The notes: a model not told the origin generated them from the sequence alone. 64,000 bases of DNA from Gemmatimonadota bacterium (GCA_027307165.1 DAHUXM010000021.1:62001-126000), one strand, 5' to 3'; shown: positions 1 to 64,000, numbered from the stretch's first letter. Numbers and translations: made by a program.

Positions 1-768
1 AGGCTTCACCATCAGGAAATCCGCGCCTTCAGCAACGTCGAGCGCACTCTCCCGCAAAGCGATCCCGCGATTCGCGGGGTCCAGCTGATGCGTGCGCCGA
101 TCGCTGAACGCCGGCGCACCACCTGCCGCGTCGCGGAACGGGCCGTAGTACGCGGATGAATACTTCACGGCGTAAGCCATGATCGCGACATTCGCATGGC
201 CTGCATTGTCGAGCGCGACACGGATTGCGCCGACGGCGCCGTCGATCATCCCGCTCGGTGCGACGACGTCTGCGCCCGCCTGTGCGTGGGATACCGCAAT
301 CCGTCGCAGGGACTCGAGCGTCTCGTCGTTGATGAGGTACTGCTGGTCGTCGAGGATCCCGCAGTGGCCATGCGACGTGTACTCGCACATGCACACGTCA
401 GTGATGACGAGCAGATCGGGTGCGTGAGCCTTGAGAGCACGGATCGCGCGCTGAACGGCGCCGCCGGAGGCGTAACTCTCCTTCCCATGCGGATCCTTGC
501 GGTCCGGTGCTGGTACGCCAAAAAGAATCACCGCGGGAACGCCGGCTGCGACGAGCTCGTCGGCGATCGCCGTTACACCATCGACGGACACCCGGTTGAT
601 TCCATGCATCGACTCGATCGACTCGACGACGTTCTCGCCGTCAGTGACGAAGATCGGTGCGATGAGATGCTCCGGCCTCAGCAAAGTCTCGCGTACCATC
701 CGCCGCATGGTTTCACTGCTGCGCAGCCGGCGGAGTCTCACGGTGGGGAATTGGCCGGCGTCGGTCAT
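1..768 (-). CDS. hemB: porphobilinogen synthase (delta-aminolevulinic acid dehydratase), C-terminus cut by window edge
   Basis: Condenses two 5-aminolevulinate molecules to porphobilinogen in the cytoplasm. The frame is open from ATG at 768 to base 1 (256 codons; family length about 325). Visible are the zinc-site cysteines in DVCMCEYTSHGHC (residues 126, 128, 136), a Schiff-base lysine in AYAVKYSS and the second active lysine in LMVKP, which are the last residues before the edge. The Cys-rich site indicates the zinc-dependent type. The start overlaps the hemD stop as ATGA, so it is the last seen gene of hemA-hemC-hemD-hemB and is probably translationally coupled. The frame has no stop inside the window, so the gene is easily missed. 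Confidence 0.95.
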   Translation of the reverse strand, partial: MTDAGQFPTVRLRRLRSSETMRRMVRETLLRPEHLIAPIFVTDGENVVESIESMHGINRVSVDGVTAIADELVAAGVPAVILFGVPAPDRKDPHGKESYASGGAVQRAIRALKAHAPDLLVITDVCMCEYTSHGHCGILDDQQYLINDETLESLRRIAVSHAQAGADVVAPSGMIDGAVGAIRVALDNAGHANVAIMAYAVKYSSAYYGPFRDAAGGAPAFSDRRTHQLDPANRGIALRESALDVAEGADFLMVKP

Positions 769-1547
769 TGCATGCTTATTGGTGGCGCTTGCTGTGCATT
801 GTCGTGCGGGGCCACGCCGAACATCCGCGATAGCGCGGTAACGACGCCATCGAGGGTATACACTCCCGCCACAGCCGATACCGGCAATCCCGCCTCTGTC
901 GCCGCGTTCGCAGTAACGGGTCCGATGCAGACTATGCGCGGCGCGACAGACGTACCGAAGCACGCAACGAACGCGTGCACGGCTGACGGACTGGTAAAGG
1001 TTATCGCGTCGGCCTCCAGTACCCGGTTTCGCGTCTCATCCTGCACGGTGCGAGCGACGGTGTCGTACAGAATCACTTCCACGACTTCGGCGCCGCGCGC
1101 GCGCAGCGTGTCTGAAAGAACCGAGCGTGCGCCCGCGGCCCGCGGCCAGAGAATCTTCATTCCGTTCACGTCGCCGAGTGCATCTGCGAGCGACTCTGCG
1201 ACAAATTCAGGTGCAGTCACTGCCGAGGTCGCGCCGAGCGCGGCAACCGCTCGTGCAGTAGCGGGTCCAACTGCCGCGATCGCGGGATGCAAACGGAACG
1301 CGGTCTGATCGGCGGCGTCCAGTCGAGCCCAGAACATGCGCACGCCGTTAGCGCTCGTGAAGGCGATCCAGTCGAATTCGCCGACTGCGGCAGACGCAAG
1401 CGAATCATCGCGATGGATCGGATCGATGCCGATGAGTGGAACCACGAGCGGCTCGGCGCCGGCTCGTCGGAGCGCGGTCGTGAGTGGTCCATCTTCCATC
1501 TCGAAGCGCGTCACGACCACGCGGCGTCCAGTGAGCGGCGCCGTCAT
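765..1547 (-). CDS. hemD: uroporphyrinogen-III synthase
   Basis: Cyclises hydroxymethylbilane to uroporphyrinogen III with inversion of ring D. About 260 residues, the usual size. Typical HemD features are the start LTGRRVVVTRF, the segment FDWIAFTSANGVRMFW and TFTSPSAVHAFV in the second lobe; as usual for this family, overall identity is weak. The ATG at 1547 is chosen because it forms ATGA with the hemC stop; a longer reading to 1658 would run deep into hemC and adds Arg-rich non-family sequence. The C-terminus overlaps hemB by 4 nt. Confidence 0.9.
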   Translation of the reverse strand: MTAPLTGRRVVVTRFEMEDGPLTTALRRAGAEPLVVPLIGIDPIHRDDSLASAAVGEFDWIAFTSANGVRMFWARLDAADQTAFRLHPAIAAVGPATARAVAALGATSAVTAPEFVAESLADALGDVNGMKILWPRAAGARSVLSDTLRARGAEVVEVILYDTVARTVQDETRNRVLEADAITFTSPSAVHAFVACFGTSVAPRIVCIGPVTANAATEAGLPVSAVAGVYTLDGVVTALSRMFGVAPHDNAQQAPPISMQ

Positions 1548-2266
1548 GACTGCATCGACCGTAACGATGAACTCAGTTCCTCGTCCACCGCATTGTGCAA
1601 TTCGACGTCGTCGATGCGCGTCAGGATGTCCAGAGCGATAGGATCGTCGGCGCGGCACTGCACCGCGAGAGCGCCCTGGCCCGCGGCGGGCGGCATCGTC
1701 CTGAGATCGAATATCTCGGTGATGTTCGCGCGTAGCTGCAACCGTTCGAGACCCGCGAGAGCAAGCAGCGCAGCGTCATAATCGCCCGCGAGTACCTTCG
1801 CGACGCGCGCGTCCACAGTGCCGCGAATCGGTTTTACCTCGAGATCGGGACGCAGCGCGAGAACTGCCGCGGCGCGTCGCGCGCTGGATGTGCCAACGAG
1901 CGAGCCCGGCGGAAGTTCGCTCAGTCTGAGAGGACGGGAGCATACGAGAGCTTCGCGCGGGTCGGCACGAACAGGCACCGCGGCGATCACGAGTCCGGCA
2001 GTCGCCTCGGTCGGCAGGTCCTTGTATGAGTGTACCGCGGCGTCGATCTCACCTGTGCTGAGTGCGCGCTCGATCACGTCGGTAAAGGCGTCGGCGGCCA
2101 GCTGCGGCGCAGGAACGTCGAGCATCACGTCGCCAGACGTCTCGTACTCGCGCACTTCGATGTCGAGTCGAGGATGTGCAGCGGCAAGGAGTCCGGCTAC
2201 GATCGCCGTCTGGCGCAGAGCGAGCTCGGACTTCCGCGTTCCAACTACGAAACGTCCTGTCATCAT
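1544..2266 (-). CDS. hemC: hydroxymethylbilane synthase, lacking the C-terminal (cofactor cysteine) domain
   Basis: Would polymerise four porphobilinogens to hydroxymethylbilane. Domains 1 and 2 are clear: VVGTRKSELALRQT, the catalytic-Asp segment AVHSYKDLP, VGTSSARR, IRGTVDARV and PPAAGQGALAVQC. The protein is only 240 residues (usual about 300) and stops at NAVDEELSSSL. That is just where other HemC proteins continue into the GGC motif whose cysteine carries the dipyrromethane cofactor. No continuation of that domain is visible in the other two frames, and the stop overlaps the hemD start as ATGA, so this does not look like a simple frameshift. Also unusual: LAADAF replaces the common GGKGLF. 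ATG at 2266 overlaps the hemA stop by 4 nt. Confidence 0.88.
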   Translation of the reverse strand: MMTGRFVVGTRKSELALRQTAIVAGLLAAAHPRLDIEVREYETSGDVMLDVPAPQLAADAFTDVIERALSTGEIDAAVHSYKDLPTEATAGLVIAAVPVRADPREALVCSRPLRLSELPPGSLVGTSSARRAAAVLALRPDLEVKPIRGTVDARVAKVLAGDYDAALLALAGLERLQLRANITEIFDLRTMPPAAGQGALAVQCRADDPIALDILTRIDDVELHNAVDEELSSSLRSMQS

Positions 2267-3429
2267 ACCGCTATCGGGCTGGCTATCCGCGCGGATTCCG
2301 ACGGGCGCCGTAGTGTCGTGGCCGTCGATCGCGCGGCGAGTCGCTCCTTGAGTATGGCCAGCTCTTCGCCGATGATCCGCTCCACAACTGGAACGACCGC
2401 GCGTCGCTCCGTATGGGCCGCTACCACGTACGGGCCCAGATCATCGATGCCGATCAGCTTCGCACCAGCAACACTGCGGACGTTGACGTCGACATTGCGG
2501 GGCAATGAAACGTCGACGAGCGTCATGGGACGATGCGGCCGGTGGGCGAGCGCCGTGGTCACGGTGCAGCGGTCGATCAGCGGGAGTGCCGCGCGTGTCG
2601 CCGCGATCACCACGTCCGCGTCACGCAGCAGAGAGGGCAGCAGGTTCAGCGGACACGCGTCGGCGCCGTGATGCGCACCCATCTCGACCGCGGCGTCCAC
2701 TGTTCGATTCGCGATCGTGATCCGGCGCGCCCCATGCGGCGCCAGCGAACGCAGCGCCAACTCGGCGATCTCGCCGGCCCCGACCACCACGACATTGCGG
2801 CCGGCAAGCCCGTTCGCAGCCGTCGCGGCGGCATCGACCGCCGCCGAGCCCAGACTCGCCGCTTGCAGACGCCCCCAGATCATGCCACGTGCTCGCTCGC
2901 CGGCGCGAACGGCGCTCTTGAATGCGAGCTTCAGCAGCGGAGAGGCCGCATGCACTGCAACCGATTGCCGCAGCGAGCTCGCTACCTGTCCGGTGATCTG
3001 GGCCTCGCCAATTACCACCGAGTCCAGTCCCGTGGCAACCTTGAAGAGATGCTCCGCCGCGGCCAGTCCGTGCAGCGAATAGGCGTGCGCCGCCAGTACG
3101 GATCCCGGGATTCCACACGTCGCCGACCACCATTCAAGCAGGATCTCCCGCACGTCGCGAGTGCTGCCAGGTGTTTCCGCGTACAGCTCGGTGCGATGGC
3201 ACGTCGCGATTACCACCAGGCGCTCGATGCGCGGGTCGTGTCGCGCTGCAGCCAGGGCATCATGGAGCACGGACGTGGAAAAACCGGCGCGCTCGCGCAC
3301 CTCGGACGTAGCCGTCTTGTGGCTGATTCCGAGGCAGTCTAGCCTGAGGCCGGTGTCTACGGCTATTTCAGTGACCAATGTGCGTGAGAATCCGGGGGAC
3401 GGGGCGAGTTGGAAAGTTGTGACTTCCAC
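2263..3429 (-). CDS. hemA: glutamyl-tRNA reductase
   Basis: Reduces glutamyl-tRNA(Glu) to glutamate-1-semialdehyde, the first step of C5-pathway heme synthesis. Motifs in order are LGISHKTATSEVRE, the nucleophile loop IATCHRTE (His where most family members have Asn), LDSVVIGEAQITGQV, the NADPH site VVVVGAGEIAELA, and the C-terminal dimerisation helix ending in a basic tail. The open frame extends to 3576, but that would overlap the divergent ggt gene. A GTG at 3429 with GAGG three bases upstream gives a normal N-terminus; a TTG nearer LVTEIAV is an alternative. First gene of the hemACDB run; its promoter must lie in the 81 bases before ggt. Confidence 0.9.
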   Translation of the reverse strand: MEVTTFQLAPSPGFSRTLVTEIAVDTGLRLDCLGISHKTATSEVRERAGFSTSVLHDALAAARHDPRIERLVVIATCHRTELYAETPGSTRDVREILLEWWSATCGIPGSVLAAHAYSLHGLAAAEHLFKVATGLDSVVIGEAQITGQVASSLRQSVAVHAASPLLKLAFKSAVRAGERARGMIWGRLQAASLGSAAVDAAATAANGLAGRNVVVVGAGEIAELALRSLAPHGARRITIANRTVDAAVEMGAHHGADACPLNLLPSLLRDADVVIAATRAALPLIDRCTVTTALAHRPHRPMTLVDVSLPRNVDVNVRSVAGAKLIGIDDLGPYVVAAHTERRAVVPVVERIIGEELAILKERLAARSTATTLRRPSESARIASPIAV

Positions 3430-3510
3430 GCCCTCTACGGTATCCGGGCGACTACGGATTCCAGTCCAAACGGCAGTTCGCCCGGGAGAGTACTTTTGTA
3501 AACTTACCGA

Positions 3511-5352
3511 ATGCGAACGTTCGGACAGACCAAACAGGGGGCGCCGTTGCCAGTGAAATATACCTCTCTCCATCACCCGATCGTACTCGCGCGTTCAGCT
3601 CGGCCGTCTCGTGCGGCCGGTGCCGCGACGCTCGCGGCGATGCTTGTACTCTCAGGGTGCAAGACATCCAGCCCGAGCGCCGAGGCGCCGAGCACCGCAT
3701 CGACGCCGGCGGTGCATGCAGCCTTCCCGGATGGGTGGGGCAGCAAGCACCGCAGGCCGCCGACGGTCGAACAGCACGCGATGGTCGTCAGCAACAGCAA
3801 TCTCGCCAGCGAGGCGGGCGCCGAGATCCTGAGGAAGGGCGGAAACGCCGTGGACGCAGCGGTCGCGACGGGCTTCGCGCTCGAAGTGACATTCCCGTTC
3901 GCCGGAAACATCGGCGGCGGCGGGTTCATGGTGATCCGGATGGCGAACGGCGAGGCAAGCGCGATCGACTATCGCGAGACCGCTCCGCTCGCCGCAACGC
4001 GTGACATGTACATCGAGCGCGGCAAGCTGACGAACAAGAGCACCGTGGGCGGGCTCGCATCCGGCGTTCCCGGCTCCGTAGCCGGCATGGCTGCCGCGCT
4101 CGCCAAGTACGGCACGATGTCGCTGCACGACGTTATGCAACCGGCCATCAAGCTTGCCTCGGATGGCTTCATCGTGGACAGCGCGACGTCGCGAGGGCTG
4201 GGTGCGAGCGCGCATCTCATCAGCCAGTTCGCGGGCGCCGCGGTGTTTCTCCCAGGCGGCAAGCCACTTCCTCCCGGCACGCTCCTTCGGCAGCCGGAAT
4301 TGGCGAAGACCCTGCGCCTGATCGCCGATAAGGGGCCGGCTGCATTCTACACCGGCCCGATCGCCGACGAGATCGTCGCGCAGATGAAGCACGACGGCGG
4401 GATAATCAGCAAGCAGGACCTCGCGTCGTACAGGCCGGAATGGCGCACACCGATCGTCGGCAAGTATCGTGGCTACACTCTGTACGCGATGCCGCCGTCG
4501 TCCAGCGGTGGTGTGACAACGGTGGAAATACTGAATCAACTCGAAACGTGGAAGTCGCTCCCGCCATTCAACAGCGCGGCGTACAAGCACCTTCTGGCGG
4601 AGACGTTCCAGCGCGCCTTCATCGACCGCAACACGAAGCTCGGTGATCCCGCGTTCGTCACGAATCCGCTCGACATGTTGACCGACAAGGCGTACGCCAG
4701 AAAGCTTGCGTCGACCATCCAGCCGGACCGTGCCACCCCGTCGCCGTCATTCGCGGCAGCTGCCGAGCCGATGCACACCACCCACTACTCGGTGGTCGAT
4801 GCATCCGGTAATGCCGTTTCCACGACGACCACGCTCAACAGTGGATTCGGGTCCGGCGTCTTCGTCGCCGATGCGGGCTTCTTCATGAACGATGAGATGG
4901 ATGACTTCGCGGCCCAGCCCGGCAAGCCGAATCAGTTCGGTCTGGTGCAGGGTGAGATCAATGCGATCCAGCCCGGCAAGCGCATGCTGAGCGCCATGTC
5001 TCCGACGATCGTGCTGGATCGGAGCGGCAAGCTCCTGCTCGTAGTCGGGGCCGCCGGCGGTCCGACTATCATTACGGGGGTCACGCAGGTGATTCTGAAC
5101 GTCATCGATCAGCACATGTCGCTCCCCGACGCGATGTTCGCGCCACGCATGCACGACCAGGCGTGGCCCGATGAGATCATCTACGAGAAGGGCGGATTCT
5201 CACAGTCCGCAACTGATTCGCTCGTGGCGATGGGGTACAAGTTGCACGAGGTGGGCGGTCTGACGAACGTGAACGCTGTCATGCGCGGGCCGGACGGACG
5301 CTGGGTCGGAGTGTACGAGCCACGCTCCAACGGTGGCGCCGTCGGTTACTGA
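3511..5352 (+). CDS. ggt: gamma-glutamyltranspeptidase / glutathione hydrolase, lipoprotein
   Basis: Ntn-hydrolase that cleaves gamma-glutamyl bonds of glutathione outside the cytoplasm. Seen: hydrophobic leader ending in lipobox LSGC (Cys at about residue 50), RKGGNAVDAAVATGFAL, NIGGGGFMVI, the autoprocessing/nucleophile threonine in TTHYSVVDASGNAVS, and GKRMLSAMSPTIVL. About 613 residues, a full-length precursor. Start is uncertain: ATG 3511 gives a long n-region, whereas TTG 3547 or GTG 3553 sit behind a GGGGG tract and give a more normal lipoprotein signal. Monocistronic, ended by a strong hairpin. Confidence 0.93.
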   Translation: MRTFGQTKQGAPLPVKYTSLHHPIVLARSARPSRAAGAATLAAMLVLSGCKTSSPSAEAPSTASTPAVHAAFPDGWGSKHRRPPTVEQHAMVVSNSNLASEAGAEILRKGGNAVDAAVATGFALEVTFPFAGNIGGGGFMVIRMANGEASAIDYRETAPLAATRDMYIERGKLTNKSTVGGLASGVPGSVAGMAAALAKYGTMSLHDVMQPAIKLASDGFIVDSATSRGLGASAHLISQFAGAAVFLPGGKPLPPGTLLRQPELAKTLRLIADKGPAAFYTGPIADEIVAQMKHDGGIISKQDLASYRPEWRTPIVGKYRGYTLYAMPPSSSGGVTTVEILNQLETWKSLPPFNSAAYKHLLAETFQRAFIDRNTKLGDPAFVTNPLDMLTDKAYARKLASTIQPDRATPSPSFAAAAEPMHTTHYSVVDASGNAVSTTTTLNSGFGSGVFVADAGFFMNDEMDDFAAQPGKPNQFGLVQGEINAIQPGKRMLSAMSPTIVLDRSGKLLLVVGAAGGPTIITGVTQVILNVIDQHMSLPDAMFAPRMHDQAWPDEIIYEKGGFSQSATDSLVAMGYKLHEVGGLTNVNAVMRGPDGRWVGVYEPRSNGGAVGY

Positions 5353-5369
5353 TCCAGCACGTGTGTTGG

Positions 5370-5410
5370 AGCGGCGCGCGGGGAGTTGCCCCGCGCGCCG
5401 CTTATTTTTT
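5370..5410 (+). terminator. Rho-independent terminator after ggt
   Basis: Perfect 14-bp GC stem (5370-5383 with 5389-5402), loop AGTTG, followed by TTATTTTTT. The T-run lies on the plus strand, so it ends ggt; the plsC stop codon overlaps the right arm. Confidence 0.9.
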
Positions 5411-6151
5411 GGCCTCGCTCAGCTCTCGCTGGAGCTGGCGTCGCGCGTCTGAAATGCGCTGGCGCGTCTTGTCGCGGAGCGCGGGAAGGTCCGCCGCAGT
5501 GAGCGCCGCGGTTTCGATCGGCTCGAGCACTCTGCACATCGCATTCGCACGCCGAAAGCTGAACGAGCCCTTCGCCATTGCGTCCCGCGTCCCTGCAATC
5601 GCGACGGGCAGGATCGGTGTTCCTGTGGAGATCGCGAGCTGAAACGCGCCGTCCTTGAAGGGTAGGAGGTCGTCGCCGCGCGACCGCGTACCTTCGGGAA
5701 AGATCATCACCGAGACCTTCTTGGTGAGGCGATCCCTGCAGGCTTCGAGCGCCTGCTGGCCACTTCCGCGGCTGCTACGGTTGATCGGAATGTCACCGGC
5801 CATCCGCATCATCCACCCCATCACGGGAATCCTGAAGATCGTGTCCTTCGAGAGCCACTTCATCTCCCATTTCAGATGCGACATCAGAAAGATGTCGGCG
5901 TAGCTCTCGTGGTTCGCGACGACGACGTACGGCCGTCGCGGATCCTGGATGGCAACGCCACTGGTGTGGAAGTGCCAGTATGGGTTCAGGCCGGTCACAG
6001 CGACGGCAAGATGGCGGAACGCCCGGCCGGCGGCATACCGTCCCCGGTCGAATGGGGCGGTGGCGATCCAGGCAATCGAGACATAGATGAATCCGAACAG
6101 GACGATGAGAACAGTCTCTGTCCACACCCAGGCGTTGACCAGTCGTTGCAT
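5402..6151 (-). CDS. plsC: 1-acyl-sn-glycerol-3-phosphate acyltransferase
   Basis: Acylates lysophosphatidate to phosphatidate at the cytoplasmic membrane. Has an N-terminal membrane helix (WTETVLIVLFGFIYVSIAW), the catalytic NHESYAD (HX4D) block, WLSKDTIFRIPVMGW, PINRSS and FPEGTRSR, in the family order. About 249 residues, normal. ATG at 6151 is preferred to a TTG two codons upstream. The end is tail-to-tail with ggt and shares its terminator hairpin. Confidence 0.92.
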   Translation of the reverse strand: MQRLVNAWVWTETVLIVLFGFIYVSIAWIATAPFDRGRYAAGRAFRHLAVAVTGLNPYWHFHTSGVAIQDPRRPYVVVANHESYADIFLMSHLKWEMKWLSKDTIFRIPVMGWMMRMAGDIPINRSSRGSGQQALEACRDRLTKKVSVMIFPEGTRSRGDDLLPFKDGAFQLAISTGTPILPVAIAGTRDAMAKGSFSFRRANAMCRVLEPIETAALTAADLPALRDKTRQRISDARRQLQRELSEAKK

Positions 6152-6258
6152 CCGCAAAATTTGTCAGCACGGCGCCGTGGACGTAAGGCTGGTGCTCTTG
6201 CCGTGCCTCCGGCCCGCCGGTGCTCGGAGAGAAGTGATCAAAATATTCGGCGGGACGT

Positions 6259-6287
6259 TGACAACTGCTGCGTGCCCCGATACCCTA
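6259..6287 (+). promoter_or_regulatory. sigma70-type promoter in the 343-bp spacer before the aminotransferase gene
   Basis: TTGACA at 6259-6264, exactly 17 bases, then TACCCT at 6282-6287. It is the best -35/-10 match I noticed in the window. Transcription would start near 6293 and run toward the terminator at 6418-6455 and the gene at 6495. Confidence 0.55.
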
Positions 6288-6292
6288 TGTGC

Positions 6293-6455
6293 GGAAGACA
6301 AACCACCATTCGCACAGATGACCACCTCCCGCTTCATGCCTTTCAGCAAGTGCAAGCCACTCTCCTCCACGGGGATCTGGTTGACGCATGCATGAAGCTG
6401 CTCGAGTTTCATTTCCGTGCCCGCCAGACCTTTCGTCAGGCGGGCATTTTTTTTT
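6293..6455 (+). ncRNA. candidate leader RNA / small RNA of about 160 nt (unassigned)
   Basis: The only gene-free stretch longer than 300 bases (6152-6494). It holds a good promoter, a TGTGCG...CGCACA hairpin at its 5' end and a strong terminator at its 3' end, 40 bases before the aminotransferase start. This is the layout of a free small RNA or of an attenuator/riboswitch leader. CGGAA near the 5' end can pair with TTCCG just before the terminator. I recognise no known RNA family in it. Confidence 0.35.
6418..6455 (+). terminator. strong intrinsic terminator upstream of the aminotransferase gene
   Basis: Stem TGCCCGCC (6418-6425) with GGCGGGCA (6439-6446), extended inward by GAC/GTC across an A.A mismatch, followed by nine T (6447-6455). 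It lies 40 bases ahead of a start codon in the same direction, so it either ends a small RNA or acts as an attenuator. Confidence 0.85.
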
Positions 6456-6494
6456 GCCATCAATTCACCAGCCCCAGGCCAAGGACACCGATAG

Positions 6495-7727
6495 ATGCTC
6501 ATAGCTGATCCGGAAGAATCGACAACGACTACCGCGCCAGTTCACTACCTCGACGCGATCTCGCTCGGGAAGATCGTCCAGATCCGGGAGCAGCTGCTCA
6601 AGGCCCAGGCGACCGGCATGCGGGTGTTTCGCTTCGAGTCGGGCGACCCCAGCTTCAGCGTCGCCACTCCAGTGCTCGACGCGGTCGATGCCGCAGCGCG
6701 CGCCGGAAAGACGCACTACATACCGAACAACGGAATCCCGCAGCTTCGCGCCGCGCTCGCGGCCAAGGTGCGCAACCGAAACCACCTCGCGGGCGTGACG
6801 AGCGACGACGTCTTCGTCACGAACGGTGCGATGCACGCGCTCTTCGTCACCTTTGGCGCCCTGCTCGTTCCGGGCGACGAGGTGATAGTTCCGGATCCCA
6901 TGTGGACCGAGGTTGTCGAGAACATACGGATGGCGGGCGGCGTCCCCGTCGGGGTAGAGCTCAGCGCCGCGGACGATTTCGAGTACCGGACCGATCGGAT
7001 CGAGGCCGCAATCACGCCACGTACGCGCGCAATCTTCATCAACACGCCGCACAACCCGACCGGCGCCGTCCTTTCGGTCGAGCGGTTGAAGGAAATCGTG
7101 GAACTTGCCCGCGCCAATAACCTGTGGATCGTCTCCGACGAAGCCTACGAGGACGTGCTCTACGATCCGTGGACCCACGTCTCGATCGGATCGCTCGCAG
7201 GTGATTACGCAGATCGTGTCATCAGCATCTTCTCGTTCTCCAAATCGCACGCAATGAGCGGATTGCGCGTCGGCTACATCGTGACACGGTCCCCGTTGAT
7301 GCACGGCCGAATTCCCAAACTGCTCCGGTGCAGCATCAACGGTGTCAACAGTCTTGCGCAATGGGCCGCGCTTGCGGCGGTGAACGGCCCTGAAGATCAC
7401 CTGCAGGCAATGCGCAGCGAGTACGCGATACGCCGCGACATCATGCTTGGCGCGCTGTCCGGCATTCCCGGTGTCCGCGCTTTCGCGGCGCGCGGTGCGT
7501 TCTACGCTTGGGTCGAGCTGGACGAGTCTGCATACGAACGCCTTGGCGTGCCCGACGCGGCGGCTCTATCCGATCGGCTTGCAGCATCTGGCATCGGAAG
7601 CGCGCCAGGAGACGCATTCGGCGAGACGTGCGCCGGTGCGATCCGCTTCGCGTTCAGCTGCGACACGGCGATGGTACGCGAGGGAAGTGTTCTGCTTCGC
7701 GCCGCACTTTCCGAGGGGATTGCGTGA
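6495..7727 (+). CDS. class I/II PLP aminotransferase (AspC/YbdL-like)
   Basis: Cytoplasmic PLP enzyme moving an amino group to a 2-oxo acid. Fold-type I motifs in order are THYIPNNGIPQLR, TNGAMHALFVTFGAL, NTPHNPTGAV, VSDEAYEDVLYD, the PLP lysine in SFSKSHAMSGLRVGY and the C-terminal arginine in AIRFAFSC. 410 residues. ATG at 6495 has AAGGA nine bases upstream. The stop overlaps the next gene (an omega-amidase) as GTGA. That pairing suggests a glutamine/methionine transaminase whose 2-oxo-amide product is hydrolysed by the partner; substrate is inference. Confidence 0.88.
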   Translation: MLIADPEESTTTTAPVHYLDAISLGKIVQIREQLLKAQATGMRVFRFESGDPSFSVATPVLDAVDAAARAGKTHYIPNNGIPQLRAALAAKVRNRNHLAGVTSDDVFVTNGAMHALFVTFGALLVPGDEVIVPDPMWTEVVENIRMAGGVPVGVELSAADDFEYRTDRIEAAITPRTRAIFINTPHNPTGAVLSVERLKEIVELARANNLWIVSDEAYEDVLYDPWTHVSIGSLAGDYADRVISIFSFSKSHAMSGLRVGYIVTRSPLMHGRIPKLLRCSINGVNSLAQWAALAAVNGPEDHLQAMRSEYAIRRDIMLGALSGIPGVRAFAARGAFYAWVELDESAYERLGVPDAAALSDRLAASGIGSAPGDAFGETCAGAIRFAFSCDTAMVREGSVLLRAALSEGIA

Positions 7728-8515
7728 AGTCAACCGCTGCGCCGCTTCGCGTTGCGCTTGGCGAGTACGACATCGGATGGCACGAGCCGGCTGCATCACT
7801 CGCTCGTGCGTCGGCCATCGTCGCGGCCGCGGCGAGGAGCGGCACCCGTCTCGTCCTGCTGCCAGAGATGTGTACTACCGGCTTCACCATGGACGCCGAT
7901 TTTGCAGAGCCACTGGAGGGAGAGAGCGTCACGCAGCTCTCGAACATGGCGTCACAATCCAATGTGTGGCTCCTTGCCGGCGTCGCGACGCGAGACCCGG
8001 ATCCCCTCACGCAGACGGCGAAAAACTCAGCGTTGCTGTTCTCACCCGACGGTGCCATCGCCGCCGTGTACCACAAACAGCGACTGTTCGCGTACGCGAA
8101 CGAGCAACGCTCCTACATCGGGGGCGATAACCCTGTCGTCATGGATGTGGATGGAGTTCGCGTGAGTCCGTTCATCTGCTACGACCTGCGCTTCCCCGAG
8201 TTGTTTCGCGCCGTCGCGGCAGAGACGGATCTGATAGTCGTCATTGCGAGCTGGCCCGCGGCGCGGCGGGCGCATTGGGACGCGCTGTTGCAGGCGCGTG
8301 CAATCGAGAACCAGTGCTACGTCATCGGCGTGAACCGGATTGGCGTCGGTGATTCCATCGTGTACGACGGCGGCTCGGCGGCATACGACCCGTGGGGGAT
8401 CCCACTGGACCGATCCATTGTTCCAGGTACGGCTAACATCGCGTCCGTGTCGGTTTCACCCGGAGAGGTTGGCCGGGTCAGAGGGGCGTATCCCTTCCTG
8501 GCCGATCGCCGTTAA
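7724..8515 (+). CDS. carbon-nitrogen hydrolase, omega-amidase (YafV/Nit2-like)
   Basis: Nitrilase-superfamily amidase. The Glu-Lys-Cys triad is visible: E in LLPEMCTTGF, K in YHKQRLF, C in FICYDLRFPELFR. About 263 residues, as in YafV/Nit2. GTG at 7724 overlaps the aminotransferase stop (GTGA) and has GGGGAT in front; the same frame is open upstream inside the aminotransferase, but that part is not family-like. Likely hydrolyses 2-oxoglutaramate or 2-oxosuccinamate made by the upstream enzyme, pulling transamination forward. Confidence 0.9.
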   Translation: MKSTAAPLRVALGEYDIGWHEPAASLARASAIVAAAARSGTRLVLLPEMCTTGFTMDADFAEPLEGESVTQLSNMASQSNVWLLAGVATRDPDPLTQTAKNSALLFSPDGAIAAVYHKQRLFAYANEQRSYIGGDNPVVMDVDGVRVSPFICYDLRFPELFRAVAAETDLIVVIASWPAARRAHWDALLQARAIENQCYVIGVNRIGVGDSIVYDGGSAAYDPWGIPLDRSIVPGTANIASVSVSPGEVGRVRGAYPFLADRR

Positions 8516-8591
8516 CGACCGTTGGGCCTCGGCGTCTATTCTCGTGAGCGTGCATTCAACGTCGCTTCACACCGCAGGACGGAGGATTGAC

Positions 8592-9008
8592 ATGAGGTAC
8601 GGACTTGTTTTCGCAGCAGCGGCTGCCGCCCTTTCCATAACTGCAATCTCGGCTGGTGCGCAGGTCGTGCGACTGACACCAGCGAACGCTGCCTGGTGTC
8701 GCGTTGACCACGATCGGTGCGCCGATTTTCGCGACGTTCGTTACGACAGGCGGGACACTCGCCGTGACGCTCGTGACATCGCGTGGGATCGCCGCGAAAT
8801 TCGGGCGGACCACCGTGCAGTCCGACGTGACGTGCGCGACATCCGCCTCGACCGTGCATACCACGACCCAGCCGCGGTCCGCGCGGATGAGCGCTCTGCG
8901 GCCGCAGCGCAGCGAGCCGCGAACGCCGAGTACCGCGATATCTTCGGGGATCGTCGCGATGTCAGAAACGACCGCCGCGACATCAGAAACGATCCTCGTT
9001 GGCCGTAA
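8592..9008 (+). CDS. secreted Asp/Arg-rich low-complexity protein, unknown function
   Basis: 138 residues. A signal peptide ends near AISAGAQ, then from about residue 45 the protein is dominated by D and R in a loose repeat of the type RRDxRDIxxDRR, with a short Ala-rich break near residue 105. ATG at 8592 follows GGAGG by six bases, so it is expressed. Predicted to be an alternating-charge helix in the periplasm. I do not recognise a functional family. Transcription is flanked on the right by a perfect 23-bp inverted repeat. Confidence 0.75.
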   Translation: MRYGLVFAAAAAALSITAISAGAQVVRLTPANAAWCRVDHDRCADFRDVRYDRRDTRRDARDIAWDRREIRADHRAVRRDVRDIRLDRAYHDPAAVRADERSAAAAQRAANAEYRDIFGDRRDVRNDRRDIRNDPRWP

Positions 9009-9017
9009 CTCCAGAGG

Positions 9018-9069
9018 GCGATTACAAGGAGGCCGCCGAGTTTGCGCTCGGCGGCCTCCTTGTAATCGC
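9018..9069. repeat. perfect 23-bp inverted repeat between convergent genes
   Basis: Arms 9018-9040 and 9047-9069 are fully complementary, loop TTTGCG. There is no T-run on either side, but it separates two convergent genes, so it probably acts as a bidirectional transcript end or RNA-stabilising hairpin. Confidence 0.85.
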
Positions 9070-9087
9070 TGATCATCGTTCCGGATG

Positions 9088-9627
9088 TTACTGCGATTGG
9101 CCGCCAAGCGCAGCGGCGATGTCGGCCTCGAGTGCGCCGGTGCTACCGCACTGCACGGGCGCCGTCGACGAATTCTGATCCCGTGCAGTCGCCGCCAGGC
9201 TTGTGCGCACCGTCGTCCCGTTGCTGGACGGCTGAAGCTGCGTCGCGACACTGAGCCAGACGCGGTAGGCGTTTGCGCGCTGTGTCCCGAAGGGTGTGAC
9301 ACCACAATCGACGATGCGTGACATCGGCGTCTGTCCAATCCGGCCCATGAACTGCGCATTCTGGGCCGCGAGTGCGAAGGCAGTGCTGTCGCGCGCAGTC
9401 ACTGGGAGTCCAAGATTGGAGTAGGCGGCATTCAGTTTCGCCCAGAGCTCAGCGGGTGTCCCCGCGACGTTCTGGGTCAAGACCCGGACGTCCTGTTTGT
9501 ATTGTAGTGACGCGCTGCTGCCAACCATCACCATGATCGGGTCCTGTTGCTGATTCACCAGCGATCCCGTCGCGCAGCCGGCGATCGCAAGAACCGTGAC
9601 CGTGAACAATGACCGACGTATCTGCAT
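9088..9627 (-). CDS. predicted lipoprotein, unknown function
   Basis: 179 residues with a lipoprotein signal ending in the lipobox IAGC (MQIRRSLFTVTVLAIAGC). The mature part has no motif I can name. It contains a helical NVAGTPAELWAKLNAAYSNLG segment and two cysteines far apart (IVDCGV, PVQCGS) that could form a disulfide. ATG at 9627 is preceded by GGAG; the longer reading to 9840 would run into the neighbouring SDR gene and lacks a signal. Same strand as the SDR gene upstream, with an 80-base gap. Confidence 0.75.
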   Translation of the reverse strand: MQIRRSLFTVTVLAIAGCATGSLVNQQQDPIMVMVGSSASLQYKQDVRVLTQNVAGTPAELWAKLNAAYSNLGLPVTARDSTAFALAAQNAQFMGRIGQTPMSRIVDCGVTPFGTQRANAYRVWLSVATQLQPSSNGTTVRTSLAATARDQNSSTAPVQCGSTGALEADIAAALGGQSQ

Positions 9628-9706
9628 CCGACGCGCTCCATTCAGGAGGAAAATGCTCCGCAGAAAGTAGCCGCTCCCGAGCGTGCCGGCTAGCGCGTTC
9701 CGGATC

Positions 9707-10486
9707 TCATCCGCAAAGGACGCTCCCACCGTTGACGTTGACGATCTCTCCAGTGATGTGTCGTGCGAGCGGCGAGCACAGGAAGACGACGGGTCCCGCA
9801 ATGTCGGCCGGCGTAGCGATTCTGCCCAGCGGAATGCCATTGGAAATCCGCGCGATCCCGTGGCCGGAGATGGCTCCTGCCACCATCTCTGTGTCGACCC
9901 ATCCCGGTGCGACGCAGTTTACGGTGACGTCGCGCGGTGCAAGCTCCACGGCCAGTGACTTGGTGATCGAGATGACGGCACCCTTGGTAGCGGCGTAGTC
10001 CGCGTGATACGCCTCACCTCGCTGGCCCGCAGTGCTCGAGATGAGCACGAGCCTTCCACCGTCAGTGATGCTCCTTGCCACCGCAGCGCTGGTGAAGAAG
10101 ATCGAGTCGAGGTTTTCGCGCATCGTCCGATGCCAGCGCGCGGCGTCCATGCTGCTGAGCGGTACCTCTTCCTCCGGCCAGATCCCGGCGTTGCCGATGA
10201 AGATATCCAGACCGCCGAGCTCGCGTATGGTTGCCTGAACGAGGTCGTGTGCGCCGTCCGCCGTTGCGACGTCGGCCGCATGCACCGCGGCACGAACGCC
10301 GAATGCAGCGGCATCCGCCGCTACAGCGCTGGCATCGTCGTGCCGGCTGCGGTAGCCAATCATGACGTCCGCGCCTGCCGCGGCTAACAGTCGCGCTGTC
10401 GCGGCCCCGATTCCGCGCGATCCACCGGTGACGAGTGCGCGCCGGCCCGCCAGATCGAGGATGCCGCGTTCGTTGCTATTGACCAT
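9707..10486 (-). CDS. SDR-family oxidoreductase (FabG-like)
   Basis: Classical short-chain dehydrogenase/reductase, NAD(P)H dependent. Seen: cofactor site VTGGSRGIG, NAG (IFIGNAG), catalytic Ser in LVLISSTAG, YxxxK in YHADYAATKGAV, and the APGWVDTEM loop; C-terminus ITGEIVNVNGGSVL is FabG-like. 259 residues. No fatty-acid genes are nearby, so a general dehydrogenase is as likely as 3-oxoacyl-ACP reductase. ATG at 10486. Confidence 0.9.
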   Translation of the reverse strand: MVNSNERGILDLAGRRALVTGGSRGIGAATARLLAAAGADVMIGYRSRHDDASAVAADAAAFGVRAAVHAADVATADGAHDLVQATIRELGGLDIFIGNAGIWPEEEVPLSSMDAARWHRTMRENLDSIFFTSAAVARSITDGGRLVLISSTAGQRGEAYHADYAATKGAVISITKSLAVELAPRDVTVNCVAPGWVDTEMVAGAISGHGIARISNGIPLGRIATPADIAGPVVFLCSPLARHITGEIVNVNGGSVLCG

Positions 10487-10573
10487 CGCACAATGTATCC
10501 GCTACACGGCCGGGGGCGGGAGGGGAGATCGATCGCCAGCCTGCGATCAGGCAGACGTGCGAGCCCTCCGTGG

Positions 10574-13500
10574 CTACGCGACGCGGCCCTTCATCTGGCG
10601 CCCGCGATTGACGCAGCGCGACGCATGGCCAGCGGCCCATCCGGCGACGTCGCTCCCTGGCATCGGATGCGCGAAGAAATAACCCTGGCCGTACCTGCAA
10701 CCAAGCTCAGCCAGAATGTCGCACTGCTCCTGCGTCTCGATTCCCTCCGCAAGCGTCCGGACCTCCATCATCTCGCCCAGGGCTACGATGGTGCGCGCGA
10801 GGGCCCCGTCACCGCCGCTGCGTGCGATTCCTTCGACGAACGTCTTGTCGACCTTCAGCACGTCAATCGGGAACCGCTGCAGGTAGCTCAGCGACGAATA
10901 GCCGGTGCCGAAGTCGTCGATTGCGAGTTGAACGCCCAGTGCCTTGAGCGCATGCAATCGCACGAGTGTTTCACTGGTGCGACGCATGAGCGTGCCTTCC
11001 GTCAGCTCGAGCACGACCCGGTCCGGCGGAGCGCCGCTGCTCTCGAGCGCCGCGGCCACGTCGCTCACGAAACTCTCATGCTCCAGCTGCAATCCGGAGA
11101 TGTTGATTCCGATGCGTAATTCTTCGTGCAGACCTATCGCCCCATCCGCTGCTAGCCTGTGCCACCGGCTCAGCTCGTCGCACGCGTTCTTCACCACCCA
11201 TCGGCCGATCTCCACGATCAGGCCGGTATCTTCCGCGAGCTGAATGAACTGTTGCGGGGCGAGCTCGCCGCGTGTCCGATGGGACCAGCGCGCGAGCGCC
11301 TCGAATCCCTGAAGCATCCCGCTTTCCAGCGCCACGACAGGCTGAAACACGAGATGCAACTCGTCCCGATCCAGCGCGCCCCGCAGGTCTGACTCCAGTT
11401 CCAGGCGATCGACGATCACGGCGTGCATCCGCGGCTCGAAGACGGTGTGGCGCGCACTGCCCGCTTCTTTCGAGTTGTACATGGCGACGTCCGCGTTGCG
11501 CAATATGTCGTCCGCGGCGTCGCCGGGCGATGCGTGGGCGAGACCGAGGCTCGCCGTCACGATCACCTCGCGGCCACGCAGGCTTATCGGCGCGCGCAAG
11601 GATTCCTCCACGCGCGAAACGACATCGAGCGCCTCCTCCGCGCTTACGAGCTCTTCCAGCAGGATCGCGAACTCGTCACCACCGAATCGCGCAACGGTGT
11701 CGTGGCTCCGCACAGCGCCGACGAGCCGCGAGCCGACGGCTGCGAGCAGACGGTCGCCCTCGCCGTGTCCGAGACTGTCGTTGATGGTCTTGAAATCGTC
11801 GAGATCGAGGAAGAGAATGGCGACGTGCTTGCCGCGCCCGATGCGACTGAGCGCGTGCATGACGCGGTCGCGGAAAAGGGCGCGGTTCGCAAGTCCCGTG
11901 AGGGGATCGTGGAACGCGCGATAGGTCAGTTGTGTCTCGAGCACCTTGCGTTCTGTAATGTCGACCGCGAGGCCGAGCGCGCCTTCGATATCGCCCGATG
12001 CCGCTCTCAGCGGTTCCACGCTGCACACGAAGCTGCGCCCAATCCACGCGAGCTCGAATGACGCCGAGTCACCGCGCAGCGCCGATGAGATTGCGCTGGT
12101 GCCCGACACCGTCTCGCCGGCACTGCCGAAATGCTCGCTCGCATGCGTCCCGATGAGATGCTCCGGTTCGATGCCGAGTGCGTTGAGACCTGCGCCCAGC
12201 GCCGAGGTGAAGCAGCCATCCCGATCGGTTGCCCACAGCACCGCTGGTATCTGGTGCATCACGAGATGCAGCCGCGCTTCGCGATCGCGCAGCGCAGATT
12301 CGGCTGCTCGCCGCGCAGTTACATCGCGCAACACTGTCTGCACTGCCGGTGAGCCGTTATGCTCGACAGCGACGGACAGCGCTTCGACATCGGCGATTCC
12401 GCGATCCGCAGTGATTATCCGGTACTCCGATGGCTTCGTGGAGAATTCGCCTCGCCCGCGCGCGCTGAGCGCGTCGACAAGTCGTTCGAGCGAGTCGGGA
12501 TGCACGAAGGATGAAAGCGAGCGCCCGATGAATGCATCGGCATTCCCGGCACCCAGCATCGCCGCACCGGTCTTGTTGATGTAGAGGAGCGCGCCGTCGC
12601 GATGGACTATTATTGCTTCCGGAGATTGTTCCACCAGTTGACGGTACCGTTCCTCGCTGGTCCTCAGCGCACGTTCGGCGCGAACCTTCTCCGTGACATC
12701 GCGTGATACGCCGATCAATCCGATGATGTTGCCTTCGGTGTCACGCCACGGGGTGCGCGTCGTCACGTACTGCCGCATCACGCCGTCCGCATCTCTCGCA
12801 GTGGCGTCAGTGACGACAGTCTCACCGGCTGTTATTGCATCCAGATCGCGGGCACGAATCGACCTTGCCGTGCTTTCACCGAAGATCGATACGTCGTCCG
12901 AGCCGATGATGACATGCGCCGGAACGCCGAACATGTTGGCGCCCGCGGTATTGACGAGATGGTAGTGGCCATCGACGGTCTTGGCCCACACCGCGTCGGA
13001 CGTGCCCTCGGTGACAGCTCGCATCGTCGCGACGTGCTGCCGGAGAATCTGCGCCGCGTGCAGGCGCTCAGTGACATCGCGTACCACGGCAGTGAACACG
13101 ATCCGCTCTGCGCCGGTTCGGACGCTGAGTGCCATTTCGATGACGAAGATCGCGCCGCCCCTGCGCATGGCGCGAAGCTGCACGGTTCGCGCTGCGGCGG
13201 TCGCATCGCCCGCCTGAATGCGGCGCAGCGTGGAGAGGTGGGCCTCCCGCCGCTCCTCCGGCACGAGCATGCCGATCGACCGGCCCAGCACCTCGGCTTC
13301 GGTGTAGCCGAACATCTGCGCCGCGGGCGCGTTCCAGAAGACGATGCGCTGATCACCATCGGCTGCGATGATCGCGTCGGACACATCCTCGGCGATCGCA
13401 CGGAAGTGAGCCTCGGAGTCACGAAGAAATGATTCGGCAGCGGCCCGCCGATGCTCGCGGCTGCGGATGATGTACGCGGCTGTAGCGGCGGCGACAGCGG

Positions 13501-13645
13501 CAACCATCACCGGAATCAATCGCACGCCCCATGGTGAAAGACCGGGCAGCAGCGCACGATCCGCAACCTGGAGGAGCACGAGAGCCCCAAGGGTGCAGAC
13601 ACCTACGATTATTGTCGATCGGGTGATCGAGGATCGTTCGTACAT
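10574..13645 (-). CDS. membrane PAS-GGDEF-EAL cyclic-di-GMP protein
   Basis: About 1023 residues. Two N-terminal membrane helices (about 9-31 and 40-58) are followed by four PAS units (roughly 75-180, 200-320, 335-450, 450-570), a GGDEF domain (about 590-750) and an EAL domain (about 760-1010). The diguanylate cyclase site is intact (RFGGDEF) with an RSHD inhibitory site five residues before it. The phosphodiesterase site is also intact (FEALARW, DDFGTGYSSL, DKTFVEGI). So both synthesis and breakdown of c-di-GMP are possible, with PAS input from redox or small ligands. ATG at 13645; the open frame to 13894 adds only Arg-rich sequence. Confidence 0.93.
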   Translation of the reverse strand: MYERSSITRSTIIVGVCTLGALVLLQVADRALLPGLSPWGVRLIPVMVAAVAAATAAYIIRSREHRRAAAESFLRDSEAHFRAIAEDVSDAIIAADGDQRIVFWNAPAAQMFGYTEAEVLGRSIGMLVPEERREAHLSTLRRIQAGDATAAARTVQLRAMRRGGAIFVIEMALSVRTGAERIVFTAVVRDVTERLHAAQILRQHVATMRAVTEGTSDAVWAKTVDGHYHLVNTAGANMFGVPAHVIIGSDDVSIFGESTARSIRARDLDAITAGETVVTDATARDADGVMRQYVTTRTPWRDTEGNIIGLIGVSRDVTEKVRAERALRTSEERYRQLVEQSPEAIIVHRDGALLYINKTGAAMLGAGNADAFIGRSLSSFVHPDSLERLVDALSARGRGEFSTKPSEYRIITADRGIADVEALSVAVEHNGSPAVQTVLRDVTARRAAESALRDREARLHLVMHQIPAVLWATDRDGCFTSALGAGLNALGIEPEHLIGTHASEHFGSAGETVSGTSAISSALRGDSASFELAWIGRSFVCSVEPLRAASGDIEGALGLAVDITERKVLETQLTYRAFHDPLTGLANRALFRDRVMHALSRIGRGKHVAILFLDLDDFKTINDSLGHGEGDRLLAAVGSRLVGAVRSHDTVARFGGDEFAILLEELVSAEEALDVVSRVEESLRAPISLRGREVIVTASLGLAHASPGDAADDILRNADVAMYNSKEAGSARHTVFEPRMHAVIVDRLELESDLRGALDRDELHLVFQPVVALESGMLQGFEALARWSHRTRGELAPQQFIQLAEDTGLIVEIGRWVVKNACDELSRWHRLAADGAIGLHEELRIGINISGLQLEHESFVSDVAAALESSGAPPDRVVLELTEGTLMRRTSETLVRLHALKALGVQLAIDDFGTGYSSLSYLQRFPIDVLKVDKTFVEGIARSGGDGALARTIVALGEMMEVRTLAEGIETQEQCDILAELGCRYGQGYFFAHPMPGSDVAGWAAGHASRCVNRGRQMKGRVA

Positions 13646-13869
13646 GAGGTGGTATAGTTTGCGCGAACGGGCCGCGCGGTCGGCTCGTCCGTGCTTGAGT
13701 ATCGGCGCCAGGCGGGTGGCGTTGTAGCGGGCCGGTGATCGGAGTCCGCCCGAATGAACACCGAATCTACCGGGTGACGCGGCCTTGCGCACCCGCACGC
13801 CAGGCGTCAACCTTCCAACGCGGCAAACGCTCTCGCGTATCAGGGTTACACACTCAACCGATCCAGCTC

Positions 13870-14286
13870 GTGACGCCTTTCTTTCATCTTGCATTTCCGG
13901 TGGACGACCTCACTGCGGCGCGCAGGTTCTACGGCGACGTCCTTGGCTGCAAGGAGGGGCGCAGCGATCCAGCCTGGGTCGATTTCGACCTGTTCGGTCA
14001 TCAGATCGTGGCGCACCTTCAGCCCGCTGCGGTAGGCGACCGCGCATCGAGTGCGGTGGATGGCCACGGAGTGCCCATTCCGCACTTTGGTCTCGTCATG
14101 GAGATGCCGGACTGGGAGAATCTTGCGAGCCGATTGAAGGCGGCCGGGGTCGAGTTCGTAATCGAGCCGTACGTTCGCTTTGCCGGCCTTCCCGGCGAGC
14201 AGGCGACGATGTTCGTGCGTGACCCGGCGGGTAATGCGCTCGAGTTCAAGGCGTTCCGCGACATGTCACAGATCTTCGCGAAATAA
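13870..14286 (+). CDS. VOC-family (glyoxalase/bleomycin-resistance fold) protein
   Basis: 138 residues from GTG 13870 ([26 protein letters not shown]). Paired beta-alpha-beta-beta-beta modules are evident, with possible metal ligands H in FFHLAF, H in HFGLVM and E in [10 protein letters not shown]. Family members are dioxygenases, glyoxalases or resistance proteins; substrate cannot be told from sequence. The same frame is open from 13735 but the extra residues do not look like protein; no clear ribosome site precedes the GTG, so the start is uncertain. Confidence 0.8.
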
Positions 14287-14333
14287 CCTGGGGATTCGAC
14301 GTCGCCGTCCCAGCGAACGGGAAGCGACTACTC

Positions 14334-14365
14334 ACCGTCATCCCCGCGAAAGCGGGGATGACGGT
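14334..14365. repeat. REP-like palindrome, GAAA loop
   Basis: 14-bp perfect stem (14334-14347 with 14352-14365) closed by a GAAA tetraloop, between two convergent genes. The core TCATCCCCGCGAAAGCGGGG recurs in modified form at 24308, so it is a dispersed element that may also serve as a transcript end. Confidence 0.75.
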
Positions 14366-14385
14366 TGAAGGGAACGACTGACGCG

Positions 14386-17300
14386 TTAAACGATCGGCGG
14401 TAGGTTATGCCGCTTCACGGTCGCGTTGAATGTCGCGACGTCCGACGCGACGACTGCGTCCAGCTTCCGCAGGATTCCATCGAGTTCCGCTGACAGCTGC
14501 TTGAAGACGACGTACGATGCGGCAGTCGGTCTCGCATCACCTGACTCGACGCTGGATCCAAGCGCCGCGATTCTGTTGTTGATCCTGATCGGGAAGTTGA
14601 GCGGATCCTGACCGCTTCTGTTCTGCGTCTGGTAGAGCGCTTCCTCTATCGCCAGCAGTTTCGCGGCCGTCTCGCTTCCAGCCTTGGTGACATCCTGCGC
14701 TTTCGCACGCGCAATTCTGTCCGCGATCTTGCTCCGCATCTGTCTGATGCGAATCACCGCGGTGTCGGCCGCAGAAACGCGATCCCGAATCTGCATGCTG
14801 AGCGCGAACTGCTCTGCGAGATCACGCTCCGTGATACCCTTGAGCCGCGGATCCATCCGCACCGTCAGCGGTTGTGTCGCGATGGCAGAGCCCGCAGTGA
14901 TGCGTATCGTGTACTGGCCAGGCAGGGCGAGCGGCCCGCGATCGGCGGAGCCGCCCCACAGGATCAGACAATCGAACGAGACGGCTCCCGGATAGCGAAG
15001 GTCCCAGCCGAACGTATTCAGCCCTGCGCGTCCCGTTGGCAATGCGTTGCCCCCGCGTCGCCGCGGCGTTTCGCATCCGGTTGGATGGAGTATCGTGTCC
15101 TGCACTGCGGTGGCCGGTCGCGAAGCTGCGGTGCGTCCGCCTGCGGAATCGTGATGTTGCTCTCCGCCCCCGACAAAGCTTCGAACCAGCTTGCCATCAT
15201 GGTCGAGGATGTCGATGCGTACCGTGTCTGCGCGCGACGCAAGCGAATACTGAAACGTCGCGGAATCGACTCTGCGCGTCGCGATCGGCGGTGCGAAGAG
15301 CGTGATCGGGCCGTGCACCTCGGCGGCATGACGGATCGGCGCAATGTTGTCGAGCACATACATCGAACGCCCGTGCGTCGCGATCACCAGATCGTTCTTC
15401 TCCACAGCGATGTCGGATACCTGCAGATCCGGAAGATTGAGCGAGAACGGTTTCCACTGCGCGCCGTCGTTCCACGAAACGTAGAATCCATGTTCGGTTC
15501 CGGCATAGAGCAAGCCGGCCCGCGTCGGGTCTTCTCGGACTGCGTGCACGTAGTCGTCGGCGCGAATGCCGGTGACGATCTTCGTCCACGTCTTGCCCCA
15601 GTCGTGCGTGCTGTAGATGTAGGGCGCACGGTCGTCCTGCAGGTAACGCTTGGCTGCGAGATACGCCGAGCCCGGCTCGTGATGTGATGCATCGATGATG
15701 CTGATGCGCGCGAATTTGGGAAGCGTCGGAGGTGTGACGTCGGTCCATGTTCGACCGCCGTCTCTGGTCACATACACCATTCCATCATCCGATCCCGTCC
15801 AGATGGCCGACGTGTCGAGCGGTGACGGTGCGATCGTGAAGATGGTTGCATATATCTCCGGCCCGTTCATGTCGTGCGTGATCGGACCACCGGATTCCCC
15901 GAGCGTCTTCGGATCCGCGCGCGTGAGATCCGGCGAGATGCGCTGCCAGGTCTGACCCTCGTCGGTCGTCTTCCACAGATGTTGCGACGAGGTGTAGATC
16001 GTTGTGGAGTCCTTGGGCGAGAATACGATCGGGAAGGTCCACTGCCAGCGCTCCGGCAACGCGCTCGACGGCTCTCCGGAGAAGAAGCGGGGATACACCT
16101 GCACGTCGCGGAACTGACCGTTCGAGCGATCGTAACGGGACAGCAGTGCACCCTGGCTGCCAGCGTAGAAGATGTCCGGATGCCTGGGATCCGGCGCGAT
16201 GTAACCTGATTCGCCGCCGCCTACCTGATACATCCAGTCGCCGAGCTTGCGCGACGCAGCGCCCCGCAGGTTCGCCCAGTCGCTGGAGGGAAGGCAGAGT
16301 GTGGTGTTGTCCTGTTGTGCGCCACAGACGTGATACGGGAAATCACTGGTAGTTGCAACGTGATAGAGTTGCGCGGTCGGAAAATTCTGGTCGGTCCACG
16401 TTGCGCCGCCATTGACGGATACCGTACCACCGCCGTCGTTCGCCTCGATCATTCGTTGGTTGTCGTTGGACGCAATCCAGAGCTCGTGATTGTCTCCATG
16501 CGGTACCGCGAGCGTCGTATCGAAGTGCGTCCCTCCGTCATCCGATCTGAAGAAGTTGACGTTGAGGACGTACACTCGATCGCGAAGCTTGGGATCCGCC
16601 GTGATGTGCGTGTAGTAGAATGCGCGCTGCCGCAACTTGCGCTCGTCATTGGTGCGCTTCCACGTCGCGCCAGCATCGTCCGAACGATACACGCCGCCAT
16701 CCGCCGCTTCGACGATTGCGTAAACGCGGTTTGCGTCGGCAGGTGACACGCTCACCCCTATTCGTCCGATTATCCCCTTCGGCAATCCCGGATTACGGGT
16801 GATCTCGGTCCAGTGCTCGCCGCCGTCGGTTGTCTTGAACAGCCCACTGCCCGGTCCGCCGCTCGACATCTGCCACGACGTGCGATATGCCTCCCACAGA
16901 GCCGCGTACAGCACTTCGGGATGATTGGGATCCATCGATAGGTCGATCGCGCCGGTTTTGTCGTTGCGATACAGGATCTTTCGCCAGGTCTTTCCACCGT
17001 CCGTGCTCTTGAACACGCCACGCTCCGGATTCGGCGCGGAAGGATGGCCGAGCGCCGCTACGTAGACGATGTCAGGGTTCTTCGGGTCGATGCGTATCTT
17101 CGCCACCGCTTGTGTCTCGGCGAGTCCCATGTGCGTCCACTTCCTGCCGCCGTCGGTCGATTTGTAGATCCCGTCGCCCTGCATGATGTTGCCGCGAATA
17201 TCCGTTTCGCCCATCCCGATGTACACGACATCGGGATTGGATTCGGAAACGGCAACTGCACCAACCGAGCTCGACTTGATCTGACCGTCCGTTACCGGCT

Positions 17301-17574
17301 TCCAGCTCTGGCCGGCATCGGTCGTCTTCCACAATCCGCCACCAGTCGCACCGAAGTAATACTCCAACGGGCGACTCGAACTACCAGCGACGGCGATCGA
17401 GCGTCCGCCGCGATTTGGCCCGATCGAGCGCCACGCCATGCCGTGAAACTGAACGGAATCCGGTTGCGTCGCGGGGCTCGTCTGCGCCGCAAGCAGCGTC
17501 GGTGTGCATAGCAGTAGGGCGACGCAGATGCGCAGCGAATATCGAAGGCGTAGTCCGGTAACAGAGTCTGACAC
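14386..17574 (-). CDS. secreted VPS10/sortilin-type BNR-repeat (WD40/YVTN-like) protein
   Basis: About 1062 residues with a signal peptide (RICVALLLCTPTLLAAQ). The first 700 residues are beta-propeller with many Asp-box/BNR repeats of the form STDGGxxW (for example KTTDAGQSW, KSTDGGRKW, KSTDGGKTW, KTTDGGEHW, RSDDAGATW, TRDGGRTW). A Fn/FlgD-like beta domain follows (VRIDILDHDGKLVRSF) and then a helical tail. Often annotated as glycosyl hydrolase, but I see no catalytic motif; binding or surface assembly is equally possible. GTG at 17574 is chosen because AAGAGG lies five bases upstream; the ORF continues to 17697 and would overlap panE. Confidence 0.88.
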   Translation of the reverse strand: MSDSVTGLRLRYSLRICVALLLCTPTLLAAQTSPATQPDSVQFHGMAWRSIGPNRGGRSIAVAGSSSRPLEYYFGATGGGLWKTTDAGQSWKPVTDGQIKSSSVGAVAVSESNPDVVYIGMGETDIRGNIMQGDGIYKSTDGGRKWTHMGLAETQAVAKIRIDPKNPDIVYVAALGHPSAPNPERGVFKSTDGGKTWRKILYRNDKTGAIDLSMDPNHPEVLYAALWEAYRTSWQMSSGGPGSGLFKTTDGGEHWTEITRNPGLPKGIIGRIGVSVSPADANRVYAIVEAADGGVYRSDDAGATWKRTNDERKLRQRAFYYTHITADPKLRDRVYVLNVNFFRSDDGGTHFDTTLAVPHGDNHELWIASNDNQRMIEANDGGGTVSVNGGATWTDQNFPTAQLYHVATTSDFPYHVCGAQQDNTTLCLPSSDWANLRGAASRKLGDWMYQVGGGESGYIAPDPRHPDIFYAGSQGALLSRYDRSNGQFRDVQVYPRFFSGEPSSALPERWQWTFPIVFSPKDSTTIYTSSQHLWKTTDEGQTWQRISPDLTRADPKTLGESGGPITHDMNGPEIYATIFTIAPSPLDTSAIWTGSDDGMVYVTRDGGRTWTDVTPPTLPKFARISIIDASHHEPGSAYLAAKRYLQDDRAPYIYSTHDWGKTWTKIVTGIRADDYVHAVREDPTRAGLLYAGTEHGFYVSWNDGAQWKPFSLNLPDLQVSDIAVEKNDLVIATHGRSMYVLDNIAPIRHAAEVHGPITLFAPPIATRRVDSATFQYSLASRADTVRIDILDHDGKLVRSFVGGGEQHHDSAGGRTAASRPATAVQDTILHPTGCETPRRRGGNALPTGRAGLNTFGWDLRYPGAVSFDCLILWGGSADRGPLALPGQYTIRITAGSAIATQPLTVRMDPRLKGITERDLAEQFALSMQIRDRVSAADTAVIRIRQMRSKIADRIARAKAQDVTKAGSETAAKLLAIEEALYQTQNRSGQDPLNFPIRINNRIAALGSSVESGDARPTAASYVVFKQLSAELDGILRKLDAVVASDVATFNATVKRHNLPPIV

Positions 17575-17693
17575 GTCTACCTCTTGTGGTCTGGATTGTT
17601 GGCGAAGCCGGCCCGTCGAGCCGACTGGTGCAACGGTAGGCATAAAAAGGTCTTTGTAACAGGTCCTGCAACAACTCGTGTGACGACAGCGCA

Positions 17694-18602
17694 TCACACG
17701 CGACGGGCGAGCACGGCTGCGGCTGTGTCGTGCACCGGGGTCGGTATTCCAGTTTCGCGGCCGAAGCGCGACACCGCACCGCTCAGCACATCGAGCTCGG
17801 TCGGGCCGCCGCGCTCCACATCCAGCAGGAAGCTCGGCTTCATCGTCCCCGGAAGTCTGTCGATGTGATGCATCATGTCCGCCTCCTGTGATAGGGGAAT
17901 CGCTACCCCGCGCGCTCGGCCGACTGCGGCGATCTCACCCACCGCACGCTCTATCATTAGATGCCCGAGCTCGGTATCGCGAATGCTGGCGACATCGCTT
18001 CGTGCCATTCCGCATGCCGCGGCCATCGCGCACAACATGTTGAACTTGCGCCACAGCTCGACGATGATATTCGTCGTAGCGATGGCCTCGATGTCAGCTT
18101 CGCGCAGCGCCTCGACAAAGCGCGTCACTCGTTCCGATAACTCTCCATTCAGCTCGCCGACCACGATTCGCTCCTTCCACAAGGCTCGCTGAATCACGCC
18201 GGGCTCGGCCTTGTAGGCGCTGACATTGGTCTGACCGCCCAGTAGTTGCGAGCGCGGCACTCCCGCCCGCTGCAGATCGTCCGCGGCTTCGACACCGTTC
18301 AGAAGCGGAACTATGACGCTGCCGCCAAGCGCGAGTTGTCGCGCAACAGGAGCGACTTCGGCGAGGGAGTAGCTCTTGACCGCTACTATCGTGAATTCCG
18401 AGCCGGCCAGCTCATCCGGTGAATTGGTCGCGCCGATCGGGACGGTGAAGCTCCCGTTCGCGTCCCTGACGGTTATTCCGCCGGCGCGAATTGCCGCCAG
18501 ATTGTCGCCGCGCGCGTAGAGTACCACGTCGTGCCCGGCACGGGCGAGGAGGGCCCCGAAGTACCCGCCAACGCCGCCTGCGCCCAGAATTGCTATTCTC
18601 AT
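17694..18602 (-). CDS. panE: 2-dehydropantoate 2-reductase (ApbA/PanE family)
   Basis: NADPH-dependent reduction of ketopantoate to pantoate in coenzyme A synthesis, by family. N-terminal Rossmann motif ILGAGGVGGYFGALLARAGH, then VAVKSYSLAEVAP with the catalytic-region lysine, PLLNGVEAADDL, and the C-terminal helical domain with KFNMLCAMAAACG and SFLLDVERGGPTELD. 302 residues, normal. ATG at 18602. Other ApbA-family ketoacid reductases share these motifs, and no pan genes are adjacent. Confidence 0.88.
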   Translation of the reverse strand: MRIAILGAGGVGGYFGALLARAGHDVVLYARGDNLAAIRAGGITVRDANGSFTVPIGATNSPDELAGSEFTIVAVKSYSLAEVAPVARQLALGGSVIVPLLNGVEAADDLQRAGVPRSQLLGGQTNVSAYKAEPGVIQRALWKERIVVGELNGELSERVTRFVEALREADIEAIATTNIIVELWRKFNMLCAMAAACGMARSDVASIRDTELGHLMIERAVGEIAAVGRARGVAIPLSQEADMMHHIDRLPGTMKPSFLLDVERGGPTELDVLSGAVSRFGRETGIPTPVHDTAAAVLARRV

Positions 18603-18734
18603 CTTACGATCAGGTGATTGGTTCCGAAGTAAAGCAAGATGTAGCGATTTGGGCGCCGACGTGAGAGGGGAGGAAGCGATCGATGCGCGAGCCTTGTTTT
18701 TCCGCGGCCACTGTGCGAGCGTAGGCAACCAGAA

Positions 18735-20036
18735 ATGCGCCCATCCTCGATGACCCCCCGCCATACCCGTATCGCACGGCTGGCGTACGTCGCAATCATT
18801 CTCGTTGCAACGCTCAGCAACCTCCACGCGGATCCAACCTGGGCCGACGTTCCGCCGCGGCTCGCTCGCGCACTCGATCTCACGCCGCGTCTGAGCGACG
18901 CGATCGACGCCGTACGCAACATCCTTCTCTTCGCCGGTCTCGGGGTCGTCTGGATCGCTACGAGCAGACTGCGACGTCCCGGGGCAACGCTCCTTCGCGT
19001 TGTCATCATCTCATTCCTGATGAGTGGCTGCATCGAGACGCTGCAACTCTTCTCGCCAGTCCGTAATGCGAGTCTCATCGACGTAACGACCGATACCATC
19101 GGTGGCCTTGCTGGCGGCCTCATTACGCTAGCCGCGTTTGCGCTGATGAACAACAGGGCGGAAGAGCGGTCGTATTTCGGAATTCCGTCCGCGCTGTTTG
19201 CCGTGAGCTATGGCGTTGCGACGATCATGGAAGCGTTCATGCCGCTCTTCCGCCAGGATCTGTTGCCGCAGCTCGGAGGCAGCATCGACGAGCGCATCGG
19301 GCGAGCGATATCCGCGATCCGCCCCGAATCGATCACGCAGATCCCGCTGATCGACGTACTCATCTTCCTTCCCGCTGGCGCATTTTGCGCGATTGCCCTG
19401 AGGGAGGGCAGTGCATCAAGCGTAGCCGCGACGTTCGTCACGATCTGCGTCGCCGCGGTCGTCTATCCGCTCGTTGAAGTAGTGCATGGCGTCACAGCCG
19501 AGCCGATCATTCTTGGCGCGGCGCTCACTCACGTCGTTGCAGCGGCGTTCGGTGCCATGTGTGCCGCTGGTGCAATGGAATCGTTCGCCGCCAGATTCGC
19601 GATACGGCAACGCGCGCGAATCCTCGCTCTCGCTTATTCGCTGGCGATCGCGGTGTGGAGCTGGCGACCGTTCCGTCTCGATCTATCCAGCGCGGCGATG
19701 GCCGATCAGTTCACATCCAGTCATCTCGTTCCCCTTAAAGCACTCGCTGAGCGCGGAGATCTGTTCAGTGTGACGGACGTCGTCGCACAGGGAGTTCTCT
19801 TTGTGCCACTGGGCGCTCTTCTCGCCGTCTGGCCTCTACGCGTCAAGGGACCGCTGCGCGGCGTGCTGCCCGCGATCTATCTGGCCATACTACTCGAATC
19901 CGGGAAGATCCCGATCGCCGACCGGTTCATGGATGTGACCCACATTCTGATCCAGAGTGCGGGCGCCGCGCTTGGCTTTCTTCTGCTTCGACGCGTGGGA
20001 TACAAAGTTCGGGGCGAGCTGACCGATACGCGCTGA
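18735..20036 (+). CDS. polytopic membrane protein with two VanZ-like domains
   Basis: 433 residues with about ten hydrophobic segments. The VanZ signature appears twice. The first is DAVRNILLFAGLG with ETLQLF and SLIDVTTDTIGGLAGG (residues about 55-135). The second is VVAQGVLFVPLGALL with ESGKIPIADRFMDVTHI and AGAALGF (about 330-425). The middle also has a PLIDVLIFLPAGAF segment. VanZ proteins are linked to low-level teicoplanin resistance in some bacteria, but most have no known role. ATG at 18735 or 18750. Divergent from panE. Confidence 0.78.
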   Translation: MRPSSMTPRHTRIARLAYVAIILVATLSNLHADPTWADVPPRLARALDLTPRLSDAIDAVRNILLFAGLGVVWIATSRLRRPGATLLRVVIISFLMSGCIETLQLFSPVRNASLIDVTTDTIGGLAGGLITLAAFALMNNRAEERSYFGIPSALFAVSYGVATIMEAFMPLFRQDLLPQLGGSIDERIGRAISAIRPESITQIPLIDVLIFLPAGAFCAIALREGSASSVAATFVTICVAAVVYPLVEVVHGVTAEPIILGAALTHVVAAAFGAMCAAGAMESFAARFAIRQRARILALAYSLAIAVWSWRPFRLDLSSAAMADQFTSSHLVPLKALAERGDLFSVTDVVAQGVLFVPLGALLAVWPLRVKGPLRGVLPAIYLAILLESGKIPIADRFMDVTHILIQSAGAALGFLLLRRVGYKVRGELTDTR

Positions 20037-20039
20037 GTG

Positions 20040-20771
20040 CTATTTCCCCGGGCGAACCAGCAGCGTCTCGCCCGCTCGAATCCGGTCGCTCGCAAGATGA
20101 TTCCATTCCCTGAGCTGTGCGGGTGTCGCGTTGTAGCGTGAAGCGATTACGGACAATGCATCGCCCCGCTCGACCACGTAGTGCAACGGTTGCCTGAGCA
20201 GTTTCGCAAGCTGTTCCCGGAGCTCGCGATCCTGTGCCGCCGCCGCGCGTTCCTGAATCTTGCGTTTCGTGAGATAACCAACCAGCGAATCCAACTGCGC
20301 TTCATAACCCGATGACGCGGCGTATTGCTCCGTGCGATTCCCTCGGCGGATCACCACGCCGTGCGCAGTGAGCGAGTAGACACGCTGAAGCGAAGTCGAC
20401 AGAAGTGTGTCGTTGGGAAATTCGCTCGTGAGGATCGCGGCCGGAGCGTCGGCGCCCGCAAGCATGTCGCGCGGCTCGATGCCGATGAACAACACCCGCT
20501 CGGGCGTCGCGACGAGAAGGCCGTTCGCTGCGCGGAAGTAATTCGCCGGCCGCCGCCGGTAAACCCGGGCGATTCGTACCGGGTGCTCGTCGTAATGCAG
20601 CGCGCCACCGTCGAGTTCCCGCGTCGCATACGCCCACGCCGAGGCCGGATCGACCTGACGCATGAGGAACAAATATCCGACGGCGGCAACGACGACTATG
20701 AGCGTTATCGTACCGACGACGACACGCCGAATGAAGCGGCCAGCCCGGTACAGGCCTTCGGTTTCCTTCAC
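20040..20771 (-). CDS. membrane-anchored LysM-domain protein
   Basis: 243 residues. One N-terminal membrane helix (VVVGTITLIVVVAAVGYLFLM), a periplasmic middle domain with no recognised motif, a charged helical stretch (KRKIQERAAAAQDRELREQL) and a C-terminal LysM motif (HYVVERGDALSVIASRYNATPAQLREWNHL). LysM binds peptidoglycan, so it is likely tethered to membrane and wall. GTG start at 20771, no clear ribosome site. Converges with the VanZ gene three bases away; the other neighbour is a lytic transglycosylase operon. Confidence 0.82.
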   Translation of the reverse strand: MKETEGLYRAGRFIRRVVVGTITLIVVVAAVGYLFLMRQVDPASAWAYATRELDGGALHYDEHPVRIARVYRRRPANYFRAANGLLVATPERVLFIGIEPRDMLAGADAPAAILTSEFPNDTLLSTSLQRVYSLTAHGVVIRRGNRTEQYAASSGYEAQLDSLVGYLTKRKIQERAAAAQDRELREQLAKLLRQPLHYVVERGDALSVIASRYNATPAQLREWNHLASDRIRAGETLLVRPGK

Positions 20772-20810
20772 TCTGCGGGCTCGGGCCGGGCGCCCGCTCG
20801 CCGTAAACGG

Positions 20811-20839
20811 TTGACGTATAACATCAGCATCGCTATCAT
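20811..20839 (+). promoter_or_regulatory. sigma70-type promoter for the XRE regulator gene
   Basis: TTGACG at 20811, 17-base spacer, TATCAT at 20834-20839. It lies in a locally AT-rich stretch just before the gene; the -10 sits in TATCATGATA, a 10-base palindrome that could double as an autoregulatory site. Confidence 0.5.
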
Positions 20840-20875
20840 GATACGTATTGCAGTAATGGCATTAACTAGATAAGT

Positions 20876-21451
20876 ATGGCCGTGTGGATTGGCAGAGACC
20901 TGGAGCGTCTCCGAAAGCTCCGAGGTCTGCGCCGAGAGGACGTCGCTGCTCAGTTATCGCTATCTCCGTCAACCATACGTAACATCGAGCACGACGAGAG
21001 GTATAACGTCTCGCTCGATTTGTTGCGACAGGTAGCTGAGGTGTTGGGCGCAACGGTTCGGATCTCGATAGAGGTTCCAGAGCAGGCAGAGTTGGAAGAC
21101 ACGTCGGTTTCGGAACCGGTCGTGACAGAACATCAGGATAGCCGCCGTGTCGTTACCAACGAACGGTTCATTCGGCTTGTGCGTGAGCGATACCCCGACT
21201 GTCCGCTGACCAATTCCCAGATCGGTCGACGGATGTGGCAGTTCGCTCACTCGCGCGGTGCCGTGCTCGTAAGGGAACGTAAGCAACTGCGCCCATCGCT
21301 GGTCCAATCGACAGCGACGTACCGTGTTCCGACTACTTCGGCGGAATACGCAATGCGTGAGGGCGACATCGCTGTGCTCGACAGGTTTGCGGACCGGCTC
21401 GGGCGCGCTTTCAAGGATGGCAAGGGGCGCGTGCTGGTCCCGATCAAGTAA
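20876..21451 (+). CDS. XRE-family helix-turn-helix regulator
   Basis: 191 residues. The Cro/C1-type HTH covers about residues 9-62 (LERLRKLRGLRREDVAAQLSLSPSTIRNIE...). An acidic linker follows and then a C-terminal domain of about 100 residues I do not recognise (ERFIRLVRERYPDCPLTNSQIGRRMWQFAHSRG). No toxin partner or protease motif is present. ATG at 20876. Ends 12 bases before a lytic transglycosylase gene, so the two are probably one operon. Confidence 0.85.
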   Translation: MAVWIGRDLERLRKLRGLRREDVAAQLSLSPSTIRNIEHDERYNVSLDLLRQVAEVLGATVRISIEVPEQAELEDTSVSEPVVTEHQDSRRVVTNERFIRLVRERYPDCPLTNSQIGRRMWQFAHSRGAVLVRERKQLRPSLVQSTATYRVPTTSAEYAMREGDIAVLDRFADRLGRAFKDGKGRVLVPIK

Positions 21452-21462
21452 GGGAGTCGAGT

Positions 21463-22140
21463 TTGGTTCAGTTATTCGATAGACGCGAGACACGGGCAGA
21501 AGTAAAATCGACCCCGCGCAGCATCGTGCGGTGGATGGGAACTGTAAAGTCCGTGAGCCACTTCATCGCCGCTGGCGCGCTTCTCGTCGCGGGCGTGGTA
21601 TTCACCGCACAGCTGCCACCCCCCACGCTGCGGCAGCCTGCAGCGGGAATCCAGATGGCAGGAGCGATCATCGAAGCTCCGTCGTTCAGCAGGGAGGCAT
21701 TTCGCCTCTCCGAAGTGCTGCAGCATTACACCTCGGATCAGGCGACCGCCGACAGGATCGCAGGCGCGATAGTCGATGAGGGAACCCGCCGCAACCTCGA
21801 TCCGGCGCTCCTAGCAGGAGTGCTGCTTACCGAAGACGTGACGCTGGACACGACAGCACGCAGCTTCGTCGGCGCGCGTGGGCTGATGCAGGTGATGCCG
21901 GACCATGCCGGAAAGTGGGGTTGCAGCTCATCGAATCTGTTCTCGATCGAATCCAACATCTGTCACGGTGCAAGCATTCTGCAGGACAACGTCCGCAATT
22001 CGCCCAACATGCGGACGGCACTTCTCCGATACAACGGCTGCGTTCACGGAAGCAACACGCCCGGATGCCACAGCTATCCTGACAAGGTGATGCGTGCAGC
22101 CAATCGCACCACCGCGCAGATGCTTGCGCTCGCTGAGTAA
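21463..22140 (+). CDS. SLT-type lytic transglycosylase, membrane-anchored
   Basis: 225 residues. One N-terminal hydrophobic segment (HFIAAGALLVAGVVFTAQL), then a goose-lysozyme-like fold: LLAGVLLTED, where E is the likely catalytic acid, SFVGARGLMQVMPDHAGKWG, NICHGASILQDNV, LLRYNGCVHG and SYPDKVM. Four cysteines suggest disulfides. Cleaves glycan strands of peptidoglycan. TTG at 21463 has AGGGAG seven bases upstream; ATG 21535 is an alternative but without a ribosome site. Confidence 0.85.
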   Translation: MVQLFDRRETRAEVKSTPRSIVRWMGTVKSVSHFIAAGALLVAGVVFTAQLPPPTLRQPAAGIQMAGAIIEAPSFSREAFRLSEVLQHYTSDQATADRIAGAIVDEGTRRNLDPALLAGVLLTEDVTLDTTARSFVGARGLMQVMPDHAGKWGCSSSNLFSIESNICHGASILQDNVRNSPNMRTALLRYNGCVHGSNTPGCHSYPDKVMRAANRTTAQMLALAE

Positions 22141-22168
22141 CTGGCGGTTGTAACGGATTCATTTACAC

Positions 22169-22214
22169 GAATGCCTCCGACCGATCGACACGCGTTGATC
22201 AGTCGGAGGCATTC
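22169..22214 (+). terminator. hairpin terminator after the transglycosylase gene
   Basis: 13-bp perfect stem (22169-22181 with 22202-22214) and a 20-base loop that can pair further (GATC/GATC), followed by TGCATTTAT. The weak T-run leaves directionality uncertain; it also faces the end of the minus-strand dinB-like gene. Confidence 0.65.
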
Positions 22215-22240
22215 TGCATTTATCGCAGCCAGTTCGCTGT

Positions 22241-22798
22241 TTACATCTCCGGCTTGGCGCCCCGTGCGGTAGGCGGGAGGATTCCGTTCAGGCGCAGATA
22301 GATCGCCGACGCTCCATAGTGGTCAGACCAGTCTCCGACGAGAGATACCATCGCACCACCACGCGAAATCTTTCTGCCGCCGAAGAATGGCACCATGTCG
22401 CCCATCTTCGAGTCATCGACGGGAGCAAGTGTGGTCGTGCAGTAGTCGAATGACTGCTTGATGCGCGCAACTATGGAATCCTTGCTGGCGGTCGGTGCAA
22501 GCTTGGCTTGCTGCGGAGCCTTCGTACCGGCGATCGTCGCGCACATGAACTCATTCGATCCGGCAACGTGCAGCATCAGTTGGCCAAAGCTCATCTGTGC
22601 CGCCGTTGGCTTGAAGCCATACTTATCCGCCGGCATTGCCTCGGCCGCCGCTACGAGGTTTCGCTCCGAGCTCTTGAGCTCGTTCTTCAGCGTTGTGGAG
22701 ATGGGGTTCGCCTGCGTTTCCTGCGCGGCAAGCGGCAGCGTGGCTGAAAGCGACAACATGCATACAGACAGCGCGATACCGGTACGAATCGAGCGCAT
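22241..22798 (-). CDS. secreted DinB-family protein
   Basis: 185 residues with a clear signal peptide (MRSIRTGIALSVCMLSLSATLPLAAQE). The mature part is a DinB/YfiT four-helix bundle: SERNLVAAAEAMPADKYGFKP, SFGQLMLHVAGSNEFMC and GDWSDHYGASAIYLRLNG, with histidines at two of the usual metal positions. DinB proteins are putative metal-dependent thiol transferases; a secreted form is typical of large-genome environmental bacteria. ATG at 22798 behind AAGGGAAGG. The same frame stays open far upstream across the opposite gene, which is a shadow. Confidence 0.88.
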   Translation of the reverse strand: MRSIRTGIALSVCMLSLSATLPLAAQETQANPISTTLKNELKSSERNLVAAAEAMPADKYGFKPTAAQMSFGQLMLHVAGSNEFMCATIAGTKAPQQAKLAPTASKDSIVARIKQSFDYCTTTLAPVDDSKMGDMVPFFGGRKISRGGAMVSLVGDWSDHYGASAIYLRLNGILPPTARGAKPEM

Positions 22799-22972
22799 TT
22801 TTACTGCCTTCCCTTGAGAGGTGGAATTATGACGTCCGAAGACTGCTGAAACGTGCGCTCCACGTGGCACGGGCCGCAAGGATGAAGCTGCGAACGGCCG
22901 TGGATCGCGTCCGGACGGCGGCGCGACTCGCACCCTCTCGAATAAACGCGCCACCGGTGCCACGTTTGTCTC

Positions 22973-24280
22973 ATGAAAAATCTTCGATCCCCGATTCTGA
23001 TCGGCGCTGCGGCCCTGTCGGTCGGCCTGGCCGCGCCGCTCTCGGCGCAGCGACCTGTCAGGCCGGACACTGCAACTCCCGTACTCCTGATCCCGGACCA
23101 GGTATTTGACGCGCCCGCCGGCGTCGAGCGGCCGGGCTGGGTCGTGCTGGTGCGTGGCGAGAAGATCGTGGCCGTTGGCCCGCGAGCCAGCGTCGAGGTG
23201 CCAGCCGGCACCCGTCAGATCGCGCTCGCCGGAACGACGCTCATGCCGGGCCTCATCGAAGCTCACTCGCACATGATGCTGCATCCGTACAACGAGACAT
23301 CGTGGAACGACCAGGTGCTGAAGGAGCCCCTGGCATTGCGTGTTGCCCGGGCTACCGTCAGCGCGCGCAACACGCTGCTCGCTGGTTTCACCACGACTCG
23401 GGACTTGGGCACCGAGGGCGCCGGTGACGCGGATGTCGGCCTCAAGCAGGCTATAGATCAGAAGATCATTCCCGGGCCGCGAATGCTCGTCGTGACGCGT
23501 GCGATCGTCGCGACCGGAAGCTACGGGCCCAAGGGATTCGATCCGCGCTGGGACGTGCCGCAAGGCGCCCAGGAAGCGAGTGGCATCGACGGAGTCATGC
23601 TCGCGACGCGTGAGCAGATCAAGCACGGTGCGGACTGGATCAAGGTGTACGCCGACTATCGCTGGGGGCCGCGCGGCGAGGCGGAGCCGACGTTCACGGA
23701 AGAAGAGTTGAAAGCCATCGTGGAAGTCGCGCATTCGAGCGGCAGAATGGTAACTGTACATTCGGCGACCGCTGAAGGAATGCGCCGCTCTGTTCTCGCG
23801 GGAGTGAATACGATCGAGCATGGCGATGGCGGCACGCCGGAAGTATTTCGCCTGATGGCCGAGCACGGCGTCGCCTTGTGTCCGACGCTCGCGGCAGGCG
23901 ATGCAATCGCACAGTACGGCGGTTGGCGAAAGGGAATCGATCCGGAGCCGGCAGGGATCACCGCCAAGCGCACGAGCTTCAAGGCTGCGCTCGCTGCCGG
24001 AGTAACGATCATCGCTGGCGGCGATGTCGGCGTATTCACGCACGGCGACAATGCGCGCGAGATCGAGATGATGGTGGACTACGGAATGACGCCGGTCGCC
24101 GCGCTTCAGTCCGCGACGTCAACGTCCGCACGCGTACTCGGACTCGGCGACCGCCTCGGCACTGTCAAGCCGGGATTGTACGCAGATCTGATTGCGGTCT
24201 CCGGTGATCCGCTCAAGGACATTCACGCGATCCGCCAGGTCCGCATGGTCATGAAGGGCGGGGAGATATTCAAGCAGTAA
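22973..24280 (+). CDS. secreted metal-dependent amidohydrolase (imidazolonepropionase/prolidase-like)
   Basis: 435 residues, signal peptide to LSAQ. TIM-barrel amidohydrolase motifs: HxH in EAHSHMMLH, carboxylated-lysine candidate in [10 protein letters not shown] in [11 protein letters not shown] in NTIEHGDGG, and the final Asp in [13 protein letters not shown]. The C-terminal composite beta domain has [19 protein letters not shown]. Likely hydrolyses dipeptides or cyclic amides outside the cytoplasm. Divergent from the DinB gene with 174 bases between them. ATG at 22973. Confidence 0.9.
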
Positions 24281-24301
24281 ATTCGCAAATTTTCTGCTGA
24301 C

Positions 24302-24434
24302 GATTCGTCATTCCCGCGAAAGCGGGGATCCATCTGCTGCCGATCTGCTTTCGGCTGTCATCGCATCCAGAGATCGATAACATGGATTCCCGAGGCGCGG
24401 ATGCATCCGCGCCCTACAGCGGGAATGAGGAATC
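24302..24434. repeat. composite REP-like palindromic element
   Basis: Outer arms 24302-24317 and 24419-24434 are complementary over 16 bp with one mismatch. Inside are GCGGGGATCCAT/ATGGATTCCCG arms and, at 24394-24413, the perfect 20-base palindrome GGCGCGGATGCATCCGCGCC. Related pieces occur at 14334 and 61855. Lies between convergent genes. Confidence 0.75.
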
Positions 24435-24473
24435 TTCGCAATACGCCATCCCTTCTACCGGCCGGCTGTAGAA

Positions 24474-26354
24474 CTACTTGTAACCCGCCGCCTGCATCGT
24501 GAACAGCTCATTGTACAGACCGGCGTTGGCGAGCAATTCCTCGTGCGTACCTTCTTCTTCGAGCTGTCCGTTGCGCAGCACGAGAATGCGGTCGGCCATT
24601 CGCACGGTCGAGAACCGGTGCGATATCAGCACCGCCATTCTGCCAGCGACGAGCTCCGAGAAGCGCAGGAATACTTCGTATTCCGCGCGAGCGTCCAGCG
24701 CCGCCGTCGGCTCGTCCAGTATGAGGACCTGTGCTGCGCGAAGATACGCGCGCGCCAGAGCGACCTTCTGCCACTCTCCACCAGACAGATCGACGCCGTT
24801 CTCGAATCTGCGGCCGAGCATCTGGCGGTAGCCTTCCTTGAATCGCGGAAGAAGCGAGGCAGCTAGCGATTGCTCCGCGGCATTCTCTATCAACGCTGGT
24901 ACGGGTTGGTCCATTCCCTCCAGTGCTTGCTCGACCGCGTTGATCTCGCCGACGCCAATGTTCTCGTCGAAGCGCATGTCGTAGCGCACGAAATCCTGGA
25001 AGATCACACCGATGGTCGAGCGCACCGACGCGAGGTCGTACTCGCGAAGATCCCTGCCGTCGAGCAGGATGCGCCCCTCGCTCGGATCGTACAGTCGTGC
25101 GAGCAACTTTGTGACCGTCGTTTTTCCGGCGCCGTTCTCACCCACGAGTGCGATTCGCTCGCCGGGAGTGAGGGTGAAGTTCAGGCCGCGGACGGCCCAG
25201 CGCTCCTCGCTTCCGGGATACTGGAAACCAACATTCTCAAAGACGAACCCTTCCCGAATCGGATCCGGAACCGGTGGCGCGTTCAAGCGTCCGGAAATCG
25301 TCGGCTTCATGTCGAAGAATTCGAATAGATCGCGCAGATAAAGAGCCTGCTCGTACACGCCGCTCGCGGCCATCAGGATGCTCTGGATCACATCGCGGCC
25401 GCGGCCGAACGATGCCGCGAGAAATGTCAGCGTTCCGACCGTGATCTGGCCGCGCACCGCGCTCAACAGGATGATCACGTACGCCGCGTAATATCCGACT
25501 GTGCCGAGGAACGAGAGAAGGGTACTGACGATCGCGCGACGAACGGAGAGCTTCTTGTTCTCGTCGAAGAAACGCTGCGACAGCTCGTCGTACTTTCGCG
25601 TGAGCCAGCCGGCGAGTCCGAACATGTGGACTTCTTTCGCGGTCTCATCGCTCGCCCCAACATAGCGCAGGTAGTCCAGCTGCCGGCGCTCCGGCGTCCA
25701 GCGGAACAGCAGCGAATACCCGAGTGATGCGTAGTGCGTCTCGCCCAGGAAGCTCGGCACGATCGCGATCACGAGCAGCAGAAGCAGCCACGGACTGTTG
25801 ACGACGAGCGCGCCGGCAAGAGTGAGGAGCGTAAGGAAGTCCTGGCCGATGCCCAACAGCTGCGTGAGCAACGCGATGCGGCCGACGGTCTGGCGTCGCG
25901 CGCGCTCGAGGTGATCGTAGAAATCCGGATTCTCGAACTGTGCGAGATCGAGTGTCGCGGCGTGTTGCATCAACCGCACGCTCATCCTGTTCGAGAAGAG
26001 ATCGCTCAGAAGACTCTCGACCAGGGCCGATACGCGCGCCATGATCTCGCCGGCCGCAACGATTGCGAGCTCCATCGCGATGTAGCGCCACAGCGCAGTG
26101 AGCGTCCCGTTGCCGGCCCGCGCGGCGATTACTCCGTCGATGATGAGCTTGCCGATCCAGAACGTCGCGACAGGTATGAACGCCCGCGCGACGCGAAGCA
26201 GGATCATAGTGAGCGCGTAGCCGCGATGCGTCTCCCACACCATGCGCACGAGCGGCGGGACATACCTCAGAGCCGCGCGGCGCTCGGCCCACGTCGCGTT
26301 CTCGGCTTCCGCGCGGTCGCGAGCACGTCCGCCGTGGACGCCGGGACCAGCCAT
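24474..26354 (-). CDS. ABC exporter, fused membrane and ATPase domains
   Basis: 626 residues. Six-helix exporter membrane domain (about 40-330), then the nucleotide-binding domain: Walker A GENGAGKTT, Q-loop FQDFVRYD, signature LSGGEWQK, Walker B VLILDEPTAALD, H-loop ISHRFS. Functions as a dimer exporting lipid, peptide or drug; the sequence does not tell which. ATG at 26354 begins one base after the stop of the MBL-rhodanese gene upstream, so the two are co-transcribed. Confidence 0.92.
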   Translation of the reverse strand: MAGPGVHGGRARDRAEAENATWAERRAALRYVPPLVRMVWETHRGYALTMILLRVARAFIPVATFWIGKLIIDGVIAARAGNGTLTALWRYIAMELAIVAAGEIMARVSALVESLLSDLFSNRMSVRLMQHAATLDLAQFENPDFYDHLERARRQTVGRIALLTQLLGIGQDFLTLLTLAGALVVNSPWLLLLLVIAIVPSFLGETHYASLGYSLLFRWTPERRQLDYLRYVGASDETAKEVHMFGLAGWLTRKYDELSQRFFDENKKLSVRRAIVSTLLSFLGTVGYYAAYVIILLSAVRGQITVGTLTFLAASFGRGRDVIQSILMAASGVYEQALYLRDLFEFFDMKPTISGRLNAPPVPDPIREGFVFENVGFQYPGSEERWAVRGLNFTLTPGERIALVGENGAGKTTVTKLLARLYDPSEGRILLDGRDLREYDLASVRSTIGVIFQDFVRYDMRFDENIGVGEINAVEQALEGMDQPVPALIENAAEQSLAASLLPRFKEGYRQMLGRRFENGVDLSGGEWQKVALARAYLRAAQVLILDEPTAALDARAEYEVFLRFSELVAGRMAVLISHRFSTVRMADRILVLRNGQLEEEGTHEELLANAGLYNELFTMQAAGYK

Positions 26355-26355
26355 C

Positions 26356-27456
26356 TTACGTCGCGACAGGGTGGCCAGCTGCTTCCCACGCTGACATTCC
26401 GCCGCTCAGTTCGTGAACGTCGTCAAAGCCGAATGCGTCGAGCGTGGCCGCCGCTACTGCCGATCGACTGCCGCGCTGACAGTGCAGTATGATCGCGCGG
26501 TCGCGCGGAATCTCATCGAGTCGCGTATGGAGAGTGGGAAGCGGGATCAGCGTCGCACCCGGAATGTGGCCGCGACGCCACTCGTCGTCATTGCGGACGT
26601 CGATGATCAGCGCGTTTGCGCTGGCGCCAAGGCCGGCGACCTCATCGCCTGTCATCATGCGGGGAAGCGCGAGCGTGCGGGGCACCGTCGCGTCGCGGTT
26701 GCGCGCCTTCATCGCACCGAAGTACGGCGGCGCAGGGGGTTGGCCCTCGAGAACCCGCTCGATGAACTCGGCCTCGGCCATCGGTGCCAGAGCCCAGTTG
26801 GCGACACGCTCGTAGCCCAGCGTCGATTGCGATGCGGAGCTCATCGCCTTTCCGCAGGCGGAGCCGGCCCCGTGGCCGGGCCAGATCTGAAGATGATCCG
26901 GCAGTTGTTTGAAGGCCTGAATCGACGCGTACAGGGATGCCGCGGCGGCGCGCATGGTTCCCAACTGACCGGCGGCGCGCTCCAGCAAATCCGGACGGCC
27001 CACGTCGCCGACGAAGATGAAATCTCCGGTGAGCGCCCCCACCGGGACGTCGCTTCGCGCGCGGTCGGTCAGCAGGAACGTGAGGTGCTCCGGTGTATGC
27101 CCGGGCGTGTGAAGCACGTCGAGCCGCACCATTCCGATAGTAATCTCGTCACCTGCGTGCAGATTGTTCACACCGGGCTCGCGTGCGAACGAATATTGCC
27201 ACCCCTCGCCTCCCTCGCCGGAGACGTGCACCTGGGCGCCGGTCGTCGCGGCGAGTGCGCGCGTGCCGGATGCGAAGTCCGCGTGGATGTGTGTCTCGGT
27301 TACAGCGGTGATCCGAACACCTTCGTCGCGCGCCGCGCGGAGGTACGTCTCGATATCCATGTTCGGATCGACGACAATCGCTTCGGAGCTGCGTTCGCAG
27401 GCGATCATGTAGCTGGCCTGGGCAAGCGAGTCGTCGTAGAATCGGCGAAAGATCAT
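26356..27456 (-). CDS. metallo-beta-lactamase-fold persulfide-dioxygenase-like protein fused to rhodanese
   Basis: 366 residues. N-terminal MBL fold of ETHE1/Blh type: metal ligands in THIHADF, HTPGHT, DFIFVGDVGRPD and GHGAGSACG. The C-terminal rhodanese domain has the active cysteine in ILHCQRGSRS and closes with ELSGGMSAWEAAG. The combination suggests oxidation of glutathione persulfide with sulfur transfer, that is, sulfide detoxification. ATG at 27456; followed without gap by an ABC exporter. Confidence 0.9.
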   Translation of the reverse strand: MIFRRFYDDSLAQASYMIACERSSEAIVVDPNMDIETYLRAARDEGVRITAVTETHIHADFASGTRALAATTGAQVHVSGEGGEGWQYSFAREPGVNNLHAGDEITIGMVRLDVLHTPGHTPEHLTFLLTDRARSDVPVGALTGDFIFVGDVGRPDLLERAAGQLGTMRAAAASLYASIQAFKQLPDHLQIWPGHGAGSACGKAMSSASQSTLGYERVANWALAPMAEAEFIERVLEGQPPAPPYFGAMKARNRDATVPRTLALPRMMTGDEVAGLGASANALIIDVRNDDEWRRGHIPGATLIPLPTLHTRLDEIPRDRAIILHCQRGSRSAVAAATLDAFGFDDVHELSGGMSAWEAAGHPVAT

Positions 27457-27588
27457 GATTCGGCTGGTGCGGGCGGTGGGGAGCGTTTCAGGGCTGGCAT
27501 ATCAAGATAAGCAGGATCAGAAAAGCGCTGGCTGGAACCGGTTTCGGGACGACCCACATCCGTGATCGCGACCCGGTAAATTGTCCGC

Positions 27589-28404
27589 ATGACCGCGGCG
27601 ATAGTTACCGAAGGATTGCGCAAGGTGTATCCGGCTGCGGGCGGACTGGCCATTCCCGGCGCGCAGCCGGGCTGGGCGCCGTCGAGCGGTGCGCAACCGC
27701 GTGGCGGTGGCGAAACAGTTGCACTTGAAGGGCTGGACCTGGTCGTGAACGAGGGTGAGTTTTTCGGGCTCATCGGCCCCAACGGCGCCGGCAAGACGAC
27801 GACCATCGGAGTTCTGACGACGCGTGTCATTCCGACCGGTGGGACTGCTTGGGTGGCCGGCGCGGACGTCGTGCGCCAGAGTGTAACGGTGCGGCAACGG
27901 ATCGGGGTGGTGCCACAGCGGCCGAATCCTGACCGCGCGCTGGATGCGTGGGAAAATCTCGTCTATCACGCCGCATATTTCGGAGTGAACCGCAAGGAAG
28001 CCGCCCGGCGCGCAACCGAGCTTCTGGAGCGGCTGGGAATCGCCGACAAGGCGCGCATGAAGGTGGATCAGCTCAGCGGCGGCCAGCAGCAGCGGTTGAT
28101 GATCGCACGCGCCCTGATCCACGAGCCGATGATCCTCTTTCTGGACGAGCCGACGGTTGGACTGGATCCCAATGCACGCAACTCACTGTGGGAGATACTT
28201 CGCGATCTGCATGCACAGGGGCGCACGATAGTAATGACGACTCATTACATGCCGGAAGCCGATGAGCTGAGCGATCGCATCGCACTGATCGATCGCGGTC
28301 GCCTGCTCGCGCTCGACACGCCGGAGAACCTCAAGAAGCAGACCCCTGACGGTTCACTCGAAACGTTCTTCATCGCGAAGTCGGGGCGAGGGTGGGACGC
28401 GTGA
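27589..28404 (+). CDS. ABC transporter ATPase (DrrA-like)
   Basis: 271 residues. Walker A GPNGAGKTTT, Q-loop VPQRPNPD, signature LSGGQQQR, Walker B ILFLDEPTVGLD, H-loop MTTHYM. An insert of about 25 residues rich in Gly/Pro (AIPGAQPGWAPSSGAQPRG) sits in the first beta sheet, unlike most family members. Pairs with the ABC-2 permease gene, overlapping it as GTGA. Role: export of a lipid-like compound or drug; substrate unknown. ATG at 27589. Confidence 0.92.
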   Translation: MTAAIVTEGLRKVYPAAGGLAIPGAQPGWAPSSGAQPRGGGETVALEGLDLVVNEGEFFGLIGPNGAGKTTTIGVLTTRVIPTGGTAWVAGADVVRQSVTVRQRIGVVPQRPNPDRALDAWENLVYHAAYFGVNRKEAARRATELLERLGIADKARMKVDQLSGGQQQRLMIARALIHEPMILFLDEPTVGLDPNARNSLWEILRDLHAQGRTIVMTTHYMPEADELSDRIALIDRGRLLALDTPENLKKQTPDGSLETFFIAKSGRGWDA

Positions 28405-29231
28405 GCGCCACTACTGCGCCATGGCCGGTTGCGTCGATCGCGAATCCGCATCCGCCAGTTCCGGCGGGACGCGTGTTCGTTGCATTGCTCAGCCGCGATC
28501 TCCGGGTCGCGCGTCGGGAGCTGCCGTTCTTTCTCATAAGAACCGTGATGCAGCCGATTCTGTTCGTGATCGTGTTCGGTTATCTGCTTCCCAAAATGGG
28601 CTTCACACAACCTGGCTATCAGGCGGCGCTCCTGCCTGGCATTCTTGCGTTGAGCCTGATGCTCGCATCGGCGCAATCGGTCACGCTGCCGATGGTCACG
28701 GAGTTCGGCTGGACCAAGGAGATCGAAGACCGTCCGCTCGCGCCAATCAGCATCGACCTCGTTGCGATCGAGAAGATCGTCAACGCGATGATCCAGGGAA
28801 TCATCGCCGCGATTGTCGTGTTGCCGCTTGCGCGTCTCGTGATGGGACCGGTGCCGGGATTCACGTTCTCTCATTTCCCCGAGCTGACGCTCGTCGTAGT
28901 ACTGTCAGCCGCAGCTGCATCGGCGTTCGGGCTGCTGCTTGGCGTGCTCATCAGTCCGCAGCAGATCGGCTTCATGTTCAGCCTGATCATCACGCCGATG
29001 ATCTTCTTCGGTTGCGCGTACTATCCGTGGCGCGGACTCGACGTGGTTCCGTGGCTCAAGTACGCGGTGCTCGTCAATCCGCTGGTTTACATCTCCGAGG
29101 GATTGCGCGCATCGCTCACTCCGTCTGTGGCGCACATGCCATTCATTGCGATCATCGCTGCCCTGATTGTGCTCACGGGCGGATTCACCTGGGCGGCTCT
29201 CGTCCGATTCAGGATGCGGGCTCTTGGCTGA
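28401..29231 (+). CDS. ABC-2 type transporter permease (DrrB-like)
   Basis: 276 residues from GTG 28401, which overlaps the ATPase stop by 4 nt and has GGGTGG upstream. About six membrane helices; ABC-2 motifs are LLPGILALSLMLASAQS, EIEDRPLAPIS and the C-terminal SEGLRASLTP region preceded by PWLKYAVLVNPLVYI. Forms the transmembrane part of the exporter with the preceding ATPase. Confidence 0.9.
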   Translation: MSATTAPWPVASIANPHPPVPAGRVFVALLSRDLRVARRELPFFLIRTVMQPILFVIVFGYLLPKMGFTQPGYQAALLPGILALSLMLASAQSVTLPMVTEFGWTKEIEDRPLAPISIDLVAIEKIVNAMIQGIIAAIVVLPLARLVMGPVPGFTFSHFPELTLVVVLSAAAASAFGLLLGVLISPQQIGFMFSLIITPMIFFGCAYYPWRGLDVVPWLKYAVLVNPLVYISEGLRASLTPSVAHMPFIAIIAALIVLTGGFTWAALVRFRMRALG

Positions 29232-29232
29232 C

Positions 29233-29829
29233 GTGACTTCATTCTCCGAACCATTCCAGCGCTTCGCCGAGCTCTTCGCGCGCGCGAAGGGGGAGCTTTC
29301 GCGCGAATGCTTCCCCGATCCGAACACCATGTCGGTGGCAACTGTCGGTACAGACGGCCGCCCATCGAACCGAATCGTGCTCCTAAAGGCGTTCGACGAG
29401 CGGGGCTTCGTCTTCTACACCAACTACGAAGGACGCAAGGGGAGCGAGCTGCTCGCCAATCCCTACTGCGCGCTGTGTTTCCACTGGCCGCCGATGGGGA
29501 TTCAGATACGCATCGAGGGTCGCGCCGAGCCGACGAGCGACGCTGAAGCTGACGCGTATTTCGCATCGCGCGCGCGTGCGAGCCAGCTTGGCGCGTGGGC
29601 CTCGGATCAGAGTCGTCCGATGACGCAGCCGGGAGATCTGGAGCGCCGGGTGGCGGAGGTCGCCGCGCGCTTCGAAGGATCGAGCGTCCCGCGGCCGCCA
29701 CACTGGTCCGGCTTTCGCGTCGTACCGGACAGAATCGAGTTCTGGCGCAACCGGGCGAGCCGATTGCATGACCGCACCGTGTATGAGCGCGAAGGTGATG
29801 GATGGCGCGTCACAGCACTTTACCCTTGA
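29233..29829 (+). CDS. pdxH: pyridoxamine 5'-phosphate oxidase
   Basis: FMN enzyme making pyridoxal 5'-phosphate from PNP/PMP. Motifs: PNTMSVATVGTDGRPSNRIVLLKAFDERGFVFYTNY, RIEGRAEP, YFASRARASQLGAWASDQSRP, and the C-terminal PPHWSGFRVVPDRIEFW with RLHDR. About 198 residues from GTG 29233; TTG 29224, overlapping the previous stop, is the alternative. Several PLP enzymes lie nearby (SpeA, RocD, the class I aminotransferase), but linkage is only positional. Confidence 0.93.
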   Translation: MTSFSEPFQRFAELFARAKGELSRECFPDPNTMSVATVGTDGRPSNRIVLLKAFDERGFVFYTNYEGRKGSELLANPYCALCFHWPPMGIQIRIEGRAEPTSDAEADAYFASRARASQLGAWASDQSRPMTQPGDLERRVAEVAARFEGSSVPRPPHWSGFRVVPDRIEFWRNRASRLHDRTVYEREGDGWRVTALYP

Positions 29830-29842
29830 TTAGACTCAGAGC

Positions 29843-31792
29843 ATGACGACGACATCCCACCCCGAACCATTCGCGCAAACCGGCTCCGAGCCGTGGACCA
29901 TAGACGAATCGCGCGCTCTCTACAACATCGAAGGGTGGGGCAACGGTTATTTCGACATCAACGCCAAGGGCCATGTAGTCGTTCGCCCGGACAAGGACGA
30001 GCGCGGTCGCGAGCTGGATCTCTTCGAGCTGGCGATGGATCTCGAAGCGCAGGGTGTCGGCATGCCGCTCCTGATCCGGTTCTCCGACATCCTTCGCTCG
30101 CGCATCGAAGACCTGCACGAACGGTTCGCGCACGCGATCAAGGAATTCGACTACAGCGGCGGTTATACCACGATCTACCCGATCAAGGTGAACCAGCAGC
30201 GCCACGTGGTCGAGGAGATCGTCGAGTTCGGGCAGCCGTACGGGGTCGGCCTGGAATGCGGCAGCAAGCCGGAGCTGCAGGCAGTACTCGGTCTCGCTGA
30301 AACGACGGGGCACACGATCGTGTGCAACGGCTACAAGGACGAGGAGTTCATGCGCCTCGCTCTCATGGGCCAGAAGCTCGGGCACGAAGTGTTCATCGTC
30401 ATGGAGCAGGTGAGCGAGGTCGATGTCCTGCTGCAGGTTGCCGCCGCGCTCGACGTGCGGCCGAACATCGGCATCCGCATCAAGCTCTTTGCAGAAGGCG
30501 CTGGACGGTGGGCCGAAAGCGGTGGCGAGAAGTCCAAGTTCGGGCTCAGCCCTTCACAGCTCGTGCGTGTGATCGACAAGCTGACCGACGCCGGCTACCT
30601 GGACTGCGTTCATCTGCTGCACTTCCACCTCGGTTCGCAGATCACCGACATCAGATACATCAAGGCCGGTTTGCAGGAAATCGCGCGGTACTACTCAGAG
30701 CTGCGCAAGATGGGCGTCGACGTGACGCACGTCGATGTCGGCGGCGGCCTGGGTGTCGACTACGACGGGACGCGTTCCACCGCGCACGCCAGCGTCAACT
30801 ACACGTTGCAGGAATACGCCAACGACATCGTGTACACGCTGGCCGAGGCGTGTCGCGAGGAAGACTTGCCGATGCCGCACATCATCAGCGAGTCGGGCCG
30901 CGCGCTCACTGCGCATCACGCATTGCTGCTGCTCAGCGTGATCGACGTCGAATCAGTTACCGAAGTCGTTCCGCCTCAGCTGGACGACGATGATCACGCG
31001 TTGTTGCACGAGATGGCGACCGATCTTGAAACGGTCAACACGCGTCGTCTGCGTGAGGTGTTTCACGACGCGACGTTCGACAAGGAGCGCGCACAGCAGC
31101 TGTTCGCGAGTGGCGTGCTGTCGCTTCGCGGGCGTGCGCGTGCGGAGCAGCTGCATCTCGCGTTGATCAATTCCGTGGCGCGCGAGGCGCTCAAGGATCG
31201 TGAGGAGTACGCCGAGATCATCGAGGATCTCGAGGCGACGCTGGTGGATCGCTACTTCTGCAACTTCTCGCTGTTCCAGTCGCTTCCCGACAGCTGGGCC
31301 ATCGATCAGTTATTCCCGATCATGCCCGTGCATCGACTGGACGAGGAGCCCGTTCGTCGCGGCACGATTCAGGACGTGTCATGCGACAGCGATGGAAAGA
31401 TCGACCGTTTCGTCGGTGGTGATCGCAACTCGCCGCGCCAGAGCCTGGAATTGCACCCGTTCCACGATGGCCAGCCGTACGTCATCGGAATATTCCTGAC
31501 GGGTGCGTATCAGGAGATACTGGGTGATCTGCACAATCTGTTCGGAGACACGAACGCCGTGCACATCCGGCTCAAGGAGCGCGGATACGAGATCACTGAT
31601 CTCGTGCACGGCGATACGGTTACGGAAGTGCTGGCCTACGTGCAGTTCCGCGCCGCCGACCTGTTGACGACGTTCCGTCGCAAGGTAGGCAACGCGAAGA
31701 ACATCACGCGCGACGAGGCGAATGCCTTCATCGCTGATTACCTGGCGGGGCTGGAAGGCTACACGTATCTGGAAGGAGACGCGGCGCGGTAG
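29843..31792 (+). CDS. speA: biosynthetic arginine decarboxylase
   Basis: PLP enzyme of fold type III converting arginine to agmatine for polyamine synthesis. PLP lysine in YPIKVNQQRHV, LECGSKPEL, HFHLGSQITDI, the phosphate-binding HVDVGGGLGVDYDG, ISESGRALTAHHA and the Cys region VSCDSDGKID near the C-terminus. 649 residues, the usual size for SpeA. ATG at 29843, 13 bases after pdxH. Ends two bases before the convergent SOD gene. Confidence 0.95.
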   Translation: MTTTSHPEPFAQTGSEPWTIDESRALYNIEGWGNGYFDINAKGHVVVRPDKDERGRELDLFELAMDLEAQGVGMPLLIRFSDILRSRIEDLHERFAHAIKEFDYSGGYTTIYPIKVNQQRHVVEEIVEFGQPYGVGLECGSKPELQAVLGLAETTGHTIVCNGYKDEEFMRLALMGQKLGHEVFIVMEQVSEVDVLLQVAAALDVRPNIGIRIKLFAEGAGRWAESGGEKSKFGLSPSQLVRVIDKLTDAGYLDCVHLLHFHLGSQITDIRYIKAGLQEIARYYSELRKMGVDVTHVDVGGGLGVDYDGTRSTAHASVNYTLQEYANDIVYTLAEACREEDLPMPHIISESGRALTAHHALLLLSVIDVESVTEVVPPQLDDDDHALLHEMATDLETVNTRRLREVFHDATFDKERAQQLFASGVLSLRGRARAEQLHLALINSVAREALKDREEYAEIIEDLEATLVDRYFCNFSLFQSLPDSWAIDQLFPIMPVHRLDEEPVRRGTIQDVSCDSDGKIDRFVGGDRNSPRQSLELHPFHDGQPYVIGIFLTGAYQEILGDLHNLFGDTNAVHIRLKERGYEITDLVHGDTVTEVLAYVQFRAADLLTTFRRKVGNAKNITRDEANAFIADYLAGLEGYTYLEGDAAR

Positions 31793-31794
31793 CG

Positions 31795-32397
31795 TTACGC
31801 CTCGAATCTCCTTCCCACCTCGGGCCAGTTCACCACGTTCCACCACGCGCTGACGTAATCGCCGCGCTTGTTCTGGTACTTGAGGTAGTACGCATGTTCC
31901 CATACGTCCACGCCGAGTATTGGATGCTTCTTTTCCATGACCGGCGTGTCCTGATTCGGTGTGCTGGTGATGGTCAGCTTGCTGCCATCCTTTACGAGCC
32001 AGGCCCAGCCTGAGCCGAAGCGCTTCGCGGCAGCGTCTGCGAACTGCGCCTGAAACGTCGCGAAATCGCCAAACGACTTCTTGATCGCGTCCGCAAGCTT
32101 GCCCGTCGGCTCGCCGCCGCCCTTGGGCGACATGATCTCCCAGAACATCGAGTGGTTCCAGTGGCCGCCGCCGTTGTTTCGCACCGCCGTGCGAATCGAT
32201 TCGGGAATCGAATCAAGATGCTGCAGCAGATCGTCGAGCGACCTGGATTGCAGCTCGGGAGCCTTCTCGAGCGCGGCGTTGAGATTGTTCACATATCCGG
32301 CATGATGCTTGTCATGATGGATCTCCATCGTGCGTGCATCGATCGACGGCTCCAGTGCAGCAAAGTCGTACGGAAGGGCAGGGAGCGTAAAAGCCAT
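31795..32397 (-). CDS. superoxide dismutase, Fe/Mn family
   Basis: Dismutes superoxide in the cytoplasm. The four metal ligands are visible: H in [13 protein letters not shown] in [10 protein letters not shown], and D and H in [23 protein letters not shown] leans toward manganese, but metal choice cannot be fixed. 200 residues, normal. ATG at 32397; a DedA gene on the same strand ends just upstream at 32402. Confidence 0.95.
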
Positions 32398-32401
32398 GAC
32401 T

Positions 32402-33034
32402 TCAAGTCTCCAATTTGGTATTGTAGCGAGCTCTGTACCGGGCGATGATCGCCGGCAGTATGGACAGAAACACGATAATCAGAATGATCAGCTCAATGTG
32501 CTTCGCGACACCGGGGAATGTCCGGCCGAGCGAGTATCCAAGGAGCAGCATAGACCATACCCAGGCCACTCCGCCCACGACGTTGTAGGCGAGGAACCGC
32601 GAATACTGCATCTCACCCATCCCCGCGACTACTGGTGCGAAGGTACGGATGATCGGCATGAATCGCGCAATGAGAATGGTCTTGCCACCGTGCCGCTCGT
32701 AGAACTGGTGAGCCTTTATGAGATGTTTACGGTTGAAAAGAAGGGAGTCTTCGCGCGTAAACAGATGATGGCCAGTCGCCTTGCCGATCGCGTAGCCGAC
32801 GGTGTCACCGGCGACCGCTGCAACGCTGAGAATGAGACCCAGGAGCCATACGTCGATGTATCCCTGCGAGCCCAGTAGTCCGGCCGACACGAGCAGCGAG
32901 TCACCGGGCAGAAAGAATCCAATCAGCAGCCCCGTTTCGGCAAAAATGATTACGGCCATGCCGGTGTATCCGGCCGCCTGCACCAGCCCTGAAACGTCGC
33001 GCAGCCGGTTGAACAGCTCCGATAAACCGTGCAT
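32402..33034 (-). CDS. DedA-family membrane protein
   Basis: 210 residues. DedA (SNARE-associated/VTT) signature: [20 protein letters not shown] and [17 protein letters not shown], with C-terminal membrane helices. DedA proteins are thought to be lipid flippases (undecaprenyl phosphate or phospholipid). ATG at 33034; the frame is open to 33145 but that overlaps the divergent gene and is not family-like. Five bases before the SOD gene, probably co-transcribed. Confidence 0.9.
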
Positions 33035-33043
33035 TCTGTGGGG

Positions 33044-34114
33044 ATGAGTGTGAATGGGGTGGTCGTCCGCCCTGTCGGCCGGACTGACCGGACTTGCGGG
33101 ACCGTTCTGCCGCCTCGGACCGGCCTGTCCGAGCGGGCCGAACAAGTGTTCGAAAAGGCTTCCACCGCATTCGTCGTTCTGCTGGGATGCGCCTGGGCTT
33201 TTTCGATCGCGTCGGCACGGGCGACAGGCGACAAAGTTAACATCGTGAGCCCTGCATCAGCCGCGGTCGTGAGCGGACTGAGCGATGCGGATGCGCCCAC
33301 CGCAGCTTATGTGACCGACGCGGTCAACAGGAAAGTCGTCGCGAGCATCGAGGCCGACGCTGCGGGGGAGAGCGGCAAGCTCCGCGCGGAGATTCGTGGC
33401 GCGAGCGAGAGGCCAGGAATCGTGAAGGCTGCGATCGCGGCCGGCGGGGCACTTCGGCGTGTCGCCGATTTCAATCTCATCACACCTCGGCCCGCTACCG
33501 ACGTGCGTCGGGGCCGCCTCGGGTTGTACTACATCGGGAACTGGCCGCGTGCAAGCGCCACCAGGGGCGGCCGCGTCGTGTATCGAGCGCCGAGAGGCTT
33601 CATCGAAGTTACGCGGTCGAATGAGGATACCAGGCTGTCGCAGCACTTCGAAATAAAGGATTTCCTGACGCACGATCAGAGCGATGTGTGGCCCAAATAC
33701 GTGGTGGTCAGCATGAAGCTGGTGGACAAGCTCGAGCTGGTGCTGGATGATCTCCGCGCGCATGGCGTGAATCCTGAAGGTGTTCACGTGATGAGCGGAT
33801 TTCGCACTCCACAGTACAACCGCGGTGGCGGCGATCCGCGTGGGAGGGCAACGCTGAGCCGGCACATGTACGGCGATGCCGCCGACATCTACATCGACAA
33901 CAATGGCACCGGGCGTATGAGTGACCTGAATCACGACGGCCGGGTCGACCTTGCTGACGCGCGCGTGATACTTGCTTCTGTAGATCGCGTTGAACGTCAG
34001 CACCCTTCGCTGGTGGGGGGATGTGGAGTTTATATCGGGAACGGGTCGCATGGCCCGTTCGTGCACATCGACACGCGCGGCTACCCGGCACGATGGACTG
34101 GAACAGGAGACTGA
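33044..34114 (+). CDS. M15-like/DUF882 peptidoglycan peptidase, membrane-anchored
   Basis: About 356 residues. One N-terminal membrane helix (AFVVLLGCAWAFSIASARA), a low-motif middle, then a C-terminal D-Ala-D-Ala-peptidase-like (YcbK/M15) domain: VMSGFRTPQYN, zinc ligands in SRHMYGDAADIYID and FVHIDTRG. An inserted segment, DLNHDGRVDLADARV, resembles an EF-hand-like calcium loop. Likely acts on peptidoglycan cross-links. ATG 33044 is preferred to GTG 33029, but neither has a well-placed ribosome site; starts are uncertain. Confidence 0.82.
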   Translation: MSVNGVVVRPVGRTDRTCGTVLPPRTGLSERAEQVFEKASTAFVVLLGCAWAFSIASARATGDKVNIVSPASAAVVSGLSDADAPTAAYVTDAVNRKVVASIEADAAGESGKLRAEIRGASERPGIVKAAIAAGGALRRVADFNLITPRPATDVRRGRLGLYYIGNWPRASATRGGRVVYRAPRGFIEVTRSNEDTRLSQHFEIKDFLTHDQSDVWPKYVVVSMKLVDKLELVLDDLRAHGVNPEGVHVMSGFRTPQYNRGGGDPRGRATLSRHMYGDAADIYIDNNGTGRMSDLNHDGRVDLADARVILASVDRVERQHPSLVGGCGVYIGNGSHGPFVHIDTRGYPARWTGTGD

Positions 34115-34117
34115 GCA

Positions 34118-34591
34118 ATGGCCGACACGATAGAGAGAGTGGTTCCGCGCGCCGACACGGTCGACAGGGATAACGCTGCGGCGGCATCGACGGACGAACA
34201 GCATGGACGGAGGCCGGTGAGCACGCCGAAGGTTCGGGTGCGGGCAGCCGACCTCGAGCCCTACATCGGGCTCAAGTACCTTTCTCGGCTCTTCAAGCTG
34301 ATGGCGGTCGTCCTGATACTGTTGCTCGTGTCGGAAATCATTACCGGACTCGTTGCGAGCGGGCTCGAAGCGCTCCCGACGCTGTTGGGCGAAGTGAGCC
34401 GTCTGGTGGTGTTTGCCGGACTTCTGTGGGGGAGCGGCGATCTCGCCATTCTGCTCATCGACATGGGTCACGATCTTCGGGCCACGCGCATCCTCATCGG
34501 CCGGCAACTGGCTCATACGATGGATGAGCATCATGGGCAAATAGACCCCGGAATGTCGCGGCCGGTGGGTGAGTTGGACGCGCCGGTATGA
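34118..34591 (+). CDS. hypothetical membrane protein
   Basis: 157 residues, three bases after the preceding stop. An acidic/basic soluble N-terminus (about 55 residues), two membrane helices (LMAVVLILLLVSEIITGLVAS and VVFAGLLWGSGDLAILLIDMG), then a short soluble tail. No recognised family. Position suggests co-transcription with the peptidase gene. Confidence 0.7.
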   Translation: MADTIERVVPRADTVDRDNAAAASTDEQHGRRPVSTPKVRVRAADLEPYIGLKYLSRLFKLMAVVLILLLVSEIITGLVASGLEALPTLLGEVSRLVVFAGLLWGSGDLAILLIDMGHDLRATRILIGRQLAHTMDEHHGQIDPGMSRPVGELDAPV

Positions 34592-34646
34592 CTGTTGCGC
34601 TTGGTGGGCGCTAGACGGCTCACATTTTTTCGGACGAGGCTATACG

Positions 34647-34799
34647 ATGCTCTGGACCATTGCTCTGATCCTGTTTGTGCTATGGCTGCTTGGCTTTCTG
34701 GTGTTTCCGATTGCCGGCGGGCTTATCCACATTCTGCTCGTCCTGGCGATAATTGTCGTTCTTTATCGCCTGATTACCGGACGCCGTCCTGTGCTTTAG
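34647..34799 (+). CDS. small two-helix membrane protein (lmo0937/DUF5670-like)
   Basis: 50 residues, almost entirely membrane: LWTIALILFVLWLLGFLVF and HILLVLAIIVVLYRLITGRR, with a short positive tail. The W/LLG pattern matches the small stress-associated lmo0937-type family. ATG 34647 with GAGG eight bases upstream; the longer open frame from 34569 lacks protein-like sequence. Confidence 0.75.
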   Translation: MLWTIALILFVLWLLGFLVFPIAGGLIHILLVLAIIVVLYRLITGRRPVL

Positions 34800-34827
34800 G
34801 TCGGTTGAAGCCACGCAGCTCGAAACG

Positions 34828-34876
34828 CGGGAACCACGGCGGCCTGTTGGATCGGGCAGGCCGTGGTTCCCGTTTT
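34828..34876 (+). terminator. intrinsic terminator after the small membrane protein gene
   Basis: Arms 34828-34846 and 34857-34872 pair over 16 bp with a 3-base bulge, followed by TTTTCG. Flanking CGAAAC and GTTTTCG can extend the stem. It closes the 33-35 kb plus-strand group. Confidence 0.8.
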
Positions 34877-34902
34877 CGTTGTGTGACGTAGTACTTTACG
34901 CC

Positions 34903-35658
34903 GTGCCGGAAACCATCCTCTCACGCGTAGTCGTCGTACTGTACGAGCCGCAGGACCCTGTCAACATTGGCGGGACCGTGCGAGCCATGAAGAACATGGG
35001 TGCCAGGGACCTGCGACTGGTCCGGCCGTGCGAGTACACGGATGTACGGCTGGCCGGAATCGCGCACGGGACCGCCGACATCATCGAGCGAATCAGGCAT
35101 TTCGATACGCTCGATGAGGCGCTTGCCGATTGCGTGAAGGTGGCGGCGTTCACGGCCCGCCGGCGCGCGGCCAAACGGCTGCTTACCGACGCGCGTGAGG
35201 CGGCTCCGATCATTCAGGCGGCCGCTCACGAGGGCACGGTGGCGCTTCTGTTCGGGCGGGAAGACAGCGGACTTCCCAACGAAGCGATGGATCGCGGCCA
35301 TCTGGTGGTGACGATCTCCACGACGGAGCACAGCTCGCTCAACCTGGCGCAGGCGGTTCTTCTATCGTTGTACGAGCTGCATCTGGCGGCAGCCGACGCC
35401 ACCCGGTACATCGCTCCGCCCAAGCGCGATGCGCCGGCGGCTCTCGCGGCCGAGTATGAGTTGATGTTCAGCGATGCGGAGAAGGCGCTGGAGCAGGTCC
35501 AGTTCTTCAAGACGCGTCACCATGAGCGAATCATGCGTTCTATAAGGTCGCTGGCATTCCGTGCGTCACCGGACAAGCGCGAGATCGCTCTGCTTCGCGC
35601 GATGTCGATCGAGGTTTTGCGCACGATAGATCGCATCAAGCGCGGCCTTGCATCATAA
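34903..35658 (+). CDS. TrmJ/SpoU-type tRNA 2'-O-methyltransferase
   Basis: SPOUT (knotted) SAM methylase. Motif 1 VNIGGTVRAMKNMG, motif 2 ALLFGREDSGLPNEAM, motif 3 SSLNLAQAVLLSLYEL. The extra C-terminal helical domain is like TrmJ, which modifies position 32 of tRNAs. About 251 residues from GTG 34903; GTG 34879 is also possible but lies against the terminator. A GCGGCCTT/AAGGCCGC hairpin covers the stop codon (35642-35664). Confidence 0.88.
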   Translation: MPETILSRVVVVLYEPQDPVNIGGTVRAMKNMGARDLRLVRPCEYTDVRLAGIAHGTADIIERIRHFDTLDEALADCVKVAAFTARRRAAKRLLTDAREAAPIIQAAAHEGTVALLFGREDSGLPNEAMDRGHLVVTISTTEHSSLNLAQAVLLSLYELHLAAADATRYIAPPKRDAPAALAAEYELMFSDAEKALEQVQFFKTRHHERIMRSIRSLAFRASPDKREIALLRAMSIEVLRTIDRIKRGLAS

Positions 35659-35693
35659 GGCCGCACGGGTGATTATTGGACGACAACTTGGCT

Positions 35694-35709
35694 TGTGAAC
35701 ATTTTCACA
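35694..35709. promoter_or_regulatory. CRP/FNR-type operator before the act operon
   Basis: TGTGA-N6-TCACA, a perfect match to the CRP consensus, 40 bases upstream of the actA ATG. Suggests control by a CRP/FNR-family regulator; no such gene lies in this window. Confidence 0.6.
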
Positions 35710-35718
35710 TAGCCGAAC

Positions 35719-35736
35719 GTTTAACTCGCCTTTAAC
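35719..35736 (+). promoter_or_regulatory. 11-bp-spaced direct repeat before actA
   Basis: GTTTAAC (35719-35725) and CTTTAAC (35730-35736), 11 bases apart, the spacing of OmpR/PhoB-family half-sites. Compare the GTTAAT repeats before tonB at 60236. Confidence 0.4.
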
Positions 35737-35748
35737 CACAATTCGCGG

Positions 35749-36282
35749 ATGGCGTTGCGAAGGAAGTGGCTCACGGTATCGGGATTCATCGCGATCGCCG
35801 CAGCGGCCACTATGCTCTCGGCATTCAGCGGCGCTTCGACGTCGCAGGGCTTCAGCCCTGAACAGCCGATTCATTTCCCACATCCCCTGCACGTACAGAC
35901 GCTGAAGATGAACTGCCTGTACTGCCACTTCTCCGCGAACAAATCGCCAGATCCGGGACTGCCGGCAGTCGCCACGTGCATGGGCTGTCACGCGCTCGTT
36001 GCTACGAACAAGCCGGAAATCAAGAAGCTCGCGGCTTACTGGAACAAGAAGCAGCCAGTGCCGTGGGTTCGGATGCACAAGGTTCCGGAATACGTCCATT
36101 TCCCGCACATGAGCCACGTGAATGCCGGCGTTTCATGCCAGACCTGTCACGGGCCGGTTCAGAACATGAAGCAGGTTTACCAGTATTCCTCACTGAACAT
36201 GGGTTGGTGTGTCAGCTGCCATATCGGACAGTCGAACCCGCCTTTCAAGGCGCGCTACGACTGCGCCGCCTGCCACTACTGA
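35749..36282 (+). CDS. actA: ACIII subunit ActA, pentaheme cytochrome c
   Basis: Periplasmic electron-carrying subunit of alternative complex III, a quinol:electron-acceptor oxidoreductase. 177 residues, N-terminal membrane/signal helix, and five CxxCH heme sites (CLYCH, CMGCH, CQTCH, CVSCH, CAACH), plus extra histidines for axial ligation (HFPHPLH, HFPHMSH). First gene of actABCDEF; ATG at 35749 behind the regulatory region at 35694-35736. Confidence 0.92.
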   Translation: MALRRKWLTVSGFIAIAAAATMLSAFSGASTSQGFSPEQPIHFPHPLHVQTLKMNCLYCHFSANKSPDPGLPAVATCMGCHALVATNKPEIKKLAAYWNKKQPVPWVRMHKVPEYVHFPHMSHVNAGVSCQTCHGPVQNMKQVYQYSSLNMGWCVSCHIGQSNPPFKARYDCAACHY

Positions 36283-36289
36283 GCCCCGC

Positions 36290-39200
36290 ATGAGTACCGA
36301 GACAGAATCGAAGGGGATCAAGCGCAGAGACTTTCTCAAGGTCATCGGCGGTGGCGCAGCTGTAGCAGCGTCCATTGGCTGTGAATCCGATAGAGTCGAG
36401 AAGCTCATCCCGTACCTGGTATCTCCCGACAACACGGTTCCGGGTGTATCGACCTACTACGCGACGACGTGCAGAGGATGCGCGGCGGGCTGCGGCGTCA
36501 TCGCGGAGACGCGCGACGGACGCACCACCAAGCTCGAAGGAAATCCAGCGCATCCGGTGAACCGCGGGGCGCTCTGCTCGACGGGCCAGGCGGAAGTGCA
36601 GGCGCTGTACAATCCCGATCGCTACCGCTCGCCGATGATTCGCAAGAACGGCAAGCTGGTCGCGGCCAAGTGGGACGAGGCGCTCAAGCTGTTTGCGCAG
36701 AAGCTGGGCGAGACGCGCTCGCGCGGTGGCGCGGCCAACGCTGTATTCATCAATCAGCACGAGTCCGGTTCGTTTCCTGCGTTTCTGGACCAGTGGCTCG
36801 CCGATTTTGGCATGCCGGCGCATGTGAGCTACGACGCTGGCGTCGATACCGAAGCGATCGCGGCGCATACCGCTGCGTATGGCGTGGCGTGGCCGCGTTT
36901 TGATTTCAATGCTGCAGCACTCATAATCTCGTTCGGCGCCGACTTCCTGGATGGCTGGGGACCGTCGGTTCCGCAGCAGCTCGACTGGGCCGATGCGCGC
37001 GCCAAGCTGGTCGGCGCACCGCGGCTGGTAACAGTCGGCGCACGACGTTCGCTCACAGGCCTGAACGCCGACACGTGGCTCGACTGCAAGCCTGGCACTG
37101 AAGTGATGATCGCTCGCGCTCTCGCGGGCCAGATGCCTGTGGCGGACGCAGCACAGCAGAGTGGCGTCGACGCGAAGCGGTTGCAGGCTGTGGTCGACGA
37201 ATATCACGCAGCGAAGCCGGCGCTGGTACTCGCCGGCGGCCACATCGCGAATTCCGCCGAATTGTTCGCGGCCGTCACGGCGCTCAATCGCGCCAACGGT
37301 GCGGTCGGCACGACGATTCGCCCCGATCAGGCATTTCTGGGCTACGAAGGAATCGCACCCGAGGCTCAACTCCGTGCAATCGGCGATCGGATGAATTCCG
37401 GAGCCGTATCGCTGCTCATGGTTCGCGGTGCCAATCCCGCGTACACGATGCCCCGGAGCACAGGCTTCGCAGCGGCGATGAAGAAGGTTCCGTTCAAGGT
37501 GTCGTTCGCGAGCATCATGAACGACACGAGCGAGATGTGCGATCTGATTCTTCCGGATCATCACTCGCTCGAGCAGTGGGGCGATGCCGAGCCGGTGAAG
37601 GGAACGCTATCGCTGCAGCAGCCGACGATGGATCCCGTGTTCGATTCGCTTGCGACTTCGGACGTGCTCATCAGGATTGCGAAGGGCGATCCGGCGACGG
37701 CGGCGAAGTATCCGGAGCCCGACTATCGCACGTGGCTCATCGCGCGCGTTCCGGGTGGCGAGGAAGGCATGCGCACCGGCCTCCCGACTGCGATCGTAGC
37801 CGGCAGCGCGCTCGCGCGCACCGCTCCGCGTCCTGCGCTTCCCGCGATTCCAGCGGCCCCTGCGCTTGCGTCCACGTCTGGCGACATGTTCCTGTTCATC
37901 TACCATCACCCGGTGCTTGGTGATGGTCGTGGCGCTAACAAGCCGTGGCTGCAGGAGCTGCCCGATCCCGTCACCAAGCTCACCTGGCAGACGGTGGTCG
38001 AGATGCATCCGCTTACCGCAGCTAAGATGGGGCTGGACAACAGCGATCTCGTCACCGTCACGACGAGCGCGGGCTCGCTTACAGCTCCGGTTTACCTGTA
38101 TCTCGGCATTCGTCAGGACACTATCGCGATCGCGACGGGACGCGGCCACATCAATGCCGGGCGCTATGCGAAGGCCGGCGAGAACGCGTACGACCTGGTT
38201 CCGCTCGCCGAAAATGCAGCTGGCGGCATCGCACTCGTAAGTACCAGAGCCAAGGTCGTGAAGGCCGGCGGCAGCATGCTGCTGGCAACCACCGAAGGCT
38301 CTGCAAGGCAGCATCTTCGTGATATCGCCCGCGCGATTCCTGTCGGCGAGCTCGGCGCTGGTGCTGAGAAGCACAAGGAGCCGGAAGAGGAGCATCTGCC
38401 CGGCGATGCGTCGCACGAATTCCTGCCTGGACTCCGGTCGCCCGTCGCGAACGATGCGCAGGGTGATTTCGGCGATCCGGCCTCCAAGGATCTCGGGATG
38501 TACAATCCCAATCATTGGAGCAACATGGCCAAGCGACGCTGGGCCATGACGATCGATCTCGCTCGATGCACGGGGTGCGCTGCCTGCGTAACAGCGTGTT
38601 ACGCGGAGAACAACATTCCGACAGTCGGTGCCGACTGGCAGACGCCGCAGATACTTCCGGACCGCACGGGCTTCGGTGCGAACATCACCCGCAGTCGCGA
38701 GATGGCGTGGATTCGACTGGAGCGCTACTACGAGGGCGGGGAAGATGGCAGCGCCGATTTCGAGACGCGCTTCATCCCCATGATGTGCCAGCATTGCGGC
38801 AACGCGCCGTGCGAGCCCGTCTGCCCGGTGTACGCGACGTATCACGCGCCGGACGGACTCAACGTTCAGGTCTACAACCGGTGCGTCGGAACTCGTTACT
38901 GCTCCAACAACTGCCCGTACAAGGTTCGTTACTTCAACTGGTTCGGTTACGGCGAGCCGCATCGGCCGCAGTACGCGTTCCCCGAGCCGCTCAACTGGCA
39001 GCTCAATCCCGACGTCACGGTGCGCGGCAAGGGTGTCATGGAGAAGTGCTCCATGTGCGTCCAGCGCATTCGCGGCGCGGAGCATCGCGCCAAGCTCGAG
39101 AACAACCGGCCGTTGCGTCCCGACGAATTCACGACTGCGTGCGCGGAAGCGTGCCCATCGCGCGCCATCACATTCGGCGACGCGGCGGACGAGTCATGGT

Positions 39201-39328
39201 CGGTAACGCGATTGATCAAGGACGAGCGTGCGTATCATGTATTCGAAGAGCTCAACACATTCACCGCGGTAGTCTACTTGAAGAAAGTCAATCACCCGTC
39301 GCCGGCTACCGAGCCGGCGCACGCGTAG
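36290..39328 (+). CDS. actB: ACIII subunit ActB, molybdopterin-oxidoreductase-like plus ferredoxin-like domains
   Basis: 1012 residues. Tat-type leader KRRDFLKVIGGG with a nearby Cys (ASIGC) that could be lipidated. The large domain (about 45-720) resembles molybdopterin oxidoreductases and keeps a four-cysteine site (CRGCAAGC plus GALC). The C-terminal domain (about 750-1000) is ferredoxin-like with Cys clusters CTGCAACVTAC, CQHCGNAPCEPVC, CVGTRYCSNNC and CSMC/CAEAC, which fits three [4Fe-4S] and one [3Fe-4S]. It receives electrons from the quinol site in ActC. The reading to 36209 upstream is inside actA. Confidence 0.92.
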   Translation: MSTETESKGIKRRDFLKVIGGGAAVAASIGCESDRVEKLIPYLVSPDNTVPGVSTYYATTCRGCAAGCGVIAETRDGRTTKLEGNPAHPVNRGALCSTGQAEVQALYNPDRYRSPMIRKNGKLVAAKWDEALKLFAQKLGETRSRGGAANAVFINQHESGSFPAFLDQWLADFGMPAHVSYDAGVDTEAIAAHTAAYGVAWPRFDFNAAALIISFGADFLDGWGPSVPQQLDWADARAKLVGAPRLVTVGARRSLTGLNADTWLDCKPGTEVMIARALAGQMPVADAAQQSGVDAKRLQAVVDEYHAAKPALVLAGGHIANSAELFAAVTALNRANGAVGTTIRPDQAFLGYEGIAPEAQLRAIGDRMNSGAVSLLMVRGANPAYTMPRSTGFAAAMKKVPFKVSFASIMNDTSEMCDLILPDHHSLEQWGDAEPVKGTLSLQQPTMDPVFDSLATSDVLIRIAKGDPATAAKYPEPDYRTWLIARVPGGEEGMRTGLPTAIVAGSALARTAPRPALPAIPAAPALASTSGDMFLFIYHHPVLGDGRGANKPWLQELPDPVTKLTWQTVVEMHPLTAAKMGLDNSDLVTVTTSAGSLTAPVYLYLGIRQDTIAIATGRGHINAGRYAKAGENAYDLVPLAENAAGGIALVSTRAKVVKAGGSMLLATTEGSARQHLRDIARAIPVGELGAGAEKHKEPEEEHLPGDASHEFLPGLRSPVANDAQGDFGDPASKDLGMYNPNHWSNMAKRRWAMTIDLARCTGCAACVTACYAENNIPTVGADWQTPQILPDRTGFGANITRSREMAWIRLERYYEGGEDGSADFETRFIPMMCQHCGNAPCEPVCPVYATYHAPDGLNVQVYNRCVGTRYCSNNCPYKVRYFNWFGYGEPHRPQYAFPEPLNWQLNPDVTVRGKGVMEKCSMCVQRIRGAEHRAKLENNRPLRPDEFTTACAEACPSRAITFGDAADESWSVTRLIKDERAYHVFEELNTFTAVVYLKKVNHPSPATEPAHA

Positions 39329-39338
39329 GAGTCCGCGG

Positions 39339-40799
39339 ATGGCAACAGCCACTAAACCGGTAGAGGACGTCGAGCTGCTGCGCCGGCCGAACATCCCGAG
39401 CGCCGAGGTACGACTTCCTGCCGTAAAGGATTACGAACAGGTCGATGACGAGATAACAGCGACGCTGCACCCCACGGCCCAGTGGTTCATCGGGCTTGGT
39501 GTGGCGATCCTCTTCCTCGTTATCGGCGCGCTGGCGTGGACTTATCAGATCTACACCGGACTTGGAGTCGCCGGATACAACCCGCCGGTAATGTGGGGTG
39601 TGTACATCGTCACCTTCGTGTTCTGGGTCGGTATCGGACACGCGGGAACGCTCATCTCGGCGATCCTTTACCTGTTCCGAGCCGGATTCCGAACGACGAT
39701 CTACCGATGCGCCGAAGCGATGACGGTGTTCGCGGTCATGACCGCCGGACTGTTCCCGATTCTGCACCTCGGCCGTCCGTGGAAGTTCTTCTGGCTCATT
39801 CCGTATCCGAACTGGCGCTACATCTGGCCACAGATGAAGAGTCCGCTGGTGTGGGACGTATTCGCGATCCTCACGTACCTCACCGTATCTGCGACATTCC
39901 TCTACATCGGACTCGTTCCCGACTTCGCGATCCTGCGCGACCGGGAAAAGAATCCGGTGCGCAAGCGGTTGTTCGCGCAGCTGGCACTGGGGTGGCGTAA
40001 CACCGATCGCGAGTGGCGCCACTTCGTTCGCGCCTATCTCTTCCTCGCGGCATTCTCGACACCGCTCGTTCTTTCAGTGCACTCGGTGGTGTCGTTCGAC
40101 TTTGCCATGTCGGACGTGCCAGGATGGCACACGACGGTGTTCCCGCCGTACTTCGTCGCAGGCGCGATCTACTCGGGCATCGGAATGGTCTTCACGATCG
40201 TGATTCCGCTGCGCAAGTGGTTCAATCTCAAGCATTACGTCACCATCAACGATCTCGACGCTGCGGCCAAGCTTGCACTGTTCACGTCGCTCGTCGTCGG
40301 CGTATCGTACGCCTGCGAGTGGTTCGTCGCATGGTACAGCGGAAGCCCTGCCGAGAAGCAGTTCTTCGCGAACCGCCTGTGGGGTCAGTGGTGGTGGGCG
40401 TCGGCATTGCTGTACACCTGCAACATCTGTCTGCCGCTGTCGCTCTTCTCGCAGTGGTGCCGCCGCAACACGACCTGGCTCTTCATCCTGTCGATCTTCA
40501 TCAACATCGGCATGTGGTTCGAGCGCTTCGTGATCGTGGTGCCATCTCTGTCGCACGAGTACGAGCCGTGGCAGTGGGCCGGCTATCGCCCGACCTGGGT
40601 CGACTACGCCATTCTGTGCGGGTCGTTCGGCTGGTTCTCGATGTGGTTCCTGCTCTTCATCAAGCAGTTCCCCGTCATAGCGTTGACGGAGATCAAGGAG
40701 ATCGTGAAGCCGCGACTGAAGTTCCGGCACGCTCAGGGCGTGGACTCCACGGCTCATCCGTTGCCGTTCATGCCTGACACACCAGGGGAGTTCGACTGA
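39339..40799 (+). CDS. actC: ACIII subunit ActC, NrfD-like quinol-binding membrane protein
   Basis: 486 residues, about ten membrane helices of the NrfD/PsrC family. Conserved features are MWGVYIVTFVFWVGIGHAGTLISA, LGRPWKFFWLIPYPN, SPLVWDVFAI, SVHSVVSFDFAMSDVPGWHTT and the C-terminal TWVDYAILCGSFGWF. Oxidises menaquinol/quinol at the membrane. Ten bases after actB; its stop overlaps the actD start as TGATG. Confidence 0.93.
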   Translation: MATATKPVEDVELLRRPNIPSAEVRLPAVKDYEQVDDEITATLHPTAQWFIGLGVAILFLVIGALAWTYQIYTGLGVAGYNPPVMWGVYIVTFVFWVGIGHAGTLISAILYLFRAGFRTTIYRCAEAMTVFAVMTAGLFPILHLGRPWKFFWLIPYPNWRYIWPQMKSPLVWDVFAILTYLTVSATFLYIGLVPDFAILRDREKNPVRKRLFAQLALGWRNTDREWRHFVRAYLFLAAFSTPLVLSVHSVVSFDFAMSDVPGWHTTVFPPYFVAGAIYSGIGMVFTIVIPLRKWFNLKHYVTINDLDAAAKLALFTSLVVGVSYACEWFVAWYSGSPAEKQFFANRLWGQWWWASALLYTCNICLPLSLFSQWCRRNTTWLFILSIFINIGMWFERFVIVVPSLSHEYEPWQWAGYRPTWVDYAILCGSFGWFSMWFLLFIKQFPVIALTEIKEIVKPRLKFRHAQGVDSTAHPLPFMPDTPGEFD

Positions 40800-41299
40800 T
40801 GCGCGGCGTTATCGGGCTGTTTCGCGAGCTGGACACCACCTGCGACGCGATAGCGATTCTCAAGAAGAAGAAGGTTGGAGAATTCACAGTGTATTCTCCA
40901 ACGCCTCGTCACGAGATCGAGCACGCGATCGACAGGGGACCGAGTGCGGTGCGCATCTTCACGCTCATCGGCGGCTTGTGCGGCGTAACGTTCGGTTACT
41001 GGATCGCGATCTGGATCTCGGACTACTGGCCGATCGTAGTGGGCGGCAAGGCGATCGCGACGTGGATACCGTACACGGTGTTCGGCTTCGAAGTCATGGT
41101 GCTCATCGGAGCTCTCGCGACCGTGGCCGGTCTGTTCGCGACAGCGAGATTCCCTCGTATCACGCACACGGTGGGATACGATTCACGGTTCAGCTACGGC
41201 GATTTCGGCGTCTGGATCGAGCCGTCGCCAGACAAGTTGCAGGAGGCAGAGCAGTTGCTACGTGATGCCGGTGCGGTGGAGGTGCGCGTTGAACGCTAG
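40799..41299 (+). CDS. actD: ACIII subunit ActD (DUF3341)
   Basis: 166 residues. Starts GVIGLFRELDTTCDAIAILKKKK, with FTVYSPTPRHEIEHAI and two membrane helices (FTLIGGLCGVTFGYWIAIWIS and FEVMVLIGALATVAGLFAT), then a soluble tail (GDFGVWIEP). These are the DUF3341/ActD hallmarks. Structural subunit of the complex. Overlaps actC by one base and actE by 11. Confidence 0.9.
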   Translation: MRGVIGLFRELDTTCDAIAILKKKKVGEFTVYSPTPRHEIEHAIDRGPSAVRIFTLIGGLCGVTFGYWIAIWISDYWPIVVGGKAIATWIPYTVFGFEVMVLIGALATVAGLFATARFPRITHTVGYDSRFSYGDFGVWIEPSPDKLQEAEQLLRDAGAVEVRVER

Positions 41300-42089
41300 A
41301 GCCATTCGCGCGCTGCTTGCCATTGCGCCTCTTACCTTGAGTCTTTCTGCGTGCGAGTGGTTCAGCGACTTCCGCCGCCAGCCTGCGCTGCACCCGTGGC
41401 AGCCGATACACTGCGATGCTCGTCGCGACGTCTGCGACGAGACCATTCCGTCGCGCGGCAATCCACAGAATTCCGTCTCGATCTACGGAACCGAGCGCGC
41501 CGGCTTCGAAACGTCGTACGCTGCACTGCCGGGCACGATCGACTCCATGTCGAATCTCGTCAATCCGACACCGCCCACCGCGGCGTCGCTCGCCAACGGT
41601 CACAAGTACTTCGCGGTCAACTGCGAAGTCTGTCATGGTGAGAAGGGCCTCGGCGACGGTCCGGCTACGAAGTACGGAATGATCGGCATCAATCTCACGA
41701 TGGACATCACCAAGAACCGGAGTGACGGCTACATCTTCGGAATGATCCGGAATGGACGCGGCGCAATGCCGTCGTACAACAGGATCGAGGAGATGGATCG
41801 ATGGGACGTCGTCAATTACGTTCGCGCGCTTCAGGGCAGGCTCGGCGTAACGGTTCCGACGGGACCGCTGGCTGTGCCTGGCGTCACAGGACGCTGGGTG
41901 CCCGGTTACACCAAGACGGCACCCGACAGGCCGGCGCCGTTCGTACCGCCGTATGAGGGAAGCGCCAAGGCGTGGTACCACGCCGGCGAAGCGCCGCCCG
42001 CGCTCGACATGAGGTCGCCGCGGGTCGGTCCACCACCGCTTGATTCCAACGTGTACAAGACAGGTATTCCGCAGGAGGTGAAGCGATGA
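41289..42089 (+). CDS. actE: ACIII subunit ActE, monoheme cytochrome c lipoprotein
   Basis: 266 residues. Lipobox LSAC at the end of LLAIAPLTLSLSAC, one heme site CEVCH, and a distal Met ligand candidate in RGAMPSYNR; the second half is Pro-rich. TTG at 41289 is chosen because GGAGG sits six bases upstream. A longer frame from 41262 gives ATG starts without a ribosome site. Likely exit point for electrons to a soluble cytochrome or oxidase. Confidence 0.88.
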   Translation: MNARAIRALLAIAPLTLSLSACEWFSDFRRQPALHPWQPIHCDARRDVCDETIPSRGNPQNSVSIYGTERAGFETSYAALPGTIDSMSNLVNPTPPTAASLANGHKYFAVNCEVCHGEKGLGDGPATKYGMIGINLTMDITKNRSDGYIFGMIRNGRGAMPSYNRIEEMDRWDVVNYVRALQGRLGVTVPTGPLAVPGVTGRWVPGYTKTAPDRPAPFVPPYEGSAKAWYHAGEAPPALDMRSPRVGPPPLDSNVYKTGIPQEVKR

Positions 42090-43417
42090 GCGATCATGGA
42101 CCGCACATCTTCACGCGGGAAGAGGTAATTGCCGGCAGCCAGACTCCGATCGCGAGCTGGCTCAAGATGTCCTGCGCGATTCTCGCAATCATCGGGACCG
42201 TTACGTTCATCTTCGGCGCTTTTGTCGGTGCCGATCGTGCGTGGCAGGCACTGCACTTCAACTGGCTGTTCTTCAGCACGGTATCGTCTGCTGGTGTGAC
42301 GGTGGTCGCCGTGCAGCGCATCACCACTGCGCGCTGGTCGCGACCCGTGGTCCGGTTCATGGAGGGCTACGTCGCGTTCCTGCCGGTCGCGTTCGTGATT
42401 CTCTGTCTGTCGCTGACCATCGGACGAGACCACATCTTCCCGTGGGCAACGCATCCTCTGATGATCGAGGAGAAGCGCCAGTATCTCAACGTTCCGTTCT
42501 TCGTCACGCGTGATCTCGTGATGTTCGGAATCCAGACGATCCTGAGCGTGTGGTACATCTACACCTCCGTACGGCTCGACGTCGGCGTCGTTCCGGAGAG
42601 CGGTGCATCATGGGCACGCGGAATCCGCGACCGTATGCGGAATGGCTTTGGTGAGGAGCGCAGAGAGCTTCACTCGACGCATTCGCGTCAGGGTAAGCTT
42701 GCGGTGGCGATGGTATTCGCATTTGCGCTGTTCTGGATCATCATGTCGTGGGATCTGTCCATGTCGCTCGATCCACACTTCCAGAGCACGTTGTACGGCT
42801 ACTGGTTCTTCATGGGTGCGTGGGTCGCTGCCATCGCAGCGTGGACGCTCATCACGATGGCGTGGCGGAGTCACCTGCGTCGCCAGGACATGATCACCGA
42901 CGTCCACTTCCACGACCTCGGCAAGCTGTGCTTCGCGTTCACAGCGTTCTGGGGCTATCTGACCTTCGGCCAGTACCTGGTTATCTGGTACGGCAACCTC
43001 GGCGAGGAAACTCACTGGGCTCGCCTGCGGCTCATCGCGCCGTGGAGCTGGGTCACGATGACCGTCGTGGCACTCATGTTCGTGCTGCCGTTCTTCGGCC
43101 TGTTGTCACGTGCTGCCAAGGTATATCTCCCGACGATGGCCTTCTTTGCGGCGTGTCTCGTCGTCGGACTCTATCTCCATCGGTACGACGAGATCTATCC
43201 GTCCATCTATGGGGTACGAGTTGACGGTACACTGCCGTTTGGTATCTGGGAAATCGCAATCACCGCCGGATTCCTCGGAATCTGGGGCCTGTGCTACATC
43301 GCGTTCATGGACGCATTCCCGCGCATGCGCGTGGTGCTGATGACGTCGCCGTTCCGCGACGAGGTGCAGGTGCCGGTGAATCCCAAGACGATGGACGCGC
43401 TCCCCGCGCACGAATGA
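42086..43417 (+). CDS. actF: ACIII subunit ActF, NrfD-like membrane protein
   Basis: 443 residues, about ten helices, paralogous in fold to ActC but lacking some of its quinol-site residues. Markers are ATHPLMIEEKRQYLNVPFF, WDLSMSLDPHFQSTLYGYW, FWGYLTFGQYLVIWYGNLGEETHW and PWSWVTM. ATG 42086 overlaps the actE stop by 4 nt. The operon stops here: no actG and no oxidase genes follow, and the next feature is a palindrome and a tRNA. Confidence 0.92.
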   Translation: MSDHGPHIFTREEVIAGSQTPIASWLKMSCAILAIIGTVTFIFGAFVGADRAWQALHFNWLFFSTVSSAGVTVVAVQRITTARWSRPVVRFMEGYVAFLPVAFVILCLSLTIGRDHIFPWATHPLMIEEKRQYLNVPFFVTRDLVMFGIQTILSVWYIYTSVRLDVGVVPESGASWARGIRDRMRNGFGEERRELHSTHSRQGKLAVAMVFAFALFWIIMSWDLSMSLDPHFQSTLYGYWFFMGAWVAAIAAWTLITMAWRSHLRRQDMITDVHFHDLGKLCFAFTAFWGYLTFGQYLVIWYGNLGEETHWARLRLIAPWSWVTMTVVALMFVLPFFGLLSRAAKVYLPTMAFFAACLVVGLYLHRYDEIYPSIYGVRVDGTLPFGIWEIAITAGFLGIWGLCYIAFMDAFPRMRVVLMTSPFRDEVQVPVNPKTMDALPAHE

Positions 43418-43423
43418 TCTCAT

Positions 43424-43449
43424 AGGGGCAGACCACCGCGTCTGCCCCT
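43424..43449 (+). terminator. hairpin after actF
   Basis: Perfect 10-bp stem (43424-43433 with 43440-43449), loop CACCGC, seven bases after the actF stop. No T-run follows, so it may be a REP-like transcript end rather than a classical terminator. Confidence 0.55.
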
Positions 43450-43582
43450 GCGGATACGCCGTGCCCGCGTCGGGACCGGCGTATCGCGCGTGATGGACGG
43501 CCCAGAGTCGCGGATGCACCAGCGCCTCGGAGCGCATTCATCGATTAAATTATGTCGTTCGTGTCCAACGGCGCGAGCTGAA

Positions 43583-43653
43583 GGGGGCTTCGTTCAACGG
43601 TAGGACATCGCCTTTGCAAGGCGAGAATAAGGGTTCGATTCCCTTAGCCTCCA
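43583..43653 (+). tRNA. tRNA-Ala (anticodon UGC)
   Basis: 71 nt. Acceptor GGGGGCT pairs with AGCCTCC including the G3:U70 wobble that identifies alanine tRNAs. D-arm GTTC/GGAC, anticodon stem TCGCC/GGCGA enclosing TTTGCAA (anticodon TGC), T-arm AAGGG-TTCGATT-CCCTT, discriminator A. The 3' CCA is not encoded. Its 3' end is only five bases from the end of the convergent CHAD gene. Confidence 0.95.
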
Positions 43654-43658
43654 CTACT

Positions 43659-44672
43659 TCACTCGGTGTCGCTTCCGAAGCGCTTCGCGCTCTTCTCCAG
43701 CGAGGCGACCAAACGGCCGCGCGCGTCGGGAGTCAGCGACGCGGTCACCCCTCGCTCGGCGGCTGAGATCCTGTCGTGCAGACGGGCAAACAGCAACGAC
43801 AGTGACGCGTCGAACGGCGAGTCAGCGGTAACGCGCGTGAAGTCCATCGCGCCACTCGGCCGATACACCAGCTCGCTCGCCACGAGCGCCGTGCGCTCGG
43901 CGGCAACCGATGTCACTTCGCGAGCAACGCGATGCGCGAGTAACTGCGCATCCCTCAACTCTCCGACCGCATCCTGGAATCGCGCAAGCTCATCCGCCAC
44001 GGGTGCGAGCTCGGGTATCTGGGCCGATAATGCCTCCAGCACATAGCGCGCACGCTTCGCCAGAATGCGCGCGCGATGCAAGCGCCTCGCGTCGTCCGCG
44101 GATCGAATACGATCGAATGCCGCTGCAAGAGCGGAAACCTGATCGCCGAGCACCGACGCCGTCGCTGCTCGCATCGACGCAACGTCGTCATCGTCGCGAA
44201 CGTCGTGCACGGTTACGTAGCGGTGCAGTTCCTTGCGGAGTGCTCGCTCCGTTTTGAGGAAATCGCGCCGCAGCAACTTCCGCAATTTTCGCCATGCTGG
44301 CTTGCGGTCGCGCTTGAGCTCTGCGATGACCCACGCTGCTGCCTCGAGGCGGGAGCCGCCCAGCGCACTCCGCTCCGACTTCAGCCACGTAGTCTGGACA
44401 TCGAGATCGCGAAGGTCCCTCGTTGCATCGGCGATAGTGTTCAGTCGTCGACGGGTGCGCGCCCGAACTGTGTCGTCGAGGCACGGCCGATACAGACGTA
44501 TCCAGGATCTGAGGCGCCTGACGGCCACACGGAAGTCGTGAATCGAGTCCGCATCGCGACTGCGCATCCTGTCGTAGGCGTCTGCGGCAGCATCGAGTGC
44601 GCCGAGCGCCACGACGCGGGCTGCGCGCTGTGCACCGTCGGTGTTGGCATCCCAGTCGAGTCGTGGCGTCAT
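43659..44672 (-). CDS. CHAD-domain protein
   Basis: 337 residues. The CHAD (conserved histidine alpha-helical) domain starts with SIHDFRVAVRRLRSWIRLY and includes TRDLRDLDVQ, ARRLHRARILAKRARYVLEAL and VGELRDAQLLAHRVA. CHAD proteins bind inorganic polyphosphate through rows of His/Arg/Lys. No CYTH domain is attached. ATG at 44672; a TTG five codons upstream is possible. Converges on the tRNA gene. Confidence 0.87.
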   Translation of the reverse strand: MTPRLDWDANTDGAQRAARVVALGALDAAADAYDRMRSRDADSIHDFRVAVRRLRSWIRLYRPCLDDTVRARTRRRLNTIADATRDLRDLDVQTTWLKSERSALGGSRLEAAAWVIAELKRDRKPAWRKLRKLLRRDFLKTERALRKELHRYVTVHDVRDDDDVASMRAATASVLGDQVSALAAAFDRIRSADDARRLHRARILAKRARYVLEALSAQIPELAPVADELARFQDAVGELRDAQLLAHRVAREVTSVAAERTALVASELVYRPSGAMDFTRVTADSPFDASLSLLFARLHDRISAAERGVTASLTPDARGRLVASLEKSAKRFGSDTE

Positions 44673-44808
44673 TCGATCGTTTCCCAACCCGAATGATACT
44701 GTCTTCCTGACCCAGACGTGACCGCCAGGTAGAAAACGACCTTGCGATTTACGTCACGGGCGCTCTGCGGTGGGTTGCGCCCAGTCCCGGTACGGCTTAT
44801 TTCGCACG

Positions 44809-45219
44809 ATGCCCGATCGTACCCACATTTCCAATTCCGCGTCTCGCCGCATAATCCTCGGGACCAGCCTGATTCTCGGCATCGCTGCCGTCGTACTCAT
44901 CTTTGCTCCGGCCGAGGTCGCCGCCTCGATCGGGACACCGCACGCGAGGGTAATGACCATACTGCTACAGCTGTACGGAGCCGCGCTGTTCGGACTTGCC
45001 ATGACCGGATGGATGGTCCGCGGGGCGATCGTCGGCGGGATCTTTGGCCGCTCCTACGTGGTGGGGAACGCCGCCCACGCATTCGTTGGGGCGTTTGCCC
45101 TGGCCAGGCCGGCGCTTGAGGCCGGCGCGGCGCCGCTTCTGCAAGTGTTTGCCGGGATCTACTGGCTACTCGCTTTGACCTTCGGCTATTTAATGTTCGT
45201 ATCGACCCCGCGTTCGTAA
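44809..45219 (+). CDS. small polytopic membrane protein, unknown function
   Basis: 136 residues with four hydrophobic helices (IILGTSLILGIAAVVLIFAP, MTILLQLYGAALFGLAMTGWM, VVGNAAHAFVGAFALA, LLQVFAGIYWLLALTFGYLMF). Related in layout to small DUF-type four-helix proteins; I cannot name the family. ATG 44809 is preferred; GTG 44770 is open. No ribosome site is obvious. Confidence 0.65.
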   Translation: MPDRTHISNSASRRIILGTSLILGIAAVVLIFAPAEVAASIGTPHARVMTILLQLYGAALFGLAMTGWMVRGAIVGGIFGRSYVVGNAAHAFVGAFALARPALEAGAAPLLQVFAGIYWLLALTFGYLMFVSTPRS

Positions 45220-45267
45220 AACTACGTCGAGGCACCAGCGGGGCCCGAACGAGGAGACTGAGAGAAA

Positions 45268-45384
45268 ATGAGTCGGCGGCAAGCGTCCGGAAAGGGACCG
45301 AAGCGAAAGAGCGACAATATCGTCATCCTTTACTCCATCATCTTCTGCATCGTGCTGGTGGTGTACATCCGTTACATCATGTGA
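45268..45384 (+). CDS. 38-residue single-helix membrane protein
   Basis: ATG at 45268, with GAGGAGA 11-17 bases upstream. Protein: a basic N-terminus (MSRRQASGKGPKRKSD) and one membrane helix (NIVILYSIIFCIVLVVYIRY), stop at 45384. Too short for routine gene callers. It ends 11 bases before the peroxiredoxin ATG, and a GTG in the peroxiredoxin frame overlaps its stop as GTGA, so the two are probably coupled. Function unknown. Confidence 0.6.
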   Translation: MSRRQASGKGPKRKSDNIVILYSIIFCIVLVVYIRYIM

Positions 45385-45395
45385 TCTCCAAACCC

Positions 45396-45869
45396 ATGCA
45401 AATCCAGAATCAGCCAGTACCAGCCGTTGGATCCCCGGCCCCCGACTTCACACTCGGGTCGACATCGGGGCAACAGGTAAGCCTGTCATCGTTTCGCGGA
45501 AAGAACGCCGTGCTGATCGCTTTCTTTCCGCTGGCATTCACGAGCACGTGTACGGCCGAGCTGTGCGAGTTCTCGGACGACTACGACGAGTTCGTGCGCG
45601 CAGGAGTTGCTGTGCTGCCGATTTCGGTCGATTCGGTACCGACGTTGAAGGAGTTCAAGGCCAAGCACAACATGAAGACCGATCTGCTGTCGGACTTCAA
45701 GCGTGATGCCGGGCAGGCGTACGGCGTGATGTGGCAGGACGCGTTCTTTACCAACCGCGCGTACTTTCTCATCGACAAGGGCGGGGTGGTGCGGTGGGAG
45801 CACATCGAGGAAACGCCGAGTGGCAAGCGGAGCAACGCGGAGATACTGGCGGAGATCGCGAAGCTGTAG
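45396..45869 (+). CDS. peroxiredoxin, AhpE/BCP-like
   Basis: 157 residues. Peroxidatic cysteine in FFPLAFTSTCTAELCEF, with a second cysteine five residues on, as in AhpE and some BCP/PrxQ enzymes; downstream WQDAFFTNRAYFLIDKGGVVRW. Reduces hydroperoxides using a small thiol or thioredoxin-like donor. ATG 45396, or GTG 45381 coupled to the preceding small gene. Confidence 0.88.
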   Translation: MQIQNQPVPAVGSPAPDFTLGSTSGQQVSLSSFRGKNAVLIAFFPLAFTSTCTAELCEFSDDYDEFVRAGVAVLPISVDSVPTLKEFKAKHNMKTDLLSDFKRDAGQAYGVMWQDAFFTNRAYFLIDKGGVVRWEHIEETPSGKRSNAEILAEIAKL

Positions 45870-45916
45870 CTGCTGACGACGATACCCGTCCGACGTGCCC
45901 TTCGTGTTCGCTCGGA

Positions 45917-48900
45917 TCAGCTGCCCATCATGAACATCCGGATCCCGACTTTTTCCTTCGCCTTGAGCAGCGTTGCCGGTAGCCAGGGCAACAGTTTGAG
46001 TTGGATCGGGCTGAGTATCCTTGGCAACGTACGCTGAACATCGAGGCGCGAAATCTCCCAGCCTTCGTCGACAGCGGCTTCCTGTTTCTTCAACGCTTCC
46101 GCGGGGTCGTAGTCGTCACCCAGTCCCGCAAGATATTCACTGAGCGCTGTCCACACGCTGTCGATGTGCTGCCGGTAGGCCGTATCGGCTTTCTGAAGCG
46201 ATTCGGCCTGGTCGCGGCTAAGCAGTAGCGAGTCCGACTCCTCGAGGATCGACGAGTACGGATCCGGCACGTTGCGCGCGTAGCGGCGCTTCAGTTCAGT
46301 TACGGAAAGCCGGGGTCCCTTCCGGCCGTTGCGTCCCGGTTTGAGCCAGCGGTTGAGCATCTGCTGCGGCAGCGGACGGCCCAGGCCGAGCGAGATGTCG
46401 ATGGATATACGGAATGGTACGCGCAGCAGTGTGTTACTCGGCCGCGTATTTCCGAATCGCGGATTGACAGCGTAGCTGAATCGATCGCTGCCGGGATCGA
46501 ACGCGGTGGGTCTGTAGAGAACGGGATCCGGAAATGCGGGAGTACCCCATCCGCGCAGGTGGTTCGCGCCATGCAGCAGCTGATCGAGCCCACCGAGCGG
46601 ATTGGACAGTGCGAGTGAGATACTGCCGTACTGCTTCGTGATCGGCATCGTGCCACTATACGACAGCTGTGCGTTGAGCGAAGTTGTCCATGGCCCCTCG
46701 CAGCTGTTCCTGCCAGCGGGGTGATCCATCTGTGTCGTCAAACAGTCGCGAACGCTTCGCGACGAATTGGAGAGCAGCGCGCGCGTCGCGTTCGCCAGCG
46801 AAGCATCCGCGCTCGTCGCGGGGTTGAAGATGAACGCGCGATCGTTGGCGAGCCCATCGCCGTTCACGTCACCGCCGACCATTGGAGTGAAGGGAAGGCC
46901 GGATTGGATGCGGCCAAAGAAGGTGAGCGCCACCCGCCGGAAGGTGTAGCCGCCCTGTAGCAGGATCTGGTGGCGCACATCCAGATCGCCGCGCGCCCAC
47001 TCGCGCGTGACGGGACTGCCGAACGTCGCGCCGTCGAAGCCACTCTGCCGTGCGCGTGTATCCGCGAGAGTGTAATTGACGCCCAGGAACCAGTTGGAGA
47101 TTCCATCCAGCTCCGGTGACAATGACACCGTGACCTGTTTGCTCCGTGACGTCAGCGTGGATACGTTGTCGATGACGTGGCCAAACAATGGCGATACACG
47201 TGCCTGCACGGACGATAACGTGCCTGAGTTCGAAACGATGCTGCTGGGATCAACGAATACCGGTCGTCCTTCATCGGCAAGTGTGAATCTCGGTACGTTC
47301 GCGAAGTTGACGTCGGTGCGTCCGGGTTGATTCAGATTGAGCGAGTACAGACCTTCGATCGAGTACGTCAGCAACCTGTAGCTCGAGGAATACGCCAGGT
47401 TGCCGCGCCAGCTTCGTGGCGCCGTGTATCCAGGATCGAACAGCTGCACCGATGGCGCAACGTCGGTGAACACGGGCGTTGCTCCGTCGAGGCATTGCGT
47501 GGGTATGGACGCCGGATCGGTTAGGTACTGCTCCCAGCTCGGGATCGGCGTTGCGGCTCCGACGCAGGTGAGCGATTGCAGGCCGCCTGGCAGTCCGGTC
47601 GCGATCGAGGCGTTGGTCAGGAGATTCGCCGGAAGAATATTCCGGAATTCGCCGATTCCGCCGCGCACGTAGCTGACAGGCCCAGTGCGGAACTCACCGA
47701 TCTGGTTGAATCTGATTCCATCGCCTTCCGGCTTTCGGATCCACGTAAATCCGATACGCGGACTGATGTGAACCGTGTTCGGCGCATGATCGGTCCGCAG
47801 CCCGAATGTGGACTGCACGGCAGGATTGAACTCCGGCGCAGACAGGTAGTGATTAGCCTCGAGGCGTGCGCCGTACATCACCTGAAAGGCGGAAGACTTG
47901 CGCCAGAGATCGCCGAGCGCGACGTATCCGTTCCAGACGGAGCCGTGGAGCGTCGGCGCATTGAGGGAACGTGTGAAACTCGACGGTTGATTGCTGGCAA
48001 GGTCCCTGAGCGAGTTGAAGGCAAACGATCCGAAGGAATTCGAATTCGTCTCCTGGCGGATCCCGTCGACGCGCGAATCGGCGTCCAGCTTGACGCGATG
48101 CGTATCGCGTCCATGCGCATAGAATTGGGTCATGCTCGTCGTCTCCCAGGTCCACTGGCGTGTGTCGCTGAGTCTGGCGCTGTTTCCACCGAAGGCCAGC
48201 GAAGTCAGGCCAGCGGTACCGTCCGGAAACGAGGAGCCCACGAGCACACTCCCGTCCGGAAGCGTGAGATATGGAGTTGACCGGTTTCGCGAAAATGTGA
48301 ATCCACTCCGCTCCTCGTTCAAGTAGTCGCCGTGCAGATATGTCGAGAACAGCGCCTGCAGCATGCCGATGCCTTGCGACGTCGAAGCACCGTGAGCAGC
48401 AATAGCGGTCGGGCTGATCGCCGCAGCGTTGTCACTTGACAGTTTTCCGTACGCAAGCAGTCCCCACGTCGTCCGGGCGGGCTGGAAGCTGTCCCAGTTG
48501 TACGGCGCGTGATCGACTCGCGCAATGAACGACGCGTTCTGCATGACGTGTGACGATGGCACTGCGGCGGTACGCAGCGGCATCCCCGCAGCGGATAGCA
48601 GACTGAACAGTCGATCCGCGGAGTCAGACGATACGCCGGCGCGTTGCAGCAGGTCGGGTGCCGCGTTGGAGAGAAATACAGCATCCGATGTCCGACGCCC
48701 GGCCTGCGCGCCATAGTTGTACACGAACTTATCGTCGTCCATGGCTCCGTCGCCACCAAAGCTCGCGACGACGTTGCCGAAACGCTGTCCCATCCGTGCC
48801 GACACCGGATCGGTATATTGCAGCGCAGGCGCGTCCAGCGTGACGTGCGCCCGTCGGCTCGCGAACAGATTGCCGCGGGACAACTCGACATTCTCATTGA

Positions 48901-49612
48901 ACCCCCCGAACCAGCCGCGCGACGGATCGTAGGTAGAGCTGGATACGCGCACGCTCGTTCGCGCATCGCGCGGTACATCGGCGCCGGCGAACGCCATCCC
49001 GTTGATCGTCGTCGAGTTTTGTCCACCGATGCCCCCAACCGAAAGGCCGCCCGGTGTGGACGCAATTCCCGGAATCGTGGCACCGATCGCCGCAAGATTG
49101 CCAGCGTCGTCTGGCGACACTGCACCGTTCACGCCGCCTGCGATCTGCTCCGACGCGCCGATTTCAACTCCGAATAACGGCGCGCGCGATGGGACCTGTT
49201 TCTCCGGTGCCTTGACTTTTACCGCTGCAAGCTGTTGAACTCCAGTCCGCGTGAGCGTGGCGTCCACGGTGAACATCGAGTCCGACCCAACTCGTGTCAC
49301 GCGCTTGCGATACGTACTGTATCCGACGGCGGAGATGTGTACCAGATAGTCGCCCGTCCCGCTCGCAAACTCCATCGAGTAGCGGCCGGCGCTGTCCGTC
49401 GTCGTCGCTCGCGAGAGACGATCCGGAGCCATCGTGATGATGATATCCGCGGCGGGAAGCACCCTGCCGCTATCGGTCGTCACGGTGCCCCGAATCGTGT
49501 CGTGATGCGTCTGGGCAGTGCAGGGGACGGCCCACAGTGTCGCGATTATCAGACCCGATATGCACCTGCCCCAAGTGAACGTTCGCGTGATTCCCGATGG
49601 GTGATCCATCAT
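45917..49612 (-). CDS. TonB-dependent-receptor-like outer membrane protein with N-terminal CarboxypepD_reg repeat and helical C-terminal extension
   Basis: 1231 residues. Signal peptide ending PCTAQ, a carboxypeptidase-regulatory-like domain (about 37-115: DTIRGTVTTDSGRVLPAADIIITM, SAGRYSMEF, YLVHISAVGYSTYRKRV), then a plug-like region (GGLSVGGIGGQNSTTINGMAF, about 170-215) and a long beta-barrel-type region rich in aromatic alternating strands to about 1090. Unlike ordinary receptors it does not end in an aromatic barrel strand. About 130 helical residues follow, with two LTxxQ-like motifs (LSRDQAESLQ and LSPIQLKLLP). ATG 49612 overlaps the stop of the M56-TonB gene (ATGA). Ligand unknown; a classical TonB box was not recognised. 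Confidence 0.82.
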   Translation of the reverse strand: MMDHPSGITRTFTWGRCISGLIIATLWAVPCTAQTHHDTIRGTVTTDSGRVLPAADIIITMAPDRLSRATTTDSAGRYSMEFASGTGDYLVHISAVGYSTYRKRVTRVGSDSMFTVDATLTRTGVQQLAAVKVKAPEKQVPSRAPLFGVEIGASEQIAGGVNGAVSPDDAGNLAAIGATIPGIASTPGGLSVGGIGGQNSTTINGMAFAGADVPRDARTSVRVSSSTYDPSRGWFGGFNENVELSRGNLFASRRAHVTLDAPALQYTDPVSARMGQRFGNVVASFGGDGAMDDDKFVYNYGAQAGRRTSDAVFLSNAAPDLLQRAGVSSDSADRLFSLLSAAGMPLRTAAVPSSHVMQNASFIARVDHAPYNWDSFQPARTTWGLLAYGKLSSDNAAAISPTAIAAHGASTSQGIGMLQALFSTYLHGDYLNEERSGFTFSRNRSTPYLTLPDGSVLVGSSFPDGTAGLTSLAFGGNSARLSDTRQWTWETTSMTQFYAHGRDTHRVKLDADSRVDGIRQETNSNSFGSFAFNSLRDLASNQPSSFTRSLNAPTLHGSVWNGYVALGDLWRKSSAFQVMYGARLEANHYLSAPEFNPAVQSTFGLRTDHAPNTVHISPRIGFTWIRKPEGDGIRFNQIGEFRTGPVSYVRGGIGEFRNILPANLLTNASIATGLPGGLQSLTCVGAATPIPSWEQYLTDPASIPTQCLDGATPVFTDVAPSVQLFDPGYTAPRSWRGNLAYSSSYRLLTYSIEGLYSLNLNQPGRTDVNFANVPRFTLADEGRPVFVDPSSIVSNSGTLSSVQARVSPLFGHVIDNVSTLTSRSKQVTVSLSPELDGISNWFLGVNYTLADTRARQSGFDGATFGSPVTREWARGDLDVRHQILLQGGYTFRRVALTFFGRIQSGLPFTPMVGGDVNGDGLANDRAFIFNPATSADASLANATRALLSNSSRSVRDCLTTQMDHPAGRNSCEGPWTTSLNAQLSYSGTMPITKQYGSISLALSNPLGGLDQLLHGANHLRGWGTPAFPDPVLYRPTAFDPGSDRFSYAVNPRFGNTRPSNTLLRVPFRISIDISLGLGRPLPQQMLNRWLKPGRNGRKGPRLSVTELKRRYARNVPDPYSSILEESDSLLLSRDQAESLQKADTAYRQHIDSVWTALSEYLAGLGDDYDPAEALKKQEAAVDEGWEISRLDVQRTLPRILSPIQLKLLPWLPATLLKAKEKVGIRMFMMGS

Positions 49613-51186
49613 TGTGGATCTTTGGTGATCGCGAACGTGAACGGCTGCTGTACCAATTGTCTGATGTGCTTGCCGCGGATTTCAGCAGGTGCGAAGGTCA
49701 TTTTGGGGAGTGCCGTGCGGACCGCCTGCTCCAGGAGCGGATCTGTCGCGTTGGTGATCTTGATGCCGGCGGCCCGATCGACGCGGCCCGTGGTATCAAC
49801 GGTGAATTCCGCATCGACTTCACCACCGATTCGCGCGCGGCGTAAACTATCGGGATATAGCGGCGTCACCGTCGTGGGCAGCATTCTCGCAGGCTTGTCG
49901 ACCTGGAAGCTGAAATACGTCATGGTGTGACTCGCGGTGTCCGTGGGGCGGAATTCCACAGCGCGTAGCGCACGCGTGTTCTTCCGTGCTGCATTGAGTA
50001 TTGCCTCCACGGAATCGCGCTCGTTCGTCGCGCGCTGCAGTGCGCGCATCCGCGTTGCCATCATCCGCTCGCGTGTGCGCAGGCTGTCGTTCTGTCGCCG
50101 CAGTATGGCGAGACTGTCGATCCGCCGCTTTGATCCGGTATCGATTCGGACGGACCACGCTGGCGCAATCGGCAATGGTGCGGCGGTACGAGACATAATT
50201 GTCGGCACTGGCGTCGTGAATGCCGCCGCAACGGCTATGAGCGCGACTACGCCACCGGTGACTACGCTCTGCATTCCGATGCGCCGCACACTGGTCATCG
50301 CGCGCAACCGCAATTCCAACTCCGACGGCAGTCTCAGCAGCGCAACCATCGGAACGGCGAGCGGACCGCTGTTCCGCCCGCGTGCAGCTACCTCCAACAG
50401 TACGTGACCGTAATCCTTCGCACTCGGATATCGAGTCAACACCCGCATGTCGCAATCGAGCTCGATCGCGCGCCGAAGCCGGGCCGCGCACCACCACAAC
50501 CCGATGTTCCACGGCATCAGAACCAACGCGACTACCGCGAGCATCAATCGCTCGGGATCACGCGCCGTAATGTGTTCCGACTCGTGCGCGAGGACGAGCC
50601 TTCGATGTTCCGGCAGCATCGTTGTCGCCCAGGATGGCAACACGATCCGATGTGACAGAAAGCCGACCACCGCGGGTCCGGTCATCGCCGACACGTCCAC
50701 ACTTACGCCATCCACAACCGTCCTTTCCCACGATCGCTGCGCTCTGCGCCAGTGGAACACGCCAACCGCAAGCCACACGACCAGCGATGCCGACAACACG
50801 ATCCAGCCAATCAGCGCCGTTGCGGCGAAATCGCGTGCGATGCGCGAGAGCGCGGTGTGTATCGTAGAGCGCGACGGCGCGATCAATCGGATGAGTGCAT
50901 CCCGTCCGATGTAGCTGTAGCCGCGCCGAGCTGCAGCCCGCCCGGAGTTTATGATGATTCTCGTCAATACTGGGGGGCCGTCAACTGCAGCCACTCCCGT
51001 TGCGGCGCGGGCGTCGAGGGCGTGCAACGTCAGCACTCCACTCGGCGCCAACACCGCAAGCACGATCGCCGCCGTCCAGACATGCCGCGCCACGCCGCGT
51101 CCCCGTGTTCCCCATTCCATTGCTGCTGCGGCGCCAGCGAGCAACAGTGTGAACAGGACCATGTATGCGAATACGGTGGGAGTCAT
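49609..51186 (-). CDS. BlaR1/M56-type membrane metalloprotease with C-terminal TonB domain
   Basis: 525 residues. Membrane helices near 5-22, 37-57 and 122-145, zinc-protease motif HESEH (201-205) with RAIELDCDMRVL downstream as third-ligand region, and a further helix near 310-330. A periplasmic coiled coil follows (about 345-405: IDSLAILRRQNDSLRTRERM...). The last ~100 residues (from 423, coded at 49612-49920) are a TonB C-terminal domain instead of the penicillin-binding sensor of BlaR1. Overlaps BlaI upstream and the receptor gene downstream by ATGA. By family, the protease relieves BlaI repression; the TonB domain probably senses or engages the receptor. Confidence 0.88.
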   Translation of the reverse strand: MTPTVFAYMVLFTLLLAGAAAAMEWGTRGRGVARHVWTAAIVLAVLAPSGVLTLHALDARAATGVAAVDGPPVLTRIIINSGRAAARRGYSYIGRDALIRLIAPSRSTIHTALSRIARDFAATALIGWIVLSASLVVWLAVGVFHWRRAQRSWERTVVDGVSVDVSAMTGPAVVGFLSHRIVLPSWATTMLPEHRRLVLAHESEHITARDPERLMLAVVALVLMPWNIGLWWCAARLRRAIELDCDMRVLTRYPSAKDYGHVLLEVAARGRNSGPLAVPMVALLRLPSELELRLRAMTSVRRIGMQSVVTGGVVALIAVAAAFTTPVPTIMSRTAAPLPIAPAWSVRIDTGSKRRIDSLAILRRQNDSLRTRERMMATRMRALQRATNERDSVEAILNAARKNTRALRAVEFRPTDTASHTMTYFSFQVDKPARMLPTTVTPLYPDSLRRARIGGEVDAEFTVDTTGRVDRAAGIKITNATDPLLEQAVRTALPKMTFAPAEIRGKHIRQLVQQPFTFAITKDPQ

Positions 51187-51554
51187 TTCGAGTCCTCCGC
51201 CAGCCGCTCGTCGAGCAGCGCGCGCAACCGCCGAAGCGTCGCATCGTCGAGCCCGCGGTCGGATACGAGCTGCGTGAGTAGTCTCTCGGGAGACCCGCGG
51301 AAGAACTGCCCCAGCACTCTGTCTATCGCGCTCGAGCTCGCGTCATCCCGGTCGATCAGCGCGGCATAACGATGTGCGCGCCCCTCGACTTCTCGCGCGA
51401 CGTGCCCCTTTTCCTCCAGCACGCGCAACAGCGTAAGGATCGTCGTATACGCGGATCCGTCGCCGAGTGCGTCCCGCACCCCCGCGACCGTACTTGGCCC
51501 GCGCTCCCAGAGCACGGTCATGAGCTCTATCTCCCGTGGGGTCAGCCGCTGCAT
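51183..51554 (-). CDS. BlaI/MecI-family transcriptional repressor
   Basis: 123 residues. Winged-helix DNA-binding part (LTPREIELMTVLWERGPSTVAGVRDAL, SAYTTILTLLRVLEEKGHVARE) and a C-terminal dimerisation helix bundle. In BlaI/BlaR systems the repressor is cut between these parts by the M56 protease encoded next to it. ATG 51554 behind AGGAGG. Dyad operators lie directly upstream (51568-51598), so autoregulation of the three-gene operon is likely. Confidence 0.93.
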   Translation of the reverse strand: MQRLTPREIELMTVLWERGPSTVAGVRDALGDGSAYTTILTLLRVLEEKGHVAREVEGRAHRYAALIDRDDASSSAIDRVLGQFFRGSPERLLTQLVSDRGLDDATLRRLRALLDERLAEDSK

Positions 51555-51567
51555 CCGGACATCCTCC

Positions 51568-51598
51568 TACTAAGAGTCTAGTACTATCGCCATAGTAC
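51568..51598. promoter_or_regulatory. BlaI-type operator dyads
   Basis: Two overlapping inverted repeats: TACTA-N6-TAGTA (51568-51583) and GTACTAT-N4-ATAGTAC (51581-51598), both immediately upstream of the blaI-like gene. TACT/AGTA half-sites are of the type bound by BlaI/MecI dimers. The phosphatase-like gene at 51728 diverges from here and could share control. Confidence 0.65.
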
Positions 51599-51727
51599 GT
51601 TCGTCTCGTCAGGACGTCAAGGGCTAATCGGAATGATCTTGTCGCACCAGTTTCGCCAGCGCCGGCGGCGGGAAAAACGAGGTCGGTCCGACCCCAGGAC
51701 CCCCTGGTTGCGCTACCTTTTGGTGCC

Positions 51728-52837
51728 ATGACGCGTCCTCGTCTTCGCTCAGCGCTTCGGCTCGCGATCCTGCTGCTTCTCGCGACCGCGCGCACGGCAC
51801 CAGCTCAAGCTCCGCACCACACCCGCAACGTCGTCCTCATCGTGTCCGACGGTCTCCGCTGGCAGGAGATATTCGAGGGCGCGGACAGCCAACTGATGAA
51901 TCGCAAGTTCGGCCACGTCGAGGATACGGCCGCGCTCCGCCGCGAGTTCTCGCGCGACGATGCTAGCTCCGCACGCGCCGCGCTCTTCCCATTCATATGG
52001 AACGTCGTCGCGAAACAGGGTGAGATCTTCGGAAATCGCACGATGCAGAGCGACGCGGATGTCACCAACGGGTTCAAGTTCTCCTATCCCGGCTACAACG
52101 AAATGATCAGCGGGCATCCGGATCCGCGCATCGACAGCAACAACGCCGGACCGAATCCCAACCTCACCGTGTTCGAGTGGCTCGACAAGCGACCCGGCTT
52201 CACCGGGCGCGTAGCCGTCTTTGGAACCTGGAACGAGTTCGCAGACATCTTCAATCGCGGCCGTAGTCAACTTCCGATCTGGGCAGCGTTCGACGCGCCG
52301 CCGACGGCATCGCCACCCACGGCGCGCGATTCGCTACTCGTCAACCTGTATGGCACCACTACCCGTCTCTGGAGCGATCTGGCGTACGATTCGTTCATGC
52401 AGGCGGAAGTGCGCGAGTACATCGCGCGCGCGCATCCGCGTGTCATGTTCGTCGGTTATGGCGAGACCGACGAGTGGGCCCACATGGGCCGCTACGACAT
52501 GGTACTCAAGTCCGCGCATCAGTTCGATCAGTTCGTCGGCGATCTGTGGAACGCCATGCAACGGATGCCGCAGTATCGCGACTCGACGACGTTCATCATC
52601 ACCGCAGACCACGGTCGCGGAAGCGGGCTCACTGCGTGGAGCGATCACGGCGCAGACGTCGCCGGTGCGGAAGCAATCTGGATTGCGGTAATCGGGCCGG
52701 ACACACCGGCTAGCGGCGAACGCATGCACGTCAGCCGCGTAACTCAGTCCCAGATCGCCGCAACCATTGCAAGTCTGCTCGGCGAGAATTACTCCGCCGC
52801 CGTTCCCGCAGCAGCGCCGCCGCTTCCGGTGCGTTGA
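51728..52837 (+). CDS. secreted alkaline-phosphatase-superfamily protein
   Basis: 369 residues, signal peptide to APAQ. Metal-site motifs of the AP/sulfatase fold: LIVSDGLRWQEIF (first Asp), FVGYGETDEWAHMGRYD (Asp and His), FIITADHGRG and WSDHGADVAG. The usual nucleophile Ser/Thr position is not certain (SSARAAL or PGYNEMISG). Likely a phosphatase, phosphodiesterase or sulfatase outside the cytoplasm. ATG 51728. Divergent from the BlaI operon. Confidence 0.83.
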   Translation: MTRPRLRSALRLAILLLLATARTAPAQAPHHTRNVVLIVSDGLRWQEIFEGADSQLMNRKFGHVEDTAALRREFSRDDASSARAALFPFIWNVVAKQGEIFGNRTMQSDADVTNGFKFSYPGYNEMISGHPDPRIDSNNAGPNPNLTVFEWLDKRPGFTGRVAVFGTWNEFADIFNRGRSQLPIWAAFDAPPTASPPTARDSLLVNLYGTTTRLWSDLAYDSFMQAEVREYIARAHPRVMFVGYGETDEWAHMGRYDMVLKSAHQFDQFVGDLWNAMQRMPQYRDSTTFIITADHGRGSGLTAWSDHGADVAGAEAIWIAVIGPDTPASGERMHVSRVTQSQIAATIASLLGENYSAAVPAAAPPLPVR

Positions 52838-52920
52838 AGATCGCGTCGAAAAGCGCGTTGAAAATGTCGCGCTGATACACTCGCGGTTACGCCGCCGCGT
52901 CAGCGGTCCGCGCGAGCGAA

Positions 52921-53008
52921 TGTCGCCGTCATGACACCATGCATACTTATGCGCAGATGCAGCATGTAAAACCACCATCGCACCGGGGGTTAAATAACGA
53001 CGGCGACA
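52921..53008. repeat. 10-bp inverted repeat arms flanking the rocD upstream region
   Basis: TGTCGCCGTC (52921-52930) and GACGGCGACA (52999-53008), 68 bases apart, within the 214-base region before rocD. Possible RNA structure or cooperative operator; no known element recognised. Confidence 0.4.
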
Positions 53009-53051
53009 GTGCGACATTTCATGTGAAGGACCAACCTCAGCCGCACTCCGC

Positions 53052-54281
53052 ATGACAGCCGTCGCCAACAACACCGAATCCGGTCGCGCTACATCTGCCG
53101 ATTACATCGCCATCGAGGACGAATGGGGCGCGCACAACTACCATCCGTTGGACATCGTCATCGAGCGCGCTGCTGGCGCCTGGGTCTACGATGTGGATGG
53201 CAAGCGCTACCTCGACTGCCTGAGCGCGTATTCCGCAGTCAACCAGGGCCACTGTCATCCGCGCATCCTCGCGACGCTGGTGGAACAGGCGCACCGCGTC
53301 ACGCTCACATCGCGCGCATTCCGCAACGAGCAGTTGCCGCTCTTCTGCGAAGAAGTCGCGCGGATGTGCGGGATGGAAATGGTGTTGCCGATGAACACAG
53401 GCGCCGAGGCCGTCGAAAGCGCGATCAAGGCGGCGCGGCGCTGGGGATACGAAGTCAAGGGAATTCCCGCGGATCGCGCGGAAATCATAGTATTCGAGAA
53501 CAACTTCCACGGTCGGACAACTACAATAGTCGGCTTCTCGTCAGAGCCGTCCTATCGCGCCGGCTTCGGACCCTTCGCCCCGGGTTTCAGGTTGATCCCC
53601 TACGGCGACATCGATGCCCTCGAGACAGCAATCACGCCGAACACGTGCGCGGTGCTCATGGAGCCGATCCAGTGCGAGGCGGGAATCCTGATTCCGCCGG
53701 ACGGATATCTCCGCGCAGCCTCGGATCTCTGTCGCGCCAACAATGTCCTCTTCATGGCCGACGAGATCCAGACGGGACTGGGCCGCACCGGTCGCATGTT
53801 CGCGTGCGATCACGAAGGCGTGAAGCCCGACGTGTACATCCTCGGAAAGGCGCTGGCAGGTGGCTTCTATCCGGTTTCCGCGGTTGTTTCGAGCCGGGAA
53901 GTCCTGGGCGTTCTCCGCGCAGGTACGCACGGAAGCACCTTCGGCGGCAACCCGCTCGGCTGTGCAGTGGCGCGCACCGCGCTGCACGTTCTCGAAGATG
54001 AGAACCTGGTCCAGCGCTCGGCGGACCTCGGCGCCTGGTTCAAGGGTGAGGTGGCGTCGATCAGGCATCCTGACATCAAGTCCGTGCGCGGCCGAGGTCT
54101 GATGGTGGGCATCGAGCTGCACGTACCGGCGCGGTCCTACTGCGAGGCGTTGATGGGACTTGGTATGCTGTGCAAGGAGACGCACGACCACGTCATCAGA
54201 CTGTCCCCGCCGCTCGTTACATCGCGCGAGGATCTCGAGTGGGCTCTCGGTCAGTTACGGACCGTATTCTCGACGCGGTAA
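53052..54281 (+). CDS. rocD: ornithine aminotransferase
   Basis: Class III PLP aminotransferase converting ornithine plus 2-oxoglutarate to glutamate semialdehyde. [27 protein letters not shown] start, [48 protein letters not shown] lysine in [28 protein letters not shown]. 409 residues, and the N-terminal YHPL is typical of ornithine rather than acetylornithine enzymes. ATG 53052. Confidence 0.93.
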
Positions 54282-54325
54282 AACTCGCTGCCAGCTTTTC
54301 GCCTGGCCGCCACGCTCGATCAAGC

Positions 54326-54360
54326 AGCCCCGATCAACGGATCGGGGCTGTTCGCTTTTC
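54326..54360 (+). terminator. terminator after rocD
   Basis: Perfect 11-bp stem (54326-54336 with 54341-54351), loop AACG, followed by TTCGCTTTT. Lies between convergent rocD and hsp20. Confidence 0.8.
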
Positions 54361-54377
54361 GGCCTGGGTGTTCCCGC

Positions 54378-54905
54378 CTACTTGTGCTCGACTGGAACCG
54401 CTTGCTGCTGATTCGTTTTCTGCGAGCCCTTGCCCTCGACTCTGGCGCCGGTGTTAGCGGTCGCATTGCCCTCGCCGTTGCTGATGGCAATCTTCTTGGG
54501 CTGCGGAAGTGCGGTCTTGGGGACGCGAACGTTCAACACGCCGTTCGTGAAATTCGCGGTGATCTTGGAATCGTCCACTCCCTTGGGCAGGCGGAACGAC
54601 CGTGTGAATGAGCCGTAGGTCCGCTCCACCAGGTGATACTCCGTACCGTCGCCTTCCTTGCGCTCCGCGGATTTGTGTCCGCGAACCGTCAGCATTCCGT
54701 TATCGGAAGTGACCTCTACATCCTCCGGCTTGACGCCCGGAAGCTCGACGGACAGCGCGATCTCGTGGTCGTCCTCTCGTACGTCCACGGGCGGCGCCAG
54801 AGAAGCTGTCGGCGTTGTGCGGCTCAGTGCATCGTCAAATAGCCGATTCACCTCCCTGCGCAGACCGAACACAGGAAGAGGCGTCAGTGAAGTTTCGAAC
54901 AACAT
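54378..54905 (-). CDS. Hsp20/alpha-crystallin small heat-shock protein
   Basis: 175 residues. Alpha-crystallin domain at about 40-135: PPVDVREDDHEIALSVELPGVKPEDVEV, GMLTVRGHKS, SFTRSFRLPKGVD, and the conserved A/G-x-L motif in FTNGVLNVRVPK. The IxI tail is not evident; instead the C-terminus is Gln/Asn-rich (KTNQQQAVPVEHK). ATG 54905 is chosen because GGAGGT lies seven bases upstream; the upstream ATG at 54920 has that ribosome site inside its own reading frame. ATP-independent holdase. Confidence 0.9.
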   Translation of the reverse strand: MLFETSLTPLPVFGLRREVNRLFDDALSRTTPTASLAPPVDVREDDHEIALSVELPGVKPEDVEVTSDNGMLTVRGHKSAERKEGDGTEYHLVERTYGSFTRSFRLPKGVDDSKITANFTNGVLNVRVPKTALPQPKKIAISNGEGNATANTGARVEGKGSQKTNQQQAVPVEHK

Positions 54906-54970
54906 GGTGCTGACCTCCATCTGAGAGTTTTGTCTGTTTTTTCGGGCCCCGTGCCCACTGCGCTAATCCG

Positions 54971-54985
54971 GCAATGGGCGGGCCA
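54971..54985 (-). promoter_or_regulatory. sigma54-like promoter before hsp20
   Basis: Minus-strand TGGCCCGCCCATTGC has GG and GC separated by 10 bases, the invariant -24/-12 spacing, about 70 bases before the hsp20 ATG. In GC-rich DNA this can arise by chance. Confidence 0.3.
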
Positions 54986-55144
54986 GTGACGTCGGCCAAT
55001 CTGGCTTAAGAGCGTCTGTTTATCGGCCAGTTCGGCATTTTCGTCTGAAATATTGGCAAACAGATCACGAAGACCGTTACCAATCGATCGGTCATCCTGT
55101 CCTACGGTAGGCCCGCAGAAGACCGACTCGCCGAGGAAGTGACA

Positions 55145-56722
55145 TTGTCAGGGAAAGCACATCCGCACGTTATCGCCGCCATGCTGTCTGAAGATTCTGA
55201 TTCATCGATACTGGTCGGCGCTCTCGCCGACATAGCCGTTTGTCTTTCGGATGCGCGGCCGACGGAACTGGTCGCGCAGGACGTGCTCGAGCGGGCGCAT
55301 CTGTCGATCGGCGCATCGGAGCTCGCGGTCTGGCTGGATGGGGGCGGCGAGCTTGTGCGAACCTGGGGAGCGGGCCCGGAAGAGGCCTCCGTGGATGAGC
55401 TTCGGGCAGCCATGGCAGGTGCCGCACCCGGGATCGTCGCGCGCGAGATGAGCTTCGGGCCTCGCAGGGTGGGCATCCTGCTGGCGCGCTTCGGAGGCGA
55501 CGTGGTAGAGCCGGTAGAGCGCTTTCTGGAGGCGCTCGCTGCGTTGCTTGCGGCGTTCGTCGCCAACTCCGAGCGTTCCCGGAGACTCGAGGGCGATCTC
55601 CAGATCCGGATGCGCGAGGTGCAGGAGCAGAAGCGGTTCACTGAAACGGTGCTGGATCTACTGCCGCTGGGCCTGTACGTGATCGATCGCGATTACCGGA
55701 TCACGGTCTGGAATCGCAAGCGCGAGACGGGGATGCAGGGCGTGTCCCGCGACGAGGCGATCGGCCGCACGATCTTCGAGATTCTTCATCGTCAGCCGGA
55801 GGACGTGGTTCGTCGCGAATTCGACGAGGTGTTCGCTACCGGCAAGACGCAGCAGTTCCAGACCGAATCCAGCGCCAGCGGCGCGCTGCGTACCTACAGG
55901 CTTTCCAAGATTCCAATCCGCGACCAGGCGGGCGTCGTCACGCACATCATCACTATCGGCGAGGACATCACCGATTGGGTGGAAGCGCGTGAAGCCGTGG
56001 CACAGAACGAAAAACTCGCCGCGATCGGCCGTCTCGCCGCGGGGATCATGCACGAGATAAACAATCCGCTTGCGACGATCGCAGCGTGCGCAGAGAGCAT
56101 GGCGCTGGAAACGAGAGTTGATGGAAGTACGTCGCAAGGCGCTCAGGATGGCGCGGCCGATGGCGGGCCCGAGTATCTCAAGATCATCGAGAGCGAAGTT
56201 CAGCGCTGCAAGCGCATCATCGACGGGTTGCTCGACTTCAGCCGGCCGCGCGCGCAGGAGAGACAATCTCTCCAGGTGAATACCGTCGTGGAGCGCGCAC
56301 TGTTTCTACTCAAGCATCACGCGCGTTTCAAGCAGCTCACCGTGCAGGCTGAGCTCGGAACCGAGCTTGCAACCGTGCACGCGAGCTCCGAGCAGTTGAT
56401 TCAGGTAATGATTGCACTATTGATGAATGCGGCGGACGCGATGCCGCAGTACGGGCGCGTTCTCATACGCACACGTGCAGCGCCGCGAGGCGCGAAGCAC
56501 GTCGTCATCGAAGTTCAGGACGAAGGTTCGGGGATGACGCGAAACGAGATGTCGCGCATCTTCGAGCCATTCTATACAACGAAAGAGCCGGGCCGGGGTA
56601 CAGGGCTCGGACTCGCTATCTGCCATGGTATCGTTGCCGACCACGGGGGTCGCATCGAGGTATCCAGTGAACCTGGCAAGGGAACGCGTTTTACAATTCT
56701 CTTGCCAATGGAGGAAGCATGA
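55145..56722 (+). CDS. soluble PAS histidine kinase (NtrB-like)
   Basis: About 525 residues, no membrane helix. GAF-like N-terminal region (about 15-155), PAS domain (about 175-285: VLDLLPLGLYVIDRDYRITVWNRKR), phosphoacceptor AAGIMHEINNPLATI, and ATPase motifs (N-box IALLMNAADAM, DEGSGMT, GRGTGLGLAICHGI). Likely phosphorylates the NtrC-like regulator that follows with a 4-base overlap. TTG 55145 has GAGGA seven bases upstream; GTG 55139 and ATG 55181 are alternatives. Confidence 0.9.
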   Translation: MSGKAHPHVIAAMLSEDSDSSILVGALADIAVCLSDARPTELVAQDVLERAHLSIGASELAVWLDGGGELVRTWGAGPEEASVDELRAAMAGAAPGIVAREMSFGPRRVGILLARFGGDVVEPVERFLEALAALLAAFVANSERSRRLEGDLQIRMREVQEQKRFTETVLDLLPLGLYVIDRDYRITVWNRKRETGMQGVSRDEAIGRTIFEILHRQPEDVVRREFDEVFATGKTQQFQTESSASGALRTYRLSKIPIRDQAGVVTHIITIGEDITDWVEAREAVAQNEKLAAIGRLAAGIMHEINNPLATIAACAESMALETRVDGSTSQGAQDGAADGGPEYLKIIESEVQRCKRIIDGLLDFSRPRAQERQSLQVNTVVERALFLLKHHARFKQLTVQAELGTELATVHASSEQLIQVMIALLMNAADAMPQYGRVLIRTRAAPRGAKHVVIEVQDEGSGMTRNEMSRIFEPFYTTKEPGRGTGLGLAICHGIVADHGGRIEVSSEPGKGTRFTILLPMEEA

Positions 56723-58056
56723 GCGCCGACGGGAGTGCCCCAATCCGTGTGCTGATTGCCGAGGATGAGGAGCACCTTGGCGCAATTCTCGAGCATTTTC
56801 TGAGGAGCCGCGGTTACGCGGTGACCATGTGTCGTGACGGCCGTGCTGCGTTGACCGAACTGCATGCGGTTCCGTACGACGTCGCGCTGATCGACATCGT
56901 GATGCCCGAGATGGACGGACTCGAAGTACTGCGGCATCTGCAGAACGAGCCAGCGCCGCCGGAGGTGATCATAATCACCGGCAACGGCACGATCGATACC
57001 GCGATAACTGCCATCAAGCTCGGTGCGTACGACTACATCTCCAAGCCATACAGAATGGCCGAGATCGACGTGATGGTGCGTCGTGCATGGGAAAAGCGCG
57101 AGCTTGGCAAGGCCAACGTCATGTTGCGTGCACGGACGCGCGAGCTGCCAACGGAGATGACGAGCAGGAATCCGTCGATGCGCGAAGTGCTGGCGCGTCT
57201 GCCGGCGCTTGCGCAATCCGATGCGCCAGTCGTGATCAAAGGGGAGCGCGGCGTCGGCAAGAGTTACGTTGCGCGATATCTGCATGCGCTGTCCGGACGC
57301 GTCCGCGACTCGCTGATCGAAGTGCGACAGGTCCGCGGTGGGCTTACAGGCGCCGCGGCACTCGTTGGACGGCAGGGAGTCCCGTCCGGCGGCGCGATGC
57401 CGACTGGTGCATTTCTCGCAGCGGACCGTGGCACGACGGTGATCGACATCGCGGCACTGGACGAAGAGGCGCGCGGTGTACTGCGGGACGTAATCGGGTC
57501 CAACGCGTTCATGCGCGTCGGAGGATCGCACGCACTTCCGCTGACCACGCGTCTGGTGATCTGCGTGGACGATCCCGCCGACGCCTTCGCCTCGTCGATC
57601 GGCGCCGAGCAGTTGACGATTCCACCGCTTCGCACTCGGCACGAAGATCTTGCGCCGCTGGTAGCGGAGATGTTGGCCGAGCAGACGGGACCGATTCACA
57701 CCATCGCGCCGGAGGCATTCGACGTGCTTGCGTCCTATACGTGGCCCGGAAACGTGCGCGAGCTTGGCGTGGTGCTTGCCCGTTGTGCGCTTCTCGCTCC
57801 CAAGGAGAACATCTCCGCTGGCGACCTTCGGCTGCTGCTCGCCACCGGAGCAGTCGGGGTGGAAGGGCGGGGCGCGCCCCTTTCCGACCTGGAAAAGCTG
57901 CATATTGAAGCCATGCTAGTCCGATTTCATTGGCATCAGGGCCGCGCGGCCGAGGCGCTTGGCATATCGACCAAGACACTGTATCGCAAGATGCGCGAGT
58001 TCGGCTTTCGCCGTCCGCGCAAGCGCAAGTTTGCCCGGGTCCGGCCTGAGGAATGA
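56719..58056 (+). CDS. NtrC-like response regulator with degenerate AAA+ domain
   Basis: 445 residues. Intact receiver (AEDEE, phospho-Asp in ALIDIVMPEMDG, ITGNG, YISKPY), central AAA+-like domain with Walker A GERGVGKS, and a C-terminal Fis-type HTH (HQGRAAEALGISTKTLYRKMREFGF). The GAFTGA loop that contacts sigma54 is absent (SGGAMPTGAFLAADRG in its place). The Walker B region reads TTVIDIAALDEEA rather than LFLDEI, and the arginine-finger region is changed. So it probably binds DNA and responds to phosphorylation but does not open sigma54 promoters. Overlaps both neighbours by ATGA. Confidence 0.88.
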   Translation: MSADGSAPIRVLIAEDEEHLGAILEHFLRSRGYAVTMCRDGRAALTELHAVPYDVALIDIVMPEMDGLEVLRHLQNEPAPPEVIIITGNGTIDTAITAIKLGAYDYISKPYRMAEIDVMVRRAWEKRELGKANVMLRARTRELPTEMTSRNPSMREVLARLPALAQSDAPVVIKGERGVGKSYVARYLHALSGRVRDSLIEVRQVRGGLTGAAALVGRQGVPSGGAMPTGAFLAADRGTTVIDIAALDEEARGVLRDVIGSNAFMRVGGSHALPLTTRLVICVDDPADAFASSIGAEQLTIPPLRTRHEDLAPLVAEMLAEQTGPIHTIAPEAFDVLASYTWPGNVRELGVVLARCALLAPKENISAGDLRLLLATGAVGVEGRGAPLSDLEKLHIEAMLVRFHWHQGRAAEALGISTKTLYRKMREFGFRRPRKRKFARVRPEE

Positions 58057-58721
58057 AGATCCTCGTTATCGAGGACGATCCGACCGTCGGGCAGTTCGTC
58101 AAGCGGGGGTTGGAGGAGCAGCGCTGGACCGTGGATCTCGCCGAGAACGGAAATGATGGAGAAGCGCTCGCCACGGCGGGCGACTACGATCTGATCATTC
58201 TCGACATGCGGCTTCCGGGAAAGTCCGGGATGGAGGTGCTTCACGACCTTCGCGCGCGGAACTTTCAGCGCCCGGTGCTCGTGCTGACGGCGCAGGACGC
58301 GGTGGACGCGAAGGTGCAGACACTGCGCGCGGGGGCGGACGACTACGTGACGAAGCCTTTTGCATTCGAGGAACTGCTCGCGCGCGTGGAGGCACTGGCG
58401 CGTCGTCCGCGCGCGATGGCGTCGCCGGTGATGCAGGTGGCCGATCTCACGCTCGACGTCGACACGCGCGAAGTGCGGCGAGCCGGCAGTCTCATAGAGC
58501 TCACGCCCAAGGAATACACGGTGCTGGAGTACCTGATGCGACATAACGGCCGCGTGATGAGCAGAACGCTGATCACCGAGTACGCCTGGGGTTATCACTT
58601 CGATCCGGGAACCAACATCGTGGACGTCGTGATCAATCACCTTCGCAAGAAGATCGATGCCGACCACGAGAAGAAGCTGATCTCGACTGTGCGCGGCGTC
58701 GGGTACGTTGTGCGCGGATGA
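58053..58721 (+). CDS. OmpR/PhoB-family response regulator
   Basis: 222 residues. Receiver with IEDDP, phospho-Asp in LIILDMRLPGKSG, LTAQD and YVTKPF; winged-helix output with LTPKEYTVLEYLMRHNGRVMSR and the recognition region NIVDVVINHLRKKID. Fully intact. Overlaps the NtrC-like gene and the second kinase by 4 nt each. A plausible binder of the 11-bp-spaced TTAA repeats before tonB (60236). Confidence 0.93.
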   Translation: MKILVIEDDPTVGQFVKRGLEEQRWTVDLAENGNDGEALATAGDYDLIILDMRLPGKSGMEVLHDLRARNFQRPVLVLTAQDAVDAKVQTLRAGADDYVTKPFAFEELLARVEALARRPRAMASPVMQVADLTLDVDTREVRRAGSLIELTPKEYTVLEYLMRHNGRVMSRTLITEYAWGYHFDPGTNIVDVVINHLRKKIDADHEKKLISTVRGVGYVVRG

Positions 58722-60193
58722 TTCCTGCGCGGCTGAAGCTGACGTTTGTCTTCGCCGGTGCGATGACGGTGACCGGCGCCGCACTTGGAATAGCAGTTTC
58801 CGCTTCGCGCACCGCCGGTGCATACAGCGCGATCGCGCGCGAGGCACTGGCAGACGGCGATCTCGCTATGCGGATCGTCGAGCAGGCATCGAAGGATCGG
58901 GAGCCGGTCGTGGTACGCGATTCATCCGGAGTCGAGCAGATCGCGCGCTCCGTAGCGGCACGACTGGAAGTGATACCGGGGTACGTCGTCATCGTCGGGC
59001 GCAAGGCGAACGTCGTGTTCACGTCGTTCGATGTGCGTGACCTGTCGGATGACGACTGGACAACGCTGCAGCACGGCATCGCCGATCTTCCCGACGACGG
59101 CCCGGCGGGCGTGATCAGCGTAGGACAGGAACGCATTCTGTTCGTCGCACACGCGATACACGACAGCACAACGCGCTTGAGCCGCGTTGTCACCGGCGTG
59201 CGCGTCCGGGGTGCTCAGAGTCTGCCGACTGAGCTTGTGACGACTCTCTTCGCGGTCATGCCGCTTGCGATCGCGCTTGCGTCCTGGGGGATGTGGCTGA
59301 TGCTCGGCGGTACGTTCCGCAGGATCGAGCGTGTGCGCCGCGGCGTTGCCGACATCACCGACGGTCGCAGCCTTCACCGGCGATTGTCGACTGACGAGGC
59401 GAGTCCCGAGATAGCTGCGCTGATCGATACGTTGAATTCCATGATTGCACGGCTCGAGACATCGTTCGCGGCGTTGCGCCGTTTCACCGCGGATGCGAGC
59501 CACGAGCTCAAGACACCGCTTGCCGTGTTGCGGGCGGACGTGGAGCGTGCAATGAGCGCGACAACACGAAAGGACGATCGTCTCGTCGCGCTCGAGGAAG
59601 CGCTGCACGAGACGACTCGCATGGCGGATCTCGTCGAGAGTCTGCTCACGCTTGCGCGTGCGGACGAGGGAAGATTCGACCTGTACCGCGAGCGGGTCGA
59701 TCTGAGCGAGCTCACGCAGGAAGTGTACGAGACTGCGCTCATACTGGGCGAGGGTGCGGGCGTGGCGGTGAATCTTCCGTTCACGACCGAAGTCACGATC
59801 GCGGGGGATCGCACGCGACTGCGGCAGCTGTTTCTCAACCTCGTTACCAACGCGATCAAGTACACACCGCGCGGCGGACGCGTCGACATCGGACTCGGGC
59901 GCCATCCAGACAACGTGACGTTTGCAGTGCGCGATACAGGAGCGGGAATCGCTGCTGCGGATCTGCCGCACATCTTCGAGCGATTCTGGCGCGCCGATCG
60001 TGCACGCTCGCGCACCGCGGAGCGTGGAGGTTTCGGGTTGGGTCTTGCGATCAGCCAGTGGATTGCGCAGGCTCACGGCGGCACTCTCACCGTTCAGTCG
60101 CGGCTGGGCAAGGGATCGTTGTTCACTCTCACACTTCCGCTGGATGCAGCAGACCGCGCGGAGCCCGATGATGAGACGTTGCCGGAGCACTGA
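58718..60193 (+). CDS. membrane sensor histidine kinase
   Basis: 491 residues. Two membrane helices (about 5-30 and 170-195) frame a periplasmic sensor of about 140 residues, then HAMP (RIERVRRGVADITDG), H-box TADASHELKTPLAVLRADV, N-box LVTNAIKYTP, DTGAGIA and GFGLGLAIS. Cognate kinase of the OmpR-type regulator just upstream by position and class. Signal unknown. Confidence 0.92.
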   Translation: MIPARLKLTFVFAGAMTVTGAALGIAVSASRTAGAYSAIAREALADGDLAMRIVEQASKDREPVVVRDSSGVEQIARSVAARLEVIPGYVVIVGRKANVVFTSFDVRDLSDDDWTTLQHGIADLPDDGPAGVISVGQERILFVAHAIHDSTTRLSRVVTGVRVRGAQSLPTELVTTLFAVMPLAIALASWGMWLMLGGTFRRIERVRRGVADITDGRSLHRRLSTDEASPEIAALIDTLNSMIARLETSFAALRRFTADASHELKTPLAVLRADVERAMSATTRKDDRLVALEEALHETTRMADLVESLLTLARADEGRFDLYRERVDLSELTQEVYETALILGEGAGVAVNLPFTTEVTIAGDRTRLRQLFLNLVTNAIKYTPRGGRVDIGLGRHPDNVTFAVRDTGAGIAAADLPHIFERFWRADRARSRTAERGGFGLGLAISQWIAQAHGGTLTVQSRLGKGSLFTLTLPLDAADRAEPDDETLPEH

Positions 60194-60235
60194 TGCAGTG
60201 ACGCCGCATCGCAATGCGGCCAAGTTGCCACCGAA

Positions 60236-60298
60236 GTTAATCTTCCGTTAATGTTTTGAATTAACTGAAGCTTAATCTCCCGGCCATTCCGGCTTAAT
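60236..60298. promoter_or_regulatory. helically phased TTAA repeats before tonB
   Basis: GTTAAT at 60236 and 60247 (11 bases apart), TTAAC at 60261, and CTTAAT at 60271 and 60293 (22 apart). This spacing is typical of tandem half-sites for OmpR/PhoB-family regulators, one of which is encoded two genes upstream. AT-rich against a GC-rich background, 50-110 bases before the tonB ATG. Confidence 0.5.
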
Positions 60299-60347
60299 TG
60301 TGCGCCAGTATTCTTCTCTCAGTCATTCTGAGGAGCTTGCTGCCGCA

Positions 60348-61061
60348 ATGTTCAACCAGCTAATCGAGTCGAAGCGCGCCAAGAAGCGCAGCCCGGGGAC
60401 CACTGCGTTCAGCATTGGGCTGCACGCGGGACTCATCGGGCTCGCGGTCTGGGCGACGGCCAACGCCGCCATCAAGAACGAGAAGCCGAAGGCGGAGAAG
60501 ATCGAATTCGTCCAGGTGAAGAAGGACGAACCGCCTCCGCCGAAGAAGGAGGCACCGCCGCCGCCAAAGGCTACTGTTGCGCCGCCGCCGCCCAAGGGTT
60601 TCCAGGTGCCACAGGCGCCGCCGATCGTTCCGGTCAAGATCCCCGACATCGATCTTTCCAAGAAAGTCACGAACGTCGCTGACTTCAGCGGAAAGGGCGT
60701 CGAAGGCGGTGTCGCGAATGGTGTCGTAGGTGGAAAGGGACCGGTCTCGAACACCGAGACGTACTTCTCGTTTCAGGTAGAGAAGCCCGCCGCGATGGCG
60801 TCGGGAACCGTGACACCACAGTACCCCGAGACGCTTCGGAGCGCGGGCATCGAGGGAGAAGTCGACGCGGAGTTCACCGTGGACACCACGGGCCGCGTGG
60901 ATCAGGCCGCGGGGATCAAGATCAACAAGGCTACAAATGATCTGTTCGCCGCCGCCGTCAAGTCAGCCCTGCCGCGCATGAAGTTCTATCCTGCGGAGAT
61001 CGGTGGGCACAAGGTCAGACAGCTCGTGCAGCAACCGTTCACGTTCACGATCACTCATTAA
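60348..61061 (+). CDS. tonB: TonB energy-transducing protein
   Basis: 237 residues. Single N-terminal helix (TTAFSIGLHAGLIGLAVWATA, with the usual His), Pro/Lys-rich linker (KKDEPPPPKKEAPPPPKA), and TonB C-terminal domain from TYFSFQVEKP to the end. Transmits ExbBD energy to outer membrane receptors. ATG 60348, with AGGAG 12 bases upstream. Its C-terminal domain matches that of the M56 protease gene at about 70 of 99 positions. Confidence 0.92.
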   Translation: MFNQLIESKRAKKRSPGTTAFSIGLHAGLIGLAVWATANAAIKNEKPKAEKIEFVQVKKDEPPPPKKEAPPPPKATVAPPPPKGFQVPQAPPIVPVKIPDIDLSKKVTNVADFSGKGVEGGVANGVVGGKGPVSNTETYFSFQVEKPAAMASGTVTPQYPETLRSAGIEGEVDAEFTVDTTGRVDQAAGIKINKATNDLFAAAVKSALPRMKFYPAEIGGHKVRQLVQQPFTFTITH

Positions 61062-61091
61062 CCGTCCCACCATTCCACGGAGTAACGAACA

Positions 61092-61832
61092 ATGCATCTA
61101 TCGCTGATTGACCTTTGGGGCCAGATGGCCGGTTTCGCCCGCGGCATCGTTTACGTGCTCGCGATCATGTCGATCTGGACCCTGTCGATTTCGATAAAGA
61201 AGTGGTGGGATCTCAAGTCGGCCCAGAACGAAACACGCAAGTTCGCGCCCGAGTTCTCGCAGTTCCTCGAAGAAGACAATCTCGTGGAGGCCGCAAACCT
61301 CTCCGAGCGCTACAAGAAGTCGCACGTTGCACGCGTTCTGGCCGGTGCGCTCTCAGAGACCCGCGCACTCGTACAGGATGGTTCCGTAACGATCGCCGAC
61401 ATCAACTCCGCAGAGCGCGCGATCGAGCGCGAAATGCTGATGACGATCACCGATCTCAAGCGCGGCCTGGGCGTGCTCGCGACAAGCGGTGCAACTGCTC
61501 CGTTCGTCGGACTGCTCGGAACGACCATGGGTATCATCAACGCCTTCACGGGCATGGCAGTTTCCGGTTCAGGCGGTCTGTCCGCGATTTCCGGCGGTAT
61601 TTCCGAGGCACTCATCACGACCGCTCTCGGTCTGCTCGTCGCAATTCCGGCAGTGTGGCTCTTCAACTACTTCCAGACCAAGGTCGACAATCTCACGGCC
61701 GAGATGACCTACACGTCCAAGGAAATGATCGATTATCTGATCAAGAACGTTTCGGGCGAGTTCGGCCGCAGCCGCTTCACGCGCGAGTTCAATACGACGG
61801 CCACGGCCGGCAACGCGCCAATTTCCAAGTAA
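61092..61832 (+). CDS. exbB: ExbB/TolQ/MotA proton-channel protein
   Basis: 246 residues, three membrane helices: IVYVLAIMSIWTLSISI near the N-terminus, GVLATSGATAPFVGLLGTTMGIINAF and ALITTALGLLVAIPAVWLFNYF. The conserved ATSGATAPFVGLLGTTMG block and Thr/Pro residues of the proton path are present. Works with the two ExbD proteins and TonB encoded around it. Confidence 0.93.
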   Translation: MHLSLIDLWGQMAGFARGIVYVLAIMSIWTLSISIKKWWDLKSAQNETRKFAPEFSQFLEEDNLVEAANLSERYKKSHVARVLAGALSETRALVQDGSVTIADINSAERAIEREMLMTITDLKRGLGVLATSGATAPFVGLLGTTMGIINAFTGMAVSGSGGLSAISGGISEALITTALGLLVAIPAVWLFNYFQTKVDNLTAEMTYTSKEMIDYLIKNVSGEFGRSRFTREFNTTATAGNAPISK

Positions 61833-61854
61833 CGTTTCGTTCCAAGCGACATAG

Positions 61855-61954
61855 GGCGCGGATATATCCGCGCCTGTGGTTGAAGGGTGGCGGATTCATC
61901 CGTACCCGCAGATGGAAGGGCCGGCGCCCCGTCCGGCAGTAAACGACGGGGCGC
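61855..61954. repeat. intergenic palindromes inside the exb operon
   Basis: 61855-61874 is the perfect palindrome GGCGCGGATATATCCGCGCC, matching the 24394-24413 element except at the central two bases. 61924-61933 and 61945-61954 form a second 10-bp hairpin. Both lie in the 152-base gap between exbB and exbD, the only long gap in the operon. Confidence 0.75.
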
Positions 61955-61984
61955 GGTTCCACACTTTTCGAGGGATTCGTATTT

Positions 61985-62473
61985 ATGGCAATGTCAACAT
62001 CGGGCGGGAACGCGGTTCGCGCGGATCCAAATGTGACTCCGATGATCGACGTCATGCTCGTTTTGCTGATCATCTTCATGGTCATCATTCCGACGCTGGT
62101 GTCGGGCGTCAACGCGCAGCCGCCAGCTGGTCAGAACCTCAAGCCGCACCCGCAACAGGATCAGGACCAGCTTCTTGGTATCGACAATCAGGGCCAGTAT
62201 TATCTCAATCGCAGTGCGATCCCGAATGCGTCACTCAGTACCGCTCTCACCGACATCTACAGCAAGCGCACCGAGGACAAGATTCTCTACGTCAAGGCTG
62301 ACAAGAATCTCGACTACGGCAAGATCCTCGACGCGCTCGACATTGCGGCAAAGAGTGGCGTTCGCATGACGGCCATGGTCACGGACCAGCAGGCTGGCAC
62401 GCATTCGTTGATTCCGAGTGATAACATCGAGGCGACAAGCGCTGGCACGCCGAGCAGCGGGGGACCAAAGTAA
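61985..62473 (+). CDS. exbD: ExbD/TolR family protein 1
   Basis: 162 residues. N-terminal NVTPMIDVMLVLLIIFMVI, with the proton-carrying Asp in MIDVMLV, then a periplasmic domain (LLGIDNQGQYYLNR, ILYVKADKNLDYGKILDALDIA). Forms the ExbBD motor. ATG 61985; the stop and the next ATG share a base (TAATG). Confidence 0.93.
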   Translation: MAMSTSGGNAVRADPNVTPMIDVMLVLLIIFMVIIPTLVSGVNAQPPAGQNLKPHPQQDQDQLLGIDNQGQYYLNRSAIPNASLSTALTDIYSKRTEDKILYVKADKNLDYGKILDALDIAAKSGVRMTAMVTDQQAGTHSLIPSDNIEATSAGTPSSGGPK

Positions 62474-62892
62474 TGGCGATGTCAACAGGTGGTGGTCGCG
62501 GCGGCTTCACGTCCGAGCCGAATCTGACCCCGATGATCGACGTGTTGCTGGTGCTTCTCATCATCTTCATGGTGATCGTGCCAACGGCGCGGAAGGCGAT
62601 CGACGTCCAGCTTCCGGATCCGACTATCCAGCCGACGAGTGCGCCCAGCACCGATCAGATCGTGCTGGAAGTGGGCAAGGACGGCACGTATCTGATCAAC
62701 AAGCAGCCGGTCCCTGGCGGGGCGAGCGGCTTGAGCCAGATGATCCACAACACGTTCGACAAGCGGCCCGAGAAGATCATGTTCGTCAAGGGTGATCCGG
62801 CTGCCAAGTATCAGCAGATCATCCAGGCGATGGACATCGCTCGTGGCTCTGGTGTACTGGTCATCGGCATAACGCCAAAGTCGACGCAATAA
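62473..62892 (+). CDS. exbD: ExbD/TolR family protein 2
   Basis: 139 residues. NLTPMIDVLLVLLIIFMVIVP with the conserved Asp, and a periplasmic domain (IVLEVGKDGTYLINKQPV, IMFVKGDPAAKYQQIIQAMDIA). Clearly a duplicate of the preceding gene, as in many phyla where two ExbDs form a mixed dimer. Overlaps it by one base. Confidence 0.93.
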   Translation: MAMSTGGGRGGFTSEPNLTPMIDVLLVLLIIFMVIVPTARKAIDVQLPDPTIQPTSAPSTDQIVLEVGKDGTYLINKQPVPGGASGLSQMIHNTFDKRPEKIMFVKGDPAAKYQQIIQAMDIARGSGVLVIGITPKSTQ

Positions 62893-62901
62893 GGGTTTCA
62901 C

Positions 62902-63687
62902 ATGTACCGTCCGCCCGTTGGAATTCCGCGGCGGGAGCAAAAGCGCTGGCAAGGGTGGTTATTCTCCCTGCTGGCGCATTTGCTTTTGCTGCTGTTTCTC
63001 CTTCGTCCAGTGCTGGATTCGGGGATCGATTACGGTCACCGCGATGGAGCCGGTGGTGCCGGCCCCGCGGGCGGCGGTGGCGGTGGCCTGGGCGATAACG
63101 CTGCGCCACGGTTGCGCTTCGTGCAGATCGCGCCGCAGGCAGCGCCTGCGCCAGCTGTAACGCGCACAACTCCGGTCCCGCCGGTGCCAGCTGTACTTCC
63201 GCCAATTCCAACACCTCCCCAGCCAAAGCCGGTGCCGCCTTTAGTTGCGCCGCCGCCGACTGCCGTGACAGGTGCAGCAACAGCGTCTTCCGCGACGGCC
63301 GGCGCAGGCAGCGGTATCGGAAAGACTGGCGGCGCTGGTGCCGGTCCTGGCAGCGGCGGCGGTGTCGGGTCGGGCGAGGGGCCGGGCAAGGGAAGCGGCG
63401 TTGGGCCCGGCACGGGAGGCGGCGCAGCAAAGAACTATCCGCCGACGCTCAAGCAGTTCGTGCTCCCTCCACTCCCGACTCCCGCGAGCGTGCGCGGATT
63501 CAAGCTCACTGCCTGGTTCGACGTCGACTCCACCGGCAAGGCCACACTGCTGCGCTTCACGCCAACTCCCGACCGCGGCTACAACGACAGAGTGCGCGAG
63601 ACGCTGCTCGCGCTGCGATTCCGGCCCGCGGTTCGGGCCGATGGTGTCGCTATCCGCGACACGGTGGACATCCAGGTTCTCTTCTAA
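62902..63687 (+). CDS. second TonB-like protein with Pro- and Gly-rich linkers
   Basis: 261 residues. N-terminal helix (WLFSLLAHLLLLLFLLRPVL), a Gly run (about 50-65), a Pro-rich linker (PVPPVPAVLPPIPTPPQPKPVPP), a Gly/Ser-rich stretch (about 135-175) and a C-terminal TonB/TolA-like domain (SVRGFKLTAWFDVDSTGKATLLRFTPTPDRGYNDRVRETL). Differs from the first TonB and may serve another receptor class. ATG 62902, nine bases after exbD. Confidence 0.85.
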   Translation: MYRPPVGIPRREQKRWQGWLFSLLAHLLLLLFLLRPVLDSGIDYGHRDGAGGAGPAGGGGGGLGDNAAPRLRFVQIAPQAAPAPAVTRTTPVPPVPAVLPPIPTPPQPKPVPPLVAPPPTAVTGAATASSATAGAGSGIGKTGGAGAGPGSGGGVGSGEGPGKGSGVGPGTGGGAAKNYPPTLKQFVLPPLPTPASVRGFKLTAWFDVDSTGKATLLRFTPTPDRGYNDRVRETLLALRFRPAVRADGVAIRDTVDIQVLF

Positions 63688-63719
63688 CCCCCTGTTCACC
63701 AGCAATCATCTTTGTGAGA

Positions 63720-63748
63720 ACTACGCAAAGTGGTCAGTATTGCGTAGT
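63720..63748. repeat. 9-bp inverted repeat upstream of the permease gene
   Basis: ACTACGCAA (63720-63728) and TTGCGTAGT (63740-63748) with an 11-base spacer. Could be a hairpin ending the exb-tonB operon or an operator for the next gene. A GCTCTGC/GCAGAGC hairpin follows at 63847-63872. The rest of the 210-base gap shows nothing clear. Confidence 0.55.
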
Positions 63749-63897
63749 ACTCTGTGAAGTAAAGCAGCCGCGCGCACACATCCTCGTACGCGTCGCGAGA
63801 GTCTAGCCTCTCTCTGCGCGGAGCGTTACATTCACGCGAATTTTCCGCTCTGCTCATACATAAATGCAGAGCGCCGACCCGGAGCCGGAGGGCATGG

Positions 63898-64000
63898 GTG
63901 AGCAATAAAACCAGCCGTTCCGGTACCGGAACGGATACGGCCACGGCCGAACCCAATTTCGTCAAGGCGATGACCCTGACCGACGCCACGATGCTCGTGG
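63898..64000 (+). CDS. amino-acid permease (APC superfamily), N-terminus only
   Basis: Open from GTG 63898 to the window edge (34 codons), with GGAGG six bases upstream. The visible part is a short soluble leader and FVKAMTLTDATMLV, which matches the start of APC-superfamily permeases just before their first helix. No stop is in the window, so ordinary ORF lists miss it. Family call rests on 12-15 residues. Confidence 0.6.
   Translation, partial: MSNKTSRSGTGTDTATAEPNFVKAMTLTDATMLV

Follow-up and report, generated by a model that had tools for sequence, protein, structure and literature searches.

A Gemmatimonadota genome (G000, 3.7 Mb) carries a three-gene operon on its minus strand, in which a gene for a BlaI-type repressor is followed by one for an M56 membrane metalloprotease ending in a TonB C-terminal domain, and then by one for a receptor of the TonB-dependent transporter type. 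We take this operon to be a form of BlaR1/BlaI signalling, not reported before, in the role of cell-surface signalling. It could form a self-contained switch from the cell surface to DNA, in which the loaded receptor would be docked by the TonB domain, the protease would be turned on and BlaI would be lost; we hold this as a serious possibility, a little short of probable. The operon lies in the 64-kb stretch C25:62001-126000, which was analysed at full length and is called the window below (Table 1). All three genes and the 4-nt ATGA overlaps at both junctions (BlaI/protease and protease/receptor) are where the original prediction had placed them, and its interpretation of the operon as a trans-envelope derepression system is supported in part.

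Table 1. Features of the operon and of the resident TonB gene, with positions counted from the first nucleotide of the window.
Feature	Position	Strand	Basis
-35 box TTGACG	51615..51620	-	Read directly; invariant in G000, G001 and G002; 17 nt from -10
Perfect dyad GTACTATGGCGATAGTAC, putative BlaI operator over the -10 box TACTAT (51592-51597)	51581..51598	.	Sequence and conservation
Second, imperfect dyad (3 mismatches)	51567..51584	.	Overlaps perfect dyad by 4 nt; outer TACTA/TAGTA arms exact
BlaI/MecI-type repressor	51183..51554	-	123 aa; Pfam Penicillinase_R 1.6e-27; MecI 1okr alignment over length
M56 membrane metalloprotease with TonB C-terminal domain	49609..51186	-	525 aa; Pfam M56 and TonB_C; BlaR1 and TonB structure matches
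Zinc site HESEH (residues 201-205)	50572..50586	-	H201, E202, H205 and E242 invariant in 13 M56-TonB fusions
Last transmembrane helix of protease (about residues 313-331)	50194..50250	-	Hydropathy; model helix 306-324
Long periplasmic helix (residues 358-409), predicted link from membrane to TonB domain	49960..50115	-	Model, pLDDT mostly 65-70
TonB C-terminal domain of protease (residues 442-519)	49630..49863	-	TonB_C 2.2e-9; Foldseek to TonB chains
TonB-dependent-transporter-type outer membrane receptor	45917..49612	-	1231 aa; model pLDDT 89.7; Foldseek
CarboxypepD_reg-like N-terminal domain (residues 39-121)	49250..49498	-	Pfam PF13620 1.8e-14
TonB-box-like motif LAAVKVKA (residues 128-135)	49208..49231	-	Family consensus L-A-A-V-x-V-x-A
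Helical hairpin in C-terminal periplasmic tail (about residues 1133-1199)	46016..46216	-	Model helices
Resident TonB, closest in-genome relative of protease TonB domain	60300..61061	+	Pfam, tree, identity

The first gene product, already taken for a BlaI repressor, matches Penicillinase_R (PF03965) over residues 4-116, has the winged-helix fold over its full length and shows a dN/dS of 0.02. In the alignment with MecI (1okr), the scissile N-F of MecI falls opposite Q95-L96 of BlaI. Upstream of the gene is a promoter, TTGACG-N17-TACTAT, the -10 box of which is the left arm of the perfect dyad, and the weaker second dyad stands next to it, so that dyads precede the genes as predicted, the perfect one as a putative operator. 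Sites of this dyad allowing up to three mismatches were observed three times versus 0.17 expected. Since perfect 7-N4-7 palindromes of any sequence are not rare (12 in the 64 kb), the bare perfection of the dyad was set aside as evidence against chance, and the weight is placed on its position and conservation. In the congeners G001 and G002 the -35 box, the spacing and GTACTATGG...TAGTA are retained amid diverged flanks, with an imperfect right arm in G001. A dyad over the repressor's own -10 box, kept in three species, points to a putative self-operator of the kind used by BlaI/MecI repressors. A genome-wide search for TACTA-N6-TAGTA returned the operon itself and one probably chance site (C25:138501), which does not exceed the reversed control. 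The BlaI genes adjoining this receptor family in other genera come with dyads of their own, which differ from this one.

The second gene product matches Peptidase_M56 (7.5e-18) and TonB_C, both above the Pfam cut-offs. The earlier call of a BlaR1-type zinc protease is borne out by the HESEH site in the M56 domain and by a match to the BlaR1 fold, and a profile built from 13 M56-TonB fusions matches BlaR1 (8exp) as well as TonB C-terminal domains of solved structure. Where the BlaR1 and MecR1 sensors carry a C-terminal penicillin-binding domain, however, TonB_C is found instead, and the protein scores 32.7 bits against the blaR1_generic model, the cut-off of which is 400; the protease would work like BlaR1, but is not BlaR1. 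In its AlphaFold model, confidence is moderate across the whole protein (pLDDT 70) and good in the TonB domain (85-92). By hydropathy and by the model, the TonB domain comes after the last transmembrane helix, which by likeness to BlaR1 would put it on the periplasmic side. The linker (residues 326-440, including a helix of 52 residues) could in principle span the periplasm in the model. This part had been described as a coiled coil: the long helix is indeed predicted, and its heptad a/d positions are 53% hydrophobic versus 38% overall, but the coiled coil itself stays doubtful.

That the C-terminus is TonB-like, as first proposed, is agreed on by Pfam, the PDB profile and Foldseek. Against the PDB, the protease model best matches BlaR1 and the TonB chains from the complexes with FoxA and BtuB (TMt 0.84 for either chain), with TonB of the FhuA complex likewise among the TonB matches; HMM noise is ruled out by the profile and structure matches. 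The domain thus has the TonB fold and hangs on the last transmembrane helix of the M56 protein, and neither the N-terminal anchor helix, which couples TonB to ExbB-ExbD, nor the proline-rich linker is found. Its closest relative in the genome is the resident TonB in the same window, to which it is about 69% identical; the ORFs 3' of the latter (61092-62892) were read by eye from their translations as ExbB and two ExbD. Among the 46 TonB domains placed in a tree, those of this genus's proteases fall inside a 7-row clade together with the genus's own TonB (100/98). Inside this clade the joins have moderate support, the G001 protease domain with the G001 TonB (92/87) and those of G000 and G002 with the G000 TonB (89/82). 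In the same tree, the protease domain of the genome G044 branches next to the TonB of G044 (98/85). Forcing all protease-borne TonB domains into one group made the likelihood 83.6 lnL units worse and was rejected (AU p 0.001). By this tree the protease-borne domains are polyphyletic, and with a single origin rejected, either the proteases acquired TonB domains repeatedly or the domains were repeatedly homogenised with the resident TonB. Between G000 and G002, dN/dS is 0.14 for the TonB domain, 0.14 for the protease core and 0.34 for the linker, and by these ratios the domain is constrained as strongly as the core.

The third gene product had been called a TonB-receptor-like outer membrane protein. 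In Pfam it has a CarboxypepD_reg match alone, with no plug or barrel model and no STN signalling domain. Because all plug and barrel models miss it, its identity had to be taken from structure. The best 50 PDB matches of its AlphaFold model, built with 60 homologs, are all TonB-dependent transporters, led by 6ofr (E 1.9e-36) and including 4zgv, 5fr8 and 1fep among the leading ones. This upholds the earlier call and rules out a non-TonB porin; the plug and 22-stranded barrel are predicted from the match of the whole fold rather than from a strand-by-strand count. The receptor is therefore a divergent family among the TonB-dependent transporters, one that the Pfam plug and barrel models do not detect. 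A TonB-box-like motif lies between the N-terminal domain and the plug, overlapping the one low-confidence, flexible loop in that region (residues 125-137), and its positions are well kept among 60 family members (L 55/60, V 54/60, V 46/60, A 49/60). The tail hairpin, with a dN/dS of 0.05, is the most conserved part of the receptor and falls in no significant Pfam family. LTxxQ-like motifs were seen in the tail by eye.

This conserved tail, which would be periplasmic in the usual receptor topology, bears on a reading that we consider quite improbable, namely that the protease governs receptor abundance: empty or misassembled receptors would hold the TonB domain, and its release rather than its docking would alter the protease and keep the receptor level constant. 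The dyad over the -10 box, by which the operon would regulate itself, and the co-translation of protease and receptor also fit it. However, TonB domains normally prefer loaded receptors, as in FecA, FpvA, BtuB and FhuA (PMC9249621), and for this reason docking is favoured as the on signal.

The locus was compared in four sampled species of the genus (G000 to G003), all of which share a CHAD protein and a peroxiredoxin in the neighbourhood. BlaI, the M56-TonB protease and the receptor stand between these neighbours in G000, G001 and G002, with protease identities of 53-91%. G003 has a protease at the same locus (63% identity over residues 94-355), directly followed by the peroxiredoxin gene; there is no receptor at this locus, and Pfam finds no TonB domain at the protease C-terminus. 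A receptor of 61% identity is located elsewhere in the G003 genome, behind a BTAD/TPR regulator. G003 is a metagenome assembly represented here by one contig, and an ABC-permease-like stretch upstream (5') of its protease looks chimeric. The predicted conservation of gene order thus holds in three of four congeners, and the pairing recurs elsewhere, but the order is not kept further out.

The pairing was followed across genomes by reading the upstream slot of 60 members of the receptor family, which holds BlaI-M56 in 6, BlaI alone in 1, FecR in 2 (both with a sigma match further upstream) and an ECF sigma with a CpxP-like gene in 3. The receptor of the operon has no FecR and no sigma in the 5 kb upstream on the same strand. 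The claim that the system runs without a sigma/anti-sigma pair is supported by the contrast with paralogous receptors, which have FecR or ECF sigma in that slot. Four separate gains are needed to place the BlaI-M56 pairings on the receptor tree; one involves TonB ends and three involve other ends. Judged from gene order and this tree, BlaI-M56 has been paired with the receptor family at least four times, at least three of them outside the locus of this genus. Given about 5 M56 genes per genome, the chance of four or more pairings among 60 is roughly 2e-6, an estimate to be read with the fact that the 60 receptors are non-independent and were picked for closeness to the present one.

The protease ends in these operons differ. 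The G017 protease lacks a TonB domain; its end instead shares 45-48% identity with the tail of its own receptor and with those of nearby receptors. By sequence, then, the protease end in both this genus and G017 matches a part of the receptor or the receptor's binding partner. On the other hand, the proteases of the BlaI-M56-receptor operons of G381 and G267 have unrelated, unassigned ends, likewise without a TonB domain. About 105 M56 loci include some 15 that are TonB-ended, few of them with this receptor adjacent, and among the best 80 loci of a named-genome scan a receptor stands beside a TonB-ended M56 in one only, which is G001 again. A plasmid search returned no M56-TonB fusion and a single TonB-type match. 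In this detail the results go against the original prediction: some BlaI-M56-receptor operons lack the TonB domain, and the majority of the TonB-ended M56 proteases stand without a receptor next to them. BlaI-M56 operons also adjoin HEAT/DUF5916 genes, one such case being in G000. Large genes 3' of other M56 proteases were tried as further receptors and rejected, all nine of those tested being HEAT, DUF5916, TMEM260-like, M14 or spermine-synthase genes.

The variability of the protease ends and the HEAT/DUF5916 neighbours would suit a TonB-like domain that is just a periplasmic anchor or dimerisation module, with sensing elsewhere (membrane helices, linker or cell wall) and the receptor adjacent by incidental co-regulation. 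We think this improbable: TonB domains close to the host's own TonB seem to have been gained repeatedly, in phylogenetically separate cases, and this and the purifying selection on the domain argue for retained TonB-type binding. Somewhat less remote, yet still unlikely in our estimation, is a domain that reads TonB-dependent transport generally, through any exposed TonB box or through competition with energised TonB, the adjacent receptor being one regulated target. The phylum has many M56-TonB fusions, most of them with no receptor alongside, so that what the domain senses may be more general; its near relative, the resident TonB, is itself expected to serve many receptors, and each genome has many paralogs of the receptor. 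However, the joint lack of TonB domain and receptor at the G003 locus and the near-overlapping gene order, which three species have kept, suggest that the partner is a dedicated one.

In the switch that we favour, BlaI would occupy the dyad at the -10 box, thereby repressing its own operon. The protease would have a cytoplasmic active site and a periplasmic C-terminus as in BlaR1, with the TonB domain carried across the periplasm on the long helix. Loading of the receptor with its ligand would make the receptor's TonB box available, and the protease's TonB domain would dock there in competition with the real TonB. Occupancy or clustering of the docked domain would activate the protease, which would remove BlaI and derepress repressor, protease and receptor together. 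In signalling through FecA and FpvA, TonB engages the TonB box of receptors that are loaded, a movement on which signalling depends as well (PMC9249621), and in BlaR1 a change in the outer domain is relayed to the protease, which cleaves BlaI (PMC7593790). Carried as it is by the protease, the TonB domain should not be energised; attached to that protein's last transmembrane helix instead of to a TonB anchor, it would more probably read the receptor passively than be pulled like a rope. Against the switch count the MecI N-F opposite Q95-L96, the lack of STN, the two operons with unrelated protease ends, the one receptor with BlaI alone, the many TonB-ended M56 proteases that lack a neighbouring receptor, and the single, partly chimeric-looking contig behind the G003 comparison. 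A broader version, conceivable but less than probable, is that the protease uses a TonB domain taken over from the resident Ton system to read the receptor's TonB box and destroys the repressor, and that sensors of this type evolve again and again by taking up a piece of the receptor or of its binding partner, a TonB domain here and a receptor tail domain in G017.

Considering known systems, the operon resembles BlaI/BlaR1 and MecI/MecR1 of Staphylococcus and Bacillus in its overlapping repressor and M56 protease genes, its dyad over the promoter, its M56-core zinc site and its C-terminal periplasmic or extracellular sensor past the last transmembrane helix (profile and fold match to 8exp/8exq). 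It differs in that the sensor is a TonB domain instead of a penicillin-binding domain, and the output an outer-membrane receptor instead of beta-lactamase or PBP2a. With FecA-FecR-FecI and FpvA-FpvR-FpvI it shares a TonB-dependent receptor co-encoded with a transmembrane regulator and, in our reading, a proteolytic switch (PMC9249621, PMC7593790), and among the paralogs of its receptor some have FecR or ECF sigma in the slot that BlaI-M56 takes here; unlike them, it has a repressor and its protease in place of sigma and anti-sigma, and its receptor is without an STN signalling domain. Annotated Gemmatimonadota M56 proteins with TonB_C ends have the same domain order, BlaI upstream and a 4-nt overlap, but almost none has a receptor in its operon. 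The M56-TonB architecture as such is already implied by existing Pfam models. A literature search, mostly without subscription papers, returned no description of BlaI, M56 and a TonB receptor together and no functional report on M56 proteins with TonB_C ends. New here are the close relationship between the TonB domain on the protease and the resident TonB, the recurrent pairing, the G003 locus and the G017 protease end.

To our knowledge, the known TonB-dependent routes from receptor to genome all use sigma/anti-sigma pairs. If our reading is true, the repressor and protease would provide a simpler route, found widely in a little-studied phylum and recognisable in the sequence, as the end of the protease would tell its partner. 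The many M56 proteases with TonB-like ends, now annotated merely as BlaR1-like, would thereby gain a possible role too.

The helical tail at the C-terminus, which is conserved throughout the receptor family, carries LTxxQ-like motifs recognised by eye and was assigned to no family in Pfam. In the BlaI-M56-receptor operon of genome G017, the protease ends on its periplasmic side in a relative of this tail, as found on the receptor itself, and not in a TonB domain. In genome G044, the same kind of receptor lies directly downstream of BlaI without an M56 protease between them, and a dyad, CTCCTAAA..TTTAGGAG, is found ahead of the pair. Other regulators also occur beside receptors of this family: at three loci (L151, L185 and L148) the receptor is preceded not by BlaI-M56 but by an ECF sigma factor together with a CpxP/Spy-like protein of small size, and FecR is found at two (L149 and L159).

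Coordinates of the features
Feature	Location	Strand	Remark
Receptor-family C-terminal tail	window 45920-46300	-	dN/dS 0.05
Phosphodiesterase-like gene	window 51728-52837	divergent	occupies the place upstream of BlaI where G002 has TonB
Resident Ton cluster	window 60300-63687	+	TonB, then putative ExbB, two putative ExbD, further TonB/TolA-like protein
Third TACTA-N6-TAGTA site	G000:C25:138501-138516 (L049)		between 453-aa and 110-aa genes
Second BlaI-M56 operon of G000	G000:C25:187870-199233 (L047)
BlaI-M56-receptor operon of G017	L079:2399-7776
BlaI-receptor pair of G044	L189:4964-9167
TonB gene of G002	L043:9377-10081	-	same strand as BlaI

The sister species G002 carries TonB as a gene of its own 126 nt upstream of BlaI, and the window has no TonB gene at the matching place. 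In the resident Ton cluster, the ORFs after TonB are read as predicted ExbB and ExbD proteins, and the further TonB/TolA-like protein has no match in Pfam. Considering the control count, the third dyad site in the window's own genome (G000) is probably a chance occurrence. In the second BlaI-M56 operon of this genome, BlaI-M56 is followed by genes for a HEAT-repeat protein and then a DUF5916/CBM9 protein, and similar gene orders are found again in relatives.
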